A stretch of DNA of 64,000 nucleotides from Pirellulales bacterium (lineage in GTDB: Bacteria; Planctomycetota; Planctomycetia; Pirellulales; JALHPA01): the NCBI GenBank assembly GCA_033762255.1, contig JANRLT010000040.1, positions 1 to 64,000 on the forward strand. Reading direction: 5' to 3'. Below the pieces are notes generated by a model. The model made no database searches, had not been told where the DNA came from, and saw nothing but the letters and a program-made list of their open reading frames with translations. Each line of letters starts with the position of its first letter. Within the stretch, counting starts at the first letter, position 1. The position numbers and the translations under genes are program-made. Below, one piece after another: positions 1 to 64,000 of the stretch.

Positions 1-1
1 C

Positions 2-295
2 TATCCGGGGGACTATAACCTGGATGGGCAGGTGGATGGCGCGGACTACGTTGTGGTGGATAGCAACCTGGGGACCACCACGCCGGGACTATCGGGCGGT
101 TGGACGCTGGGTGATGGCGACTTTGACGGGTTGATCACCCCTGCGGATTACCTGCCGATTGATAGCAACTTTGGCAGCGGTGTGGGGAACCCCCTGGGAG
201 GCAACCCCGTCGTGAACGCCATCCCCGAACCGAGCGCCTGGGTCCTGGGAAGCCTGGCCGCCATTTGCTTTACCTGGGGTCGTCGTCGCAAATAA
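2..295 (+). CDS. PEP-CTERM protein with dockerin-like repeats (3' end only)
   Basis: The gene enters from the left edge, so only its last 97 codons are visible and the true start is outside the window. Two short Asp/Asn-rich loops (GDYNLDGQVDGADY and GDGDFDGLITPADY) resemble dockerin type I calcium-binding repeats. They are followed by a classic PEP-CTERM sorting tail: the IPEPS motif, a hydrophobic stretch and a terminal RRRK. Proteins of this build are exported and then processed by an exosortase. The role of the missing N-terminal part cannot be told. The next gene is convergent, 42 bases downstream. Confidence 0.8.
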   Translation, partial: YPGDYNLDGQVDGADYVVVDSNLGTTTPGLSGGWTLGDGDFDGLITPADYLPIDSNFGSGVGNPLGGNPVVNAIPEPSAWVLGSLAAICFTWGRRRK

Positions 296-337
296 AATAT
301 TGAGTTTAAACAATAAATCTTGAGGAAATACTATTTT

Positions 338-1924
338 TTACGCACCCAGTTCATCCCAACTGGGTCGCCACCAGGGGACCGGCGGGAACAGCGTTTGGGC
401 CAGTTGCAGGGCGGCGTTGGTCGTGGCCGATATGCGCCCTGCGGCGTGGGCCTCTCGCACACAGCCATGCCCCAATAACAAGCGGGTCAATTCCGCCGTT
501 TTTAACTGTAGGTAAGCGCGGCCCAACTTGCCGGGGATCCATTGCACCGATTTACGATTCAGGACTAATTGGCCTTTTTGGCCTTCAAAGTGAAAGCCCA
601 ATTCACATGGTCCCTTGATCCCCGCGGCTTGCGCGCGGGAGAGGATTTCTGGGCCTAGGCGGGCGATCAAGGAGGCAAAATCCAGAATTTTTACCATGAG
701 GGCTTCGCCGCCGTCCGCTTCGCTTTGATTAAATTGACCGCCGCTATCGGCGATATAACCGTGGACTTCGCAGCCAGGCGCGGCCTCCACGGCCAATTCT
801 TGGCGGTCGTTTTCGATCATTTCACCGCACGCCCGCGCCAATAGTTGCTCGGCCGTGGTGGGATAGGCGGGATCGGTTACCAGTTCAACGACTCGCTGGC
901 CCCGCATAATGGCGTAACCGGTTAGCGGGGCGCGGGTGTCCTCTAGATCCATCCGGTCCCGCCCATGAATGGCCACCAAAATATGATCAAAGGCCTTGCG
1001 GCTGATTAGCCAGCGCCAATCTTCCTCGCCGCGGACCACGGCACCGTATGCCTGGGGCAAGTTCTGGGCATAGATCCGCATCAGCGCGGGTAACTCCACA
1101 TGCCGCCAATATCGAATTGACAAAGGGAACAGCCGTCCCGCCGGCAAGGCCGACAACCGGGCCAATACTTCCCGCGCCCGCCCATGGGAGACGGAATGCC
1201 GACCGCATACCGCCCAACCTTGGCGGGCAAAAAAATGGGGGATTTTGGTGCGAAGGACGCCCAGCGGGGTCTGTTCGGCGCGCATGCGGGATTCCGCCGC
1301 GCGGACCAGGGCCGTGGCAAATCCCCGATCCTGATAACTGGGAAACGTGGCCAGCCAATGGAGTTGTTTGACGGGCAACTCGCAAGCTCCAAACTGCAAA
1401 ACGTAGTCCGTCACCAAGGTATGGGCGGCTAAGCGATCGCGGTGCTTAACCAGCAAGCGTTGCTGCGGGTCGTAGCCGGGACGCTCGCTCCAGGCGTGAA
1501 AGTCGTCCCGCGACGGGGCATGAAACACATTCAGCAGCAGTTGCTGAATATCGGGATGATCGCCGGAACGGGCCGGTTGGACAAGGACCGGTTCGCTGGG
1601 ACGCCGGGGAGTTGGCGTGGAACGGGGAACCAAGCGAGTGCGGGTAATCCCCGCGGAAGCCGAAAGCGAGGGACGCCGATCCGTGGTGGGAGGCGTTTGG
1701 ACGGCATCTTCCGGGAGGCGGGGGGTTGCCCGGAGGGGCAAGGGTTTTTCTAGTAGACCGCTGGTTAATTTCCGTTTTTCAGCCCCGATGGTGCTTTTTG
1801 CGGGGGAACGGTTTTTGTCGGCGACTGGCCGTAAAAGAGAATCGGCACGGGGGCTTGCGACGGGGGAAAGTGTTGTGGCCGAGGAGTTCGAATCCGAAAA
1901 ATTCGAAAAATGGTGTTGCGCCAT
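338..1924 (-). CDS. GNAT N-acetyltransferase with SCP2-like C-terminal domain (Eis-like layout)
   Basis: This encodes 528 residues. The first ~110 are Ser/Pro/Arg-rich and probably disordered. Residues ~113-260 look like a GNAT fold, with the acetyl-CoA-binding motif A around QDRGFATALVRAAE. A weaker second GNAT-like region follows, and the last ~110 residues resemble the SCP2-type domain that closes Eis-family acetyltransferases. The expected chemistry is transfer of an acetyl group from acetyl-CoA to an amine; the substrate is unknown. There is no signal peptide, so it is probably cytoplasmic. The long disordered N-terminus is unusual, and an internal start near the GNAT domain is possible. 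The family call is confident; the Eis comparison is an inference from domain order. Confidence 0.75.
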   Translation of the reverse strand: MAQHHFSNFSDSNSSATTLSPVASPRADSLLRPVADKNRSPAKSTIGAEKRKLTSGLLEKPLPLRATPRLPEDAVQTPPTTDRRPSLSASAGITRTRLVPRSTPTPRRPSEPVLVQPARSGDHPDIQQLLLNVFHAPSRDDFHAWSERPGYDPQQRLLVKHRDRLAAHTLVTDYVLQFGACELPVKQLHWLATFPSYQDRGFATALVRAAESRMRAEQTPLGVLRTKIPHFFARQGWAVCGRHSVSHGRAREVLARLSALPAGRLFPLSIRYWRHVELPALMRIYAQNLPQAYGAVVRGEEDWRWLISRKAFDHILVAIHGRDRMDLEDTRAPLTGYAIMRGQRVVELVTDPAYPTTAEQLLARACGEMIENDRQELAVEAAPGCEVHGYIADSGGQFNQSEADGGEALMVKILDFASLIARLGPEILSRAQAAGIKGPCELGFHFEGQKGQLVLNRKSVQWIPGKLGRAYLQLKTAELTRLLLGHGCVREAHAAGRISATTNAALQLAQTLFPPVPWWRPSWDELGA

Positions 1925-2374
1925 AGCGACATCCTTGTGGCAAGTAGAAAGCGTTCCATCAACACGATTTCCACAACTTAGGCGATGCTAGCGCAAATTT
2001 CAATAACTTTTCAAGCTCAACTTACAATTTTTCGAAAATTCGTAAGGTCAATCCCTGCCGGATGATAGGATTCTTAAATAATTTTCAGTCATTTCCAGAC
2101 TGGATAGTCCAGTAGGCCTCAAAAATAATACGCTCCGGGTAAATATCCAACACTTTTTCCCCAAAATGCCGTGGTCTCGGGATAACCAGAGGACACCCCC
2201 TTCCCAATAATTACCAGACAATAGAAAAACTCCGTTTATCCTTATGATCCGTTTTAACCCGATTTTACCCCTCCCTTCCAATTATAAGGTATATATTCGA
2301 TGAGTCGCAGTGGCCTGTTGATGGGCCCAGGGCCTTGATGACGCATTTGCAAATTGACTGGCAGACCCACCACT
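1925..2374. other. AT-richer intergenic region, no gene seen
   Basis: About 450 bases lie between two divergently arranged genes. Composition is more AT-rich than in the flanking genes, and a near-palindrome (AATTTTTCGAAAATT) occurs at 2026-2040. Promoters for both flanking genes should lie here, but I could not fix a convincing -35/-10 pair. The short reading frames in the region show no recognisable protein features. Confidence 0.5.
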
Positions 2375-2740
2375 ATGATCAGCCGCCCCTGGCTTGACGA
2401 GCAGGAAGCCCCGTTGACCGGCAAAAAATCCGGCACCACGGATCAAGCCCCCTCGTCTCCCCGTCGCCAGCGGGTCTATCTCTGGGCGGCTCCAATTCAG
2501 GGAGAGGAGCTTCCCCGCCGCGAAAGCTTTGTTTGTGTGAAGCCTGCGGCTATTTCGGGGCAACGGATCACGTTTGCCTGGGTGGGGGAATTTCCCTGGC
2601 AACGAACCATGCTGGCGATTGGCACCAAAAGTGAGGCGGCTTATTTGCTGGGGGAGGTATTATCCCAGAGATACGACACCCAAGGACGGTTATTGGTGGA
2701 ATGCGGTTTGGTCGAACGTTACGAATCCAAAAAGCCCTGA
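2375..2740 (+). CDS. hypothetical protein
   Basis: This is a 121-residue soluble protein that I do not recognise. I chose the ATG at 2375; a TTG at 2354 would add seven residues. The N-terminal ~35 residues are polar and low in structure. The remainder (from about RQRVYLWAAPIQ) reads like a small alpha/beta domain with a plausible globular composition. It has no signal peptide, membrane segment or metal motif. It precedes the LptF/LptG-type permease on the same strand by 166 bases, which is too far to argue for an operon. That it is a real gene rests on length, codon composition and absence of a better frame. Confidence 0.5.
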   Translation: MISRPWLDEQEAPLTGKKSGTTDQAPSSPRRQRVYLWAAPIQGEELPRRESFVCVKPAAISGQRITFAWVGEFPWQRTMLAIGTKSEAAYLLGEVLSQRYDTQGRLLVECGLVERYESKKP

Positions 2741-2906
2741 GTCGCCCAGGCTCCCTAGGTTGCTTATTTTATTTCTTTCGCCTGATTTGCACGTCGAATG
2801 CCGCATGATCGTCAGTTCGATCTTGTGGTAATCACATCTGGCTGCTAGCATTCTTCCCGCATTGTTTTTGGAAGGGGCATTTTCGCGGATTGCGGGGTTG
2901 GCGGAC

Positions 2907-4052
2907 ATGTTAACAATTTTTGACCGATATTTGATCGGACAGTTTTTTTGGACGTGGCTGGTGTGCTTTATTAGCTTGACCGGGCTGTACGTCATGATCG
3001 ACGCGTTTGGTAATTTGGATGATTTTTTAGCATATGCGCAACGGACCGAAACCAGTCCCCTAGCGGTGATGGGGGAATACTATCTCTTTCGGTCGTTGGC
3101 CTTTTTTGACCGGACCAGCGGGATTTTGGCGCTAGTGGCGGCCATGTTTACGTTGGCCGGTTTGCAGCGGCACCAGGAACTTACCGCGATTCTTGCGGCG
3201 GGCATCTCTCCCCGGCGGGCAATTTCCGGATTGATTTTGATGGGCGGGGGCTTGGCCATTGTGGCCGCCGCCGGACGCGAGGTCGTATTGCCGCAATATC
3301 GGGAAAAACTAACCCGCACGGCGCAAGACCTGGGGGGCAAAACACAGCGCAAGTTGGACCCGCGGCCCGATTATTGGAGCGGGATTATTTTGCGGGGGAG
3401 GGGATTATCGTTGGATTCCAAAGAGATCTTGGAGCCTAACTTTTCCCTTCCGCGGGCCGCCGCGGCGACCTGGGGCCGGACGCTCGTCGCCCGCACGGCT
3501 AGTTACGAGTCGGGGAACGCCGACCATCCCGCGGGCTATCGTTTAAAGGGTGTAACCCAGCCTGTGGCGATAGACAAAAAGCCGGGATGGCGGTTGTCCA
3601 GCGCCGAGCAAGTTCTTTGGACCGCGGCGGAAGCAAACTGGCTGGCGCACGATGAGGCGTTTGTGGCCAGCGAAGTCGCCTTTGAGCTATTGGTCGATCC
3701 ACTCAGTTGGCGGCAGTATGCCTCGACCGCGGAGTTGGTCGCCGGATTGTATCGGCGGGGGATGGACTACGGAAACGATGTGCGCGTGGGGATTCACGCG
3801 CGGTTGCTGCAACCCGCACTGGATGTGCTGCTGTTGCTTTTGGGCCTGCCGCTCCTGCTGCGAGGGCAAAACCGTAACGTCTTTCTGGCCGTGGGCTGGT
3901 GCGTGGTGGTTGTGATCGGGTTTATGGTGGTGGTGCTGGGCTGCCAGTACCTGGGGAGCAGCTATTTGATCAGTCCGTCGTTGGGGGCGTGGCTACCTCT
4001 GCTGATTTTTGTGCCACTGACGTCGTATGCGGGTGAGGCGCTGTGGGAGTAA
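2907..4052 (+). CDS. LptF/LptG (YjgP/YjgQ) family permease
   Basis: The 381-residue protein begins MLTIFDRYLIGQFFWTW, the typical opening of LptF/LptG permeases: a cytoplasmic DRYL motif leading into TM1. About six membrane segments are visible: three in the first ~130 residues and three in the last ~110. A soluble periplasmic-type region of about 140 residues lies between them. Family members pair with LptB2 to lift lipopolysaccharide from the inner membrane. No partner permease or lptB is next to it, so whether it serves LPS or another lipid is open. The start at 2907 is preferred over the upstream GTG/TTG-type starts because it aligns with the family N-terminus. Confidence 0.85.
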   Translation: MLTIFDRYLIGQFFWTWLVCFISLTGLYVMIDAFGNLDDFLAYAQRTETSPLAVMGEYYLFRSLAFFDRTSGILALVAAMFTLAGLQRHQELTAILAAGISPRRAISGLILMGGGLAIVAAAGREVVLPQYREKLTRTAQDLGGKTQRKLDPRPDYWSGIILRGRGLSLDSKEILEPNFSLPRAAAATWGRTLVARTASYESGNADHPAGYRLKGVTQPVAIDKKPGWRLSSAEQVLWTAAEANWLAHDEAFVASEVAFELLVDPLSWRQYASTAELVAGLYRRGMDYGNDVRVGIHARLLQPALDVLLLLLGLPLLLRGQNRNVFLAVGWCVVVVIGFMVVVLGCQYLGSSYLISPSLGAWLPLLIFVPLTSYAGEALWE

Positions 4053-4183
4053 TTTTTTGCGGATTTTACCGTTTTATAAGAGTAGAATAACTTGCGGGCG
4101 TGGGACGTATCGGATTTTCCCGAAATACTTATTCCCCGTGGCGGGGGTTAGCTGTGTCAAGGGGAAGATAAGCTTACTTCAAC

Positions 4184-4482
4184 ATGCTCGAGATCAAATA
4201 CTCTGGTGACGCCCTGTGGGCGAGAATCGAGCGAGCTATCGGATTGTCAAGGATCGTTTGCATCGCGTAACCAATTCCCCCCATGCGGCTCAAATTCCTT
4301 ATGCGATGATTGGCGACCATGCCGTGCAACACTGGGTGGCCCAGGTGGATGAGGCAGTGGTGCGTAACACGCGGGATGTGGACATAATCCTCAACCGTGC
4401 GGACTTGGCACGGGCAGCGGCGGAGTTGGCTCCGCATGGTCAATTATGTGGATTGTGTTTAGCGGGGCAGCGGCATATTTGA
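4184..4482 (+). pseudogene. frameshifted, truncated nucleotidyltransferase-like gene
   Basis: Two reading frames together recall a family of nucleotidyltransferase-fold proteins common in planctomycetes. From the ATG at 4184, the frame reads MLEIKYSGDALWARIERA and then hits a stop at 4268-4270. At about 4240 the homology jumps to another frame, which reads VKDRLHRVTN, then IPYAMIGDHAVQHW and VRNTRDVDIILNRADL. That segment carries the catalytic D-x-D (DVD) of the fold. The similarity then collapses into GQLCGLCLAGQRHI and a stop at 4480-4482. So I see a one-base deletion (or two-base insertion) near 4235-4245 plus loss of the C-terminal half. The gene is probably dead. Family recognition is from memory of the motif pattern. 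Confidence 0.55.
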
Positions 4483-4621
4483 CATAAAACATTTTTTCGG
4501 TCTATGTCAGAATATTTCCCCGAGTTAGCAACAGGGTCATTTCTTTCCCACCCTTGTTCTTTATAGAATAGTATTTGACTGCGTTTGTCCCTTTATTGCT
4601 AATTATTCAGCTTTTCCCCCC

Positions 4622-6862
4622 ATGCCCACGCTCGCCGACAGTTTGTCTTCTAGCACCGCGCGGGCGTTGGCTGTAAAACGACGGCCAGACTTGGTGGTCA
4701 AGCAGTCCCGTTACCAGGGGAGCTTGTACTGGATTGTCAAGGATCCGCTGGGGCTGGCGTATTTTCGCTTTCAAGAGGAAGAATTTGCGATTTTGAACAT
4801 GCTCGACGGGCGAACCAGCCTGGACGAGATGAAGCGCCGCTTCGAAAAACAGTTTGCCCCGCAAAAAATCACGCTGGACGAGCTGGGCCGTCTGATCGGC
4901 ATGTTGCATCGCAGCCATTTAGTCATTGCCGATCTGCCGGGGCAGGGGCCACAACTGCTCAAACGGCACAAGGATCGCCAATGGCGCGAACTGTGGGGCA
5001 AATTCGCCAATATTCTGGCAATTCGGTTCAAAGGGATCGACCCCGAGAGGATCTTAACCGCGCTATTGCCCTGGTTTGGGTGGCTCTTTACCTGGTACGG
5101 GGCGGTCATTGTCCTGGGAACCGCGATATCCGCGCTTTTGTTGGTGCTTGTCCAGTTTGATCAATTTCAAAGTAAGCTACCGACCTTTCACGAATTTTTT
5201 GCCGCGCGCAACTGGTTTTGGCTGGGCTTGGCGCTGGCGGTGACCAAAATTTTTCACGAGTTTGGCCACGGTTTGTCCTGTAAAAAGTTTGGCGGCGAAT
5301 GCCACGAAATGGGGGCCATGCTCTTGGTCTTTACCCCGTGCCTGTATTGCAATGTCTCGGACTCGTGGATGCTCCCTAGTAAATGGCAGCGGGCGATGAT
5401 TGGCGCGGCGGGGATGTATGTGGAGCTATTTATCGCCGGGCTGGCCACGTTTGGCTGGTGGTTTAGCCAGCCGGGGTTGTTTAATTTTCTTTGCCTGAGC
5501 ACGATGTTTGTCAGCTCCGTTAGTACCGTCATGTTTAACGCCAATCCCCTCATGCGATACGACGGTTACTACATTTTGTCGGATCTGGCGGAAATCCCCA
5601 ATCTCCGCCAAAAAGCCACCACCATTCTGGGCCGCAAGCTGGGCGTGTGGTGCCTGGGATTAAAGGAACAGGACGACCCGTTTTTGCCCCAGCGTAATCA
5701 ATGGTTTTTTGCCCTGTATAGCGTCGCCGCCACGGTTTATCTGTGGATTGTGTCCATTTCCATTCTGTTCTTTTTGTATCATGTATTTGAAGGGAACGGC
5801 CTGCGGGTGCTGGGCCAATTGCTGGCGTTGGCGTCGTTCGCCAGTTTGCTGGTCATGCCAATGTGGAATTTATACAAGTTCTTTTCCGCGCCGGGGAGGA
5901 TGGAGCAAGTGAAGGCTAAAAATGTCACGATTACCGGATTCATCTTGGCTGGAGTGATCGGCGCGATTGTGCTGATTCCGCTGCCATACCGCGTGTTTAG
6001 CTCGGTGGAGGTCCATCCCAGCCGCGCCCATCCGGTGTATGTGGAGGTAAGCGGGGAAATCGTGGAGGTTTTTGTCAATGAAGGGGACCGCGTCACTCCG
6101 GGAACTAAATTGGCCCAACTCAAGAATGAAAAGCTGGAGTTGGATATCAATGAATTGGAGCAAAAAACCGAAGACCTGCGCAAGCGGTTCCAATCGCTCC
6201 TACGCGAAAGACACGATCCGCGCTCGAGCGCGGGAAATGAAATTGCCACCATTCGCAAGCAATTGGAGGTCGCCGAACAACAATTAGAATTAAAATTGCA
6301 AGACTTGGACCGTTTGATCCTGGTGGCGGATGTGGCGGGAACGATTATTTCTCCCCCCGCTCTCCCCGAACCCCCCGTTGACGAGGATGGCAAGCTTCCC
6401 GGCTGGTCGGGTACCCCCCTCCAAGCCAAAAATCGCGGGGCCGTCCTGGAAATGGCCACGCTCTTTTGCTTGATCGGCAACCCCCAAGAATTAGAAGCCA
6501 TCATGGTGATCGACCAGACCGAGGTCGATTTTGTCCGTCCCGGCCAAGCCGTCGAGATCAAGCTGGACTCGCTGCCGCATGAAATGTTATCCAGCACGCT
6601 GGAAAGTATTTCCAGTTCTAGGGTTACGGCAATATCACGGGCCAATAGCGTCAAAACCGGGGGAGAAATCGAAACTCAGACCGACCAAAAAGGGATCGAA
6701 CGGCCGATTAGCACTTCTTATGAAGCCAAAGCGCGGTTTGACGATTCCCGCAGCTTATTGTTGCCGGGGATGCGCGGCAGGGCCCGCATCCATGCCGACC
6801 CGCAAACCCTCGGGCAGCGGGCGTTGCGGTTGGTGCTGCAAACCCTCAACTTTAAGCTGTAA
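4622..6862 (+). CDS. PqqD-like / site-2 protease (M50) / HlyD fusion protein
   Basis: This 746-residue membrane protein has three parts. Residues ~20-110 resemble a PqqD-type peptide-binding domain. Residues ~140-450 hold several membrane segments with the M50 zinc motif HEFGHG near residue 212 and the second metal motif NPLMRYDGYYILSD near 307. From ~465 there is a biotinyl-lipoyl/HlyD barrel (VEVSGEIVEVFVNEGDRV), a coiled-coil hairpin (~500-560) and a beta-barrel tail. M50 proteases cut substrates within the membrane, and HlyD proteins bridge to exporters; PqqD domains hand peptides to maturation enzymes. Such fusions are known in planctomycetes, but the substrate is not. No ABC exporter or radical SAM gene is adjacent. 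Confidence 0.8.
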   Translation: MPTLADSLSSSTARALAVKRRPDLVVKQSRYQGSLYWIVKDPLGLAYFRFQEEEFAILNMLDGRTSLDEMKRRFEKQFAPQKITLDELGRLIGMLHRSHLVIADLPGQGPQLLKRHKDRQWRELWGKFANILAIRFKGIDPERILTALLPWFGWLFTWYGAVIVLGTAISALLLVLVQFDQFQSKLPTFHEFFAARNWFWLGLALAVTKIFHEFGHGLSCKKFGGECHEMGAMLLVFTPCLYCNVSDSWMLPSKWQRAMIGAAGMYVELFIAGLATFGWWFSQPGLFNFLCLSTMFVSSVSTVMFNANPLMRYDGYYILSDLAEIPNLRQKATTILGRKLGVWCLGLKEQDDPFLPQRNQWFFALYSVAATVYLWIVSISILFFLYHVFEGNGLRVLGQLLALASFASLLVMPMWNLYKFFSAPGRMEQVKAKNVTITGFILAGVIGAIVLIPLPYRVFSSVEVHPSRAHPVYVEVSGEIVEVFVNEGDRVTPGTKLAQLKNEKLELDINELEQKTEDLRKRFQSLLRERHDPRSSAGNEIATIRKQLEVAEQQLELKLQDLDRLILVADVAGTIISPPALPEPPVDEDGKLPGWSGTPLQAKNRGAVLEMATLFCLIGNPQELEAIMVIDQTEVDFVRPGQAVEIKLDSLPHEMLSSTLESISSSRVTAISRANSVKTGGEIETQTDQKGIERPISTSYEAKARFDDSRSLLLPGMRGRARIHADPQTLGQRALRLVLQTLNFKL

Positions 6863-7102
6863 ATCGTGCCATAAAATAATTGCCATATTTTGGATAGCTG
6901 TTTATCGCGCCAAGAGAAATTACCTCTTTCTGCCAATTCGAAAATTTTCACAAATTGTTCGTGCAATCTGGTGCGAAGAGAGGTATAAAGAAGTTCTTGT
7001 CTCAGGGGATCGTTTTGCCGGAAATAGACGGGGGTCGTCGTTTTCTGGCGGGTAGGATTTTGACCTGTAGGGGTCAATTTCCGCATTACGGGGAAAATTA
7101 TC

Positions 7103-8131
7103 ATGATTGAGCGTCGTCGCACGCGCCCTGCCGCGCATGGCTGTGCCGGTTCTGTCCGTGGTTTCACACTTGTGGAATTGCTCGTTGTTATCGCCATTAT
7201 TGGCATTCTTGTCGCGTTGCTACTTCCCGCGATTCAAATGGCTCGCGAGGCAGGTCTACGCAACTCTTGCCGCAATAACTTACGGCAATTTGGCGTCGCC
7301 GCCCAAAACCATATCAGCGCCGCAAAGGTGTTTCCCACCGGCGGCTGGGGCTGGGGTTGGGCCGGTGATCCGGATTTGGGCGTGGGTAAAAACCAACCCA
7401 GCGGCTGGATGTTTTGCATTTTGCCCTATATCGAAGAAAAAGACGTGTACGACATGGGGAAAGGTCCCCCTAACAGCAAGCAAAAGCTGGCGGGTATTTC
7501 CCGGGCAATTGAAACCGTCGTCCCCAGTTACTTTTGTCCGTCACGGCGGCGGCCTGAGTCGATCCCGTTTACCCACGGGACGAACTACGCTAACGCCCAA
7601 CCACGGCCCAAGTATGTCGTGCGCAATGATTACGTGGCCTGCTCGGGAAGCGATCGGGATGGGGCACAACCATATGGACCATCAAGCTATGGTGATGCGG
7701 TAAGTTTTGAGAAAAATGGTGGTTGGAATAACTTTTCCAGAAGTGGTATTACTTTGTGTCGTGGTAGCGTACTGGTCAAGCATGTTACCGATGGCCTGAG
7801 CAAGACGCTGCTCTACGGTGAAAAATCGCTAAACCTGAAGTTCTTGGAAGCCATTAGCGGTACGGACCAGGACAACGACCAGGGTTGGAACCTGGGTTAT
7901 GACTGGGATGTGGTTCGTTGGACAGCGGGAACACCGATTCCCGACCGGTTTATCGAAGGGAGTTGGGGGTCCAATAGTAATTTGTTCGGGTCGGGACATC
8001 CCGCCGGATTGCAAATTGTGATGGCGGATGCCTCGGTCCATACGATATCGTTCGAAATTAACCGAGTCACTTTCCAGCGTCTGGGACATAAGAGTGACGG
8101 AAATATCATCGACCCCAATTGGAACAAGTAA
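7103..8131 (+). CDS. DUF1559 domain protein with type IV pilin-like N-terminus
   Basis: The 342-residue protein carries a prepilin peptidase site near residue 20 (G/FTLVELLVVIAIIGIL), with the conserved Glu at mature position 5, followed by the hydrophobic pilin helix. The rest is a DUF1559 domain, which ends with the usual H-x-G-G-like region (GHPAGLQIVMADASVHTI). This is one of the most expanded families in planctomycetes. Its members are thought to be pseudopilin-like envelope or secreted proteins, but their task is unknown. The gene stands alone on the plus strand and ends 32 bases before a perfect intrinsic terminator. Confidence 0.92.
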   Translation: MIERRRTRPAAHGCAGSVRGFTLVELLVVIAIIGILVALLLPAIQMAREAGLRNSCRNNLRQFGVAAQNHISAAKVFPTGGWGWGWAGDPDLGVGKNQPSGWMFCILPYIEEKDVYDMGKGPPNSKQKLAGISRAIETVVPSYFCPSRRRPESIPFTHGTNYANAQPRPKYVVRNDYVACSGSDRDGAQPYGPSSYGDAVSFEKNGGWNNFSRSGITLCRGSVLVKHVTDGLSKTLLYGEKSLNLKFLEAISGTDQDNDQGWNLGYDWDVVRWTAGTPIPDRFIEGSWGSNSNLFGSGHPAGLQIVMADASVHTISFEINRVTFQRLGHKSDGNIIDPNWNK

Positions 8132-8163
8132 GTTCCGGGATCGCTTGATTGCGGCTAATAAAC

Positions 8164-8193
8164 GGCGGAGAGCGCAGCTCTCCGCCTTTTTTT
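8164..8193 (+). terminator. strong intrinsic terminator of the DUF1559 gene
   Basis: A perfect 10-bp GC-rich stem (GGCGGAGAGC with GCTCTCCGCC) closes a three-base GCA loop and runs straight into seven T. It lies 32 bases after the stop codon at 8131. It is the cleanest intrinsic terminator in the window. Confidence 0.93.
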
Positions 8194-8476
8194 ATTTGCG
8201 CAGGGTGACGTATCGTATAACTCACCATCCGGTAGCGGAAATTTGCCAGAATTCCGACTAGCGTGCGGTGGAACTTTTGCTTGTTCTGCTATACAGCGCT
8301 CCAATGCTCTATACAAGTCCCGCCCGGCGGTCGGGACCTACGTGCGAAACGCAAACCACACTCTCCATTCTTCTACCTTCCAAACCCCACTCCCCAAAAC
8401 AAGTTCCGCTACCGCAGAGGGAATTCTTGCGAGTTCCGCTACAATTTTCTGCACTCCTCCAAACTCCACTCCTCCA
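8194..8476. other. convergent spacer with pyrimidine-rich tract
   Basis: This spacer between two convergent genes has no supported reading frame. It holds a short hairpin around 8312-8335 (GTCCCG...CGGGAC) and, from ~8355 to 8490, a strongly C/T-biased tract with repeated CTCCACTCCTCC-like words. The bias reaches the stop codon of the minus-strand gene. Confidence 0.5.
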
Positions 8477-11392
8477 TCACTCCACTCCCCCCCTGCCAAA
8501 CAAATACTCCACCACATCGGCCAAGTCCTGCGGCGTGAGGAGTGTTTCCAGGTTCTCCGGCATGGGGGATTTGCCCGTGGAAGTCACGCTCTCTAGGTCC
8601 TGCCGCAGCAGCGTGTCGGTCTGGCCATCCGCCCGGCGGAGCGTGATGCTGGTGGCGGTATCGGTGGAGAGTAGCCCCGTCAGCGTTCGGCCATCCTTGG
8701 TTTCGACCACATAGTTAAAGTAGTTGCCGTCGATCGCGGCGTTGGGGTCCAAGATATCCTGGATGAGCGCGGCCCGCGTTTTGGTGCGGGTGTCGGAGAT
8801 GTCCGGCCCCACCGCCACGCCCACTTCGCCCACGCGGTGGCACGACGCGCACCCCACGCGGATAAACGCGGCCCGCCCCCGGCCATAATCGCCCGCCAGT
8901 TCCAGGGCCGCTTGATAGCGGGCGACCACCTCGCGCCGTTCGGGCGTGGCCACGGCGGCAAAGATTTTACTGGCCCGCTCCCGCACGTCGGAACGCTTGT
9001 GCCCAGTCAGTTGGGCACGGCGGAGCGGTTCTATCGTGGAGGGTTCGATTTTGCCCGCTTCCAACGCGGACACAAGTTCTAGGACGCGATGCGGCGTGGC
9101 CAAGAGCGCCTCTTGCGTGGCCCGCCGCGCGGCAGGGGAAAGCGCAGGCCAGGCCGAAACCAGCATCCCGGCGACTTCGTCACTGGCGTGGGCGGAAAGG
9201 GCCTGAATCGCCGCCAGACGCGCTTTTTCCGGTTGGTCGGTGGTGAGTAAGGGGGTTAACACCGACTGGGCGACCGCCCAATCGACTTGGGAAAGTGTGG
9301 CAATGGCCGCCAGCCGCTGGGGCGTTTCCTCCCGACCTTCGCGAGCCAGCCGCAGCGTGTTGGCCATCAGCGCATCCAGCCGTTCGATGTATTTGGCCCC
9401 TTCGGGCTGAATGGCCTCGACCAGCGTTTGCCAGTTTCCCCGTCGCCGGGCGACGCCATCCCCCAGGCCGGCCCGCACGGCCAGTTGATACTCGAGCGCG
9501 TGCGGCCCCTGCATGGCGAACATGGCTTCCAGGACGGTCAGAATGTCGGCCTTATCGCGGCGACTGCCGACCAGACCGGCCAGTTCGCGGACGAGAAGGA
9601 GACGCTCGGGGGAGATTTGTTGGCAAAGTTGCAAGGGGGGTATAGTGCCGTCATCCCTATCACCCCAAGTTAATACATCGGAATACTCCTCAAATAAAAT
9701 TGCAAGCAGCTTTCCAGCGCGTTCGGGAACGGCTGTTTGTACGGCAAGTCTTGTCCAAGGATCGTTTGCATCGCTCAAGGCAATCGCTGCTAGTGCCTCA
9801 AGGACGCTATTGTCATTGAAAGCACCCAACGCAAGAGCAGCCTGAAAACGTACACTGGCATCTTCGTCGTACGCGTATGAACGTAGATCACGTGTGACGG
9901 ATAATTCCTTGGAAATTAAGCTTGCAAAGAATTTGATACTCTGTGCTCGAACTTGCGGATGATAAAACCCCTTATTGCGTGAGATAAGTTTAGGCTCATA
10001 CTGTCCATTCTGCAGTAGCCTGTAATTCTCACGTACCTCTTTCGCGGCCAGCACGTCCGCATCTTGTGTAGCTTGCTCCTCCTTGTGTTCCGTTACTTCA
10101 GGTCTTAACCCATCCCGCGGCCGAACCCGCCAAATTCGCCCCCGGTCCTTACCGGCATGAATGCTCGGATCGTTTTTCTTATCCTCCGGCAGCCATTCGG
10201 GATGTTCGATCACCTGATGGTAAAAATCGACGATGTAGAGCGCGCGGTCGGGACCGGTGGTGATAAACACGGGCCGAAACCACGGATCGCGCGACGCCAG
10301 CCACTCTTGGTTGGGGTAAGCGGGGCGTCCGGTAAAACCCGCCCCCTGGGGCGTGAGGACTTCTTGCCGGACCAGATTTCCCGTTGGGTCGCAGATCAGC
10401 AGGCTCTCGCGATAGATTTTTGGGAGGAGCGTCCCGCAATACGCATGAATACCGCACGCGGCGGAGAACGTCCCCGCGTGCTCGGGCATGGTTGCGCCGT
10501 TACGGGTCAGGGGATAGATTTTGGCCGCGCCGCCGGGGCCTTGGTCATCCTCCGGTTGCAGCGGCGGAACCATATGCGGGTTGCGGCGGATGTATTTTTC
10601 GGGGAGGGGGTTGTAAATCCAGTGGTTGCGGTTGGTGCAGGTAAATCGCCGCCCAAACTGGTCAAACGTGGCCCCAAACTGGCCCATGCCGCTGACCGCC
10701 TCCCCCTGCATCGTAATGGGATCAAAGCAGAAATCGCGGTTGCTGATATTGATGACGGGGGCGTTTTTGGCGGCGTCCCCCTCTAGGCCATGCACTTGGC
10801 GAATTTTGCCGCCGCTTTGGCCATTCGCCACATAAACTTTGCCATCCAGGCCCAGCAGCGGCGAACTGACGCGCAGTTGGGGATTCCCCTCATTGAACCC
10901 CTCAAAGAGGATTTCCCGTTTATCAGCCTCGCCGTCGCTATTGGTATCGTCCAGATACAGTATGTGCGGCGCGCAGGTGACAATAAACCCACCATCATAA
11001 TGCAAAATTCCATTTGCAAAGAGCAGCTTGTCGGCAAATGGCTGTGGCCGGGCACGATAACGGCCATCCTTGTCCGGCTCCAACACGCGAATTCGCCCCT
11101 CCGGCGGCTGCCGCGGGGCGGGGCCATTGGGATAATCCAGCATCTCGACGACGTACATCCGCCGCTGATCATCAAAGGCAATCGCCACGGGACTTTGCAC
11201 GTCCGGCTCGCTGGCGACCAGCTCGATAACTAAATTTGGATCGGCCAACACAAACTGGGCGTGCGATTGTTCCGGCGTTAGTGGCCCTGCGGCCCAGAGC
11301 GGCGAACACGTTGTCAAAAATAGGCCCAGGCAGATGCAGAATTGCTTCCAGTTCAATCTGGTCGCGGTATTTCGATTATTGGCTAGCATCAT
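8477..11392 (-). CDS. PVC-type haem-binding (CxxCH) beta-propeller dehydrogenase-like protein
   Basis: This 971-residue exported protein opens with a signal peptide (FCICLGLFLTTCSPLWA). Residues ~40-430 form a propeller region typical of 'membrane-bound dehydrogenase' proteins (PVAIAFDDQRRMYVVEM, TTGPDRALYIVDFYHQVIEH). The middle (~470-820) looks like HEAT-type helical repeats. Near residue 848 is GCASCH, a c-type haem motif, followed by the conserved tail with ILDPNAAI and GLLSTDT. Family members are thought to be periplasmic oxidoreductases, probably acting on sugars or alcohols; the substrate is unknown. It follows the thioredoxin/PDZ gene by 65 bases on the same strand. DNA at ~9640-10140 is visibly more AT-rich than the rest of the gene. 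Confidence 0.9.
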   Translation of the reverse strand: MMLANNRNTATRLNWKQFCICLGLFLTTCSPLWAAGPLTPEQSHAQFVLADPNLVIELVASEPDVQSPVAIAFDDQRRMYVVEMLDYPNGPAPRQPPEGRIRVLEPDKDGRYRARPQPFADKLLFANGILHYDGGFIVTCAPHILYLDDTNSDGEADKREILFEGFNEGNPQLRVSSPLLGLDGKVYVANGQSGGKIRQVHGLEGDAAKNAPVINISNRDFCFDPITMQGEAVSGMGQFGATFDQFGRRFTCTNRNHWIYNPLPEKYIRRNPHMVPPLQPEDDQGPGGAAKIYPLTRNGATMPEHAGTFSAACGIHAYCGTLLPKIYRESLLICDPTGNLVRQEVLTPQGAGFTGRPAYPNQEWLASRDPWFRPVFITTGPDRALYIVDFYHQVIEHPEWLPEDKKNDPSIHAGKDRGRIWRVRPRDGLRPEVTEHKEEQATQDADVLAAKEVRENYRLLQNGQYEPKLISRNKGFYHPQVRAQSIKFFASLISKELSVTRDLRSYAYDEDASVRFQAALALGAFNDNSVLEALAAIALSDANDPWTRLAVQTAVPERAGKLLAILFEEYSDVLTWGDRDDGTIPPLQLCQQISPERLLLVRELAGLVGSRRDKADILTVLEAMFAMQGPHALEYQLAVRAGLGDGVARRRGNWQTLVEAIQPEGAKYIERLDALMANTLRLAREGREETPQRLAAIATLSQVDWAVAQSVLTPLLTTDQPEKARLAAIQALSAHASDEVAGMLVSAWPALSPAARRATQEALLATPHRVLELVSALEAGKIEPSTIEPLRRAQLTGHKRSDVRERASKIFAAVATPERREVVARYQAALELAGDYGRGRAAFIRVGCASCHRVGEVGVAVGPDISDTRTKTRAALIQDILDPNAAIDGNYFNYVVETKDGRTLTGLLSTDTATSITLRRADGQTDTLLRQDLESVTSTGKSPMPENLETLLTPQDLADVVEYLFGRGGVE

Positions 11393-11457
11393 GTCACCAT
11401 CGACAAAGAAATATTTTTCAGTGATTGGATAGCCGTTTACGACACAGCAACCGTGGG

Positions 11458-12807
11458 CTAGCGCCGGTCGGCTGATTTCGTCACAGGTAATTCCAGCTTG
11501 ATTTCCCGCCCCTCACGCAGAATCGTGACCGGCACGTTCGTCCCGGGACGCAGGTCGCCCAGGGCATGGACCAGCAAGTCAGTCTCGCGCGGCAGATCGG
11601 TGCGACCGGCAAAGGAAATGATCATGTCCCCCTTTTTAAATCCAGCTTGCTTGGCCACATCGTGCGGCTCGTATTCCCCGACATGCTTGACCAGCAGGGC
11701 CATCCGTTCATCTGGTAAATCCGCTGGTCGGTCGGTCGCCGCTTCCAGCAACATCCCCCCCGTGGCGACCCTGCGCAGTTCCCACGTGCTGACCCGCCAC
11801 GAGCGGTCGTCCCCCCTGCGCCAGCCCGGAGGCAGCAACATTTCCTGGGTAATTGTATCTTGCCCACGTTTGTATTCGATGACCAGGGTTCCACCTTTTG
11901 CGGGTATTTGCTGCAGCACCCATTGCACATCGGCGATCGAGAGGATGGGTTGTCCGTTCACGCTATTGATACGATCTCCCGCTTGAAAATGTCCCTCGCC
12001 GAGCGGTTTGTCTTTTAGCACCTGTTTGACTGTAGCGCGTTCTTGGGGATCCAAGACCAATCCCAGCGACGTGGGGTGGGGATATGGAAAGAGCACTTCA
12101 TCCGGAATAGGTTTCCCTTGCCGCAAATATCTCGCTTGCAGTGCATCGCCAATTTGATGACAGTGGATACAGGTCTGCACGACATTGCCTGCGTAGTCTG
12201 GTCGGCTGGTGTATTTCTCTAACCCGGGGATTTTCTCGGGCGTGGCAAAGTCCGGGGCTGAACCCCGTTTGCCAGCCAGTGCTTTACGATTGGCGGGATA
12301 ATCCTGGTGCAGTTCCAGGGCACCGCTTAGGGCTTTGGCCAAACCTGCTATCGAGACATCGCCAATCCACTCGGTCCGGTGCGAGCGCGTGCCAAAGCGG
12401 CCATAGATCGTCCCGTCGGCATTGAGTAAAAAAACGGCAAACGATTGATCATAATCGTACTGAAAGAGACTTAAATCCAAGCCATTGGTAAAGACCACGC
12501 GGGCGCGCACAAATTGCTCAAGCAGTGGTCGCAACTGGGGATCGGTATCGACCAAGTGATCATCCAGTTTGACGCATTCCTCGCAGGGAATGCAGCGCAG
12601 GACGACAACTAACGGCTTATTCTCGGCTTTGGCTTGGGCAAAGGCCCGGGGGAGATCGTTATAAATCCAAAAGCCGTCCGCTTCGACATTTTCCTTGTCC
12701 GCCAAAACCTTTTGCTGTCGGGTCTGGGCGACGGCGGGTAAGGCAAAAAGCAACAGCAAACCCCAGCACAAGATCGTACCTAGCGCGCGGGACATGGGAC
12801 GGTGCAT
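11458..12807 (-). CDS. thioredoxin-fold / CxxCH / double-PDZ secreted protein
   Basis: This 449-residue protein has a signal peptide (GTILCWGLLLLFALPAVAQ). Residues ~60-160 resemble a thioredoxin-like fold with a CIPCEEC cluster in place of CxxC. A CIHCHQ motif near residue 213 fits a c-type haem or similar Cys/His site. Two PDZ-like domains follow: ~265-315 (GDRINSVNGQPI) and ~370-440 (KKGDMIISFAGR). PDZ domains bind exposed C-termini or substrates, so a periplasmic redox/quality-control role is plausible but not shown. No HtrA protease triad is present. It is 65 bases upstream of the PVC-type haem protein, and the two are probably co-transcribed. A start four codons later (second Met) is possible. 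Confidence 0.78.
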   Translation of the reverse strand: MHRPMSRALGTILCWGLLLLFALPAVAQTRQQKVLADKENVEADGFWIYNDLPRAFAQAKAENKPLVVVLRCIPCEECVKLDDHLVDTDPQLRPLLEQFVRARVVFTNGLDLSLFQYDYDQSFAVFLLNADGTIYGRFGTRSHRTEWIGDVSIAGLAKALSGALELHQDYPANRKALAGKRGSAPDFATPEKIPGLEKYTSRPDYAGNVVQTCIHCHQIGDALQARYLRQGKPIPDEVLFPYPHPTSLGLVLDPQERATVKQVLKDKPLGEGHFQAGDRINSVNGQPILSIADVQWVLQQIPAKGGTLVIEYKRGQDTITQEMLLPPGWRRGDDRSWRVSTWELRRVATGGMLLEAATDRPADLPDERMALLVKHVGEYEPHDVAKQAGFKKGDMIISFAGRTDLPRETDLLVHALGDLRPGTNVPVTILREGREIKLELPVTKSADRR

Positions 12808-12863
12808 GATTTTTGTCCTCTAAAACCAAGTTATCAACCTTTGATGAGAGTTTTTCATTCCAG

Positions 12864-13058
12864 TTAAACAGCGGCAAATTCCAAGGCTTGGCGAATATCC
12901 TCGGCTTCCAGTTCGGGGTATTCCGCATGCAATTCCGCACGATCGACATACAGGGCTAACACTTCTAGCACCCTCCGGACCGTAAGTCGCATGCCATGGA
13001 TGCAGGGTTGGCCATTCATAACAGCCGGATCCGACGTAATTCGATCAAATTGATTCAT
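12864..13058 (-). CDS. DUF433 family protein (antitoxin-like)
   Basis: The 64-residue protein begins MNQFDRITSDPAVMNGQPCI and continues with HGMRLTVRRVLE and a short helical tail. This matches the DUF433 family of small winged-helix proteins, often annotated as VapB-type antitoxins. I start it at the Met that aligns with the family; a Met six codons upstream is also in frame. No toxin partner (a PIN or DUF5615-like gene) is next to it: the next gene on this strand, 56 bases on, is the thioredoxin/PDZ gene. It may be an orphan antitoxin or an ordinary regulator. Confidence 0.75.
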   Translation of the reverse strand: MNQFDRITSDPAVMNGQPCIHGMRLTVRRVLEVLALYVDRAELHAEYPELEAEDIRQALEFAAV

Positions 13059-13129
13059 GCTTCGTGCGCAACTCAATGTCTAGCGCGGATGCGGCTAGGG
13101 GTTAAATGTTTAGTAAAAAACAATTGAAT

Positions 13130-13225
13130 CGGGCCTTTGGCCCTACCAATATCAGTTATAAACTGTTACCTAGGGCGACGCTGCGCTTGCCCTAGGCTGG
13201 GATAGGTTGGGCCTTTGGCCCACAA
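13130..13225 (+). repeat. dispersed hairpin repeat R1, copy A
   Basis: The layout is a GGGCCTTTGGCCC palindrome, ~25 unconserved bases, then a conserved ~58-base core at 13168-13225. The core has an 8-bp inverted repeat (CCTAGGGC with GCCCTAGG) around GACGCTGCGCTT, then CTGGGATAGGTT and a second GGGCCTTTGGCCC palindrome. Copies B (13463-13554) and C (19903-19995) share the core almost base for base. Confidence 0.9.
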
Positions 13226-13462
13226 GGAAAAATTTGCAACTCATGTAATAATGCCTGACCTCATTATCAAAAATTCATTTGCACCGCCACCGAACTTCCA
13301 CTATAACGCGTCCCAAGGGACGCCTGCCACTATTTTTTTGGCCGTTGCCATTTTTTGCCAAGCGTGCGTTCATAGCCAGGCGTACCTGTTTTAGCTCGCG
13401 ATCCTGTTCATGTTTCAGGCTGATAATTAACAACGATTTTTTTGTGGACTGTTAGGATGAAG

Positions 13463-13554
13463 CGGGCCTTTGGCCCTGCCACTTTTACTTCACTTTACCT
13501 AGGGCGACGCTGCGCTTGCCCTAGGCTGGGATAGGTTGGGCCTTCGGCCCACAA
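13463..13554 (+). repeat. dispersed hairpin repeat R1, copy B
   Basis: The order of parts is the same as in copy A. The core at 13497-13554 is identical except that the last palindrome has a TTC loop (GGGCCTTCGGCCC). The ~20 bases between the first palindrome and the core are unrelated to those in the other copies. It lies just upstream of the YncE/phosphoesterase gene. Confidence 0.9.
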
Positions 13555-13590
13555 GCTACGCCCAGTATCACACTTCTTTCGATTTAAACC

Positions 13591-16170
13591 ATGCTGCGTT
13601 ACTTGATTCTTTGCGCCACCCTGGGACAGAGTTTGCTCTGTTTACACGCCCAAGATTCCCTACCGGTTGGACCGACCGGCGGCGGGCATCTGGTTCCCAC
13701 GGGTCAACTCATTCGTCCCGCGGGGAAAACCGTGGCTTATCCCGGGCGGCCGGTCGATTTGGCCCTGGCGCCGGACGGTAGCTTTCTGGTTGCCAAGGAC
13801 CATCGGGGCCTGGTGTTTGTCGATCCGGCCCCCTGGGAAATCCAGCGCGAATTGCCTTTTCCCGGCGGTGGCGGGGCCTCCCTGCATGGTTTGGCCATCA
13901 GCCCCGATAATAAAACCGTCTACGCGACCAACTCTGGCAATAAAGTGCAGATCGCCCGCCAGGATGACGCTGGCAAATGGGCCTATGACCCCGGGATTAC
14001 CCTTCCCGCGGCCAAGGTCGGCGGCCCCCCCTATCCCACGGGAATAACTCTCTTTGCCGATGGCGCCCGCGCGCTGGTCTGTCTCTCGCGCAGCAATAGT
14101 GTCGGCGTCCTGGATCTGACCGCGGGGAAATTGATCTCCGAAATTCCCGTGGGTGTTGCCCCGTACGCGGTGGTGATCACTCCCGACCAAAAAACAGCTT
14201 ATGTCAGCAATTGGGGGGGACGAATGGCCAAGGCGGGGGACCTGACCGCGCTCTCCGCGGGGACGCCCACGGTGATTGATGAGCGGGGCATTGCCAAGAC
14301 GGGGACCGTGGGGAAGCTGGACTTGGGCAAGAATGAAATGGTGGCGGAATACGCCGTCGGGCTGCATCCCGCGGGATTGGCACTTTCCGCCGATGGGGGG
14401 ACGCTTTATGTGGCGAATGCCAATTCCGACACGGTCTCAATGATTCCGACAGCCGCGCCGGAAAAAATTCAAACGGTGATCGTCCGTCCCGATCCAAATT
14501 TACCATTTGGCAGCTTGACCAATGCGCTCTGTTTATCGCCGGATGGCAAGACCTTGTTTGCGGCCAACGGCGGCAATAACGCGGTGGCGGTGCTGGATTT
14601 GACAAAAGACCAAGAGCCTAAAATTACCGGCTTTATCCCCACGGGTTGGTTTCCGGGAGGAGTGATCACTAACGGGCGGGAACTTTTTATTGCCAATGTC
14701 AAAGGAGAAGGGAGCCGCACCGCGCAACCCAACCGAACAGGTTTCAACTCGCACCAGCACCGGGGTTCGCTCACCCAGGTCACGATCCCCACGGCGGAAG
14801 AATTGGCCGCTTATACTAAGCAAGTTTTAGCCGACAGCCGCGTGCCGCAGGTTTTGGCCCAGGCGGAAAAGGCCCAGGCCGATGTCCCGCCGGTCCCCCT
14901 TCCCGCCCGTGCGGGGGAACCAAGCCACTTTGAGCATGTGGTTTATATCATCAAGGAAAATCGGACTTACGATCAGGTCTTTGGCAAGCTGAAACAAGGC
15001 AACGGCATGCCCGAGCTTTGCATTTATGGCCCGGATGTCACGCCCAATCATCATGCGTTGGCCGAGGAGTTTGTGCTGCTTGACAATTTTTACTGCAATG
15101 GCGTCCTCTCGGCGGATGGGCACAGTTGGGCGACAGAGGGGATCGTCACGGATCACCTGGAAAAGGCGTTTGGAGGGTTCAATCGCAGTTACACGTTTGG
15201 GGATGACCCGCTGACGTATTCCAGCGCGGGTTTTTTGTGGGATAACGCGCTCTTGCATGGCAAGACGTTTCGCAATTATGGCGAACTGGTTTATACCGAG
15301 GCGCAACCGGGGGGCTTTAAGCAAATTTGGGAGGATTTTGACAGCGGGGCCAACACGCTGAAGATCACTAATAAATGCGGGATCGAAAATCTAGTGAAAT
15401 ACACCGCGCCGGATTATCCCGGTTGGAACATGAACATTCCCGATGTGCTGCGGGCAGAGCGGTTTTTGACCGAGTTTCGCGCGGCGGAAAAATCGGGCGA
15501 GTGGCACAACCTGGTAATCATGCACTTGCCACAGGACCATGCGTCGGGATTAACGCCCGGCATGCCGACCCCGCAAGCGCATGTGGCGGATAACGACTTG
15601 GCCTTGGGCCGCATTGTGGAAGCGATCAGCAATAGCAAGTTCTGGCCCAAGACTTGCATTTTTGTCATCGAGGATGATCCCCAAGATGGTTGGGACCATG
15701 TGGATGGGCATCGTTCGATATGCCTGGTGATAAGCCCTTATACCAAGCGGAAGGCGGTGGTCAGCAACTTTTATAATCAATCTTCGGTCGTGCATACGAT
15801 TGAGCGGATCTTGGGCCTGCCGCACCTGAATCAACTGGATGGCCTGGCGCCGCTGATGCGGGAATGCTTTACCGAACAGGCGGATGTGACGCCGTTCACT
15901 GCCCGCCCGGCACAGATCAAGTTGAATCAGCTAACGCTGCAAAAGAATCAATTGCCCGCGAAGCTGCGGGAACTGGCCGAGCTGAGCGAGCGGCAAGATT
16001 TGACGTTGCCGGACCGCATTGACGATGACGCCATGAACCGGATTTTATGGCACGCGGTCAAAGGGGAAGATATCCCCTATCCGGCCGCTTGGGCTGGCGC
16101 GCATGGGCGGGGCCTGGCGGGGCTAAAGCTGCAATTATCACCGACCGCCGGGGAAGAGGATGATGATTAA
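13591..16170 (+). CDS. YncE-like beta-propeller fused to phosphoesterase (alkaline phosphatase superfamily)
   Basis: This 859-residue exported protein has a signal peptide (MLRYLILCATLGQSLLCLHA). Residues ~50-400 form YncE-type propeller blades with repeated 'TAYVSNWGG' and 'LYVANANSDTV' motifs. From ~450 a phosphoesterase domain of the PF04185 type begins (HVVYIIKENRTYDQVFG, DNFYCNGVLSADGHSWA), and metal-binding Asp/His residues recur near DDPQDGWDHVDGHRS. Related fusions are common in planctomycetes and Acidobacteria. The likely role is periplasmic phosphate-ester or phospholipid hydrolysis, with the substrate unknown. The start at 13591 gives the clean signal peptide. Confidence 0.9.
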   Translation: MLRYLILCATLGQSLLCLHAQDSLPVGPTGGGHLVPTGQLIRPAGKTVAYPGRPVDLALAPDGSFLVAKDHRGLVFVDPAPWEIQRELPFPGGGGASLHGLAISPDNKTVYATNSGNKVQIARQDDAGKWAYDPGITLPAAKVGGPPYPTGITLFADGARALVCLSRSNSVGVLDLTAGKLISEIPVGVAPYAVVITPDQKTAYVSNWGGRMAKAGDLTALSAGTPTVIDERGIAKTGTVGKLDLGKNEMVAEYAVGLHPAGLALSADGGTLYVANANSDTVSMIPTAAPEKIQTVIVRPDPNLPFGSLTNALCLSPDGKTLFAANGGNNAVAVLDLTKDQEPKITGFIPTGWFPGGVITNGRELFIANVKGEGSRTAQPNRTGFNSHQHRGSLTQVTIPTAEELAAYTKQVLADSRVPQVLAQAEKAQADVPPVPLPARAGEPSHFEHVVYIIKENRTYDQVFGKLKQGNGMPELCIYGPDVTPNHHALAEEFVLLDNFYCNGVLSADGHSWATEGIVTDHLEKAFGGFNRSYTFGDDPLTYSSAGFLWDNALLHGKTFRNYGELVYTEAQPGGFKQIWEDFDSGANTLKITNKCGIENLVKYTAPDYPGWNMNIPDVLRAERFLTEFRAAEKSGEWHNLVIMHLPQDHASGLTPGMPTPQAHVADNDLALGRIVEAISNSKFWPKTCIFVIEDDPQDGWDHVDGHRSICLVISPYTKRKAVVSNFYNQSSVVHTIERILGLPHLNQLDGLAPLMRECFTEQADVTPFTARPAQIKLNQLTLQKNQLPAKLRELAELSERQDLTLPDRIDDDAMNRILWHAVKGEDIPYPAAWAGAHGRGLAGLKLQLSPTAGEEDDD

Positions 16171-16185
16171 GGGGAAAGGGGTGTA

Positions 16186-16434
16186 TTAGTGTTGTTTTAG
16201 CGGGACATTGCGGGTCGCTCCATGACTCAGACGATGGGCCGCTTCGGCGTGGACTTGATCCTCGGACCAGTCGGGATGTTCATGCCGGATAGCGGCCCGC
16301 ACCAGATTCCGCGCGGATCTCCACATGCCAAAACCCAGGGCCAGCCGTTCGGCGGGAGTTTTTTCCTTTAGGATTTGCACTTGCAGCGGGTGCAATTGTT
16401 GGATGACGGGTTTTCTGCCGGGAATGGGAGGCAT
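16186..16434 (-). CDS. small conserved hypothetical protein
   Basis: The 82-residue protein begins MPPIPGRKPVIQQLHPLQVQ and contains ERLALGFGMWRSARNLVRAA and a Trp-Ser-Glu-rich helix ending in RRLSHG. I recall similar short helical proteins in planctomycetes and cyanobacteria, of unknown role, often near toxin-antitoxin or nucleotidyltransferase genes. The frame is open upstream to 16611, but that part overlaps palindromic repeat DNA (16473-16557), so I start at 16434. It is convergent with the phosphoesterase gene, whose stop is 15 bases away. Confidence 0.6.
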   Translation of the reverse strand: MPPIPGRKPVIQQLHPLQVQILKEKTPAERLALGFGMWRSARNLVRAAIRHEHPDWSEDQVHAEAAHRLSHGATRNVPLKQH

Positions 16435-16472
16435 GGTGGATTTTGTAATGAGTTGTAATAACGTGGTCGTGG

Positions 16473-16557
16473 CACGGACTTTAGTCCGTAGGTACATGAG
16501 CGATTTTTGAGTTACGGGCTGAAGCTGGCTTGCATGTAGCACGGACTTTAGTCCGTA
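16473..16557. repeat. palindromic repeat R2, two copies
   Basis: CACGGACTTTAGTCCGTA occurs at 16473-16490 and again at 16540-16557. The related GGACTTAAGTCC palindrome occurs twice more at 19804-19855. Each copy can fold into a tight 6-8 bp hairpin. Confidence 0.85.
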
Positions 16558-16660
16558 GCATAATATATCCATTCCAGTGAATTGTAGCGGGATTTTTACC
16601 CGGGTTTGCAAATAGCTTACAAAACTCCGTTGGAGTTTAGATTCACTGATTTCTATATAT

Positions 16661-16781
16661 CCCAGGGTAGTCGCTGCGCTCCAACCACTGGGCTACGTTC
16701 CAGAACCACTTCGCGGTAAGCCTTTACCGCAACGCGGTTGCGTGACTCAGCCCAGGGTTGCCGCGCAGCGGTTACCCTGGG
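16661..16781. repeat. nested inverted repeat R3
   Basis: The block opens with CCCAGGGTAGTCGCTGCGC and closes with GCGGTTACCCTGGG, so its outer arms pair. Inside lie CCACTGGGCTACG and CAGCCCAGGGTTGC words and an ACCGCAACGCGGTTGCGT palindrome. It is non-coding and resembles the other GC-rich hairpin repeats of the window. Confidence 0.65.
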
Positions 16782-16920
16782 AATAATACAATCCAAAAAA
16801 TTCAACCGCAAAGCGGTTGCGTAATGCGGTTATTACCCATCAATTCTTCGTGCCTTTGCGAAACGCTAGCTGCGCTATATTTTGCTAGAAAGGGTATATC
16901 CAGCTGAAACCCGAACTACA

Positions 16921-19302
16921 CTAACCCTTACTCCGTGGCCAGTTTTCGCCGCTGAGGTCGCTTCCCAGCGCGCTGCTGTTGGCTGGTGGGGGAGGGGATT
17001 GCGTGGACGAAACCGGCTGGGGGCCGGTGCCCGTATTGCCGGCAACGCTGGCTGGGGAGGATTTTTCGCCCGTCGTGGTGGTTGCCGCCGATTCCCCCCT
17101 GCTATTGAATCCCGCCAAGGCCTCCTTGGTCGGATTGGCATCGCTCACACGGCGATAAAATTTATTGGACAGGTAATATTCCAGGCCTAGCACAAGGGCA
17201 ACCAGCAGGATCAAATAGGGGTATAGCTCCACGCCGCTGCGGCTGGTGCTGACGGTCCGGTCGATTTCCTCGCGGGTGCGGGCCAGTTTGAACCGTTTCT
17301 CACCGAGAAATTCCGTTAGCTCCGTGGGTGTAACACGCCGCAGGTTAAACAGCGCGGCGGGGGTGTTGACGCTCAGCCCCCGTTGAATGCCATCCCGTTT
17401 GCCTCCGGCGCGCAGTTGATAATTGCCGACCTGCTCGGTGGCGCTGGTGCGCAGCAGGCCGGTTTGCTGATCCACGGTCTGGCCTAGGGTGTCCCCCACG
17501 GGATTGGTCAGCGTAAACGAGAGCGCCCGCTGGGCTTCGGGGATTTGCAGGATCGCCTCTTCGCCGGCAAAAAAGTTGAACCGTTCGCTTTGGTTCCCCA
17601 GCAGGTACAACGTCATTTCGTTGGATAATATCACAAACGGCCACGGGTCAAAGCCGGTGGCCAGGGTGTTCCAGGCGTTGGGGTCGTTGGCGCTTTCAGA
17701 AATCGGCGTGGTCATCACAAAAATGCGTCCCTGGCCCAGCGGTTTTTCCAAGAGCGCGGGGAGGCGATTACTAAACGGAATCACCACCGTGGCCCCCGGG
17801 TCGAGGGGTCCAAGTTGCCAAAAGCGGCGCACGGGAAAATCGATCCAGGGATTGTTGGTTTCGCTGGCTTGAAACGGCCGCAAAATGGGATGCTGCAAAT
17901 CGGTCGGTGCCAAGAAAACCGAGCGATCCCCCGCGCGCCATTGTTGGACCAAGTCCGCGGGAAGCAATTCGCGCAGGGCACCGGAGTTAAATTGTTCCAG
18001 CGCGGCGTTATGTCCCAGCCAGATTCCCAGCCCCCCCCCGGTTTGCACATAATCTCGCAGTTTTTCGGCGATGACGGGGTTGAGTGGTTCCGGGTCCAAC
18101 AGGCAGACCGCGTCGTACTGTTTAAAGTCCGCGCGGGAGAGTTGATCCTGTCGCAAGAGCACCGTTTCAAAGCGTGACAGCCCCGCGCGGCGGAGCGGTT
18201 CGGGATCGAGGGCCATGCGCAGATAAAAGGCGTACCCCTCGGCCAAGTTTTCGCTACGATCCGGCGCGACGATCAGTATGCGCCGCGCGCTGCGGACCTC
18301 CACGGTAAAGTAGCGTTGATTATTCGAGGGGAGGGCGTCCTCGCCCAAAGCTTGCAGCACCCCCTGATGCGTACCGGCGGGCAATTGCGTCACTCGAAAG
18401 GTCAGCGGCTCTCCCTCGTCGGATTTGAGTTTCTTAGTCAGTTCGCCGCGCTTTTGCGGCTTGCCATTGTCATCGATCAGGTACAGCACAAATTCTTGTT
18501 CCTGGTCGGCTCCCGTTCGGTTTGCCAGGCATTCCACAACCAACGTTCCCTGCGGAGGTAAAATTTGCTGGTTGAGCCGCACATCCCCCAGGCTGGTGTC
18601 CCGCGGCTCGGTAACGCCGACATCGATAATATACAGGTCCACCGCGTTAAATTCCTGCCGCAAGGCCGCAAAGCGGGCGGTCAGCGAATCAGGCCAGGCG
18701 GCGCGCGATAAATCCGTGAAGAGATAAACTTCCTTACGATCTTGGGCTTCTTGTTCGGTGACCAGCCGAAACGCCGTCGCGAGTTGCTCTACCAGGGGAA
18801 GGGAAATCGCCTGGGGCTTCAGCACGCCCACGCGCTGCTTGGCGGCGAGCATGTCCGGGGCAAAATCTCCGCCAGGGGTGCGTGTGTCCAGCACCGCCAC
18901 GCCGCTTTCACGGGGAAGTTGCGTCAGAAGCCATTCGCCAATTTCCTGGGCCGCCTGCAAACGTGTTTGATTATCCTGGCGGTACTCCATTCGGGCGGAG
19001 GTGTCAAACACCAGCGCCGCCGCCACGGGAGCGTCTTGTTCCCCCAAAAATCCCGCGCTTTGTAAGCTGGGTCGGGCCAAGGCGACGGCCAAGAGCAGAA
19101 TCGCCAGACAACGGGCAATTAACAGGAGCAAATGCCGTAGATTCAGGGTGCGGCGGTTGGCCAGCTCCCGCAGTTTGACAAATCGCAAGGCCGGAAACAC
19201 CACCAACCGCGGCTGCTTGCGCATGATAAGGTGGAGAATGATCGGCGCGGCGACCAGGCCCACGCCCGCTAACAGCCACGGTGTCAAAAATGTCAAACCC
19301 AT
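16921..19302 (-). CDS. BatA domain / VWA-like membrane protein
   Basis: This 793-residue protein opens with the BatA N-terminal pattern: a membrane helix (FLTPWLLAGVGLVAAPIIL), then RKQPRLVVFPALRFVK, and a second hydrophobic segment (~60-80). A VWA-like domain follows (~95-235); its metal site reads DTSAR, which only partly fits the DxSxS MIDAS. Around 400-450 there is a GATase-like segment (YVQTGGGLGIWLGHN). A third membrane helix sits near residue 700 (LYPYLILLVALVLGLEYYL), and the tail is low-complexity. In many planctomycetes this family neighbours MoxR/DUF58 genes and the twin-VWA protein found here at 57795-60866; neither arrangement is present. Function is unknown. Confidence 0.85.
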   Translation of the reverse strand: MGLTFLTPWLLAGVGLVAAPIILHLIMRKQPRLVVFPALRFVKLRELANRRTLNLRHLLLLIARCLAILLLAVALARPSLQSAGFLGEQDAPVAAALVFDTSARMEYRQDNQTRLQAAQEIGEWLLTQLPRESGVAVLDTRTPGGDFAPDMLAAKQRVGVLKPQAISLPLVEQLATAFRLVTEQEAQDRKEVYLFTDLSRAAWPDSLTARFAALRQEFNAVDLYIIDVGVTEPRDTSLGDVRLNQQILPPQGTLVVECLANRTGADQEQEFVLYLIDDNGKPQKRGELTKKLKSDEGEPLTFRVTQLPAGTHQGVLQALGEDALPSNNQRYFTVEVRSARRILIVAPDRSENLAEGYAFYLRMALDPEPLRRAGLSRFETVLLRQDQLSRADFKQYDAVCLLDPEPLNPVIAEKLRDYVQTGGGLGIWLGHNAALEQFNSGALRELLPADLVQQWRAGDRSVFLAPTDLQHPILRPFQASETNNPWIDFPVRRFWQLGPLDPGATVVIPFSNRLPALLEKPLGQGRIFVMTTPISESANDPNAWNTLATGFDPWPFVILSNEMTLYLLGNQSERFNFFAGEEAILQIPEAQRALSFTLTNPVGDTLGQTVDQQTGLLRTSATEQVGNYQLRAGGKRDGIQRGLSVNTPAALFNLRRVTPTELTEFLGEKRFKLARTREEIDRTVSTSRSGVELYPYLILLVALVLGLEYYLSNKFYRRVSDANPTKEALAGFNSRGESAATTTTGEKSSPASVAGNTGTGPQPVSSTQSPPPPANSSALGSDLSGENWPRSKG

Positions 19303-19448
19303 GCGGAGCGGCTGTTAAGAATGTCCCTTACCGCCGCGGCTTGTCTGTGTTCCAAACTGTTCCAGTTCCCAGACTATTCAAGCTGGCGGGCTACCTTCAT
19401 AATAGAGGTTGATCGCCCTGTTGCCAAACGGACAAATTGGATATCGCC

Positions 19449-19790
19449 ATGCCGCAAACGCTCTTTGAACGCATTATCGCCCGCGAGATTCCCGCCGACA
19501 TTGTGTACGAGGATGAACTTTGCCTCGCTTTTCGGGATATTCACCCCCAAGCGCCGACGCATATCCTGGTCATTCCCAAAGAACCGATTCCCGCCGTCGA
19601 TCAACTACAACCCGGACATGCGGCCCTCTTGGGACATTTGTGGCTAGTGATTCGCCAACTGGCCCAGTCCGCCGGACTAGAAAATGGTTACCGCGTGGTC
19701 GTGAACAACGGTCCCGACGGCGGGCAAACCGTCAACCACCTGCATTTCCACCTGCTGGGTGGCCGAGCTTTGAGCTGGCCACCGGGATAG
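19449..19790 (+). CDS. HIT family protein (histidine triad)
   Basis: The 113-residue protein matches the small HINT-type histidine triad proteins. The N-terminus is MPQTLFERIIAREIPADIVYE, the middle is AFRDIHPQAPTHILVIPKE, and the catalytic motif HLHFHLLGGR is near the C-terminus. HINT enzymes hydrolyse nucleotide phosphoramidates through the second His of the triad and act in the cytoplasm. The Met at 19449 aligns with the family; the upstream ATG at 19437 adds four residues. The gene is complete and stands alone, followed by repeat DNA. Confidence 0.95.
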   Translation: MPQTLFERIIAREIPADIVYEDELCLAFRDIHPQAPTHILVIPKEPIPAVDQLQPGHAALLGHLWLVIRQLAQSAGLENGYRVVVNNGPDGGQTVNHLHFHLLGGRALSWPPG

Positions 19791-19803
19791 GGGGTGGATC
19801 GTA

Positions 19804-19855
19804 GTGCGGACTTAAGTCCGTAACTCCAGGGATGTAGTGTGGACTTAAGTCCGCA
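19804..19855. repeat. palindromic repeat R2, two further copies
   Basis: GTGCGGACTTAAGTCCGTA at 19804-19822 and GTGTGGACTTAAGTCCGCA at 19837-19855 are related to the pair at 16473-16557. The variable flanking bases partly co-vary and keep the stem paired. Confidence 0.85.
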
Positions 19856-19902
19856 AATCAATGGACGGGCGAAAAAATTGCCACTTCCTAAAGCGGATTG
19901 AT

Positions 19903-19995
19903 CGGGCCGTTGGCCCTTTCCTTGTATGTTGCTTTTGACCTAGGGCGGCGCTGCGCTTGCCCTAGGCTGGGATAGGTTGGGCCTTTGGCCCACAA
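19903..19995 (+). repeat. dispersed hairpin repeat R1, copy C
   Basis: The core at 19938-19995 matches copies A and B apart from a single GGCGACG to GGCGGCG change. The leading palindrome is slightly degraded (GGGCCGTTGGCCC). It lies 6.3 kb from copy B. Confidence 0.9.
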
Positions 19996-20099
19996 AATGC
20001 CTTTGGTAAGTAAAGGCTAGGATATTCGCACAAGGCACAGAATTTGACGGTAGTAGTGCAAATTACTTGGTTTACGGGCTAAAACCCTTACCATGTCCG

Positions 20100-21161
20100 T
20101 TACTCTGGCTCCGCCGATGGGCGGCCTTTTCCCGGGCGATTTGGCCCTTTGGGACGTGGTCCTTCGCCTGGAGCGCCTGGCTCACCCGGATTTGCTCCGC
20201 CAGGGCGGAAAAGTCCCGGTCGACCCGGTCCCCCTTCGCCACCGGGGCCGGGACGGGGGCCACCCATGGGACGCAGTTCTTCGCGGTCAAGCTGGCCATC
20301 GTTGTTCTTATCCAAACTTTTGAGGGCTTCCGCGGCATTGGCGATTTCATCGGCGGATATGGTGCCGTCCTTATCCGCATCCAGAACGATCATCAGTGGC
20401 CCCATGCCCATTCCCCCTGGACGGCCTGGACCACCTGGTCCACCGGGGCCACCGGGGCCACCTGGACCGCCAGGTCGACCTGGGCGGCCAGGACCACCGG
20501 GTCCACCCGGACCGCCGGGGCCTACAGGGCCTTCTGGGCCACCTGGACCTACGGCGGGAGGAGCTACCTCGGGGGGAGCGTCCGCCGGGGGTTTATCGTT
20601 CATTGCGGGATCAGGCGCGCTCCCTCCCGACAGTTCCCGCATTCGCTTCATTCCCGCCGTAAATTCTTCTTCGGTAATGCTGCCATCTTGGTCCTTGTCC
20701 GCCATTTTTAGCAGCCGGCCCAGGCGTTCGCGGCGTTCCTCGGGGACGTCATCGATCGAGACCTTGCCATCACCATCTTGATCGAGCCGTTTAAAGAGTT
20801 GGGCGGGGTTGATGCGATCAGCCAGGGGGTTGCCCCCCGGTCCGGCCAGACCACCGGGGAGGGCTTCTCCCGCTGGGGTTTTTTTGGCCAACCCCGCGGT
20901 AAATTCAGCCACGCTGAGTGTACCGTTGCCATCCTTGTCGGCGTTGCGCAGCAGTCGCGCAACCAGGCGTTTTTGCTCGGCGGGGACTTCGTCGGTGGCT
21001 AATTCGCCATCGGCGTTTTTGTCCAGTTCGGCAAACAGTTCCGCGTTTTTGGCTTCCACGGCGTCAGGTTTCGGCTGGGGGTCTTCGGCAAAAATCAGGC
21101 TCAGCGGCGTTACCAGGGTCAGGCTGGCGCAGCAGAGGGCATGTTTCCAAAAGCGTTTCAT
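20100..21161 (-). CDS. EF-hand protein with collagen-like Gly-Pro-Gly region
   Basis: This 353-residue exported protein starts MKRFWKHALCCASLTLVTPL, a signal peptide; the frame extends 20 codons upstream without support. Six EF-hand-type loops can be read: DKNADGELATDE, DKDGNGTLSVAE, DQDGDGKVSIDD, DKDQDGSITEEE, DADKDGTISADE and DKNNDGQLDREE. Between loops four and five lies a run of Gly-Pro-Gly/Gly-Arg-Pro triplets of about 45 residues, and a second Gly/Pro-rich tail closes the protein. EF loops bind calcium; a role in the envelope or matrix is likely, but the partner is unknown. The Gly-Pro stretch is encoded by a repetitive sequence that could vary in length. Confidence 0.88.
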   Translation of the reverse strand: MKRFWKHALCCASLTLVTPLSLIFAEDPQPKPDAVEAKNAELFAELDKNADGELATDEVPAEQKRLVARLLRNADKDGNGTLSVAEFTAGLAKKTPAGEALPGGLAGPGGNPLADRINPAQLFKRLDQDGDGKVSIDDVPEERRERLGRLLKMADKDQDGSITEEEFTAGMKRMRELSGGSAPDPAMNDKPPADAPPEVAPPAVGPGGPEGPVGPGGPGGPGGPGRPGRPGGPGGPGGPGGPGGPGRPGGMGMGPLMIVLDADKDGTISADEIANAAEALKSLDKNNDGQLDREELRPMGGPRPGPGGEGGPGRPGLFRPGGANPGEPGAPGEGPRPKGPNRPGKGRPSAEPE

Positions 21162-22354
21162 AGTGAATGGTCCTGAAAAAAAGGGAGCGCGGACCGGCAA
21201 AGTCCAACGTAAAAACGGCAAATTAATTTAAAAATGCCCGTGGTGCGACACCTACGGCTCATAAGAACTATAACGGTCCAGCGGGGCAAATGTCGCCTGG
21301 GGAAGCGAATAATTGGAAAAGGGCGTGGCTAAGGCTGGTTGGGAAACCCAGTTCAGAAACCCCGTGAGTGTGGCAAAGTCCCGTGTTTTTTGCAAAAACT
21401 TGCTAGCAATCAAGAATAAAATCCCCCGCTGCCAGGCTACCAATCTTGTCAGATTTTACTATTTTGCTTAGGATCCCATCGGAATAAAAATTCAAAATAT
21501 TTCAGGGTACAAGCGAACAGATAGTTGGAGACTGCGTAAGACTGATGTGGGGAGTTCCCATCCTGGATTTAGTGCATACGGGGCCGAAAAGATTTGCAGG
21601 TCGGTTTTTGACGGTCAAATGGAGTTGATCGTTGTTATCTATCAAGCCGCAGGTTTGCCGATTGGCAGATGATACTTATTGATAAAGTAAGAACTTGTGG
21701 TCAGGTTGATGGAGCAACGTCTCCCTTTGGCGTGAATCATCGGACCGAATTTTTTGTTGGGTCGCTATTTCGTTGGGTCGGTGGCGTGTTTGGCGACTTG
21801 GATTCCCACGATGTTGTCATTCCGCCACACCCCGGGAAAAAATGCGACGAGAGCGTTGCGGGACGGTGATGTTTAGCCCGGAATTTTGATACCCGGCATG
21901 TTGAAGTTTAACAACATTGCCGCGCCCAAGGATTAAGTGTTCGCTCTGCACGCAATCGGAGCGATGCGTATGATCCGGTCAACAGGCATTTGGCGGGATT
22001 TTGGGTTTTTGGTCAGTTTTTTACCCGATGTTACCCAGTACAGGGTTGGTGATCCGGCTATCAAGCGCGTGCGGTTTGATCGCAATTTTTGAGAGGCCGG
22101 ATTTCGCCCCACAAAATACATATTCCTTATGAGTCAAATGCGGTAGTTGTGTTGCGGGGTGTTCGCCCGCTACAAAAGGCCCGAGGTTGGCTGGGATTGT
22201 CCGAAAAACCCGTTCGGGTTTTTCCCCGGCAGACAACGGTCGACACGATTTTCCCGCGTTTGCACCGACGATGGTCGGTTTACCACGACTAGCGGAATTT
22301 GCCGGGTGACTCGCCCTGCCTGGTCGAATACCGCGTTTTTGGGAGAGTTAGATC
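21162..22354. other. 1.2-kb region without a supported gene
   Basis: This is the longest gene-free stretch of the window. A few reading frames of 60-75 codons occur on both strands, but none has a plausible composition or family resemblance. Sequence bias is close to the genome average except for AT-rich parts around 21440-21530. A symmetrical hairpin, AAAAACCCGTTCGGGTTTTT, lies at 22204-22223. The region may contain unannotated RNA or decayed genes. Confidence 0.5.
22204..22223. terminator. possible bidirectional terminator hairpin
   Basis: AAAAACCC and GGGTTTTT form an 8-bp inverted repeat around GTTC, giving an A-tract/T-tract hairpin that reads the same on both strands. The stem has only three GC pairs, so termination would be weak. 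No clear gene ends just before it. Confidence 0.4.
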
Positions 22355-22636
22355 ATGCAAATTTACGGAACCGCCCACTTGCACGGACCCCAAGGCATCG
22401 GCACGCCGCACATTAACACCCGCTCCGGGGGAACCACCGGCGCGGCCAGCGGGATCGACACGCGCGACACGCTGGAGATTTCTAGCCAAGGTCTGTATGC
22501 GGAAAAGCTGGGGAATTTGCCCGACATTCGGGCCGATCGGGTGAATGCCATCCGTCAACAAATTGCCAGTGGCACTTATGAGACCGATGACAAACTCGAC
22601 GCCGCCCTGGACCGCCTTTTAGACGAATTGGCGTAG
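22355..22636 (+). CDS. flgM: FlgM-like anti-sigma-28 factor
   Basis: The 93-residue protein has a polar, probably unfolded N-terminal half. Its C-terminal motif (VNAIRQQIASGTY, then a helix DDKLDAALDRLLDELA) matches the sigma-28-binding part of FlgM. FlgM holds FliA inactive until it is exported through the hook-basal body. The N-terminus (MQIYGTAHLHGPQGI) is the form seen in planctomycete homologues as I recall them. A GGGAGAG sequence eight bases before the ATG serves as Shine-Dalgarno. No flagellar gene is nearby. Just after the stop, TTCACAGTCCGCTGTGAA (22627-22646) forms a 7-bp hairpin. Confidence 0.8.
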   Translation: MQIYGTAHLHGPQGIGTPHINTRSGGTTGAASGIDTRDTLEISSQGLYAEKLGNLPDIRADRVNAIRQQIASGTYETDDKLDAALDRLLDELA

Positions 22637-23074
22637 AATGTGCTCTTCACAGTCCGCTGTGAAGAATAAATGTAGGGCAGAATATGCTGCTATGTGGCGG
22701 GATCTTCCCGGTTTCGCAGTATGAAGTAGTTCTGTTACGGCAGCGGGACGCTGTTTGGTACGTGGCCGGGACCTTCCAGGTTTCGCAGTATGAAGTAGTT
22801 CTGTTACGGCAGCGGGACGCTGCCTACTACTTTATTCGGCAGCGGGACGCTGCCTGCTACTTTCCCCGCCACGGGACGCCGGCTGCTACGCTAGGGAATT
22901 TCTCTTCCCTTCTAACTCGAAAAATTGCTTGCATTTCCCCCCCGCCAAGCGCAAACTCAAAGGCTGGGGGGAAAACTCTCCCGCCCACCCCGCCCGCCTC
23001 CGCCACAACTCGGCGGATCACAATCCGCCCTACAAATAGCCCCCGCTATCTACCAACTAAGAAGGTTCCCGCCG
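22637..23074. other. repeat-rich intergenic region
   Basis: About 440 bases hold the hairpin after flgM, a block of direct repeats at 22696-22890, and a GGCGGATCACAATCCGCC palindrome at 23012-23029. Open frames cross the region but consist of repeat translation, so I start the next gene downstream at 23075. Confidence 0.65.
22696..22890 (+). repeat. direct repeat block with GCAGCGGGACGCTGC hairpins
   Basis: A unit containing TTTCGCAGTATGAAGTAGTT and TACGGCAGCGGGACGCTG occurs twice, at 22711 and 22780, a 69-base period. Two more short copies of CGGCAGCGGGACGCTGCC and one degraded copy (GCCACGGGACGCCGGC) follow up to ~22890. Each copy has a CAGCG/CGCTG stem. Confidence 0.85.
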
Positions 23075-26000
23075 ATGCGAACGTTTTCGTGGGCCTGTGC
23101 CTGCTTTAGTCTGTGGATCATTATCGTTGGTTTCACGCCCTGTGTGCGGGCGGATGGGCCTGCCATGCCCCCCGCGAACGCTGGCGAAGTCAGCTATCGC
23201 CACGACATCCGACCGCTCCTTTCCGACCGTTGTTACAAATGCCATGGCCCGGACGAGGCGCAGCGCCAGGCGGGGTTACGCCTGGACGTGGCCGAGGGTT
23301 TTACCGCCAAAACCGACTCGGGTGCAGTGGCGATCCTGGCTGGCAAAAGCGCGGAAAGTGAAGTGCTCCAGCGGATCACCTCCAGCGATCCCGCACTGAA
23401 AATGCCCCCTCCCGACAGCGGAAAAACGCTGACCGAGCAGGAAATTGAACTGATCCGCCGCTGGATCGATAGCGGCGCGCCGGTGCAGCAGCATTGGTCG
23501 TTTGTGGCTCCCACCCGGCCTGAACCCCCGACCGTGGCCAACGAATCATGGGCCAAAAACCCGCTTGATCGGTTTATTCTGGACCGGCTAAATCGCGAAA
23601 AGCTTACTCCCGCACCCTCCGCGGACAAAGTCACCCTCATCCGCCGCGTCACGCAAGATTTGACTGGTTTGCCACCGACCGTGGCCGAGATTGACGCGTT
23701 TTTGGCTGATGAAAGCCCCGAGGCCTACGAAAAGTTGGTGGATCGACTGCTGGCCTCTCCCCGCTACGGTGAACATCAGGCCCGCTACTGGCTGGATGCC
23801 GCCCGCTATGGCGACACGCACGGTTTGCACCTGGATAACGAACGCTCGATGTGGAAATATCGCGATTGGGTGATTGACGCCTATAACAACAATCAGCCCT
23901 ATGACCAATTCGTGATCGAGCAACTGGCCGGGGATTTATTACCCGAACCGACTCCGCAGCAAAAAATCGCCACCGGCTTTAACCGCTGCAATGTCACCAC
24001 CGGCGAGGGGGGGTCCATCGATGAGGAGGTGTTGGTCCGTTATGCCGTGGACCGGGTGGAGACCACCGCCACGGTTTTCTTGGGCCTGACCGCGGGCTGT
24101 GCGGTTTGCCATGACCACAAATATGATCCCCTGACCCAAAAAGAGTTCTATCAGTTGTTTGCGTTCTTTTATAGCACGCAGGACGCGGCGATGGACGGCA
24201 ATCAATTGCTTCCTCCCCCTTCCATTAAAATTGCCTCCGCCGAACAAGAACAAAAACGCCGCGAACTGGATGAGCGATTAACCGCCTTGCGAACGCAAAT
24301 TAGCGAAAAACTGGCCAGTACCCAGTACACCGACCCTGGTCCTCCGGCGGACACAAAATTAGGAGAAACCCAGGAATTTGTCTGGATCGAGGATGACCTG
24401 CCTGCCGAGGCCAAGCCCGAAGGAGGTTGGGAATTTGTCACCGCTCCCGCGCCAGTCCATAGCGGCGAAAAATCGCACAAACGGACCGCCACGGGGTTAA
24501 GCCAACACTTTTTTACCGGGGCAAAAATCCCCCTCAAGGTCGGCGCCGGGGACAAACTGTTTGCCTATGTCTTCCTTGACCCCGCCAATCCTCCTAAGGA
24601 AATCATGCTCCAATGGAATGACGGCCAGTGGGAACATCGCGCTTATTGGGGCGAAAACGTCATTCCCTGGGGCGCGGATAACTCGGGTGCCCGTTACCGG
24701 GCGGGAGACCTGCCCGAAGCTGGCAAATGGGTCCGCCTGGAGGTCGAAGCCGCCCAAGTCGGCTTGAATCCCGGGGCCAATATCAATGGTTGGGCGTTTA
24801 CCCAGCATGACGGGACCGTCCATTGGGACAAAGCGGGGATCGTGACCAAAACACCGCAAGGGACGCCCAACTTTGAATCGCAAATCGTGTGGGAAGAATA
24901 CGCCAAAAGCAGCAATGAATTGCCCCAGCCCGTGAAGGACGCGCTAAAAATCGAAGCGGACAAGCGGGACGACGCCCAAAAGAAAGCGATCCGCGAGCAT
25001 TTTTTACAGTATGTTCATCCGCAACTCAAAGAGACGTTTACGGAACAGCAGTCACAAATCACCGCCACTCAAAAGGAACGGGACGACCTGGAAAACTCGA
25101 TCCCCAGCACGCTCGTCATGGCCGATATGGAAAACGAGCGGGAGACGCGATTGCTCATTCGCGGGCAATACGACAAAAAAGGGGACAAGGTGGGACGGGC
25201 TCTTCCTGCGTGGTTGCCGCCGCTCCCCGCCGGCGCGCCGCTGAACCGTTTAGGCTTGGCCAAATGGCTGGTCGATCCCAGCCACCCGCTGATGGCGCGG
25301 GTCACGGTCAATCGCCTATGGCAACAGTTTTTTGGACAGGGATTGGTTAAAACGGCCGAGGACTTTGGGGCGCAGGGGCAATTACCCACGCATCCCGAGC
25401 TTTTGGATTGGCTGGCGGTCGAATTTCGTGAAAGTGGCTGGAATGTGAAGCATTTGCTCAAGCTGATCGTCACGTCGCAGGCCTATCGTCAGTCCTCGGC
25501 GGTGACACCCGAACTGGTCCAGCGCGACCCAACGAACGAGTTATTTGCCCGCGGGCCGCGCTTTCGACTGGATGCCGAGGGGATCCGCGACGCGGCGCTG
25601 TTTGTCAGCGGGCTGATGGTCGAAAAAATCGGCGGAAAAAGCGTCAAGCCGCTCCAGCCGGAGGGGTTGTGGGAAGCGGTCGGCTTTATCGGCAGCAACA
25701 CCCGCGAATTCAAACCCGATGCGGGAGAGGCGTTGTATCGGCGCAGCATGTACACCTTTTGGAAGCGGACCGCCCCGCCGCCAAATCTTTTGACCTTTGA
25801 CGCCCCCAGCCGCGAATACTGCACCGTCCGTCGCGCCCGGACAAATACCCCCTTGCAGGCCCTGACGCTACTCAACGATCAGCAATTTGTCGAAGCTTCG
25901 CGGTTTTTTGCCGAACGGATCCTGTCAGAGGGAGGAGCCAACCCCGCCGAACGCCTGGCTTGGGCGTATCGCTCCGCCCTGGGTCGCAAGCCGACCGAAG

Positions 26001-26194
26001 TCGAGGCGGCGGTCCTGCAGCGCGTGCTGGATCGACAGTTGGAAATCTTTAAGGGGGATGTGGAAAGCGCGAAAAAGCTGCTGGCCGTCGGGCCCAAACC
26101 CGCCAACGCCGCGCTGGACCCGGCGGAACACGCGGCGTACACGCTAGTGGCGAATTTGATTTTGAACCTGGACGAATTTGTGACAAAAGAATAG
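23075..26194 (+). CDS. PSCyt1-DUF1549-DUF1553 protein (planctomycete cytochrome c-type)
   Basis: This 1039-residue exported protein starts MRTFSWACACFSLWI, a signal peptide; the upstream frame runs through repeats. Residues ~40-120 are the planctomycete cytochrome C domain, with the CYKCHG haem motif. Residues ~160-380 are DUF1549, with a second CxxCH (CAVCHDHKYDP). A carbohydrate-binding-like insert lies at ~420-600, and ~730-1010 is DUF1553. The function is unproven; its coupling with DUF1501 genes suggests a periplasmic enzyme pair, and polysaccharide breakdown has been proposed. The DUF1501 gene follows 87 bases downstream, almost certainly in the same transcript. Confidence 0.95.
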   Translation: MRTFSWACACFSLWIIIVGFTPCVRADGPAMPPANAGEVSYRHDIRPLLSDRCYKCHGPDEAQRQAGLRLDVAEGFTAKTDSGAVAILAGKSAESEVLQRITSSDPALKMPPPDSGKTLTEQEIELIRRWIDSGAPVQQHWSFVAPTRPEPPTVANESWAKNPLDRFILDRLNREKLTPAPSADKVTLIRRVTQDLTGLPPTVAEIDAFLADESPEAYEKLVDRLLASPRYGEHQARYWLDAARYGDTHGLHLDNERSMWKYRDWVIDAYNNNQPYDQFVIEQLAGDLLPEPTPQQKIATGFNRCNVTTGEGGSIDEEVLVRYAVDRVETTATVFLGLTAGCAVCHDHKYDPLTQKEFYQLFAFFYSTQDAAMDGNQLLPPPSIKIASAEQEQKRRELDERLTALRTQISEKLASTQYTDPGPPADTKLGETQEFVWIEDDLPAEAKPEGGWEFVTAPAPVHSGEKSHKRTATGLSQHFFTGAKIPLKVGAGDKLFAYVFLDPANPPKEIMLQWNDGQWEHRAYWGENVIPWGADNSGARYRAGDLPEAGKWVRLEVEAAQVGLNPGANINGWAFTQHDGTVHWDKAGIVTKTPQGTPNFESQIVWEEYAKSSNELPQPVKDALKIEADKRDDAQKKAIREHFLQYVHPQLKETFTEQQSQITATQKERDDLENSIPSTLVMADMENERETRLLIRGQYDKKGDKVGRALPAWLPPLPAGAPLNRLGLAKWLVDPSHPLMARVTVNRLWQQFFGQGLVKTAEDFGAQGQLPTHPELLDWLAVEFRESGWNVKHLLKLIVTSQAYRQSSAVTPELVQRDPTNELFARGPRFRLDAEGIRDAALFVSGLMVEKIGGKSVKPLQPEGLWEAVGFIGSNTREFKPDAGEALYRRSMYTFWKRTAPPPNLLTFDAPSREYCTVRRARTNTPLQALTLLNDQQFVEASRFFAERILSEGGANPAERLAWAYRSALGRKPTEVEAAVLQRVLDRQLEIFKGDVESAKKLLAVGPKPANAALDPAEHAAYTLVANLILNLDEFVTKE

Positions 26195-26281
26195 CGATCA
26201 ATATCAAATCTGAAATTTTAGATTTGAAACTGGTTTTGTCTTTCATTCTGAATTCATCATTCATACTTCTGACTTTATAAC

Positions 26282-27793
26282 ATGGACCCTCGCCTAGAAT
26301 TTTTCCAACTCGAAACCCGCCGCTACTTCTTTGGTCGGATGGCCACCGGGCTGGGCGCGGCCGCGCTGGGATCGCTGATCTCGCCGCAATTACTGGCCAA
26401 CGACGCCAGCGGCACATCTAGCGCGGTAAATAACACCGCGGCCACGGGTGGCGATCCCCTGGCGACCGTGCCCGGCGCGGCCCTGCCAAACTTGCATTAT
26501 GCCCCCAAGGCCAAGCGGGTTATTTGGCTGTTTATGGCGGACGGACCGTCGCAGTTAGACTTGTTTGATTATAAGCCCAAGATGGCCGAATGGTACGACA
26601 AGGACCTGCCCGACACTGTCCGCAACGGCCAGCGGATCACCACCATGACCAGCGGTCAAGCGCGGTTTCCCATCGCGCCCACGATCTTTAAGTTTGCACA
26701 ATCTGGCCAGCAGGGGGCGTGGTTTAGCGAATTAGTGCCGGAAATGGCCAAATTGGCGGACGATTTGTGTATTATTAAGTCCATGAACACCGAGGCGATC
26801 AACCACGATCCGGCGATTACCTTTATGACAACCGGCAGCCAAATTGCCGGTCGGCCCAGCCTGGGGGCGTGGCTATCATACGGCATTGGCAGCCCTAACG
26901 CCGATTTACCCTCGTTTGTCGTGCTGCATTCGCGCATTGCGAATGGCTCGCAGACGCAGGCGCTCTTTGCCCGGTTGTGGGGGTCGGGTTTTTTGCCAAC
27001 CAAGCATCAGGGGGTTGCGCTCCGTTCGGTGGGCGACCCGGTCCTGTACCTTAGCAATCCGCCGGGTGTCTCCGGCGACGCCCGCCGCAATATGCTGGAC
27101 GGCCTGGCCGAACTTAACCAGCAAAAACTAGCCGCCGTGGGCGATCCCGAAATCAACGCCCGCATCGCGCAGTATGAAATGGCCTTCCGCATGCAAACCA
27201 GCGTGCCAGAGCTGGTGGACATCGCCGCGGAGCCGCAAAATGTGCTGGATTTGTATGGGCCGGACGTGAAGGAACCGGGGACGTTTGCCTATAACTGCCT
27301 GCTGGCACGGCGATTAGCGCAGCGCGGCGTGCGGTTTACGCAGGTCTTTTTGCGGGGATGGGACCATCACGGCAGCCTGCCGTCTTCCATCAAGCAGCTT
27401 GCTCCGTACATGGACAAGGTTTGCGCGGGACTCATTCGCGACCTGAAGCAGCAGGGAATGCTGGAAGACACACTGGTCGTCTGGGGGGGAGAGTTTGGCC
27501 GGACGATTTATAGCCAAGGAACCCTGACCAAGGACAACTACGGCCGCGACCACCATCCGCGCTGCTTTACCATGCTGCTGGCTGGCGGAGGGGTCAAACC
27601 GGGCGTCGTGCATGGCGAGACGGATGACTTTAGCTACAACATCACGGATAAGCCGGTCCATGTGCACGACCTGAACGCCACGATCTTGCATCAGTTGGGC
27701 ATCAACCACGAAAAGCTGACGTACCGCTTTCAGGGGCGCGATTTCCGCCTGACGGACGTGCATGGAAATGTGGTCAAAGAGATTTTGCTGTAA
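26282..27793 (+). CDS. DUF1501 protein, Tat-exported
   Basis: This 503-residue protein belongs to DUF1501, a branch of the alkaline phosphatase/sulfatase superfamily. The N-terminus carries TRRYFFGRM followed by a mild hydrophobic stretch ([11 protein letters not shown]), a twin-arginine signal. Conserved family blocks include [37 protein letters not shown], and WGGEFGRT with YGRDHHP near the C-terminus; the His/Asp residues there fit metal binding. It probably works with the preceding DUF1549/DUF1553 protein in the periplasm; the substrate is unknown. Confidence 0.95.
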
Positions 27794-27825
27794 GCGCTAA
27801 GTTTCTGGTAGAAGGTGTTGTGCGG

Positions 27826-28356
27826 CTAAGGGTTGCGTGCGATGACTTCTTCCACAAGTTTTAGTTTTAGATAAAATTCGCGAGTTGTCTTGCCACTTAC
27901 TTTGGACTCTTTAGCTTCCGTGCTGGCGGTTAATATTCCCCTGAGCTTTGACGATTGATAACGAAGGGTTAGTTCGTCTCCCGGATTGTTCTGGCTCAGA
28001 TTTTCGTCCGCGGCCAAGATAATTCCCATACTTTCTGCGGTTTTTTGCAAATCGGTCACAGCCGCGACGACCGCTTTCTGCGCTTGGGGTGGATCTGTTG
28101 CCGATGTCAAAGCCAAGTATTCTATCAGGCCCAATTGTCCCGTGGGACTATTTTTGTGTTTGTTGTAGACCAAGGTGCCGTTGCTTGTACTAATGCCAAA
28201 TTTATTTGCAACACACCATTCCCAAAACGGGGTAGTTTGATTCCGGAGTATAGGCTGCTGCCAAGTACCGCAGCCGGAAAAAACGATAACACAAACGAGC
28301 AGCGCAAGCTGGCATATCCAGGGATAAGGACTAGGACTGTAAACGCATTTTTTCAT
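27826..28356 (-). CDS. hypothetical lipoprotein
   Basis: The 176-residue protein has a lipoprotein signal: MKKCVY, a hydrophobic stretch (LALLVCVIVF), then the lipobox FSGC. The mature part is polar, with a QKAVVAAVTDLQK helix and a beta-rich C-terminal half. I do not recognise a family. It is convergent with the DUF1501 gene (32 bases apart). Its start overlaps the end of the TfoX-like gene by 26 bases, so the two are probably translated from one transcript. Confidence 0.7.
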   Translation of the reverse strand: MKKCVYSPSPYPWICQLALLVCVIVFSGCGTWQQPILRNQTTPFWEWCVANKFGISTSNGTLVYNKHKNSPTGQLGLIEYLALTSATDPPQAQKAVVAAVTDLQKTAESMGIILAADENLSQNNPGDELTLRYQSSKLRGILTASTEAKESKVSGKTTREFYLKLKLVEEVIARNP

Positions 28357-28570
28357 GACTGGTCAAGCTTCTCCAATCTCTTTCTTCTAACCCCGCCGCC
28401 AACGCCCATAGCAAATTGAGGCTAGTGCGGGGGTATTTGCGCTTTACCAAGTTATAGGCCCAGGTAGCTCCAACCCTCTGCAGTTCCTCGATTGTGGTTA
28501 TCCCGCATTCCCTGAGGCAGCGTCCACTAGCAGGACCGATATTTCGGAGTTCTTCGATAGGTTGCGTCAT
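28331..28570 (-). CDS. TfoX/Sxy C-terminal-domain protein
   Basis: The 79-residue protein begins MTQPIEELRNIGPASGRCLR and continues ECGITTIEELQRVGATWAYN, the helix-hairpin-helix-like pattern of the TfoX C-terminal domain, with a short C-terminal helix ending in MRLQS. Stand-alone copies of this domain are common in bacteria. TfoX proteins promote competence in Haemophilus, but the stand-alone domain has no proven task. I start at the Met that matches the family; an upstream ATG at 28639 adds 23 residues without similarity. The downstream end overlaps the lipoprotein gene by 26 bases. Confidence 0.8.
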   Translation of the reverse strand: MTQPIEELRNIGPASGRCLRECGITTIEELQRVGATWAYNLVKRKYPRTSLNLLWALAAGLEERDWRSLTSHEKMRLQS

Positions 28571-28768
28571 CGAAGGGATTGCGACAGTGCGGAATAACGG
28601 CATGGATGCTATCGTTAATAGGAAAACTCCGTCCGCCAATAATACATTTTTATACTGGCATTTTAGACATTACTTTCTATTTAAACTATACTTTGACGCT
28701 CTTGACAGACGGAAAAAAATGCATATTGGCCCAGAATCATTTTATTGAATATTCCCCGTGCAAAATTC

Positions 28769-28797
28769 TTGATTATCGGCAAGGTTCTAATTAAATT
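28769..28797 (+). promoter_or_regulatory. candidate sigma70 promoter of the PEP-CTERM gene
   Basis: TTGATT, 17 bases, TAAATT (four of six matches each), ending 66 bases before the ATG at 28864, in an AT-rich spacer. This is a motif-only call. Confidence 0.3.
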
Positions 28798-28863
28798 TAG
28801 CGTCTGGCAGGGGATCGCTCAAATTTTCCACTCATGTTTCTCACAACCGGGAAAGGGACGCTC

Positions 28864-29562
28864 ATGAACCACACCACATTTCGTTCTTGCTGGGTCGCGG
28901 CTTGGGTTTTTTGCTGCGCGCTGGTCGTTAGCCCGGCTTGGGGCACCATTTTACTTTTTGACAATGACCCGGATTTTACTAATTTTGGCATCCTCCCCGT
29001 CAACTACGGCGACAATGTCAACGCCTTGACCATGGGCACCTTTAACTATGGCCTGGGGAAAGGATTTACCCCCAATATTGCCTTGGATTACCGCACCCTG
29101 GATATCGCAGGCGGAAACAGCGCCACCCTCAATAACTACCTGACCACCTGGACGACAGGCTACAACGAGTTGATCGGCGTCGCGTATCCAACCGAGCCAA
29201 CCAGTACTGGTGAAATCGCTTTTGTGCCCGAGCCTGGCTATGCCGTGCGACTCAATAGCTTTCAAGTGGGAAATTGGAGCTTTTTTGCTAAAAATCAGCA
29301 CGCACGCTTATATGACGAGGATTACAACTTACTACAGACCTACCCGCTAGCGCTGCCTGGAAGCGGCAGCGGCTCGTCTGTCTTGGTAACCCCCAACTAC
29401 ACCCACGGGGGTAAATTAATCTTGCAATTTGGCTTGGACTGGAATGTGGGCATTGACAATGTGAATTTTGACCAGATTGTGATCCCTGAACCGAGTGTGG
29501 TGGCGGGTTTGGTGGTCCTGGTAATCTTTGCCAGCTACTGCCGTTTGCGACGAATGACCTGA
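28864..29562 (+). CDS. PEP-CTERM sorting-domain protein
   Basis: The 232-residue protein starts MNHTTFRSCWVAAWVFCCAL, a signal peptide (an ATG ten codons upstream is also open). The mature part is rich in Asn, Gly and aromatic residues, like a beta-sandwich surface protein, and has no named domain. The C-terminus is a full PEP-CTERM tail: IPEPSVVAGLVVLVIF followed by SYCRLRRMT. Such proteins are exported and handled by an exosortase, which is not encoded here. GGGAAAGGGACG before the ATG may serve as ribosome-binding site. Confidence 0.85.
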   Translation: MNHTTFRSCWVAAWVFCCALVVSPAWGTILLFDNDPDFTNFGILPVNYGDNVNALTMGTFNYGLGKGFTPNIALDYRTLDIAGGNSATLNNYLTTWTTGYNELIGVAYPTEPTSTGEIAFVPEPGYAVRLNSFQVGNWSFFAKNQHARLYDEDYNLLQTYPLALPGSGSGSSVLVTPNYTHGGKLILQFGLDWNVGIDNVNFDQIVIPEPSVVAGLVVLVIFASYCRLRRMT

Positions 29563-29631
29563 TTCATGCGCATTCCCATGATTTGCCATAAGTTGTTTAT
29601 GGATGGCAGTTTATGTAATTTTAAGATCCTC

Positions 29632-29660
29632 TTGACGGTATTTTGCGGTACTGATAGAAT
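29632..29660 (+). promoter_or_regulatory. sigma70-like promoter of the S10 ribosomal cluster
   Basis: TTGACG at 29632-29637 and TAGAAT at 29655-29660 are separated by exactly 17 bases. Each hexamer matches the consensus at five of six positions. The predicted start near 29667 leaves a leader of about 130 bases before the rpsJ start at 29799. It is the best promoter-like match I saw in the window and sits where the cluster promoter should be. Confidence 0.7.
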
Positions 29661-29798
29661 GCAGGGCTTGCCACTTTTGGCATTGGATGGTTGAGTTGGC
29701 AAATGTGCTGTTACTGGCATTTGCCTGAGTATGTCAAACAACTTGATTTTTCCCTGGTAATTCCGGCGGTAATCAAGCGAAATTCATCGGAGCAACCC

Positions 29799-30128
29799 GT
29801 GGCCGCAGCCTCGCAAGAACGTATTCGCATTCGGATGGAAGCCTACGACCATACCGTGTTGGACCAAAGCGCGGCGGAAATCGTCGATACCGCCAAGCGG
29901 ACCGATTCCGTTGTGCATGGGCCAATCCCGCTACCAACGCGGATTGAACGGTACACGGTGCTTTCCAGCCCGCATATTGATAAAAAGGCCCGCCAGCAAT
30001 TTGAAATTCGGACGCACAAGCGGCTGATTGACATTATGCAGGCCACCGCCAAGACAATTGAAGCCCTCAATAAGCTGAGTTTGCCGGCAGGTGTTGATAT
30101 TAAGATCAAAGCCAGCAGCCGGTCATAA
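29799..30128 (+). CDS. rpsJ: 30S ribosomal protein S10
   Basis: The 109-residue product matches S10 throughout: [20 protein letters not shown], the conserved loop [15 protein letters not shown] and the C-terminal DIKIKASS. S10 sits in the 30S head and is also the NusE antitermination factor. I use the GTG at 29799, which gives a family-sized N-terminus; the frame is open upstream to 29691. It is the first gene of the S10-spc-alpha cluster. rpsL, rpsG, fusA and tuf, which often precede it, are absent. Confidence 0.95.
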
Positions 30129-30496
30129 GGGTCGTGTTTGCGGATTAGGGGGCTTGGGAAGAGATTGTTGTTGAGTCGGGTGGTTGGTGTAGGGTTTTAG
30201 GATTTCAATCGGAAAAATGGCATGCCGCCCCTTGTGGCGACATGTTCAATTCCGTAGGATAACGAATCTTTCCCCTTGGTCGGGTCGTTCTCGTCCTGGG
30301 GTGTGTAATTTTGGTTGTTTTTACCCGTTCCGTTTGTCCGTAAGGCATTCTTTGACTTGCATGACACGGATGCTCGGGGGATAAGGCAAGACATCTGGCG
30401 ATTGGGCGGTAACTCCCATTCGCCGGACAAATCACCGCCTAGCGCGGGATTTGGTTCTTGTGCTTCCGCCAGCCAGACTGCGTAGGAATCATAGCC
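30129..30496. other. long spacer between rpsJ and rplC
   Basis: This 368-base gap lies inside what is normally a tight operon. No gene is supported; two overlapping minus-strand frames of ~76 codons (30197-30435) look non-coding. The G/T-rich left part and AT-richer middle (GTAATTTTGGTTGTTTTTACC) suggest transcribed non-coding RNA, possibly a regulatory leader for rplC-rplD. Confidence 0.5.
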
Positions 30497-31186
30497 ATGG
30501 CACTGGGATTACTCGGCCGCAAGGTCGGGATGACGCAAGTATTTAATGAAGCGGGGGAGGCTATCCCCGTTACGGTGATCCAGGCGGGTCCTTGTCACGT
30601 GCTGCAATTGCGCACGCGGGACCGTGATGGATACGAGGCGGTGCAAGTTGGCTATCTTGATAAACCACGTCGTCTGGCTTCTCGTGCACAGCGCGGCCAG
30701 GTTGCTCCCCTGGAAAGCAAGCGTTCTAAGCTGCGTGCCCAGGCTGGTGTTGAGCCAGCCGTAAAAGCCAATTGCGAACCCCAGCGTTATGTGCGGGAGT
30801 TTCGTGTACCCGCTGGCGACTTGGCCGTGGGCCAGCAGTTGCGGGTGGATCTCTTTAACGAAGTCAAAGCGGTCGATGTCACGGCCAATACCAAGGGGCG
30901 TGGTTATACCGGTGCCATGCGGCGTTGGGGCTTTAAGGGGAATCGCGCCACCCACGGTGTCAAGAAGTATCATCGCGGTATCGGCGGTACGAGCGGTAAC
31001 ACTCACCCCGCTCGTACGTTTAAGAACAAAAAGATGGCCGGTCATTATGGTAATGAACGGGTCACGACCAAGAATATCCAATTGGTGCGGGTGGATTTGG
31101 AAAATAACTTGTTGTTGATTCGCGGATCTGTTCCTGGTCCAGCGGGTGCTTTGGTGAGTATTCGTCCGACTAATATTAAGCGTTAG
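30497..31186 (+). CDS. rplC: 50S ribosomal protein L3
   Basis: The 229-residue product begins MALGLLGRKVGMTQVFNE, as in bacterial L3. The conserved tip region is KGRGYTGAMRRWGFKG, then THGVKKYHRGIGG and PARTFKNKKMAGHYGNE. L3 is an early assembly protein whose loop reaches the peptidyl-transferase centre. The internal ATG at 30497 is chosen over an in-frame start 13 codons upstream because it aligns with the family. It is followed by rplD after 76 bases. Confidence 0.97.
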   Translation: MALGLLGRKVGMTQVFNEAGEAIPVTVIQAGPCHVLQLRTRDRDGYEAVQVGYLDKPRRLASRAQRGQVAPLESKRSKLRAQAGVEPAVKANCEPQRYVREFRVPAGDLAVGQQLRVDLFNEVKAVDVTANTKGRGYTGAMRRWGFKGNRATHGVKKYHRGIGGTSGNTHPARTFKNKKMAGHYGNERVTTKNIQLVRVDLENNLLLIRGSVPGPAGALVSIRPTNIKR

Positions 31187-31262
31187 TCTTGGCGTTGAGC
31201 GTGGATTTTGGCTGCAATTTACCGGTCGCGTTGATGCGGCTGTTTGCCTAGCAGGTGCGATT

Positions 31263-31931
31263 ATGGTCAGTTTGGTTGTCTATGATCGGGCGGGAAAAGA
31301 AGTCGGCACGATGGATGTCGATCCGGCGGTCTTTGCGCCCACGATCAATCGGCAGTTGTTGCATGATGTGGTGGTGATGTACCAGGCCAATCAGCGGCAG
31401 GGGACGTTTCGGACCAAGTCGCGCGGCATGGTGGCTGGGACCGGCAAAAAGATGTACCGTCAAAAAGGGACAGGCAACGCCCGTGCTGGTTCCAAGCAAA
31501 GCGGTGTGCGTCGTGGCGGGGGGCACATTTTTCGCAAGGATCCCCGCGATTTTAGCTATCGCTTGCCGCGCAAGGCGGTCCAGCTGGCCACCCGGATGGC
31601 GATTGCGGCCAAACTGCAAAGCAACCAGGTAACTGTGGTGGAGGACTTACACTTTGATAAACCGCGGACCCGCGAAATGGCGGCTATTTTGCGGGCGGTG
31701 CATTGCGCCGATCAGTCGCTCTTGGTGGGTTTGGCCCAGCATGACGAAAACGTGTATTTGTCCACGCGCAATATCGACAAGGTGGAAATCACCCCGGTGC
31801 GGGATTTGAACGCCTGGTCGATTTTGCGTCCCGCGCGGTTGCTATTAACCAAAAGCGCGCTTGAGCAGTTGACGCAGCAAGCGGCCGCCACGCCCAAGTC
31901 GCGCAGCCAGATGGCGGCTGCCGCCGGTTAG
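31263..31931 (+). CDS. rplD: 50S ribosomal protein L4
   Basis: The 222-residue product contains the exit-tunnel loop region of L4 (KMYRQKGTGNARAG, then RRGGGHIFRKDPRDFSYRLP) and the C-terminal globular part (DLNAWSILRPARLLLTKSAL). In E. coli L4 represses its own S10 operon through the leader; no matching hairpin is evident before rpsJ here. The C-terminus carries a short Ala/Gln-rich tail. The start is the ATG at 31263, five bases after an AGGTGCG sequence. Confidence 0.97.
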   Translation: MVSLVVYDRAGKEVGTMDVDPAVFAPTINRQLLHDVVVMYQANQRQGTFRTKSRGMVAGTGKKMYRQKGTGNARAGSKQSGVRRGGGHIFRKDPRDFSYRLPRKAVQLATRMAIAAKLQSNQVTVVEDLHFDKPRTREMAAILRAVHCADQSLLVGLAQHDENVYLSTRNIDKVEITPVRDLNAWSILRPARLLLTKSALEQLTQQAAATPKSRSQMAAAAG

Positions 31932-32086
31932 TGCGGGGTGTGGTTGGCGGGCGGGTATGGTGGGCCACATTGGTTGGATGTGGGCAATTGAAAATATGGT
32001 GGGTGCGGCGGCTGAATGGGGCCTAGGCTGTTTAGGTTGAGTGAGTGTTCGTAGGTAACGGGAATCCTTTGCAAGATTGAGTGATC

Positions 32087-32404
32087 ATGTCGACTGAAAA
32101 TGACAACCTGTCGCAGCCGGACCTGTTGCCCCCGCATCAGGTATTGATCCGCCCCTTAATTACCGAAAAGGGGACGGAGTTATCGGAATCCGATAACGTG
32201 TATGCTTTTCAGGTGAACAAAGCGGCGACCAAATATGATGTGCGCCGCGCGGTCGAGGAAATGTTTCATGTCAAGGTGCTGCGGGTGGCTATTCAAAACC
32301 GCAAGGGAAAACCCCGCCGCACGCGAGCGCGGATGAGCCAAACAGCGGATTGGAAGAAAGCGGTGGTCAAGCTGAGCGACGAGCACCGGATCGACTTTTT
32401 TTAA
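32087..32404 (+). CDS. rplW: 50S ribosomal protein L23
   Basis: The 105-residue product has the L23 core: LIRPLITEKGTELSE, YAFQVNKAATKYDVRRAVEE and FHVKVLRVAIQNRKGKPRR. L23 lines the tunnel exit and docks trigger factor and SRP. I start at the ATG at 32087; a GTG two codons upstream is possible. It follows rplD after 155 bases and precedes rplB by 95 bases, looser spacing than in most bacteria. Confidence 0.96.
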   Translation: MSTENDNLSQPDLLPPHQVLIRPLITEKGTELSESDNVYAFQVNKAATKYDVRRAVEEMFHVKVLRVAIQNRKGKPRRTRARMSQTADWKKAVVKLSDEHRIDFF

Positions 32405-32499
32405 TTAGTGGGTTGGTTGATTGGTTTTGGCGGCGGACGATTGTTAACCCTCCCCGCCGTTGTCACCGCACAACTGTTTGCCAGGACACATAGAATATC

Positions 32500-33360
32500 A
32501 TGGGAATTCGACGATACAAACCGACTTCGCCGGGCCGCCGCGGCGCCACGGTCAGCGACTTTGCCGAGCTGACCAAAGGCTACACCGTGGAAAAGACCCT
32601 GACCCATCGCAAGAAAAAGCATGGCGGGCGGAACAATCAGGGGGTCATTACCGCGCGCCATCGTGGCGGGGGAAGCGTCCGCCAATATCGCTTGATCGAT
32701 TTTCGTCGCGATAAGGACGGGATCCCGGCCAAGGTCGACTCGGTGCAGTATGATCCCAATCGCAGCGCTCGGATCGCCTTGTTGATTTATGCCGATGGAG
32801 AAAAGCGTTACGTTTTGGCTCCCGAGGGACTCACCGCCGGCATGACCGTGCAAAGCGGCCCCACGGCTCCGCCGACCGTGGGCAATGCGATGCCCCTGCG
32901 AAATATCCCCACCGGCATGCCGATTCATAATATTGAAATGCAGCCGGGTCGGGGCGGACGAATTTGTCGTTCGGCGGGGTCCAGCGCGACGTTAATGGCG
33001 CGCGAGGCGGATTGGGCCCAGATCACCATGCCCAGCGGTGAAATTCGCCGTATTCCTTCGGCCTGTCGGGCGACGATTGGCACGATGGGTAATTCCGATC
33101 ACATGAATGTTGTGATTGGCAAGGCGGGGCGCAATCGCTGGAAAGGGATTCGTCCTTATGTCCGCGGCACGGCCATGAATCCGACCGACCATCCGCACGG
33201 TGGTGGTGAAGGTCGGACCAAGGGGGGGCGTCATCCGGTCAGTCCCACGGGCAAGAGCGCCAAAGGGGGCGGAACGCGCAAGCGCCGCAAACCCAGCAAT
33301 TCCGCCATTGTGCGCCGCCGTCGGTCGCGGCGGTACGGTCAGATCAAGATCCCGCAGTAA
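32500..33360 (+). CDS. rplB: 50S ribosomal protein L2
   Basis: The 286-residue product matches L2 end to end: [53 protein letters not shown] and the C-terminal [18 protein letters not shown]. The last contains the conserved His near the peptidyl-transferase centre. The tail is basic ([19 protein letters not shown]). L2 is needed for subunit association and catalysis. The gene has normal length and no anomaly. Confidence 0.98.
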
Positions 33361-33503
33361 TTGTGGGTACTGTAATTTTTGTTACTGTAATTGTCAGCGC
33401 GCCACTGAGTGTCCGTTTGTTGCGGCTATTTGGATAACGGTTGGTTGGGTTGGTTTGCGGTGGGGACAAATATAAAGAATCCTTTTGGGGAGTTCCTGTT
33501 TCG

Positions 33504-33785
33504 ATGAGTCGTTCGTCAAAAAAAGGTCCGTTTGTCGATCCCAAGGTTTATGCCAAGGTCGAAGCGATGAACAATTCCGGCCGCAAAGACCCGATCAAAA
33601 CCTGGGCCCGCGCTTGCACCATCGTACCCGAATTTATCGGCCACACGTTTATGGTTCACAATGGCAAGGCCCACGTGAAAGTGTATGTGACCGAAGAGAT
33701 GATTTTGCACAAACTGGGGGAATTTGCCCCGACGAGAACGTTTCGTGGCCATAGCGGCGCCAAAAAGGCCGAGGCCAAGCGGTAG
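33504..33785 (+). CDS. rpsS: 30S ribosomal protein S19
   Basis: The 93-residue product begins [20 protein letters not shown] and contains [20 protein letters not shown] and [20 protein letters not shown], all S19 signatures. S19 sits in the 30S head next to S13. The frame is open 21 codons upstream, but the Met at 33504 is the family start. The spacer from rplB is 143 bases and holds a direct repeat of TTACTGTAATT around 33367-33390. Confidence 0.97.
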
Positions 33786-33908
33786 TTGCCGGGCACGGTA
33801 TTTACTAAGTAAGGCACTTACTGGGTACGGAAATCGATAGTCACACGGGTCGTATAGCGTTTTGGATGTTTTTTGGCGTTTAGTTTTTGTCGTGAGTTAC
33901 GAATAGCC

Positions 33909-34241
33909 ATGAGTTACATAGCCACCCATCGCTTTGCCCGGATCAGCGCCCGCAAGGTGCGGCCGATCGCGGATTTGGTTCGCGGCAAATACGCCGACGA
34001 CGCTTTGGACATTTTGCGATACATGCCGCAACGGGGCGCACGCCTGCTGGAGGCGGTGATCAAAAGCGCGATTGGCAATGCCGAATCAAGCAACGAACGG
34101 GAATTGGAAAATTTGATTGTGGTAGATGCCCGCATCGACCAAGGTCCCATGTTCAAGCGGGTCCGCCCCCGGGCGCGGGGGATGGCCTTTATGGTTAAAA
34201 AGCGGAGCGCTCACATTCAGGTGCAGCTCGAGGTTTTGTAG
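33909..34241 (+). CDS. rplV: 50S ribosomal protein L22
   Basis: The 110-residue product fits L22: MSYIATHRFARISARKVRPI, ADLVRGKYADDALDILRYMP and the tunnel-loop region FKRVRPRARGMAFMVKKRSA. The loop tip in most bacteria reads GRASRIRKRTSH; here it is GMAFMVKKRSAH, a substitution pattern worth noting for macrolide binding. The start at 33909 is chosen by alignment; the frame is open 12 codons upstream. Confidence 0.96.
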   Translation: MSYIATHRFARISARKVRPIADLVRGKYADDALDILRYMPQRGARLLEAVIKSAIGNAESSNERELENLIVVDARIDQGPMFKRVRPRARGMAFMVKKRSAHIQVQLEVL

Positions 34242-34426
34242 GAGTAATGTTTGGGGAAATGGGGTTTTGCAGGTTCCGGTCCATTACCCAAAATGTGCTG
34301 ATTCATCCGGGAAAGCCCTAGCGAACGAATTATTCAACTGTTTGAGACTTTCACTCTGGGAGTGGAAGTAACACCATCAGTAGTACCATCACCAGCAAAG
34401 TGTCGTAACACGTTGACAGGTCATAT

Positions 34427-35122
34427 ATGGGTCAAAAAGTCAATCCCGTCGGTTTTCGCGTTGGCATCATGGAAGGCTGGAAAAGCCGTTGGTATGCCAG
34501 CAAGCAAGAGTTCAAGGAACTTTTGCAGGAGGACCGCAAGATTCGCGAGTTTGTAAAGGAAAAATTCAAATTCGCCGGGATCCCCAAGATTGAAATTGAA
34601 CGGACCCGCGACGAAGTCAAGGTGATTGTATTTGCCGCCCGTCCCGGTGTGATTATTGGTCGAAAGGGGCAGGACGTTGAAAAACTGCAAGAAGAATTAC
34701 AAAACGAATTGGGTCGGCGGATCAATGTCAAAATTGAGGAAGTCGGCCGTCCTGAAATCCAGGCGCAGTTGGTGGCCGAGGATATCGCCGAACAACTGGC
34801 CAAACGGGCCAGCTTTCGCCGGACCATGAAACGGGCCACCGAAACCGCGATGGAAGGGGGGGCCAAGGGGATCAAAATCCAGTTGGCCGGCCGCCTGGGC
34901 GGGGCTGAAATGGCTCGTCGTGAAAAATCAATCGAGGGTTCAATGCCGCTCTCGACCCTGCGGGCAAAAATCGATTACGGCTTTGCCGAATCGGCCACGG
35001 CCCAGGGGCATATTGGCGTGCAGGTGTGGATCAATCAAGGGACTTATGACGAGGTGAACAATGGCGCTGATGCCCAAGAGAGTCAAGCACCGAAAAAGCC
35101 AAAGAGGACGTATAAGAGGTGA
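34427..35122 (+). CDS. rpsC: 30S ribosomal protein S3
   Basis: The 231-residue product starts MGQKVNPVGFRVGIMEGWKS. It has the KH-domain GxxG (VIIGRKGQDVEKL) and the C-terminal domain (PLSTLRAKIDYGFAESATAQ and VQVWINQGTYDEV). The last ~20 residues form a Lys/Arg-rich tail that is read from the same DNA as the start of rplP, in another frame. S3 forms the mRNA entry site with S4 and S5. The 185-base spacer from rplV has no gene. Confidence 0.97.
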   Translation: MGQKVNPVGFRVGIMEGWKSRWYASKQEFKELLQEDRKIREFVKEKFKFAGIPKIEIERTRDEVKVIVFAARPGVIIGRKGQDVEKLQEELQNELGRRINVKIEEVGRPEIQAQLVAEDIAEQLAKRASFRRTMKRATETAMEGGAKGIKIQLAGRLGGAEMARREKSIEGSMPLSTLRAKIDYGFAESATAQGHIGVQVWINQGTYDEVNNGADAQESQAPKKPKRTYKR

Positions 35123-35477
35123 GGCCACCCGCGGCAACCGCGTGGTCTTTGGCGAATACGGTTTACAAACCACCCAGGGAGGTTGGGTCAGCGCCCAGAC
35201 GATCGAAGCCGGTCGTGTGGCAGCCAGCCAGTACCTCCGCAACGAGGGTCGGTTGTATGTGCGGATGTTTCCGCACAAGTCGATTACCGCCAAACCGCTG
35301 GAAACCCGCATGGGTACCGGCAAGGCCGAGCCCGATTACTGGGCCGCGGTGCTGAAGCCCGGCATGGTTTTGTACGAGATTGGCGGCGTATCGGAAGAAG
35401 CTGCGCGGATGTGCTTGTCGCGTTTAGCGCACAAGATGCCCGTCCGAGTTCGCTTTATCAAGCGTCGTTCCACCTAG
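35061..35477 (+). CDS. rplP: 50S ribosomal protein L16
   Basis: The 138-residue product reads MALMPKRVKHRKSQRGRIRG, then GEYGLQTTQGGWVSAQTIEA and MGTGKAEPDYWAAVLKPGMV, the L16 signatures. L16 is a late-assembling protein at the A-site/5S region. The conserved MPKR start (35070) or the Met three codons before it (35061) both lie inside rpsC, so the genes overlap by 53-62 bases in different frames. Translational coupling with S3 is likely. Confidence 0.96.
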   Translation: MALMPKRVKHRKSQRGRIRGEATRGNRVVFGEYGLQTTQGGWVSAQTIEAGRVAASQYLRNEGRLYVRMFPHKSITAKPLETRMGTGKAEPDYWAAVLKPGMVLYEIGGVSEEAARMCLSRLAHKMPVRVRFIKRRST

Positions 35478-35575
35478 CGGAACTCCGCGGGTTAAGTTGG
35501 AGCTTGTGTGGTTGATCTGGTTTTTTGCCGGAACCTCCCTGAAAATTTTGTCGGTTCGAACGCCCGAGGTATGAG

Positions 35576-35776
35576 ATGGAATCCGTCAGTGATTTACGTC
35601 AAATGAGCGATGAGCAAATCCGGCTAACCTGGAAGGATGCCGCGGAAAATCTATTTCGGCTGCGCCTGCAAAAGGCGACCGAAAAATTGGATGTTCCCAG
35701 CGCGCTCCGGGAAAACCGCCGGTTGATTGCCCGTTGTCAGACCATATTAAATGAGCGGCAACGTTTAGCCCAATAG
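35576..35776 (+). CDS. rpmC: 50S ribosomal protein L29
   Basis: The 66-residue product has the L29 two-helix pattern: LRQMSDEQIRLTWKDAAENL, FRLRLQKATEKLDVPSALRE and NRRLIARCQTILNER. L29 lies beside L23 at the tunnel exit. The start at 35576 follows a weak GAGGTATGAG sequence. The spacer downstream carries a perfect threefold 14-base tandem repeat. Confidence 0.95.
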   Translation: MESVSDLRQMSDEQIRLTWKDAAENLFRLRLQKATEKLDVPSALRENRRLIARCQTILNERQRLAQ

Positions 35777-35796
35777 CGGGGCTGTTGGCTAGGGCA

Positions 35797-35838
35797 GCGG
35801 AATGGATAACGCGGAATGGATAACGCGGAATGGATAAC
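35797..35838 (+). repeat. three perfect tandem copies of a 14-base unit
   Basis: GCGGAATGGATAAC is repeated three times without change at 35797-35810, 35811-35824 and 35825-35838, in the rpmC-rpsQ spacer. Each unit contains ATG, but 14 is not a multiple of three, so it does not build a peptide repeat. Confidence 0.97.
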
Positions 35839-35917
35839 ACAGTGCTTGGTCGAGGTCGGCTGGTTTGTATGGTGGCTGGTCATTTTTTGTTCCGATTTTT
35901 TTGAGGTTGGGTGCGGT

Positions 35918-36250
35918 ATGCCGAAACGTTTGGCGGTGGGTGTGGTCAAAGCGGATAAAACGGCCAAGACGCGTCGGGTGGAAATCCCGCGCCTCGTGCG
36001 GCATGCCAAATACGGCAAGATTTTGCATCGCAAAACCATTTGCTATGTCCATGACGAACAAAACGAATCGCACCTGGGGGATACCGTGGAAATCCGCGAA
36101 TGTCCGCCAAAATCCGCCCTCAAGCGTTGGGAGTTGGTTCGCATCATAGCCAAGAGCACCGCGGTCGACCTGGCGGCTATGCGTGCCGCCGCCAAACTGG
36201 AGGCCGCCGCCGCCGAGGAAGCGGCCGCCACGGTCGCGGCAAAGAAGTAA
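35918..36250 (+). CDS. rpsQ: 30S ribosomal protein S17 with Ala-rich extension
   Basis: The 110-residue product begins MPKRLAVGVVKADKTAKTRR and has the S17 core RHAKYGKILHRKTICYVHDE and GDTVEIRECPPKSALKRWEL. Bacterial S17 is usually about 85 residues. Here an Ala/Glu-rich tail of ~25 residues (LEAAAAEEAAATVAAKK) follows, probably a solvent-exposed helix. The Met at 35918 aligns with the family; the frame is open 34 codons upstream through the tandem repeat region. Confidence 0.95.
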   Translation: MPKRLAVGVVKADKTAKTRRVEIPRLVRHAKYGKILHRKTICYVHDEQNESHLGDTVEIRECPPKSALKRWELVRIIAKSTAVDLAAMRAAAKLEAAAAEEAAATVAAKK

Positions 36251-36414
36251 ATCGCTTGGGCGACTCTTGGCGATTTATGGCAAAGATCGCCACGACTTTG
36301 GCGGAAGTGCGGAACGACATAAGGCGAAAATTGGCGTGGGCAGGTGCGGTGACAATTGGCTTTTGCGACATTTGGCTTTTGTGGCCATGCATGGCAGGTG
36401 AAGGACAGTAAATC

Positions 36415-36783
36415 ATGATTCAAATGCAGACCCGCTTAACCGTGGCGGACAATACGGGCGCGAAAGAAGTGATGTGCTTTAAGGTTTTGGGGGGCAGCAA
36501 ACGCCGCACCGCCAGCCTGGGGGACGTCATTATTTGCAGCGTCAAGACGGTGATCCCCGGCAGCGATGTCAAGAAAAAGGCCGTTGTCAAGGCCGTCGTG
36601 GTTCGTTGTCGCAAGCCGACCCGCCGTACCGACGGCAGTTATGTGCGGTTTGATAACAACGCCGTGGTACTGATCGATAACGACAAAAATCCCCGCGGCA
36701 CCCGCATCTTTGGAGCTGTGGCCAAGGAACTGCGTGATCGCAATTTCATGAAGATTGTCAGCCTGGCCAGCGAGGTGGTGTGA
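36415..36783 (+). CDS. rplN: 50S ribosomal protein L14
   Basis: The 122-residue product matches L14 along its length: [20 protein letters not shown], the basic loop [20 protein letters not shown] and the tail [21 protein letters not shown]14 contacts the 30S subunit and is where RsfS binds. The length is standard. Its stop overlaps the rplX start by one base (TGATG). Confidence 0.98.
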
Positions 36784-37130
36784 TGCATATCAAAGTTAAT
36801 GATTTGGTTAAAATTTTGGCGGGCAATGACCAAGGCACCACCGGCAAAGTGCTCAAGGTGTACAAAGACCGCGAATTGGTCCTGGTGGAACAGGTCAATG
36901 TGGTTTTCAAGCACATGAAACGAAGCCGGCAAAACCCTCGCGGCGGCCGCCTGGAAAAAGAAATGCCCGTGTCCATCAGCAATGTCATGCTGGTTTGTCC
37001 GCGCTGCAATCAAGCCTCCCGCACCGGTGTCAGGATCGCGGATGATGGCATGAAATCGCGCTTTTGTAAAAAGTGCAAAGCCGATATTGGCGTCATTTCC
37101 AAAAAGAAAACGCCCGTCGCGAAAAAGTAA
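36783..37130 (+). CDS. rplX: 50S ribosomal protein L24, four-cysteine form
   Basis: The 115-residue product has the KOW motif near the start (VKILAGNDQGTTGKVLKVY) and the segment VNVVFKHMKRSRQNPRGGRL. Its C-terminal half carries CPRC and, 22 residues later, CKKC, a zinc-ribbon pair also known from several other phyla. L24 is an assembly-initiator protein bound to 23S rRNA. The ATG at 36783 shares one base with the rplN stop codon, so the two are translationally coupled. Confidence 0.96.
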   Translation: MHIKVNDLVKILAGNDQGTTGKVLKVYKDRELVLVEQVNVVFKHMKRSRQNPRGGRLEKEMPVSISNVMLVCPRCNQASRTGVRIADDGMKSRFCKKCKADIGVISKKKTPVAKK

Positions 37131-37220
37131 TCCCTTGTTCGGCTCGAGCTGCGTCTTGGCGGACGCGTCGGGTTGCCTGATTGAGAACCGCCGAAATTTG
37201 ATTTGTCCGAACTTAAGTTG

Positions 37221-37868
37221 ATGTCGAGTACGACCATGGCCAAAAAAACCAAAGCCGCGCCCGCAGCCGCCGTCGCCGAGGGACCCCCTCCCACCCCGCG
37301 CCTGCTGGAACAATATAAAACCCGCATCCTGCCCGAATTGTCCAAAAAATTCGGCCGTACCAATCCCATGAATCTGCCCAAGGTTCAAAAGGTGGTGGTC
37401 AACATGGGCGTGGGAAGCGCGACAGTCGAAAAGAAGCACCTGGAAGAAGCGGTGGCGGCGATGACCCAAATCACCGGCCAAAAGCCGCTGGTTACCACCA
37501 GTCGGCATTCGATTTCGGGCTTTAAATTAAGAGAAAACCTCCCCATCGGGTGCAAGGTGACCCTGCGGGGACTTCGCATGTACGAGTTTTTGGATCGCCT
37601 GTTTTCGCTGGCGTTGCCCCGTGTGCGCGACTTTCGCGGTCTGCCCAAGAACGCGTTTGACGGTCGGGGAAATTACAGCCTGGGCTTGAGCGAGCAGTTG
37701 GTGTTTCCCGAGCTTAATCCTGATAAATACACCCGTCCCCAGGGGATGAATATCACGATATGCATTTCCGGCAGTTCGGATGAGGAATCCCGCGAATTGC
37801 TGCGTGAGATGGGGCTACCGTTTAAGACGGATGAAAATACCGGCAAGAAAGGCTCGGCAAAGGCTTAG
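37221..37868 (+). CDS. rplE: 50S ribosomal protein L5
   Basis: The product is 215 residues from 37221 or 210 from 37236. The core is typical L5: PRLLEQYKTRILPELSKKFG, KVQKVVVNMGVGSATVEKKH, GQKPLVTTSRHSISGFKLRE and MNITICISGSSDEESRELL. L5 binds 5S rRNA. The first ~30 residues (AKKTKAAPAAAVAEG) are an Ala/Lys-rich extension absent from most L5 proteins. The start is uncertain because neither ATG has a strong Shine-Dalgarno. Confidence 0.95.
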   Translation: MSSTTMAKKTKAAPAAAVAEGPPPTPRLLEQYKTRILPELSKKFGRTNPMNLPKVQKVVVNMGVGSATVEKKHLEEAVAAMTQITGQKPLVTTSRHSISGFKLRENLPIGCKVTLRGLRMYEFLDRLFSLALPRVRDFRGLPKNAFDGRGNYSLGLSEQLVFPELNPDKYTRPQGMNITICISGSSDEESRELLREMGLPFKTDENTGKKGSAKA

Positions 37869-37983
37869 TCGCCTGGTTTTTCGGCGGACCAGCTAGCCAC
37901 TGTTGTGTGGCGTTGAGCCGCTGTAATCCCGTTGTCGCGATCGGCGGCGGGTTGTTGTTACTTTAATGTCCTTGGTGGAATTC

Positions 37984-38169
37984 ATGGCAAGCACTTCCAA
38001 GATTGTCAAATCCCAGCGAAAACCCAAATTCTCGTCGCGGCTGAATCGCCGTTGCCTGAACTGTGGCCGTTCGCGGGCGGTATATCGCAAATTCGGCCTG
38101 TGCCGGATCTGTTTTCGTAAATTGGCTGACCAAGGCTTAATTCCCGGCGTCCGCAAGGCGAGTTGGTAA
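37984..38169 (+). CDS. rpsN: 30S ribosomal protein S14 type Z (zinc form)
   Basis: The 61-residue product is the short, zinc-binding S14: [20 protein letters not shown] followed by CLNC and, 12 residues later, CRIC, then [17 protein letters not shown]. The four cysteines bind one zinc. S14 sits in the 30S head. The Met at 37984 is chosen by family length. It precedes rpsH by only 15 bases. Confidence 0.97.
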
Positions 38170-38184
38170 AGGAACCCATAACCC

Positions 38185-38580
38185 ATGATGACTGATCCGA
38201 TCGCCGATATGTTAACGCGGATTCGCAATGCGGTCCGCATTGAACGGCCCATTGTGGAAATGCCTGTTTCCTCGGTAAAGCGCGGCTTGGCCGAAGTGCT
38301 GAAGCGCGAGGGATTTATTTGGGATTGGCAAGAGTTGGAATCCCAGCCGGTCAATCAATTGCGGCTGGAGTTAAAATACGGCCCCAACGGGGAGCGGGTG
38401 ATCCGCCATATCAAACGGGTCAGCAAACCGGGGCGGCGCGTGTTTAGCCGTTCCGCCGCGTTAAAGCCGATTTTGAATGGATTAGGCATAACCATCCTGA
38501 GCACCAGCAAGGGAGTGGTTAGCGACCGCGAAGCCCGCCAACAAAAGCTGGGGGGCGAGGTCTTGTGCGAATTGTGGTAA
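38185..38580 (+). CDS. rpsH: 30S ribosomal protein S8
   Basis: The 131-residue product starts MMTDPIADMLTRIRNAVRIE and ends with the S8 C-terminal signature (GLGITILSTSKGVVSDREAR and GGEVLCELW). S8 binds the central domain of 16S rRNA and, in E. coli, represses the spc operon. The gene follows rpsN closely. A start one codon later is equally possible. Confidence 0.97.
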   Translation: MMTDPIADMLTRIRNAVRIERPIVEMPVSSVKRGLAEVLKREGFIWDWQELESQPVNQLRLELKYGPNGERVIRHIKRVSKPGRRVFSRSAALKPILNGLGITILSTSKGVVSDREARQQKLGGEVLCELW

Positions 38581-38740
38581 TCGCTGGCGGCGCGACTTAG
38601 CACGGTCGGTGTTCCGCGGTAATCCCTTCCCCTGGACCAAATTGCCGCCTTTATCGGTTTGCCCGCGGGGTTGTTAGCGCTGGTTGATTCCGCGGTTTAG
38701 TGGTGATTTTTTATTTCGAGTTTTCCAAAGGCTGGTTGTC

Positions 38741-39286
38741 ATGTCCCGCATCGGAAAAATCCCGGTTACCGTTCCCGCTGGCGTTAAGGTCGCCGTGGAA
38801 GGTCTGCGCGTCAACGTCGAAGGCCCCCAGGGAAAACTGTCCGAAACGTTTCACCCCTTGGCCACAATTACCCTGGAGGACGGGGGTAAAAAAGTCGTCA
38901 TCGGCCGGGTGGATGAATCGCGCCTGGGTCGGTCCGTCCACGGTCTGACACGCGCGCTCATTAAAAATATGGTCGAAGGTGTTAGCAAAGGTTACGAGAA
39001 AAAGCTGGAAATTGTGGGTGTCGGTTATTTGGCCGCCATCCAAAAGAACACCCTGCAATTGCGGGTCGGCTATGCCAATGAAATCCAGATGCCGATTCCC
39101 CCCGACCTAAAAGTCACCTGCCCCGACCAGACGCATGTGGTGATCAAGGGGATTGATAAACAAAAAGTGGGTCAATTTGCCGCCGAAGTCCGCTCGCAAC
39201 GCAAACCCGAACCCTACAAGGGAAAGGGAATTCGTTACGAAGGGGAACAAGTCCGCCGCAAGGCTGGCAAGGCCGTTACCAAGTAG
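38741..39286 (+). CDS. rplF: 50S ribosomal protein L6
   Basis: The 181-residue product begins [20 protein letters not shown] and contains [20 protein letters not shown] and the C-terminal [39 protein letters not shown]6 supports the sarcin-ricin region and factor binding. Its length is standard. The frame is open 19 codons upstream, but the Met at 38741 is the family start. Confidence 0.97.
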
Positions 39287-39440
39287 TCATTTTTTTGGGT
39301 GGGCGCGGCTTGGTCCGCCACCCGCGCATGCCGCCCCTGGTTTGATTTTACGGGTGGCGTTGTCCGCCTACCGTTTGTTATTTTTTGTGTTTCGCCAAAC
39401 CCCCCGCGGGTTTGTACACAACACGCCGCGAGTATCCGTC

Positions 39441-39809
39441 ATGTATCACAAAAGCCGCAAATCCACCCAAAAACTCCGCCGCCGCCGCCGGATCAGCAAT
39501 AAGGTACACCGTGTATCTTCGCGCCCGCGCCTGTGCGTGTTTCGCTCTTTAAAGCATATGTACGCCCAGGTGATTGATGATGCCCAGGGTCGGACGTTGG
39601 CTTCGGCCAGCACCCTAGACGAGGGGATCAAGGGGATGGTTGCCAAAGGGGGAAATGTCGGTGCCGCCCAGGCGGTGGGCAAGGTATTGGCCGAACGGGC
39701 GTTGGCGGCGGGTGTGACCGAGGTTTGCTTTGATCGACGGGAATTCAAATATCATGGGCGGATTGCCGCCCTGGCCGATGCCGCCCGCGAGGGGGGCTTG
39801 CAGTTTTAA
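39441..39809 (+). CDS. rplR: 50S ribosomal protein L18
   Basis: The 122-residue product begins [20 protein letters not shown] and contains [20 protein letters not shown] and the ending [20 protein letters not shown], as in L18. L18 binds 5S rRNA with L5. The frame is open far upstream into rplF, but the Met at 39441 fits the family. The spacer to rplF (154 bases) holds an imperfect GGGTG/CACCC hairpin around 39297-39324. Confidence 0.96.
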
Positions 39810-39853
39810 TTGAAGTTTTTCGCCTTTCCTAGGTTCAACTGTGAGAATTGATT

Positions 39854-40342
39854 GTGGCTAACGAATCATCCAATCGCGGCGAATTGACCGACAAGATCAT
39901 TGCCATTCGCCGTTGCGCCACCGTGGTCAAAGGGGGCCGGCGGTTCAGCTTTGCCGGCATGGTCGTGGTCGGCGATGGCCGTGGCCGCGTGGGGCAGGGC
40001 TATGGCAAGGCAAACGAAGTCCCCCCCAGCGTGGACAAGGCGACCAAGGACGCCACAAAAAATATGAAGTCCGTTCCCTTGGCCGATAATACCATTCCCC
40101 ACACGGTTACCGGCAAATATGGCACTTCCAAGGTCGTATTATTGCCCGCCAGTCCCGGTACCGGAATTATCGCCGGCGCGGCGGTTCGCGCCGTTTGCGA
40201 GGCGGTCGGCATTCACGACGTCCTGAGCAAGTGTTACGGTTCCACCAACGCCATGAATCTGGTCAAAGCCACCATGCGGGCTTTGGCCCAATTACGCACG
40301 CGCTCCGAAGTGGAACGTCTGCGGGGAGTCACACTGTCATGA
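39854..40342 (+). CDS. rpsE: 30S ribosomal protein S5
   Basis: The 162-residue product has the S5 RNA-binding start (LTDKIIAIRRCATVVKGGRR) and the core FAGMVVVGDGRGRVGQGYGK, LLPASPGTGIIAGAAVRAVC and GIHDVLSKCYGSTNAMNLVK. S5 acts in decoding fidelity. The start is the GTG at 39854 (a TTG two codons upstream is possible). The stop overlaps the rplO start as ATGA. The usual rpmD (L30) gene between rpsE and rplO is missing. Confidence 0.97.
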   Translation: MANESSNRGELTDKIIAIRRCATVVKGGRRFSFAGMVVVGDGRGRVGQGYGKANEVPPSVDKATKDATKNMKSVPLADNTIPHTVTGKYGTSKVVLLPASPGTGIIAGAAVRAVCEAVGIHDVLSKCYGSTNAMNLVKATMRALAQLRTRSEVERLRGVTLS

Positions 40343-40824
40343 ATATTCACGACGTCAATCAAGGCATTCGCAAATACAAAAACCGCAAACGGATCGGTCG
40401 CGGTCCTGGTTCGGGTCATGGAAAAACCTCTGGACGCGGTCATAAGGGCCAGGGGCAAATTTCCGGCTGGAAACAATCCGTGGTCTTTGAAAGCGGCTCG
40501 AGCAGCCCCCTGGTTCGCCGTATTCCCAAACGCGGTTTTAACAACCAGTGGGCCCGCGAGGTTTTTGCCGTAAATCTGGGTTCCATCGAAAAGCTGTTTG
40601 AAACGGGCGAGGAAGTCACCATCGCCACGCTCAAGGCGAAGGGGCTGGCGAATGGCCGGTTTGACTTTTTAAAGATTTTGTCCCAAGGCAATCTGACCAA
40701 AAAGTTAAAATTCTACGCCCATAAATACAGCGCGGCGGCCCGGGAGAAGATCTCCCAGGCGGGGGGCGAGATCGTGGAGCTACCGGGACCAGCCCCAGTG
40801 GTAAAAAACAAGCAAAAATCGTAA
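40339..40824 (+). CDS. rplO: 50S ribosomal protein L15
   Basis: The 161-residue product starts MNIHDVNQGIRKYKNRKRIG, then GRGPGSGHGKTSGRGHKGQG, the Gly/Arg-rich N-terminal region of L15. The C-terminal domain (KFYAHKYSAAAREKISQAGG) is followed by a short basic tail. L15 is a late-assembly large-subunit protein. It overlaps rpsE by four bases. A terminator-like hairpin follows 180 bases downstream. Confidence 0.97.
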   Translation: MNIHDVNQGIRKYKNRKRIGRGPGSGHGKTSGRGHKGQGQISGWKQSVVFESGSSSPLVRRIPKRGFNNQWAREVFAVNLGSIEKLFETGEEVTIATLKAKGLANGRFDFLKILSQGNLTKKLKFYAHKYSAAAREKISQAGGEIVELPGPAPVVKNKQKS

Positions 40825-41002
40825 TCTAAAGCTGTATTGTTGATGAAATGGGGTTTTTACCCGGGTAAACGCCGTGTCATTTCGCTTGTGGGCTGGGGTT
40901 TGGCGGCGGTTGGGATGTGGGCGGTTGATAGTTTGACAGACAATGGGTGTCAAATTTTGCCGGTAAGTGTCCGGACAACGGGGAATTTCACTGATCGCTC
41001 TG

Positions 41003-41032
41003 GCCACAGCCGCAAACTGTGGCTAATTTTTT
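41003..41032 (+). terminator. intrinsic terminator between rplO and secY
   Basis: GCCACAG (41003-41009) pairs perfectly with CTGTGGC (41017-41023) around a seven-base loop and is followed by TAATTTTTT. A seven-base stem with five GC pairs and a T-run is a plausible intrinsic terminator or attenuator. Confidence 0.65.
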
Positions 41033-41038
41033 GTGGGT

Positions 41039-41067
41039 GTGAAATTTTTCCCCGATTCCCTTATAAT
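41039..41067 (+). promoter_or_regulatory. candidate sigma70 promoter of secY
   Basis: A perfect TATAAT at 41062-41067 lies 17 bases after GTGAAA (41039-41044, four of six matches). It follows directly on the terminator-like hairpin and lies ~93 bases before the secY ATG. Confidence 0.45.
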
Positions 41068-41159
41068 TCAGGCTGGAGAGCGCGCAGCGGATTCCTGACA
41101 CAGACAGTTGCCGTCAGGGATTGCCGATTTTGCCTCTACCGCATCACCAGGGACGATAT

Positions 41160-42521
41160 ATGTTAGAAAAACTGCGGGTTGTCTTTACTATTCCGGAACT
41201 GCGCAACAAGATCTTTTTGACGTTGGCGCTGCTGGCCGTTTATCGGATTGGTTGGCAAGTGCCGTTGCCGGTTTTTAACCAGCAGGCTTTGCGGGATCTG
41301 GCGGGACAAAGCGGCGATGGGCTAGCCAACGTCATGCGCACCGTCGCGATCTTTAGCGCGACCAATTTGCAGGGGGCCACGATTTTTGGTCTGGGGATCA
41401 TGCCGTACATTTCGGCTTCGATCATTTTACAACTGATGGCCACCTTTTATCCCCCGCTTGAGGCATTGCAAAAAGAAGGCGAAGCGGGGCGCAAGAAAAT
41501 CAATCAGTACACGCGTTTATTAACCGTGGCGTTGGCCCTGATTCAAAGCTACTTGATCCTGGGCTATTCCTCGGGCAATGGCTCCGTCTTGCCGGAGTTT
41601 CTGAATGATCCCAAAAATCTGCAGAGCGGCATGATCTGGTACTGGCAAATCATCTGTGTGTTGATCATGACCACCGGAACGGTGTTTTTAATGTGGTTGG
41701 GGGAACAAATCGACGAATATGGCATCGGCAATGGAATTAGTCTGCTGATCATGGCGAACATTTTGTCGGAATTGCCCGGAGCCATGTACAACTCGAGCGA
41801 CCGTTTTACGCTGGAGTTGGGTGGCTCGGGGGATGGACGCTACGGGGTAGAGTACATCATCTTGTTGCTGGGTCTATTTTACGCGGTGGTGTTGGGGGTT
41901 ATCATGATGACCCTGGGCCAGCGGCGGATTCCCACGCACAGCGCCAAGCATGTCAAAGGAAACAAAGTCTACGGCGGAACCAAGGAATATCTCCCCTTAA
42001 AGGTGAATCAATCGGGGGTGATGCCGATCATCTTTGCCAGCAGTTTGTTGCTGTTTCCGCAGTTCTTCTTTACCTCGATCGCGAACTTCTTTAAAGGGCA
42101 GGGGGTGGTCAGCTCCCTGGCTAATGCCCTCAATGACCAGCATTCGCTGACCTACATGACGATCTTCGTGGGTTTGATCTTTTTCTTTTGCTTCTTTTGG
42201 ACCGCGATCAGTTTTAATCCCAAGGATATCGCGGATAATTTGAAAAACATGGGGGCCTTTATCCCCGGACACCGCCCGGGGACACCCACGGCCAGTTATC
42301 TGGAAAAAGTCATGGTGCGGATCACCTATATTGGGGCGGGTTTTTTGGCGTTGGTGGCGATTTTGCCCTTGGTGTTGGGGAGCATTATTGACTTGCCGTC
42401 GCAAATCACGGTGTTTTATGGCGGGACCAGCCTGTTGATTGCGGTCAGTGTCGCGTTTGATTTGGTGCAAAAGATAGACAGCCATTTGGTGATGAGGAAC
42501 TATCGCGGACTTTTGCAATAA
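41160..42521 (+). CDS. secY: preprotein translocase subunit SecY
   Basis: The 453-residue membrane protein has about ten hydrophobic helices. It also has SecY signatures: the N-terminal IPELRNKIFLTLALLAVYRI, the plug/TM2 region FGLGIMPYISASIILQLMAT, the GIGNGISLLIMANI segment and the C5 loop region RRIPTHSAKHVKGNKVYGGT with LKVNQSGVMPIIFASSLLL. It forms the protein-conducting channel with SecE and SecG. Start 41160 follows AGGGACGATAT. adk lies 188 bases downstream. Confidence 0.98.
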   Translation: MLEKLRVVFTIPELRNKIFLTLALLAVYRIGWQVPLPVFNQQALRDLAGQSGDGLANVMRTVAIFSATNLQGATIFGLGIMPYISASIILQLMATFYPPLEALQKEGEAGRKKINQYTRLLTVALALIQSYLILGYSSGNGSVLPEFLNDPKNLQSGMIWYWQIICVLIMTTGTVFLMWLGEQIDEYGIGNGISLLIMANILSELPGAMYNSSDRFTLELGGSGDGRYGVEYIILLLGLFYAVVLGVIMMTLGQRRIPTHSAKHVKGNKVYGGTKEYLPLKVNQSGVMPIIFASSLLLFPQFFFTSIANFFKGQGVVSSLANALNDQHSLTYMTIFVGLIFFFCFFWTAISFNPKDIADNLKNMGAFIPGHRPGTPTASYLEKVMVRITYIGAGFLALVAILPLVLGSIIDLPSQITVFYGGTSLLIAVSVAFDLVQKIDSHLVMRNYRGLLQ

Positions 42522-42709
42522 TTTACGAGAGAGGCGGCGGGTGGTAGGTGGCGGAGTAGAACGGGTGAATTTGGCTGAACCACAGGGGCTGCGTCCCGGA
42601 TCGGGGACGCGCATTTGCGTTTGGCCCACCGTGGCGGCGGAACACGGAATTTTCGCGGGATCGCCGCGTTTTTTTTCGCCACCAAATCACGTGCGCGAGC
42701 GACACGGAC

Positions 42710-43279
42710 ATGAGGGTGATTTTTATCGGACCACCGGGCGCGGGCAAAGGAACGCAATCCCAGCGTTTGCTCCGCTATCTGGGAATCCCGCATGTCTCCA
42801 CCGGAGATCTTCTGCGGGAGGCCGTCCGACTGCATACCCCCGAGGGGCTCCTGGCCGAAAAATACATGAACGAGGGGCATTTGGTCCCCGACCCCATCAT
42901 GATCAAATTGGTGGGGCAGCGGCTGGATCAGCCTGATTGCCGGGTGGGGTGCCTGTTGGATGGATTCCCCCGCACGCTGGGCCAGGCGCAGGCCTTGGAC
43001 GAATATTTGCTGGGACATCAAATTCCCCTGCATGTGGTTTTGGAATTGCGGGTGAACGAAGAAGTATTAATCCAGCGTTTGGCGGGGCGGGGTCGGGTGG
43101 ATGATGAACCAGCGGTGATTCGCCAGCGATTTCACACCTATCGCGAGCGGACCGAGCCCCTTTTAGATTACTATCGACAACGGGGTTTATTAGAGACGAT
43201 CAACGGCATCGGCACCACCGACGAGGTTTTTGAGCGGATTCGGGCCGCGCTCGAGCGGCACCGCATCCAGCCGAATTAA
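42710..43279 (+). CDS. adk: adenylate kinase, short-LID form
   Basis: The 189-residue product begins MRVIFIGPPGAGKGTQSQRL with the P-loop GPPGAGKGT. It has the NMP-binding region HVSTGDLLREAV and the LLDGFPRTLGQAQALD motif. It interconverts ATP + AMP and 2 ADP. The LID is the short type (GRGRVDDEPAVIRQRFHTY) and lacks the ~30-residue, often zinc-binding insertion of long bacterial forms. Upstream, GCGTCCC/GGGACGC (42591-42610) forms a 7-bp hairpin. map follows 78 bases downstream. Confidence 0.97.
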   Translation: MRVIFIGPPGAGKGTQSQRLLRYLGIPHVSTGDLLREAVRLHTPEGLLAEKYMNEGHLVPDPIMIKLVGQRLDQPDCRVGCLLDGFPRTLGQAQALDEYLLGHQIPLHVVLELRVNEEVLIQRLAGRGRVDDEPAVIRQRFHTYRERTEPLLDYYRQRGLLETINGIGTTDEVFERIRAALERHRIQPN

Positions 43280-43357
43280 TCGTATAATGAACGGGCGGTA
43301 AGGCGTGGCGGGTGGATATTTTATCCAGGCATTAAATTTTGCGGGTGAAACGCGGTA

Positions 43358-44200
43358 ATGCGACGCAGCACGGAAAAATCGACACAACTTCCCAGCCTCA
43401 AATCCGCGCGGGAACTTTCGCTCATGCGCCGCGCGGGAATTGTCAACTGGGGCGCGCATCAAATCATCAAACGAATGGTCAAGCCCGGCGCGACCACGCT
43501 GGAAATCGACCAGGCGGTGGAACGCTATTTTGCCAAACACCAGGCCATTCCCCTGTTTAAGGGGGTGCCGGGAAAAATTCCCTTTCCCGCCGTCTGTTGC
43601 ATTTCCCTTAACGACGAGGTTGTGCACGGCATTCCTAAAAACAAGCCCCTGGTCGAGGGGGACATTGTCAGCATTGATACGGGGTGTCGGCTCAACGGTT
43701 GGTGCGCTGACTCCGCCCTGACCCACGCCGTGGGCAAAGTCCACCCCGAGACCCAACGCCTGCTGGATGTGACCCTGGGTTGCTTAAATCTGGCAATCGA
43801 TCTCATGGGCAAAAAAAAGTATTGGGGCGAAGTCGCCGAGCAAATGGCCATCTTTGTCCGCTCCGCCGGCTATAGCGTGGTGGAAAATTTTGTCGGGCAT
43901 GGCATTGGTCGGGGAATGCACGAAGAGCCTCAGGTTCCTAACTTTGTAAATACCGCGTTTCGCCGCAATCATGATTTCAAACTAGAGCCGGGCCTGGTCA
44001 TCGCCGTGGAACCGATGGTCAATATGGGAAGCAAAAAAGTCAAAGCCCACCCGGATCAATGGACACAGACGACTCAAGATGGCCGCCCGAGCGCGCATTT
44101 TGAACATACCGTGGCCATCACCGAAAATGGTCCCTGGGTCCTCACCGCCGCCCCCCAACCGGAAGAATTTGCCCAATATCAATTACCGGTCATCGAATAA
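43358..44200 (+). CDS. map: type I methionine aminopeptidase
   Basis: The 280-residue product removes the initiator Met from new proteins. All five metal ligands can be read: the two Asp of VSIDTGCRLNGWCADSALTH, the His of VGHGIGRGMHEEPQVPNF, the Glu of VIAVEPMVNMGS and the Glu of SAHFEHTVAITENG. An N-terminal stretch of ~20 residues precedes the catalytic domain. The usual infA is not found after it; the next gene is rpmJ, 108 bases on. Confidence 0.97.
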   Translation: MRRSTEKSTQLPSLKSARELSLMRRAGIVNWGAHQIIKRMVKPGATTLEIDQAVERYFAKHQAIPLFKGVPGKIPFPAVCCISLNDEVVHGIPKNKPLVEGDIVSIDTGCRLNGWCADSALTHAVGKVHPETQRLLDVTLGCLNLAIDLMGKKKYWGEVAEQMAIFVRSAGYSVVENFVGHGIGRGMHEEPQVPNFVNTAFRRNHDFKLEPGLVIAVEPMVNMGSKKVKAHPDQWTQTTQDGRPSAHFEHTVAITENGPWVLTAAPQPEEFAQYQLPVIE

Positions 44201-44236
44201 TCCCAATTTTAACAAAAAAAGTCACCGGGCGGGGCC

Positions 44237-44266
44237 TTGCTAGGGGGGGCCAGACCCCGATATACT
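44237..44266 (+). promoter_or_regulatory. candidate promoter of the alpha operon part
   Basis: TTGCTA (44237-44242) and TATACT (44261-44266), spaced by 18 bases, lie 43 bases before rpmJ. The -10 matches the consensus at five of six positions, the -35 at four of six. Confidence 0.4.
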
Positions 44267-44308
44267 AACTTTCTTCCAATTTTTTTGAATAAATCGTGGG
44301 TGTGAGTC

Positions 44309-44422
44309 ATGAAAGTTCGAGCTAGCATCAAGCGGATTTGCGACGCCTGCAAGATTGTCCGTCGCCGGGGAGTGGTGTTTGTGGTTTGCAGCAACCCCCG
44401 CCATAAGCAGCGTCAGGGTTAA
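44309..44422 (+). CDS. rpmJ: 50S ribosomal protein L36
   Basis: This 37-codon gene encodes [19 protein letters not shown], continuing [18 protein letters not shown]. It is the zinc-binding form of L36: two Cys in CDAC, then Cys and His in CSNPRH. L36 is the smallest large-subunit protein and binds 23S rRNA. Start 44309 is an ATG right after GTGTGAGTC, with no clear Shine-Dalgarno. It lies between map and rpsM, its usual place. It is easily missed because of its size. Confidence 0.96.
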
Positions 44423-44585
44423 AACCGGTTGTTTTTGTGACTCCAAATTTTTGAGCCAGCCATTTTTGTGATGGCGGTGTTTTTTTTGGTGTGGATTGGT
44501 CGGGCGCCGAGCCACGCTAGTTGTTGGCTGGGTCATGCATCCCGGCGTTTAAACATTCATTTTTTGGTTTTTTAGCGGTGAACTG

Positions 44586-44969
44586 ATGCCTCGTTTGATG
44601 GGTGTGGACATTCCGGCGGACAAGCCCACGGTTTTCTCGCTGCAGTATTTGTATGGCGTGGGACCGGTCATCGCGCGTGAATTATGTCAAAAAGCGGGCG
44701 TGGATCCGCAGGCAAATGCCCGGGATATGACCGAGGCGGAAGTCGCGCGAATCGCCACGTTGTTAGACAAGGATTACACGGTAGAAGGGCAACTGCGGCG
44801 GGTAACGCAGCAGAATGTCCAGCGACTAAAGGACATCGGTTGTTACCGCGGCACCCGGCACAAACGTAATTTGCCAGTTCGGGGCCAACGGACCCGTACC
44901 AACGCTCGCACCCGCAAAGGGCCAAAGAAAACCGTGGCGGGCAAGAAGGGTGTCAAGGATCTAAAGTAG
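44586..44969 (+). CDS. rpsM: 30S ribosomal protein S13
   Basis: The 127-residue product begins MPRLMGVDIPADKPTVFSLQ and contains the helix-two-turn-helix region YLYGVGPVIARELCQKAGV and the basic tail RHKRNLPVRGQRTRTNARTR. S13 bridges the 30S head to the 50S and to P-site tRNA. Length and motifs are standard. The spacer to rpmJ (163 bases) has no gene. Confidence 0.97.
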   Translation: MPRLMGVDIPADKPTVFSLQYLYGVGPVIARELCQKAGVDPQANARDMTEAEVARIATLLDKDYTVEGQLRRVTQQNVQRLKDIGCYRGTRHKRNLPVRGQRTRTNARTRKGPKKTVAGKKGVKDLK

Positions 44970-45102
44970 GTTGAACGGGGCGGGGTGATTTTTGTGCCCT
45001 GGTCGGGTGTTCGATTTTTTAGCTGGGTCGGTTACGGCAAAGTCGGTTGGTTTAGCTGTGGGTGTTGTTGGGCGAAATTTTTTTGTAGGGGAGAGTTGAT
45101 TC

Positions 45103-45507
45103 GTGGCAAAGCAAAGTCAAGCAAGTTCGCAGGCTAATAAGCGCAAGAAAATCCGCCGCAATGTTTCCGCCGGAATTGCGCATATCAAGGCGACATTTAA
45201 TAACACCACGGTGACCATTACCGATACCAAGGGGGACGCCCTGTGTTGGTCAAGCGCGGGGACCACCGGTTTTAAGGGAAGCCGCAAAAGCACTCCTTAT
45301 GCCGGTCAATGCGCCGCCCAGCAATGTGCCGAAAAGGCCAGCAAATTTGGCGTGAAAGAGATTGAAGTGCGGGTGAAGGGACCGGGCGCCGGTCGTGAAA
45401 GCGCGATCACCGCGTTGCAGGCCGCCGGTATGTCGATCAAGAGTATCGAGGATGTTACCCCGCTGCCGCATAATGGCTGCCGCCCCCCGAAAAAGCGGCG
45501 GGTGTAA
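45103..45507 (+). CDS. rpsK: 30S ribosomal protein S11
   Basis: The 134-residue product has the S11 core: [60 protein letters not shown] and the end [19 protein letters not shown]11 lines the platform near the mRNA exit. It starts at a GTG (45103) preceded by GTAGGGGAGAG, a good Shine-Dalgarno 8-12 bases upstream. Confidence 0.97.
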
Positions 45508-45594
45508 TTACGCTTGTTGGTAGATGATTTTCGGCTGGATGAATTTAATTGGCTTGATTGTCCCTTTTTGCTTTTTTCGTTAATCAGAGCGGTT

Positions 45595-46221
45595 ATGGCC
45601 CGTACCACTGGACCCGTTTGTCGCTTGTGCCGCCGTGACGGCATGAAGTTGTTTTTAAAAGGCACCCGTTGCGATACGCCGAAGTGCGCGTTTGAACGGC
45701 GGGATGTGCCGCCGGGGATGCACAACACCAAGCGCGGCAAACTGACCGACTATGGGTTGCACCTGCGCGAAAAGCAAAAGGTTAAGCATTATTATGGCGT
45801 GCTAGAGCGGCAATTTCGCGGCTACTTTGACCGGGCGAACCGGGGCAAGGGAAACACCGGCGAAGCCCTCATGAGTCTGCTGGAACGGCGGTTAGATAAC
45901 ATCGTGCATCGACTGGGCTTTGCCCAATCCCGGGCGCAGGCCCGGCAGTTGATTGTGCACGGTCATATCACGGTTAACGGCCACCGGTTGGATATTCCCA
46001 GTTATCTGGTCAAGATGGGGGACGTTATCCGGGTAAAAAACCGCGTCAAGAGCCTGCAGGCGGTGACCGGCATCCTGGCGGAGAACACGCATGGCGTGCC
46101 TGACTTTTTAAGCCGGATCGAAGGAGGCATTCCAGAAGGCCGGGTGAACCGCCTGCCCGCCGCGGATGACGTCTCCATACCGGTCCAGGCCAACTTGATT
46201 ATCGAGTTGTGCTCCAAGTAA
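45595..46221 (+). CDS. rpsD: 30S ribosomal protein S4, zinc form
   Basis: The 208-residue product begins [20 protein letters not shown] and has four N-terminal Cys (CRLC, then C-x5-C in TRCDTPKC), the zinc-binding form of S4. The S4 RNA-binding domain is clear: [20 protein letters not shown] and [21 protein letters not shown]4 starts 30S assembly and, in E. coli, represses the alpha operon. The ATG at 45595 is the family start; the frame is open 27 codons upstream. Confidence 0.97.
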
Positions 46222-46363
46222 TCCAGTTAAACAAGAATAATTGTGGCCCCGCCGCGTGGCGGTTGCCCCCCGAACAATTGTGTATGCGGGTGTCGAGGTC
46301 TTATGGGAGCGCGCAAGGTGATGCCCGCTCCGCTCGACGATGCCTGTGTTTCATGTAAAAATT

Positions 46364-46390
46364 TTTGCCCCGCGGGGCAAAGGTTTTTTT
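46364..46390 (+). terminator. terminator-like hairpin on the rpoA ribosome-binding site
   Basis: An 18-base perfect palindrome (TTTGCCCCGCGGGGCAAA, 46364-46381) folds into a 7-bp stem with a CGCG loop and is followed by GG and seven T. The Shine-Dalgarno AGGAG (46391-46395) and rpoA ATG (46405) come at once after it. It could be an attenuator between rpsD and rpoA. Confidence 0.6.
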
Positions 46391-46404
46391 AGGAGTTGTA
46401 ATCC

Positions 46405-47400
46405 ATGCATATTCGTTGGCGCGGTTTTGAACTTCCCAGTAATGTTACGTGCGATTACCGCACGCTGACCCCCACTTACGGCAAGTTCGTGGCGGAGCCG
46501 TTTGAACGTGGATTTGGCGTGACCATTGGCAACAGCTTGCGGCGCATTCTCCTTTCCAGCCTGGAGGGGAGCGCTGTGACCCAGATTAAGATTTTGGGCG
46601 CGCAGCACGAATTTAGCACGCTGCCGGGCGTGGTGGAGGACATGACCGATGTCGTCCTCAACATCAAGTCGCTCGTCATCAAGAATCACACGGATTCGAC
46701 AAAAGTCATTCGCATTGAAAAGTCCAAGCGGGGCCTGGTGACCGGTGCCGACATCGTGACCGACGACACGGTTGAGGTCATTAACAAGAACCATGTGATT
46801 GCCACCTTGACCGAAGACGTCAAATTTGAGGTGGAAATGGTGATTGAAAACGGCCGGGGCTATATCCCCGCGACGGAACACAGCGCCAACGTGCAGGAAA
46901 TCGGGATCATCCCGGTGGACGCCGTGTACAGCCCGGTTACCCGCGTTCGTTATGATATTGAGGAAACCCGCGTCGGCCAAAAGACCAACTACGACAAGCT
47001 GACCTTAGAAATCTGGACCAATGGCTCGCTCCACCCGGAGATGGCGCTGGTCGAAGCGGCAAAAATCCTTCGCAAGCACTTAAATCCATTTGTCCAGTAC
47101 AATGAACTGGGACCACGCGTGACCACGACCGCCCGCTCGGCCGGGGGGGGTGGTTTGGATCCCTCCATCGAGGCCAAGCTGAACATGAGTCTGGCCGAAC
47201 TAAAGCTTTCCGTCCGGGCCACCAATTGCCTGGAAAGCGAGAATATCAACACCGTGCGCGACTTGGTCGTCCGTAACGAGGACCAACTGCTGGAAGTTCG
47301 CAACTTTGGCGAGACTACCCTCCGCGAAGTCCGTGATAAACTCGCGGAGTTGGGTCTACGCCTGGGCATGCGGTTGCCAGCGGCGGTGGCGGCGGTTTAG
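46405..47400 (+). CDS. rpoA: DNA-directed RNA polymerase subunit alpha
   Basis: The 331-residue product has the alpha N-terminal domain ([20 protein letters not shown] and [20 protein letters not shown]) for dimerisation and beta/beta' binding. A linker follows, then the C-terminal domain ([20 protein letters not shown] and [20 protein letters not shown]) that touches UP elements and activators. Length is standard. A strong AGGAG lies ten bases before the ATG, directly after a terminator-like hairpin. Confidence 0.98.
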
Positions 47401-47483
47401 CCCCCCGGCCAGGATCCTTCGTTAGCAGCAGCGTTTTTATTTCGTGGCCAGTTTTTGGCAGGCATTTATTTCCATCATTGCCA

Positions 47484-47507
47484 GCGCGGCGGTTGCCACC
47501 GCCGCGC
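47484..47507 (+). other. GC-rich hairpin between rpoA and rplQ
   Basis: GCGCGGCGG and CCGCCGCGC form a perfect 9-bp stem with a TTGCCA loop. No T-run follows, so it is not a standard terminator; it may stabilise mRNA ends or shape rplQ expression. Confidence 0.55.
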
Positions 47508-47535
47508 GGCGCTTGACAAATTGTGAGTGTGGGTT

Positions 47536-48111
47536 ATGCGTCATCGTCGTAAAGGCCGGGTTTTAGGTCGTTCCCCCAGCCATCAGCGCGCCTTGCTGAA
47601 GAACCTGGCCAGCGCTCTGTTCCTGACCGAAAAACTCTACGAAGAAGGGACAGAAGGGAAACCCAAAGTCGCCGGTCGGATCATCACCACCCTGCCCAAG
47701 GCCAAGGAAGTCCGCCCCGTGGTCGAGCGATGCATCACCCTGGCGATTCGTTCGCAAGAGTCGCTGGAGGCGGCCCGCCCGTTTGGTCCGCCGACTAATG
47801 CCGACGGCGAAATCGACCGTCGCGGCGAGGCGTACAAATCCTGGCGCAAAAGCCCCGATTGGACCAAGTGGACGCAGGCCATCGCACCCCATGTCGAGGC
47901 TCGTCGCCGCGTCGCCACCCTGCTAGGCAACAAAGAAGCCATGCGGCTTTGCTTTGACCAAGTTGCCCCGCGCTTTCTTAGCCGTCCCGGTGGTTACACC
48001 CGCATCCTCAAATTGGCCAAGCCCCGCCTGGGAGATGCCGGCCAGCGCGTTTTGCTGGAATTTGTGGGCCAGTCGGCTGCTGTGGCGACCGCTCCGGAGA
48101 TCGAGGCATAG
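47536..48111 (+). CDS. rplQ: 50S ribosomal protein L17 with large insertions
   Basis: The 191-residue product begins MRHRRKGRVLGRSPSHQRAL and ends with the L17 signature RFLSRPGGYTRILKLAKPRL. Bacterial L17 is usually ~115-130 residues. Here ~15 extra residues follow LFLTEKL, and about 50 more (ESLEAARPFGPPTNADGEID through EARRRVATLLG) split the middle. L17 sits at the outer surface near the tunnel exit, so the inserts can be solvent-exposed. The Met at 47536 is the family start. Confidence 0.95.
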   Translation: MRHRRKGRVLGRSPSHQRALLKNLASALFLTEKLYEEGTEGKPKVAGRIITTLPKAKEVRPVVERCITLAIRSQESLEAARPFGPPTNADGEIDRRGEAYKSWRKSPDWTKWTQAIAPHVEARRRVATLLGNKEAMRLCFDQVAPRFLSRPGGYTRILKLAKPRLGDAGQRVLLEFVGQSAAVATAPEIEA

Positions 48112-48185
48112 TTATTATATTGATGTTTTTTTGCCGTCCCCGGTTAACTTAGTTTGTCGCGGTTATTGCTAGCATTTTTGCATTC

Positions 48186-48216
48186 CCCGTTTCCAGTATT
48201 GCCGGGCTGGAACGGG
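48186..48216 (+). terminator. possible terminator of the ribosomal cluster
   Basis: CCCGTT-T-CCAG pairs with CTGG-AACGGG (ten pairs with one bulged T) around a ten-base loop. The following T content (TGGATTTCTTGG) is weak, so efficiency is doubtful. Confidence 0.4.
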
Positions 48217-48313
48217 TGGATTTCTTGGTGTCTGGGACAGGCGGCCCCAGTTACTTCTATTTTTGTTTTTCTAGCCCGAGGGATTTCTTGGGTGAAGAGG
48301 CCATAAGTTCGGA

Positions 48314-48342
48314 TTGACCCTGGCTTCGCACGGGGATATTCT
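48314..48342 (+). promoter_or_regulatory. candidate sigma70 promoter
   Basis: TTGACC (five of six) and TATTCT (four of six), spaced by 17 bases, lie 130 bases before the lipoprotein gene at 48472. This is a motif-only call. Confidence 0.35.
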
Positions 48343-48471
48343 TGGCGATCGGCATATTCAATTTTTATTCAACGCGGGACGCGGCACATGTCGCGGCGTG
48401 GAACTCAGTCAATTGGGTGAGAAGCCTCTTATAGCTCAACTATGGTATGAGCCTACTCAAGGATGGGTGGC

Positions 48472-49497
48472 ATGCGTTGGCGGGCAATTTGCCATTTTTT
48501 GCATCTGTTAGGCGCGGGATTGGCCTGTTGCGCGCTGGCGGGTTGCCGGCTAAATTGGGTCGCGCCGACCGGACGTTCCCCTCTCAAATCGTTTGAACTG
48601 GCGGAGGGGCAATCCGCGCTGGAAATTTACAGTATTCGTTCTCCCCGCGTTAGTACCGCCGCCGCCGCCGAAATGTGGCAAGGAGTCGACGAATTTGCCT
48701 TGTCAGACGAAACCCGCCGTCAATTGGCCGCCAATGGACTGCGGGCCGGCGTGGTGACTGGCACGCCAAATCCCGTGCTGGCAAAGTTATTGGCCCAGCA
48801 AACCCAGCCGCTTACCAGCGACGAACTTGGGGAATTTGTTGGCGATACAGCAAATTCCACAGAGGCCCCCGGTGAACCCCCTCAATCTCCTGCCGAATTG
48901 ATTGATGAAATCCCGCTAGCGGATAATGGGGGAACCCTGTCAGCGGAAAAAACAGAGGCCTCTCCCCCGACTGATGCGCCAACCGCCGCGGTGGCGGCGA
49001 TGGCCCTGGGGAGCGAGCCTTGTGTGCGGCGGAACACGCTGCATTTGATTCCTGGTCAATCGGCGGAAGTGCAGGCGGGTGGAGAGCACGCGACTTGGCC
49101 GCTGTTGTACAATAATCAAGGTCGGATTGAGGGCCAATCCCTCACCCAAGCGCGGGGTGTTTGGCGGTTGCAGTTGCAATCCGCCGTGAATCGTGGAGTA
49201 AGAGTGCGGCTTTTGCCGGAAATCCAGCATGGGGTTGCTAGGCAACACTGGGTAGGCGAGGAAGGCATCATTCGCCAGGAAATTCGCAAGCCCCGGCTGA
49301 CTTTAGAGCATTTGTCCATCTCCGCGCAGCTTTTGCCGGGCCAGATGCTGGTGATCGCCCCCGTGCCCGATCGGCCGGGAAGTCTGGGGCATTATTTTCT
49401 AGGCCATCAGGTCCAGGGAGAGACCGAGCCAAAGGTACTGGCCATTCGTCTTGCCCAAAACAAACTTGATCCGTTACTGCAATCGACGGATGAGTGA
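48472..49497 (+). CDS. hypothetical lipoprotein
   Basis: The 341-residue protein starts MRWRAICHFLHLLGAGLACC with the lipobox LAGC at ~25, so it should be anchored in a membrane. Residues ~120-180 are Pro/Glu/Ala-rich and probably unfolded. The C-terminal half (~185-340) looks like one or two beta-sandwich domains (LHLIPGQSAEVQAGGEH, ISAQLLPGQMLVIAPVPDRP). I do not recognise a named family. It lies between the ribosomal cluster and fba, 149 bases upstream of the latter. Confidence 0.7.
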   Translation: MRWRAICHFLHLLGAGLACCALAGCRLNWVAPTGRSPLKSFELAEGQSALEIYSIRSPRVSTAAAAEMWQGVDEFALSDETRRQLAANGLRAGVVTGTPNPVLAKLLAQQTQPLTSDELGEFVGDTANSTEAPGEPPQSPAELIDEIPLADNGGTLSAEKTEASPPTDAPTAAVAAMALGSEPCVRRNTLHLIPGQSAEVQAGGEHATWPLLYNNQGRIEGQSLTQARGVWRLQLQSAVNRGVRVRLLPEIQHGVARQHWVGEEGIIRQEIRKPRLTLEHLSISAQLLPGQMLVIAPVPDRPGSLGHYFLGHQVQGETEPKVLAIRLAQNKLDPLLQSTDE

Positions 49498-49645
49498 TCT
49501 GGCCGGGTCCACGGCATGCATTTTTAGGGATTTTCGCCCCCTGTTGTGCCCGCCTATTTCCGCATAGAATACGATTTTTGGCCAGGGCGGCCGGGATGTG
49601 GCCAAAGTTTGTTTTTCGCGGTTTTTCCCTTGCAGGAGTGGTGTT

Positions 49646-50689
49646 ATGCCCTTGGTGCCGATGCGCATTTTGTTGGATCACGCGGCCGAGCATGGTTATG
49701 GTTTGGCGGCGTTCAATGTCAACAATATGGAACAGATACAATCCATCATGGAAGCGGCCAAGGAAACCAACTCGCCGGTAATCGTGCAGGCGTCCCGCGG
49801 GGCCCGCGGTTATTCGCAGGATAACTACCTTCGGCACCTGATGTTGGCCGCCGCCGAGTTATACCCCAAGATTCCCATTGCCATGCACCAGGATCATGGC
49901 AACAGTCCCCAGACCTGCCTGAGCGCCATCGAGAACGGCTTTACCAGCGTGATGATGGACGGATCGTTGGCCGAGGATGGCAAAAGCCCCGCGGATTACG
50001 ATTACAACGTGAAAGTCACCGCCGAGGTGGTCAAGCTGGCCCACGCCCGCGGCGTCAGCGTGGAAGGAGAGTTGGGCTGTCTGGGATCGCTGGAGCATGG
50101 CGAAGGGGAACAAGAGGACGGCCATGGCGCGGTGGGTAAACTAAGCCACGATCAATTGCTAACCGACCCCGACGAGGCGGAGCGTTTTGTGCGGGATACC
50201 GGCGTGGACGCGCTGGCTGTGGCCATCGGCACCAGCCACGGCGCTTACAAATTTACCCGCAAGCCCGACGGTGAAGTCCTGGCCATGAAGCGCATCGAGG
50301 AAATCCACCGCCGCCTGCCGAACTGCCACTTGGTCATGCATGGCTCGTCCAGCGTGCCGCAAGAGCTGCAGGATATCATTAACAAATTCGGCGGTAAAAT
50401 GCCGCAGACCTGGGGCGTGCCGGTGGAGGAAATCCAGCGCGGCATTAAACACGGTGTGCGTAAAATCAATGTCGACACCGACAATCGCATGGCCATTACC
50501 GGCGCGATTCGCCAGGTGCTGTGGTCGCATCCCGATAAATTCGACCCTCGGGATTACCTCAAACCGGCCCGCGACGCCATGAAGAAAATCTGCGCCGAGC
50601 GAATGGTCCAATTTGGCCAGGCGGGGAACGCGGATAAAATCAAGCCGGTCTCCTTGGATGAAATGGCGCAGCGCTATTTAAAGAAGTAA
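49646..50689 (+). CDS. fba: class II fructose-bisphosphate aldolase
   Basis: The 347-residue enzyme cleaves fructose 1,6-bisphosphate into dihydroxyacetone phosphate and glyceraldehyde 3-phosphate. The zinc/active site motif is AMHQDHGNS. The GELG...LEHGEGE region, [14 protein letters not shown] and [16 protein letters not shown] are also conserved. The [20 protein letters not shown] block is typical of the 'Calvin cycle' subtype of class II aldolases. AGGAG lies seven bases before the ATG at 49646. The gene is followed by an inverted repeat that may end transcription. Confidence 0.97.
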
Positions 50690-50716
50690 AGCGCAAAACG
50701 AGCACGCATTTCATTT

Positions 50717-50790
50717 TTGAACAGGAGTAAGCAGCGAGAGCGGAGGAAATACAAATCTCTTCTCTGCTACCTTCGCTACCTCCTGTTCAA
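50717..50790. repeat. inverted repeat R6, compact copy
   Basis: TTGAACAGGAG at 50717-50727 is exactly complementary to CTCCTGTTCAA at 50780-50790. Pairing continues imperfectly inward through AGCAGCGAGAG and GTAGCGAAGGTAGCAGAG words. The same AACAGGAGG(N)AGC...AGAG word flanks the GxxExxY remnant at 56605 and 57155. It may act as a terminator for fba. Confidence 0.75.
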
Positions 50791-50910
50791 TTGCATTTTG
50801 AACAAAGTAAACAAAGGGATCAAAGAATTGCCGAAAACTTGTTTTGTTGACTTCGGTGCTTTTTGTGAAGTAACGATTCGGCATTTCTGACTTTCACCGG
50901 GATTTGGCTG

Positions 50911-51717
50911 TTGTCCCACGCCGCTTATTTATCCGCCGACTTAACGGGACAACTGGTCTTTTTGGGGACTGGCACTTCGGTCGGCGTCCCCTGCATTGGT
51001 TGCGGTTGCCCGGTGTGCGCTAGCGCTCATCCCCGTAACCAGCGGCTCCGTAGCAGCATCGCCCTGGGCTTGCCCGGGGGGACGCTTTTGGTGGACACCA
51101 CGCCCGATCTGCGGCAGCAGCTATTAAGGGAGCGAATCGGCGTCGCCCACGCGATTTTGTACACCCACGATCATGCCGACCATGTCATGGGCCTGGATGA
51201 TGTGCGGGTATTTTCGTTTTACCTGGGGGGGGCGATACCCGTTTATTGCGAGGAACAGGTGGAAGCTCGCCTGCGCAAGAGCTTTGATTATGCCTTTGCC
51301 CCCGAGTCCAAAAATTACGCCGGTGGCGTGCCGACATTGGATTTTCGCCGCGTGGAGCTGGCCCCTTTTGATGTCCTGGGGACGCGGGTGGTGCCGCTGC
51401 GACTGCGACATGGACGGTTTGAGGTGCTGGGTTTTCGCTTTGGAAATGTGGCGTATTGCACCGACACCAACGGCATACCCGCGGAAAGCCAAGAGTTACT
51501 AGCCGATCTGGATGTGCTGATTTTGGACGCGCTTCGTCCCCGGCCGCATGTATCGCACTTTAGCCTGCAAGAAGCCATTGACATGGCGCAGCGCTTAGGT
51601 GCCCGCCGGACCATCTTTACCCACATGGGACACGAGATTGACCATGAACACGTCAGCGCGGAACTGCCCGACGGGATGGAACTGGCTTTTGACGGGCTGC
51701 GCGTGGCGTTAAGCTAG
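50911..51717 (+). CDS. MBL-fold metallo-hydrolase (PhnP-like)
   Basis: The 268-residue enzyme has the N-terminal FLGTGTSVGVPCIGCGC, with CxxCxC typical of PhnP-type phosphodiesterases. The metallo-beta-lactamase motif is THDHADH, with further ligands in CTDTNG and THMGHEIDHEH. Related proteins hydrolyse cyclic phosphodiesters such as 5-phosphoribosyl 1,2-cyclic phosphate. No phn genes are near. The frame opens with TTG at 50911 (product begins SHAAYLSADLTGQLVFLGTG); no better start is visible upstream. Confidence 0.88.
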   Translation: MSHAAYLSADLTGQLVFLGTGTSVGVPCIGCGCPVCASAHPRNQRLRSSIALGLPGGTLLVDTTPDLRQQLLRERIGVAHAILYTHDHADHVMGLDDVRVFSFYLGGAIPVYCEEQVEARLRKSFDYAFAPESKNYAGGVPTLDFRRVELAPFDVLGTRVVPLRLRHGRFEVLGFRFGNVAYCTDTNGIPAESQELLADLDVLILDALRPRPHVSHFSLQEAIDMAQRLGARRTIFTHMGHEIDHEHVSAELPDGMELAFDGLRVALS

Positions 51718-51972
51718 GGTGATTGGGAAGAATTCTTGTTCTGCAAACCGCCAAAATACCGCGGAAAATTTTGATTTGATGTGGGTTGTGTAAATATTAT
51801 TATTTTTCTTCACTTGGTTGCTGGATGTGAATAAAATTTCTGGCAAATGCGAATAAAGCAGGGATTTTGCTCCTTTCGGCCACTTGTTTCCACACAGGTT
51901 CCTCTGATGAGCGAGTGAATATCAGATCGTTCAGTATCAAATCGTCCCAACCGATTGACAGGAACAGAAACC

Positions 51973-53142
51973 ATGGCGGGCATGCGCGGATCCGCGGCTT
52001 TTTGGCCGGGGAATAGGATATGTTGTTTGATTATTGTACCCCTGGTAATGATTTGTAGCGGAGTTCGGGCAAATCCCGTCTTGGCGCAACAGTCCCAGGT
52101 GAACGCGTTACCCGCCGCCAAAGCGGCTGAGCCCCCGCCACTTTTGCCTTCGGGTAAATTGACCAAAGTGCAGGAGCGGCAACTAGGCGCGGCTTTGGCC
52201 AGCTATCGCCGCTATGCCCGTTCCCCGCGCCATCGAGCCGCGGCGGTGGAAAAGGCGATCACCTATGGGCCAGAGGGCATCGCCCGGATCCGGCATTTGA
52301 TTGTGAAGGATCTGGAGCCGCAACTTAGCAAGTATCGGGGTTTATTTACCGAGGCGGCTTGGGCCACATCCCAATCGCGATTGCAAGCGATTTCATCCGC
52401 GGAAGTAACCCAGTTGCGGCAGTCGGTGCTGGAGTTGACCAAAGAAGAACAACTAACCAAACCACAGATTGTGGCCGTGGCTGATCCGGCGGTCGCCCGA
52501 TTGGGTGAATTGTTGCTCATGGACCGGACCGAGATCTTTGCCAAATCGCCGGACCTGCAAACACGGCGTGAAAAAATGGCCGAGCTGGGCCGCCTATGGG
52601 AACTTTGCGCCGTGGCCGAATATCGCTTGATTGCGCAAGGTACTGAAAAAGTTGGCGAGCAGCCCAATTTTCAAATGTATCTCCAGCGGGAAGAAGAACT
52701 AGCGGTCAAACTAGCTGGGCCGATGACCGACCAGGATCGGCAAGTTTTAGCCAAAAACGAAAAACTCGCCGCGGACCTCGATCCCGAGGAATCCCGTTGT
52801 ATCCTGGAGCTTAATCTGCTGCGGGGCCTCTTGGGCCTGAACGTGCTAGAGATTGATCCGGCGCTTGTCGCTGCTTCACGGGACCATAGCCAGGATATGC
52901 GCGAGCTGAAGTTTTTCGCCCACGAGTCCCCCGTCACCGGCAAAAAGACCCCCTGGGACCGGGCGGTCAATTTCAAAACCACGGCCGACGGTGAAAATAT
53001 CTTTATGGGCTCTCCGCTGGGGAATGAGGCCCACCTAGCGTGGTTTCATAGCCCGGGGCATTTTAAGAACCAACTGGGCGACCACCGGCGGATTGGCGTG
53101 GGCAAATCCGTGGCCCACTGGACGCAAATGTTTGGCGGGTGA
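51973..53142 (+). CDS. secreted CAP-domain (SCP/PR1-like) protein
   Basis: The 389-residue protein has a signal or anchor segment (CCLIIVPLVMICSGV) near residue 20. Residues ~60-270 are helical and without a named domain. The C-terminal ~115 residues are a CAP domain: ELNLLRGLLGLNVLEIDPAL, AASRDHSQDMRELKFFAHES and GENIFMG, with AWFHSPGHFKNQL. CAP proteins are extracellular and bind lipids or act as proteases or adhesins in different lineages. mtnC starts 12 bases after the stop, so the two may share a transcript. The ATG at 51973 is preferred over a TTG six codons upstream. Confidence 0.85.
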   Translation: MAGMRGSAAFWPGNRICCLIIVPLVMICSGVRANPVLAQQSQVNALPAAKAAEPPPLLPSGKLTKVQERQLGAALASYRRYARSPRHRAAAVEKAITYGPEGIARIRHLIVKDLEPQLSKYRGLFTEAAWATSQSRLQAISSAEVTQLRQSVLELTKEEQLTKPQIVAVADPAVARLGELLLMDRTEIFAKSPDLQTRREKMAELGRLWELCAVAEYRLIAQGTEKVGEQPNFQMYLQREEELAVKLAGPMTDQDRQVLAKNEKLAADLDPEESRCILELNLLRGLLGLNVLEIDPALVAASRDHSQDMRELKFFAHESPVTGKKTPWDRAVNFKTTADGENIFMGSPLGNEAHLAWFHSPGHFKNQLGDHRRIGVGKSVAHWTQMFGG

Positions 53143-53154
53143 TACCCTAAGGGG

Positions 53155-53886
53155 ATGCCGCATTTTTCCGCCACCGCCGTTTTGTTGGATGTCGAGGGAA
53201 CAACCTCGTCAATCTCGTTCGTCACCGATGTGTTGTTTCCCTATGCCGCCGCGCGGGTGGAGGGGTTTTTACAGGCAACATGGGACGAACCCGCGACCCG
53301 CCGCGCGCTGGAACTCATTGCCCGGGACGCCGATAAAGATTCCTGGGAAAAATGGTCCGCCGACCGAGACCCCCAACAGGCATTGGATTTGGTCTTGCAG
53401 GAAGTGCGCCGCCTGATGGCGGGAGATGTCAAGGCCACGGGACTCAAGGAACTGCAGGGACTCATCTGGCGAGGTGGCTTTGAAAGTGGCGAACTCCAAT
53501 CGCATGTCTATGACGATGTGCCTCCATGGCTGGCGGAATGCCAGCGGCGGGGCGTCCCGGTGCGGATTTATTCATCAGGCAGTATCGCCGCTCAACAGCT
53601 TTTTTTTGCCCATACCGTGCGAGGGAATCTCTTGCCCTACCTGAGTGGCCATTATGACACAACGACTGGTCCCAAGCGGGATAAAGCCAGCTACGCCAAG
53701 ATTGCCGCCGACTATGATTATCCGCCGGATGCGATCCTTTTTGCCAGCGATATCGTGGCGGAACTGGACGCCGCCCGCGCCGCCGGAATGCAAACGGTGC
53801 TGCTGGTCCGACCGGAAAATGCGGCGGCCGAGGGGCACCCGCATCCCGTGGCCCATGATTTTGCCCGGATTATATTATCAGGTTGA
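53155..53886 (+). CDS. mtnC: acireductone synthase (enolase-phosphatase E1)
   Basis: The 243-residue enzyme belongs to the HAD superfamily. Motif I is DVEGTTSSISFV, with the nucleophile Asp and the family-specific Glu; motif II is IYSSGS; motif III includes the Lys of GPKRDKASY and the Asp of FASDIVAELDAA. It converts 2,3-diketo-5-methylthiopentyl-1-phosphate to the acireductone in methionine salvage. No other mtn genes are near. The end overlaps the convergent membrane-protein gene by nine bases. Confidence 0.96.
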   Translation: MPHFSATAVLLDVEGTTSSISFVTDVLFPYAAARVEGFLQATWDEPATRRALELIARDADKDSWEKWSADRDPQQALDLVLQEVRRLMAGDVKATGLKELQGLIWRGGFESGELQSHVYDDVPPWLAECQRRGVPVRIYSSGSIAAQQLFFAHTVRGNLLPYLSGHYDTTTGPKRDKASYAKIAADYDYPPDAILFASDIVAELDAARAAGMQTVLLVRPENAAAEGHPHPVAHDFARIILSG

Positions 53887-54180
53887 CGATGGTGGCGAAT
53901 TCGCGGGGTCTGTTGCCGCATAGCGGGACTCAAAATCATTCCAGAGCTGTTCCCCCAGGCAGTATCCTCCCAGGGGGGCCAAGATAAGCCCCGCCCCCAC
54001 GCTCCAGGCCAGATTCCACTCCATCAGCAGCGCTAATCCAATCCCCCAGGCCAAGCCCCCCGGCAGTCCGCAGGATAAAATTCCCACTTGCCAAATATAC
54101 GCGGCCCGGCCCCGCTGTCGCCATACAGACCACCAATCGTACTGCTGCGCCGTCAGTTGGGTTAAACTCTGGCTAGACAT
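53878..54180 (-). CDS. small membrane protein, hypothetical
   Basis: The 100-residue protein has a polar N-terminal ~25 residues (SQSLTQLTAQQYDWWSVWRQ), two hydrophobic segments (~30-52 and ~57-77, Gly-rich), and a polar tail ending in Pro/Ser. I recognise no family. It overlaps mtnC by nine bases tail to tail. The ACP-like gene at 54213 ends 33 bases upstream on the same strand, so the two are probably co-transcribed. Confidence 0.65.
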   Translation of the reverse strand: MSSQSLTQLTAQQYDWWSVWRQRGRAAYIWQVGILSCGLPGGLAWGIGLALLMEWNLAWSVGAGLILAPLGGYCLGEQLWNDFESRYAATDPANSPPSST

Positions 54181-54212
54181 ACATTGCCCCTGAAAAAAAG
54201 TAAAAAAGTGGT

Positions 54213-54665
54213 TTAATCCGCGAATAAATCAGCTACCGGGAGAAATTCCGTTTCGACCTCGGGGGGAGAGCCGGTGTTGGATTTGTCGGTGGAGCGGGCA
54301 TCACGCAGCAGTCCGGCTAACCGGGCCAGGCTGGTGGCTTTGTGCTGCTCCCGCCAATTTGGCGACTCGGCCAAGAGGGCAAACTCCGCGTCGGGAAGTT
54401 CCGCATCAAAGTGATTTTCCAGAATTAGCATCAGCTCGACGCCATCCAGCTCGTCCATTTTTAATTCGGCCAGGGTGGTCTCCGGCTTGACGGTCGCGCG
54501 GTCCACGCCCATAAAATCCGCGGCGATCTGGCAAACTTGATCCTGATTCGTGCCGCTCACGGGTTTTATGTCATAACTTCGCGAACATTCATAATCCGGG
54601 AACAGATAGTAGGTCAGGCCCAGTAACCCCAGATAAATGACTGCCATGACGGGATTGTGGCGCAT
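54213..54665 (-). CDS. membrane-anchored acyl-carrier-protein-like protein lacking the active Ser
   Basis: The 150-residue protein has an N-terminal hydrophobic helix (VMAVIYLGLLGLTYYLF). Residues ~40-110 resemble acyl carrier protein: DQVCQIAADFMGVDRATVKP, then LAELKMDELDGVELMLILEN and a DAELPDAEFALL helix. In ACPs the motif is DSL, with the Ser carrying 4'-phosphopantetheine. Here it reads DEL, so no prosthetic group can be attached. The protein may therefore be a structural or sensing derivative. Residues ~110-150 are polar. It lies 33 bases upstream of a small membrane-protein gene on the same strand. Confidence 0.7.
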   Translation of the reverse strand: MRHNPVMAVIYLGLLGLTYYLFPDYECSRSYDIKPVSGTNQDQVCQIAADFMGVDRATVKPETTLAELKMDELDGVELMLILENHFDAELPDAEFALLAESPNWREQHKATSLARLAGLLRDARSTDKSNTGSPPEVETEFLPVADLFAD

Positions 54666-54886
54666 TGCGATACCTGTTTTAAATGAATGAGTGAATAAGG
54701 TCCCGGCGGGATGAATTCGCGTTAGGGTTACGAATGGCGTGCCGCGGCAATCTCCGCTGTGCCGAATGGCGTTGCGGGGCCGAACCTCTTAGAAAGTCTA
54801 TCTTATAAATTCGCGGCGGGTTATGGCGATTATGCGGAATTTATGACCGCTAACCAATTGGTTTTACATCTAGGCCAATGAGCCCC

Positions 54887-55645
54887 TCACTTACGAAACG
54901 TCCCCTGTACCTCCAGTTGCAGCTTGCCCGCGTTATCGCTGACGTCGCTATCATAGATGCGCACCAGCAGCCGCCCGGATAGCTTGGGTATGAGCTTCAG
55001 GCTTTGGCCGATGACAAAGGCTTTGTTTTCCTTGGGATTTCCCGTGTCGATCATCCCAATCAGCGCGCCCAGGTTAAAGTCGCGCAGGTCCTCCGGGATG
55101 GGGACCCCGTCGGGGCCGATTTTATAACTGATATTAAAAATCCAGCTTCCCTCGGCGGTAAAGACCAGCGGCTTGCCCGCGATTACCACCAGACCCGTGT
55201 CCTGCCAGTCCTTATTGGCAAAGACATCCACCACCTTTTTTTGAGCGCTCGCTTCGCGCTGCAGATATTCGTTCAGCTTTAATTTCGCTGGCTCGTAATC
55301 GGGAAACAAATACAATATCTCTTCATAACAAATGCGGGCCGAGTCCAGATCGTTGGCCTTTTCGTATTCTTGGGCCAGCTTGACGGTCTTTTCGACAAAG
55401 TCCTTATACAGCACCTGCAATTTTGGATCAGTCGGGACTTTTCGTTCCTTGGCCGGATCGCCGCTATTGGAACGGTCGCGATGGGCCTTGTCCAATTCGC
55501 TTTTCAGGATCTCCGCCGGGGATTTGCCCGCGCGTCCGCTGGGACGCGGCCCCGGCTGGGCCAGGACCGTCAGCGATAACAGGCAGATACCCAGTCCCGT
55601 CCACCCTGTAAAAACAGAAATTCGCCGCCAGCCAGAATTGGCCAT
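54887..55645 (-). CDS. secreted TPR/LecA-like domain protein
   Basis: The 252-residue protein has a signal peptide (TGWTGLGICLLSLTVLAQP), then a charged linker. A helical TPR-like unit spans ~75-125 (VEKTVKLAQEYEKANDLDSA, RICYEEILYLFPDYEPAKL). The C-terminal ~115 residues resemble the PA-IL/LecA-type beta-sandwich used to bind sugars in the envelope: VVIAGKPLVFTAEGSW, then GPDGVPIP, GALIGMIDTG and LLVRIYDSDVSDNAGKLQLE. Binding is inferred from pattern only. No sugar-specific residues can be confirmed. Confidence 0.68.
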   Translation of the reverse strand: MANSGWRRISVFTGWTGLGICLLSLTVLAQPGPRPSGRAGKSPAEILKSELDKAHRDRSNSGDPAKERKVPTDPKLQVLYKDFVEKTVKLAQEYEKANDLDSARICYEEILYLFPDYEPAKLKLNEYLQREASAQKKVVDVFANKDWQDTGLVVIAGKPLVFTAEGSWIFNISYKIGPDGVPIPEDLRDFNLGALIGMIDTGNPKENKAFVIGQSLKLIPKLSGRLLVRIYDSDVSDNAGKLQLEVQGTFRK

Positions 55646-55809
55646 CGAAAGCTCCCGCCAAAACGAGTAATTTAAAACCGTCTCAATCTATTTTATTCGA
55701 AAAGTTCAGAATTTTTCTTCCGGCGAGTGAAATAAAACGATGAAATTTGTGAATGGAGCGGGCGGACCAATTTTTATCAAGCAGGCAAATTAGGCCCTAG
55801 GGACACCGC

Positions 55810-56556
55810 TCAATCTTCAGGGTGGGATAACTCCCGCGCTAGCGTCAGCACTGGTAAATCGTGCGCATAGGGCTGATGCGTGCCGTGGGGGGCGCCCGCC
55901 ACGGGGGGTTCGTGAAAGCCGCGGCCCAAGGTCTGGCCCGGATTATTTTTCGCCAAGCGAGTGGCCAGGGGGGAATAATTTAGAAAATTGCGCAGCATGT
56001 CCGTCCCCTGGGGCGTGAGAAAACTTTCGGGGTGGAACTGCAGGCCAAAAAGGGGGAATTGCCGATGTTGAATCGCCATGATTTCGCGTTGGCGGCGGTC
56101 CGGCAAATCGGACCAGGCGGTGATTTCAAAGTCGGGGTGGAGTGTTTCCGGCTCGATCACCAGACTGTGGTAGCGCGTCGCGGAAAGAGGATTTGGTAGC
56201 CCGGCGAACAGGCCGCGGCCGTTATGGTGGATCTGGTCAACCTTGCCATGCATGAGCCGAGGCGCGCGGACGATCTTGCCACCGGTCGCCTGGCCGATGG
56301 ACTGGTGCCCCAGGCACACGCCCAGGATGGGGAGCTTGCCTGCCAGGCGTTCGATCAGAGGGACGCTGATGCCAGCCTCGGTCGGGGTGCAAGGGCCGGG
56401 GCTGATAATCAAATGCGTGGGGGCGAGCGCGACGGCGTCCTCCACGGTCAGTTGGTCGTTGCGGACCACCCGCAAGTCAATCGCGGGATCAATCTCGCCT
56501 AATCGCTGGACCAGATTGTAGGTAAACGAGTCGTAGTTATCGATGAGCAGAATCAT
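55810..56556 (-). CDS. trpG: anthranilate/aminodeoxychorismate synthase glutaminase subunit
   Basis: The 248-residue protein is a class I glutamine amidotransferase of the TrpG/PabA type. It begins MILLIDNYDSFTYNLVQRLG, has the oxyanion block ISPGPCTPTEAG, the nucleophile in GVCLGHQSIGQA, and the His-Glu pair in LQFHPESFLTPQG. It provides ammonia from glutamine to the synthase subunit, which is not in the window. About 50 residues after the catalytic Glu are a Pro/His-rich extension beyond the usual ~190-200. TrpG and PabA cannot be told apart here. Confidence 0.93.
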   Translation of the reverse strand: MILLIDNYDSFTYNLVQRLGEIDPAIDLRVVRNDQLTVEDAVALAPTHLIISPGPCTPTEAGISVPLIERLAGKLPILGVCLGHQSIGQATGGKIVRAPRLMHGKVDQIHHNGRGLFAGLPNPLSATRYHSLVIEPETLHPDFEITAWSDLPDRRQREIMAIQHRQFPLFGLQFHPESFLTPQGTDMLRNFLNYSPLATRLAKNNPGQTLGRGFHEPPVAGAPHGTHQPYAHDLPVLTLARELSHPED

Positions 56557-56604
56557 GCGGGAGGGTTGGCCAAAGCGAAGACTAGTAAATGTAAAAAGGA
56601 TTTC

Positions 56605-56640
56605 TAACAGGAGGAAGCGGAGGAAGCAGAGAAACAGCAG
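56605..56640 (+). repeat. R6 arm left of the GxxExxY remnant
   Basis: The word TAACAGGAGGAAGCGG continues AGGAAGCAGAGAAACAGCAG. It is the inverted partner of the arm at 57155-57185; together they enclose the GxxExxY pseudogene. Confidence 0.75.
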
Positions 56641-56702
56641 AAAGCTTTTAAGTGAATATTTATCCGATCATATAGTTAGATGCTGTTTGGCGGAAGGGTC
56701 AT

Positions 56703-57104
56703 TGGTCCAGAGCCAGGTAAAATCAATCGCGACACACCATCGACCAATCGTTCGGCATGGAAATTGATAAGTCAGCCCAATGGAATATTCAATCACTTCA
56801 TATAAGACAAGGTAATTGTCTTGTGAATCGGGATGACTGTTTCGACTGCCTTAACTTCCACTAAGAGTGCTTTGTCAACCAAAATATCAAAACGTAACTC
56901 TTCCGTGCGAAATATGTCCTTATATTTAATTTTTAACGATTGTTGGGACTCAGTTTGATAACCACGCAGCTTTAACTCATGGCGGAGCGCCCACTCATAA
57001 ATTGATTCGATTAATCCGGGCCCAAAATAACGATGTACTTCTATTGCCGCGGCGATTGTGGGTCCTGTAAGCTCTTGTGCCTGAGGAAAAAGTGGATGCA
57101 TCAA
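56703..57104 (-). pseudogene. GxxExxY family gene with two in-frame TGA stops
   Basis: The first 103 codons (MMHPLFPQAQELTGPTIAAA, IEVHRYFGPGLIESIYEWAL, LLVEVKAVETVIPIHKTITL) match the GxxExxY family, including the G-x-x-E-x-x-Y core (GLIESIY). The frame then meets TGA at 56793-56795. The same frame continues LNIPLG, a second TGA at 56772-56774, and LINFHAERLVDGVSRLI, the normal C-terminal end of the family. The full gene would be ~125-130 codons. Members of this family are small nuclease-fold-like proteins of unknown role. The gene is probably broken; sequencing error or UGA read-through are alternatives. Confidence 0.75.
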
Positions 57105-57154
57105 TTCAACCGGATAAAAGTGCCCGTCGGGTAACTATTATTGCACAGAATAAA

Positions 57155-57185
57155 CCACTCTGCTCCCTCTGCTTCCTCCTGTTTA
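57155..57185 (-). repeat. R6 arm right of the GxxExxY remnant
   Basis: On the minus strand this reads TAAACAGGAGGAAGCAGAGG and continues GAGCAGAGTGG. It is the inverted copy of the arm at 56605-56640, 515 bases away, with the GxxExxY remnant between. Confidence 0.75.
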
Positions 57186-57402
57186 AAATGTATTTTTGGA
57201 ATCTCAAAAACAAACAATGTCATCTGGGAATTTTATCCGGCATCAGGCTCAATCCCTTCACAGTCCGCCTTCAATAGCCGCGTTGATCATATTGTACGTT
57301 AGGCTGTCCGCGCGCTGGTAATCAGGATGCATAGAGCTTAAAAAAAAGGTTGAAAAAATCCTTCGTTAACTTCGTTTCCTTTTGTTTTTATATTTCCCCC
57401 CT

Positions 57403-57690
57403 TCACTCCAATAGAGCGCTCGGGTGCGCCACGCGCGTCACCAGCGGCAGGACCTGCGGTTGATAAATCGTGGTGTAGGCCTGGGCGGTGCGGTGGACAT
57501 CCAGGGCGGCTTGGTCCACCCAATGTTCATTCAGGATAAAGAGTGACGGATCGTTGACCGATTGGCTGGCCTCAAAGCGCAGGCAACCTGGCTCGGTCCG
57601 GGAGAGACGCGCGGCAGCCCCCAAAAGTTCGCGCACTTTGGCGATGTCGTCTGGTTGTTTGACCGTCAGCAGAATGTGCAGTTGCAACAT
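57403..57690 (-). CDS. antibiotic biosynthesis monooxygenase (ABM) domain protein
   Basis: The 95-residue single-domain protein starts MLQLHILLTVKQPDDIAKVR and contains EPGCLRFEASQSVNDPSLFI and LNEHWVDQAALDVHRTAQAY, the ABM pattern. ABM proteins are dimeric ferredoxin-like folds; members oxidise quinols (YgiN) or act in polyketide tailoring. With no biosynthetic genes nearby, a quinol monooxygenase or stress role is most likely. A palindromic repeat (57720-57781) lies just upstream. Confidence 0.85.
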   Translation of the reverse strand: MLQLHILLTVKQPDDIAKVRELLGAAARLSRTEPGCLRFEASQSVNDPSLFILNEHWVDQAALDVHRTAQAYTTIYQPQVLPLVTRVAHPSALLE

Positions 57691-57719
57691 AAAAAATCAT
57701 CCCTTTGGCGACAAAATGT

Positions 57720-57781
57720 GTAGGGCGGAAATGGTTCCGCCAAGATTTAACATTATCGTGGCGGATCACGATCCGCTCTAC
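57720..57781. repeat. palindromic repeat R7
   Basis: GTAGGGCGGAAATGGTTCCGCC and GGCGGATCACGATCCGC with CTCTAC form two hairpins, with outer ends GTAGGGC/CTCTAC. A related GGCGGATCACAATCCGCC with CCTACA occurs at 23012-23034. Confidence 0.75.
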
Positions 57782-57794
57782 GGAAATAATCCTG

Positions 57795-60700
57795 TTATAA
57801 CTGTCGATCTTCCCAAACTTTCTTTTTCGCCTTGAGTAGTCGACTCATCGCGTCGTCTGGCTCTTCGGTTGTCGTTTGCGGCGGGGCAGGGGAGGGGGAA
57901 CCCTGGCCTGTGCGGTTTACCAGTGGATGACCGCTGCTTTTGCCCGTGGGGGACTCCAGATTTGCCAGGTCTCCCGTCGGAAGGGGGGCGTTGGCAGCCC
58001 CTCCCGCGGAATTGACGGGATGCAGCGTTACCGCGGCTCGGCGTTCGTCTAGCTCTTGCCGCAATTCGGCTTTGCGGGACTTGAGCCGATTCATGGCCAC
58101 TGCGGGGGCCAGTTCGGCTGTTTGGCCGCGCAGCCGCAACCAACCCGCCCGCAATTGATCCCCCAGCCAGCCCCAATCCAGCGCGACACGGCGGTTGAAT
58201 ACATCGGCAAAAAACAGGCAAGCCCCCGCAAATAGCACCCAGGGCCAAATGTCCTGGCTACTCTGCGCTTTGGCCAGATTGTGCCGAAAGGTGTCCACCG
58301 CCAGCCAATCCTCCAGCTTAGCCCCGTTGATATAGGTCCCCGGCTCGCTGCCGGTGGTTGGTAGTTGGGCCAGTTCGCGCAGCAGCGCTTCGTTTGGCTC
58401 GCGATCGAGAAATTCTGGAGAGTACGGGACATTGACCCCCGCCATGATAGGGGCCATACCCTGGCCCGGGGCCAACATGGCAAAATAATTGCCGCTCGTG
58501 CTGGCGGGGAACTCCGCCACATAGCGGCCCGGCGCGACCTGCTTGATGGATAGATCGCGGGGCTTCATGTCAGGGCCGAGCACGCTCCCCCCCATGCTAA
58601 GAAAGTTCAAGAACTCGTCTTCTTTATCCAGGGCCGTGATGACCAGCCGGACTTTGCCTTCTTGAACCTCGGTATTGACGGTGAATTTGCCCGTATCTCC
58701 CGCGGGGCGCATGCTCCAGCGGACCATCTGGCTAAAAAAGCGGTCGTAATCCGCCGATTGGGTCCAAGAGTTGGCCCATTTGCGGCCAGAGTCGGTGGTC
58801 CAGGCGACGGCCTTGCCCAGGCCAAAGTTCCAGCTAGCCAACAGCGTGTTGTATTTTTCGTCTCCGTCGTTTGGCAGCGGTGCGACTAAACTGACCTCGA
58901 CCAGCGGATGATTTTTGACCGTGGTGCGGACATATCCGGTAAAAGGGGGGAGCGTCCCTTCGATCCCCTTGAGCATTTCGTGCGGGTATTTGCGAATGGG
59001 CTGCAAACCCGACTGATTTTCATAAATGAGGGGGCGGGAGATTTTGCGCGCTTCCTGCATAAAGATGCGGGGCAGGGCCTTGTACGAGTTGACTTGATAA
59101 AACTTTCCCTGGCCCGCCACGGCCAGGGACGCCAACAGCGCGGAGTCCGCATCTGCCCCCATGGCAATGGTCGATACCGTGATCCCGTCCTTGCGAATGG
59201 CGCGGATCATTTGCTCGTAGCCCGCTCCTTCGGTTTGGCCGTCGGTCAGGATGATCATGTGCCGGGTCGCGGCGTCCTTGACTTTTTTTAGCTCTTCATA
59301 CGCCAGGCGTATCCCCGGCTCCATGTTGGTTCCGCCGCCGCTGCCAATATTGGCAATCTGGCGCTTGATCGTATGCCCTTTTTCCCCTTTTTTGGTCGCG
59401 GGAACCACCATATAGCCAAAGGAGTCAAACGACGTGACCGTCACATAGTCCCACGGTTGCAGCACATCGATCGTGGCAATCGTCGCCTCAATCGCCATTT
59501 GTAGTTTATTTCCCATCATTGACCCCGAACGGTCGATCACCATCGCTAGCGCGCCCACGGGGGCGACCTTGGCATTGCGAATTTGAAATTCCACGGGAAG
59601 TGCTTCTTCCAGTTCGGTATTCGCCCAACCTCCCGCCCCAAAGCTATGTTCCCCCCCCAGCATGATTAGCCCCGCCCCCATTTGCTGTGTATTGCGCACC
59701 AACAGCGAAATCTGCTCGTCGGTAAAGGCCTCGCGCGGGACATTGGCCAATATCACGCTGTCAAACGGCTGCAACTCTCCTAGACTGGTAAATAGCTCCT
59801 GCGTGTTGCGCTTGGTGACTTGCAAGTTTTCTTCTTTCAGCCGCTGGATCAAATAATCATAATCGCCGCCGGTCGCGCCGGTCTCTTCGTTAATGTACTC
59901 GATAAGCAACACCTGCCCCTGCCCGCGCACCTGGGTAAACGCGCTCGCCTGGTTGTTTTGCGAGAGGTTGTCCTGGGCCTTGCTGGCGGGTGTAAAGTGG
60001 GCCTCATACGTGTAAAAGTCCGCCCCTTTGATCTCTTCGCGGACGGTAAAAACCTGCTTGCCGGGGGCGACGTTGACCTCCTGTTCCGAAAGCGTTTCTT
60101 CCCTGCCGCCGCTTTTGCGCACGATCTTGAGCTTTCCCGGCACGCGCGTGGCTTGGTTTTTTTGCGCTGGCGACAGATTATTAAGCACCACCTGAATGTC
60201 AAACGGCTGGCCGCTATTGACATCCGTGGGAATCGTCAGCTTTTCCACCGCCACTTCGGCCCGCGCGGGATATCGGATCGGCACCACGTCAATTCCCACG
60301 CCCACCTCCGCCAGACGGCGGGCCTGCTCGCGGGCGTCCCCTAGGTTTTCATTGCCATCACAGATAATTACAATCCTCCCGGCCGAATCCTCCGGCAGTG
60401 TCGCTTGGGCCAGTTTGATCGCCCCGGCCAGATTGGTGGCGTCGGTCTCGATCCGGCTTTCGATGGTTTCGGGGATGCGGATTTCCGCCGCATGGGGGGG
60501 ATGTTCGATCGTCGCCTCGCGGGCAAAGACGATCACCCCCGCGTTATCCTGGGTGGCGGCTTTGCGGTGCTGGCGGATTTCCTCATTGACGTAGCGGATC
60601 ATCAAGCGGCGGGTGTCGTCGGGAATGCTGAGCGATTGATCTAGCAAGTAAACGACGGTCAGTTTCTCGCTAGTGCGGTGAAAGCGAATTTCGGCGAGGG

Positions 60701-60866
60701 AAAGAATCACCGCCAAGAGTACCAGGGTACGCAGGCCCAGGGCTAGCCATTTGCGGCCACGTCCCAGTCCCGAGAGCGAGCGCAGACTCCACCACCAGAG
60801 AAGGGGCACGAGGGCCAGCAGCCACAACCAACCCGGCGCGTTAAAGACGAGGGACCAGGGGAGCAT
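57795..60866 (-). CDS. large membrane protein with two VWA domains
   Basis: This 1023-residue protein starts MLPWSLVFNAPGWLWLLALV with two hydrophobic segments; the frame upstream runs into repeat DNA, so the Met at 60866 is preferred. A first VWA domain (~75-215) has DQSLS in its metal site. A GATase-like stretch lies at ~345-420 (GGDYDYLIQRL, GAGLIMLGGEHSFGAGGW). A second VWA domain (~445-610) has an intact MIDAS (VIDRSGSMMG) and the ILTDGQTEGAG motif. A beta-rich region and one more membrane helix (WPWVLFAGACLFFADVF) near 880 precede a polar tail. The planctomycete homologues often neighbour BatA genes; here BatA is 38 kb away. Function is unknown. Confidence 0.88.
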   Translation of the reverse strand: MLPWSLVFNAPGWLWLLALVPLLWWWSLRSLSGLGRGRKWLALGLRTLVLLAVILSLAEIRFHRTSEKLTVVYLLDQSLSIPDDTRRLMIRYVNEEIRQHRKAATQDNAGVIVFAREATIEHPPHAAEIRIPETIESRIETDATNLAGAIKLAQATLPEDSAGRIVIICDGNENLGDAREQARRLAEVGVGIDVVPIRYPARAEVAVEKLTIPTDVNSGQPFDIQVVLNNLSPAQKNQATRVPGKLKIVRKSGGREETLSEQEVNVAPGKQVFTVREEIKGADFYTYEAHFTPASKAQDNLSQNNQASAFTQVRGQGQVLLIEYINEETGATGGDYDYLIQRLKEENLQVTKRNTQELFTSLGELQPFDSVILANVPREAFTDEQISLLVRNTQQMGAGLIMLGGEHSFGAGGWANTELEEALPVEFQIRNAKVAPVGALAMVIDRSGSMMGNKLQMAIEATIATIDVLQPWDYVTVTSFDSFGYMVVPATKKGEKGHTIKRQIANIGSGGGTNMEPGIRLAYEELKKVKDAATRHMIILTDGQTEGAGYEQMIRAIRKDGITVSTIAMGADADSALLASLAVAGQGKFYQVNSYKALPRIFMQEARKISRPLIYENQSGLQPIRKYPHEMLKGIEGTLPPFTGYVRTTVKNHPLVEVSLVAPLPNDGDEKYNTLLASWNFGLGKAVAWTTDSGRKWANSWTQSADYDRFFSQMVRWSMRPAGDTGKFTVNTEVQEGKVRLVITALDKEDEFLNFLSMGGSVLGPDMKPRDLSIKQVAPGRYVAEFPASTSGNYFAMLAPGQGMAPIMAGVNVPYSPEFLDREPNEALLRELAQLPTTGSEPGTYINGAKLEDWLAVDTFRHNLAKAQSSQDIWPWVLFAGACLFFADVFNRRVALDWGWLGDQLRAGWLRLRGQTAELAPAVAMNRLKSRKAELRQELDERRAAVTLHPVNSAGGAANAPLPTGDLANLESPTGKSSGHPLVNRTGQGSPSPAPPQTTTEEPDDAMSRLLKAKKKVWEDRQL

Positions 60867-60972
60867 GGGTAAAATATATTGGACGGGAGAGTTATTTATT
60901 GCAAGTGAATCATGCCTTAGTGGCAGTTTCTTTATTTTGACCGTCCCCCGGCAGAAAGTAAAGCAAATCCCG

Positions 60973-61160
60973 CCCGCAGCGTTAGCAAGGGATTGACCCA
61001 CAGCTTCAGCAATCCAGCCCGCAGCGTGAGCAAGGGAGATCAGCCCTCAGCGTGAGCAAGGGTTTATGCCGCAGCGTCAGCAAGGGGGACTAGCCCGCAG
61101 CGTGAGCAAATCTAGCCCGCAGCGTCAGCAAGGGGGACTAACCCGCGGCGTGAGCAAGGG
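60973..61160 (+). repeat. degenerate tandem array R5, about eight units
   Basis: Units of 20-26 bases follow the pattern CCCGCAGCGTGAGCAAGGG plus 4-7 variable bases. Variants include GTTAGC, GTCAGC, CTCAGC and CGGCGTG. The array starts just upstream of the twin-VWA gene. The invariant part is purine/pyrimidine balanced with no long palindrome. Confidence 0.92.
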
Positions 61161-61442
61161 GACGTCTTAGCAAAACGAGACTCTTACACCCACCTCAATG
61201 ATTTTAGCGTGGATTATTCCCGGGTTACCATGAGCTTTTTTTAATCCCATTGGACAAATCACCCAGCGAGAGCAGGCCGGGGTGAGGGAATTTAACCGCA
61301 ACATGGTTGCGTAACGCCAGCATGATCCATCAGTCCGTTGTGCCGGTACACAACGCTCTTGGCGCAAAATTGAGCGAGAACGCGTATCGATGCAGCCCCA
61401 CCGCAGAAACCCTGGCCACTTGCTAACGCCGGCGCCAGGTGG

Positions 61443-61550
61443 CTACTTGCTAGCGGTCGCCTTGGGCGTGATAACGGTGCGTAATCCAGCGAGGGCCATC
61501 CAGGCAATGGGTAACAGTCCACACACGACAGCGACGGCAATTTGAGTCAT
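61443..61550 (-). CDS. possible 35-residue membrane peptide
   Basis: The frame reads MTQIAVAVVCGLLPIAWMAL and continues AGLRTVITPKATASK, one hydrophobic helix with a basic C-terminal tail. The hydrophobic pattern looks protein-like, but there is no clear Shine-Dalgarno, and I know no family. It may be coincidental. Confidence 0.3.
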   Translation of the reverse strand: MTQIAVAVVCGLLPIAWMALAGLRTVITPKATASK

Positions 61551-61843
61551 GGTTTTGCTCAGGAAGGGAAAGAGTGCCAACTGCCAAAATCTATACATTA
61601 CGTTGCCAGAGAGGGGAATCACGTCACTGACAAAGCTGGATTACCTGTCATTCCTAGCGAAAGCGAGAATCGCCCCCGGACAGAAACCAGTAGAAAAATT
61701 TATTACGAAAAAGTTGTGAGAGATGTTCAAAATAGTTAAATTCGTGAAGCGGGGATGACGATAATCGGCAGTTTGATTTTGGCTATCTGCCTGTTGTGAT
61801 TGCTTTGGATGACCTTCCCTTGCCGTCCAATTCCACTCATTAA

Positions 61844-62992
61844 TTGGCTAAATGCGAAGAATGCTGGAACCAATCACCGCCGAGCAGGTTGATATTCCCT
61901 ACCACCCATGTGGATCAAGGGAGTATTCTTTGCGCCGAGAACTTTCTTGCGCTCCCCCCACGTTGCGTGCATTGCAATTGCGATGTGAAGTTGTGGGATT
62001 ACCACATTCAATGCGTGCTTCCAGCGAATCAGCCGCAGTCCTCGCTTGTGGTTGTGGAATTCGGGATTTGTCCGACAGATTTAGGTTTGCTGGCCATACG
62101 TGAATTAATGGAAGTCACTATTTTAATTTCCACCCTGGCATTTTCTTTTATTTTTTTGATATTTCAGGTTGTGTATCCCCCATACTTAATGCTGTTTATA
62201 GTTATAGTTTTGGCAGGAATTTTCTTAAACAGATACTTATCCCAACCAAAGCGACTATCTTTTAGATTCGTCCAAGATAATAAATATTTGGCAATCAGCG
62301 GATGCTGCCCGCAGTTCTTGGATTCCGTGGAAAGTTACCTGCGGCTACCGCACGAGCAGCGATTAACGGGGCACACAACACTGGTGGAAGAGGCCGCTCG
62401 ATTAACTCGCGCCGGTGACAAGATTGCCATTATGGGCTCTGATTTGATTTGTCAGCCAGGTGTTGTACTGCCAGCCCGATGCGCGCAGTGCGACCAGCAA
62501 CTTGCGCGGGACGAAAACCTTAATCAAAAAGTTTTTGGATTTACATTGAATCCTGTGGAAAGATGGATCTGTTTCTGTTTACTCTTGCTGAACAGCATTC
62601 TGGGCCTCTTGGTCTTCGGCTTTATTTCAAAGTATAAATCACGATTGCCCTACCCAAGAATCGAGTATTGGCTTTGTCGCGCTCATAATAATTTGACTTC
62701 GCATGCTGCAACTTGGGAATACTTAGGATACTTACTAGTGGGGTTTTTTCAGTTTCCATTCCTCATCATCATGCTTAGAGAACTCACTGAAAAGAAAACC
62801 ACCAATTTACCCTGGATCATCCTAATATCAAATTTTGTCGCGGTAGGGACAATTATGTTAATTGCCTACTATTGGGAAACCTTAAAACCATCCGAGCGTC
62901 CCAGCACATCCAACGCGGATACGATTATCATCCATAATTGCCATCCCGATTTTCTAGCCAGAATTGAAAGCGAACTAACGCAAAAGCAATAA
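61844..62992 (+). CDS. membrane protein built from two similar Cys-pair/TM modules
   Basis: The 382-residue protein has an internal duplication. Each half has a hydrophilic Cys-pair segment (LPPRCVHCNCDVK; LPARCAQCDQQLARDEN), then hydrophobic segments, and ends with a matching motif (SGCCPQFLDSVESYLRL; IHNCHPDFLARIESELTQ). The first half has a TM pair near 95-130; the second has three or four hydrophobic stretches (~240-340). The Cys pairs look like zinc ribbons. The only in-frame start is TTG at 61844, directly after a TAA, so the start is uncertain. Codon usage is AT-richer than in neighbours. I recognise no named family. Confidence 0.65.
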   Translation: MAKCEECWNQSPPSRLIFPTTHVDQGSILCAENFLALPPRCVHCNCDVKLWDYHIQCVLPANQPQSSLVVVEFGICPTDLGLLAIRELMEVTILISTLAFSFIFLIFQVVYPPYLMLFIVIVLAGIFLNRYLSQPKRLSFRFVQDNKYLAISGCCPQFLDSVESYLRLPHEQRLTGHTTLVEEAARLTRAGDKIAIMGSDLICQPGVVLPARCAQCDQQLARDENLNQKVFGFTLNPVERWICFCLLLLNSILGLLVFGFISKYKSRLPYPRIEYWLCRAHNNLTSHAATWEYLGYLLVGFFQFPFLIIMLRELTEKKTTNLPWIILISNFVAVGTIMLIAYYWETLKPSERPSTSNADTIIIHNCHPDFLARIESELTQKQ

Positions 62993-63018
62993 GCCTTGGA
63001 CACCCCGTGTCCAAGGCT
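62992..63018. terminator. hairpin between convergent genes
   Basis: AGCCTTGGACA and TGTCCAAGGCT form a perfect 11-bp stem with a CCCCG loop. The hairpin begins in the stop codon of the gene at 61844. There is no T-run on either side, so it may block transcription physically or protect the 3' end. Confidence 0.55.
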
Positions 63019-63082
63019 CTTGCGTGAATGATGTTGCTGCAATTTTCGCTAACCCTGTGCGCCCTTGATGCGCGGGGTCTCC

Positions 63083-63466
63083 TTATGCCTTGGCCGCGTC
63101 AATCATCTGTTGCAACATCGCCTTGGGCCGGGCACCTAGGATGCGCTCCACGGGCTGGCCCCCCTTAAAAATGATCAAGGTCGGGATCGATTCCACCTGA
63201 TATTGAGTGGCGTAGTTTTGATTGTCGTCCACGTTGACCTTGACGACTTTTAGCGTTCCCTGGTTTTCCGCGGCCAGTTCCTCGACCATCGGGGCGATCT
63301 GGCGGCAGGGGCCGCACCAGGGGGCCCAAAAATCGACCATCACCGGGATGTGCGACTGCAAAACTTCATTGGGAAATGTGGCGTCTGTGACTTCTAGGGC
63401 TTGTCCCACGGGAATTTCCTCTCTGCGGCGACCGCAAAATAAGCGTTTTTTATGATCCACGGGCAT
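63083..63466 (-). CDS. trxA: thioredoxin
   Basis: The 127-residue protein contains the thioredoxin fold with the redox site WCGPC (MVDFWAPWCGPCRQIAPMVE), the cis-Pro in VESIPTLIIFKGGQ, and a C-terminal helix. It reduces disulphides of client proteins in the cytoplasm. About 20 residues before the domain (PVDHKKRLFCGRRREEIPV) are an extension relative to the ~105-residue core. The frame is open 60 codons further upstream, but that part has no similarity, so I start at the Met at 63466, which has a GGAG sequence ~15 bases upstream. Confidence 0.92.
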   Translation of the reverse strand: MPVDHKKRLFCGRRREEIPVGQALEVTDATFPNEVLQSHIPVMVDFWAPWCGPCRQIAPMVEELAAENQGTLKVVKVNVDDNQNYATQYQVESIPTLIIFKGGQPVERILGARPKAMLQQMIDAAKA

Positions 63467-63700
63467 TGTGCCGCGAAATCTCCAAAGTGCCTGAATTCTA
63501 GGAACGCCCCGGCGGGATGTCAACTTGATCGCGGTTTTTGTTAACAAACAAGAAACGCCCACACAAAGCATCCCGATTTTTTCAACCGTCGTTGTCAGTC
63601 GGCGGGTATTATGGCCAAAATGCGGGATATAGCGTGTTTCTGACAAACGACTTTACCATCAATATAAAAAATCCTTCCCGGGACCAGACACATTAACCCT

Positions 63701-64000
63701 ATGCCACCTGTCAAACTGCCCGCAAGTTTTCAGGCCCTTGTCGTGCGAAATCATCTCACTGACGGCCCGGCGGATATTCGTGCCCAGATTGAGTCGCTAC
63801 CGCTGGAACAACTTCCCCCGGGAGAGGTGGTGATCCGGGTTCATTATTCCAGTCTCAATTACAAGGACGCCCTGGCCGCGCGGGGACATCCAGGAATTGC
63901 CAAGTCGCTGCCGCACATACCTGGTGTGGATGCCGCAGGTGTGGTGGTGGAGAGCCAAGACCCCGTGTTCTTGCCGGGGCAGGAAGTCCTGGTGACCGGT
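63701..64000 (+). CDS. AcuI/YhdH-type zinc-free alcohol dehydrogenase-like oxidoreductase (5' part only)
   Basis: The gene starts MPPVKLPASFQALVVRNHLT at 63701 and runs off the right edge after 100 codons. The visible part carries the quinone-oxidoreductase/MDR N-terminal fold: EVVIRVHYSSLNYKDALAAR, HIPGVDAAGVVVESQDPV and GQEVLVTG, as in the YhdH/AcuI family. Known members reduce acryloyl-CoA or quinones with NADPH. The nucleotide-binding half lies outside the window. Confidence 0.88.
   Translation, partial: MPPVKLPASFQALVVRNHLTDGPADIRAQIESLPLEQLPPGEVVIRVHYSSLNYKDALAARGHPGIAKSLPHIPGVDAAGVVVESQDPVFLPGQEVLVTG

Follow-up and report, generated by a model that had tools for sequence, protein, structure and literature searches.

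GxxExxY genes are associated with inverted arrays of short periodic repeats that flank them. This association is strongly supported and general, extending well beyond the 64,000-nt stretch of planctomycete DNA analyzed here (the window). We propose, with a probability of roughly 0.5, that the gene and the arrays surrounding it form one element, whose nuclease would read its own repeat dialect and enable the element to spread. The nuclease would bind the 7-mer unit of this dialect in one or both inverted arms, where a recurrence every 8-10 nt would place successive units slightly under one helical turn apart. The arrays, usually two in inverted orientation, could fold back on each other and would be cut by the nuclease; repair or replication would then excise, copy or move the element. 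Dispersed gene-less hairpins of the same dialect would be its non-autonomous relatives. DNA binding, cleavage and cleavage-driven movement are the steps of this scheme that we infer.

Two copies lie in the window, both in a dialect here called A: one has a decayed gene (56606-57183), the other is a solo hairpin (50720-50787). The relevant features are:

50720-50746, plus strand: left arm of the solo hairpin, dialect A, a gene-less relative
50761-50787, minus strand: right arm of the solo hairpin, dialect A
50801-50825, plus strand: second-dialect array, GAACAAAGTAAACAAAGGGATCAAAG, adjoining the solo hairpin (as read from the sequence)
56606-56632, plus strand: left array, three 9-nt modules AACAGGAGG-AAGCGGAGG-AAGCAGAGA, dialect A, downstream of the GxxExxY gene
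56721-57104, minus strand: GxxExxY gene (TIGR04256/PF13366), decayed; the frame is open over 56793-57104, and two in-frame stops interrupt the tail past the catalytic residues
57157-57183, minus strand: right array, modules AACAGGAGG-AAGCAGAGG-GAGCAGAGT, dialect A, upstream of the gene and inverted relative to the left array
57361-57386, minus strand: second-dialect array, CAAAAGGAAACGAAG.., about 180 bp past the right array

A preliminary description of this DNA had placed a GxxExxY remnant between inverted copies of a repeat, and both arrays are indeed present, within 1-2 bp of where it had put them. As read, the 27-bp arrays are AACAGGAGGAAGCGGAGGAAGCAGAG(A) at 56606-56632 (plus strand) and AACAGGAGGAAGCAGAGGGAGCAGAG(T) at 57157-57183 (minus strand). 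The best flanking inverted alignment at the locus spans 39 nt, and CCTCCTGTT is found 4 times in the window against 0.33 expected. The same repeat, said to occur alone near 50717-50790, corresponds to the gene-less hairpin at 50720-50787, whose DNA fold is far stabler than those of shuffled sequences (z=-4.4). In profile searches, the open frame 56793-57104 scores above the curated cut-offs for both TIGR04256 (E=1e-25, 90 bits versus 35) and PF13366 (E=4e-24, 86 bits versus 22) and belongs to the GxxExxY family. When the gene is read through, profile positions 2-115 of 116 are matched (6e-32) across two in-frame TGA codons. The apparent lesion looks like two nearby frameshifts of opposite sense. 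It lies 3' of the catalytic D...ExK; with the catalytic D and ExK upstream of the damage, the window copy is thus mildly decayed. Its neighbors are, going by sequence, what we take to be a glutamine-amidotransferase (pabA/trpG-like) gene and a short ABM-like gene.

Linkage between gene and repeats was measured by aligning the 450 nt upstream of each gene to the reverse complement of the 450 nt downstream, scores of at least 20 being counted as strong. Approximately 90 GxxExxY loci were sampled in planctomycetes and 88 were scored. Strong flanking inverted repeats were observed at 54 of the 88 (61%), as opposed to 3.8% of cross-locus pairs, 5% of 218 ORFs picked at random in these loci and 2 of 28 ParE toxin genes (7%; p=2e-7 versus GxxExxY). 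About 40% of GxxExxY loci fall below this threshold. A second set consisted of 80 loci from GTDB species, mostly non-planctomycete (75 scorable) and favoring the CRCRRAG clade; it spans cyanobacteria, several proteobacterial classes, Bacteroidota, Chloroflexota, Acidobacteria, Verrucomicrobia and archaea. Here 56% of the 75 loci score at least 20, against 9% of cross-locus pairs, and the arrays often lie no more than 60 bp from the gene. Thus, the suggested link of GxxExxY genes to a family of repeats is strongly supported in the phylum and recurs in this mostly non-planctomycete set.

The arrays are built of 7-mer units, typically CRCRRAG or CRCRRAT, one per 8-10 nt. A single grammar comprises many dialects; among those found in the arms are ACCACAGAGGCACAGAG, CCACGAAGGACACGAAG, ACCGCAGATGAACGCAGAT, CCGCCAAGACGCCAAG and CCACGAATTACACGAATT. 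Units of the form CRCRRA[GT] number 6.6 per 500 nt around GxxExxY genes, 1.1 around genes of the S23 family (see below) and 1.25 around ParE genes; a fixed-window periodicity score was by itself too weak to use. The two arms agree at 95% of unit positions and at 58% of spacer positions, a contrast partly built in by the definition of the unit. With arms alike at units and unlike at spacers, the unit itself seems to be constrained.

Protein clade and repeat word go together. Unit changes were counted on a tree of 170 GxxExxY proteins and compared to shuffles. For the unit class (last base G versus T/A), 3 changes suffice on the tree, versus 16-23 in shuffles; for the exact 7-mer, 64 are needed, versus 89-100. 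Different protein clades in one genome carry different dialects (genomes G011, G063 and G170), which makes a composition effect acting throughout the host genome less likely. In raw counts, proteins having Leu after the GxG have units ending in G, 117 to 0, while T/A-ending units accompany 22 of the 28 other proteins. An independent-pairs test of the Leu/Phe residue beside the motif yielded too few independent contrasts; this association (117:0 versus 6:22) is therefore taken as a clade-level one and not as pointing to a specificity residue.

Residues D68, E78 and K80 are invariant in two alignments of GxxExxY proteins. No PDB entry has a detectable sequence relationship to the family. When a planctomycete relative (L234) was modeled with AlphaFold2 (pLDDT 95), the closest fold in the PDB was that of Cas4 SSO0001, followed by lambda-type exonucleases, at moderate similarity (TM near 0.5, E near 1e-3). 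The modeled core fold and the D...ExK residues would place GxxExxY in the PD-(D/E)XK nuclease superfamily, as a minimal predicted nuclease that resembles the Cas4/lambda-exonuclease family in fold and in its putative catalytic residues. It differs from that family in being mostly free-standing, at 120-150 aa. A published pipeline called a GxxExxY domain where another tool called a cas4 gene (PMC8934634). Weak, partial matches to Cas4 and to phage-defence-candidate nucleases, covering part of the nuclease core, were returned by PADLOC. Among GxxExxY copies at one site in the genus of genome G064, dN/dS is 0.07-0.20 where computable, showing that the protein is maintained by purifying selection. 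Since, in addition, the dialect follows the protein tree, the protein is likelier a functional partner of the repeats than the passive cargo that the preliminary description had seen in it.

In the 5.47-Mb genome from which the window derives, the dialect-A 18-mer AACAGGAGGNANCNGAGG has 38 copies (at most 1 mismatch), against 1 for the reversed pattern. The consensus consists of modules that recur every 9 nt; positions 10 and 19 are nearly free and their neighbors nearly invariant. Many copies of the word form imperfect palindromes, about 60-80 bp long. The loops of these hairpins are unrelated to one another (mean score 5.57 versus 5.00 for shuffles); recent copy-paste of whole hairpins in this genome, which would leave shared loops, was rejected. 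Profile searching identified only two GxxExxY genes in the genome. The other one is intact (L002, C14:114691-115032); the word flanking it, GCCGCAAGAANNGCAAG, also has a 9-nt period but differs from dialect A, and it is likewise scattered (23 matches versus 1 for the control). Hence the two genes carry two words, each dispersed genome-wide, and most repeat copies have no gene and lie far from GxxExxY genes. Because of the latter point, the mobile unit with terminal inverted repeats and one cargo gene that had been proposed for the window is only part of the architecture; the bracketing of the gene by inverted repeats stands.

Two further features of the own-genome repeats were recorded. A second dialect, ACAAAAGNNAACGAAGG, accompanies dialect-A arrays, being found no more than 220 nt from 13 of 23 A loci; there are 4 matches in the other 58.8 kb of the same loci (L003-L032). 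Separately, the first 9-nt module has a free base at which the two arms of a hairpin never agree (0 of 9 tabulated hairpins, L005-L032); the base again disagrees in 4 of 4 further hairpins inspected by eye, where about 32% agreement is expected. The disagreement might reflect avoidance of perfect palindromes, although the observation is post hoc and the sample small.

Across 197 genomes of the phylum, TIGR04256 genes are present in 92, with 0 to 15 copies per genome. Arrays were counted in the same genomes as the triple array CRCRRAGNNCRCRRAGNNCRCRRAG, which covers some dialects only: it occurs 1359 times, against 25 for the reversed pattern. Genomes with a GxxExxY gene have on average 13.9 triple arrays and those without have 0.8 (about 18-fold). 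Two or more were found in 55 of 92 gene-bearing genomes and in 8 of 105 gene-less ones (p=1e-15, kinship among genomes being ignored). The arrays far outnumber the genes, so most of them lie away from GxxExxY genes. The preliminary description had counted repeats away from the gene against a link; such repeats are indeed common, yet gene sites and gene-bearing genomes are very strongly enriched.

Occupancy of orthologous sites varies. One site was compared in the genus of G064 (17 genomes), where the element is old. G064 itself is occupied, the gene and its arrays taking up 845 bp. In G203 the gene sits between two complete hairpins, in G198 there is a single hairpin and no gene, and in G045 the site is empty, with 39 bp in place of the 845 and flanks that are 97% identical. 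Several congeners of G064 have the gene at this site, and the empty site in G045 may therefore be a loss. A gene enclosed by a pair of inverted hairpins could be lost through their recombination, with one hairpin left behind, as would fit G198. The window interval gives a second case: in the same-family relative G211 the two neighbor genes are about 125-150 bp apart and the element is absent, as compared to about 850 bp in the window. Empty sites, which the preliminary description had proposed to look for, thus exist for both occupied loci (G064 versus G045, window versus G211). The target-site duplications that it had also suggested are not in evidence at the G064/G045 junction, where the flanks have diverged. 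Dispersed copies of the G064 word number 45 in G064 itself and still 27 in G045, where a family search found no GxxExxY gene (controls 0). Six region pairs of these two genomes were compared for newly moved solo hairpins; three were unaligned at the guessed positions and a fourth was partly aligned. No such case was seen in them; the comparison showed shared solos as well as changes near repeats. These changes look like recombination between repeats or IS110 insertion, and recent hairpin transposition between G064 and G045 is not claimed. Carriage of GxxExxY by phages was considered and rejected, viral contigs having given only 4 distinct relatives.

A comparable arrangement surrounds an unrelated protein. 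Genes for S23/four-helix-bundle proteins (TIGR02436, L125-L154) are dispersed in planctomycete genomes, 8 of them in the window genome, and are also bracketed by inverted periodic repeats: 57% of 30 loci score at least 20, against 2% of cross-locus pairs. Their words differ from GxxExxY words and mostly have a 7-nt period (GTGTCTG, GGTTCTG, GGTAGTT). The S23 proteins are presumably not nucleases. As their genes share the array architecture, a nuclease is not required for it. The S23 family is possibly a parallel system with a 7-nt period.

This parallel and the unrelated loops, which are unlike those of recently copied MITEs or REPINs, are the weakest points of the one-element reading. The former keeps alive the alternative that the hairpins are spread by other machinery (a transposase, a reverse transcriptase, host replication or repair), GxxExxY being merely carried along as in a composite transposon. 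The S23 genes have the same gene-between-inverted-arrays plan, gene-less copies far outnumber genes and persist in G045 without one, and the gene of G203 lies between two complete hairpins, all as such carriage would have it. We nonetheless consider it unlikely: it does not lead one to expect a shared word family, whereas GxxExxY and S23 loci differ in words and periods, ParE genes are without flanking arrays, the word tracks the protein tree rather than the genome, and purifying selection acts on the gene at one site throughout the G064 genus. Alternatively, the arrays could be operator-like or structural sites for GxxExxY, serving autoregulation or a chromosomal function such as the processing of folded DNA in replication, and not be regularly mobile. 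Constrained units with free spacers and loops, arrays within about 60 bp of the gene at many loci, purifying selection on the protein and the failure to see recent hairpin movement between G064 and G045 would all agree with fixed sites. Variable occupancy inside genus and family, related genes in many phyla and in archaea and a copy number of 0 to 15 per genome are, however, more typical of mobile or selfish DNA, and we give this possibility a rather low probability.

A role in defence or addiction, with the nuclease restrained or guided by the arrays and targeting foreign DNA or stabilizing its own locus, would suit the Cas4-like predicted fold, the matches found by PADLOC and the patchy distribution of the family. 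These matches are weak and limited to part of the nuclease core, and the dispersed gene-less hairpins would be left unexplained; we regard such a role as very improbable. Finally, the arrays are short and of low complexity, and short purine-rich words resemble each other, so that inverted matches might be expected from composition alone. This explanation is refuted by the reversed-pattern controls, which are near zero, by the far lower cross-locus, random-ORF and ParE values and by the tracking of the protein tree by the dialect.

The closest published analogy to the one-element reading is REPIN-RAYT, in which REP doublets forming hairpins co-evolve with REP-associated tyrosine transposases (PMC3116915, PMC8266576). 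Both systems have a gene bracketed by cognate repeats, a repeat type that co-varies with the protein clade, and dispersed gene-less hairpins of two inverted arms. They differ in the enzyme, since GxxExxY (PF13366) is of the predicted PD-(D/E)XK type and not an HUH/Y1 tyrosine transposase, and in the repeats. REPs are 20-40 bp long with GTAG/CGTC tags (PMC3733652); GxxExxY arrays consist of AACAGGAGG-NAGCRGAGG modules or of CRCRRA[GT] units and, by inspection, have no core so tagged. Further differences are that GxxExxY loops are not shared and that the genes occur across phyla and in archaea, with 1-15 copies per positive genome of the phylum. The GxxExxY-array pair, belonging to another enzyme superfamily and having another repeat design, is not a member of the REPIN-RAYT group but may work alike. 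S23p/IVS elements, regarded as selfish, consist of a small four-helix-bundle gene (TIGR02436) between inverted repeats (PMC4990558). They share this layout with GxxExxY elements and differ from them in protein fold and location: IVSs reside in rRNA genes, whereas GxxExxY elements are dispersed, and the window locus encodes a TIGR04256 protein and lies between protein genes. Inverted ends around one gene and gene-less relatives are also found in MITEs and IS elements with terminal inverted repeats. The GxxExxY element, unlike these, is without a known transposase or a visible target-site duplication, and its copies share arrays, not interiors.

In the open-access literature, which was the scope of our search, GxxExxY has two mentions, both in passing, and PF13366 has one; no paper was found with any of six example repeat words. 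A widespread family without an agreed function now has a concrete partner, a word that can be read beside each gene, and periodic repeats of a large class (CACAGAG.., CACGAAGG.., CGCAGAT..) are offered an origin. We tentatively suggest, at somewhat less than even odds, that GxxExxY represents a new class of selfish element found in both bacteria and archaea, in which a stand-alone Cas4-like nuclease would specifically read, cut and spread inverted arrays of a short word recurring roughly once per helical turn, protein and word would co-evolve as a two-part code, and the S23 family would provide a parallel. Should the nuclease read its word, this would be a second, independent invention of a REPIN-RAYT-type partnership between a repeat and a dedicated enzyme, and hundreds of natural enzyme/word pairs would be available for specificity studies.

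Some rearrangements near the arrays were also recorded. Dispersed arrays mark rearrangement points between G064 and G045 (L321-L324): G045 lacks a 3.1-kb segment that in G064 lies between direct arrays and carries serine hydrolase, DJ-1/PfpI-like and cysteine-rich genes; beside another array there is an IS110-like gene. At the GxxExxY site in G197 (L244), the outer CCACGAAA arms enclose a palindrome of another, GC-rich type (GAGCGGGTCGGCGCTAGCC..), which looks like a further repeat nested within a solo element.
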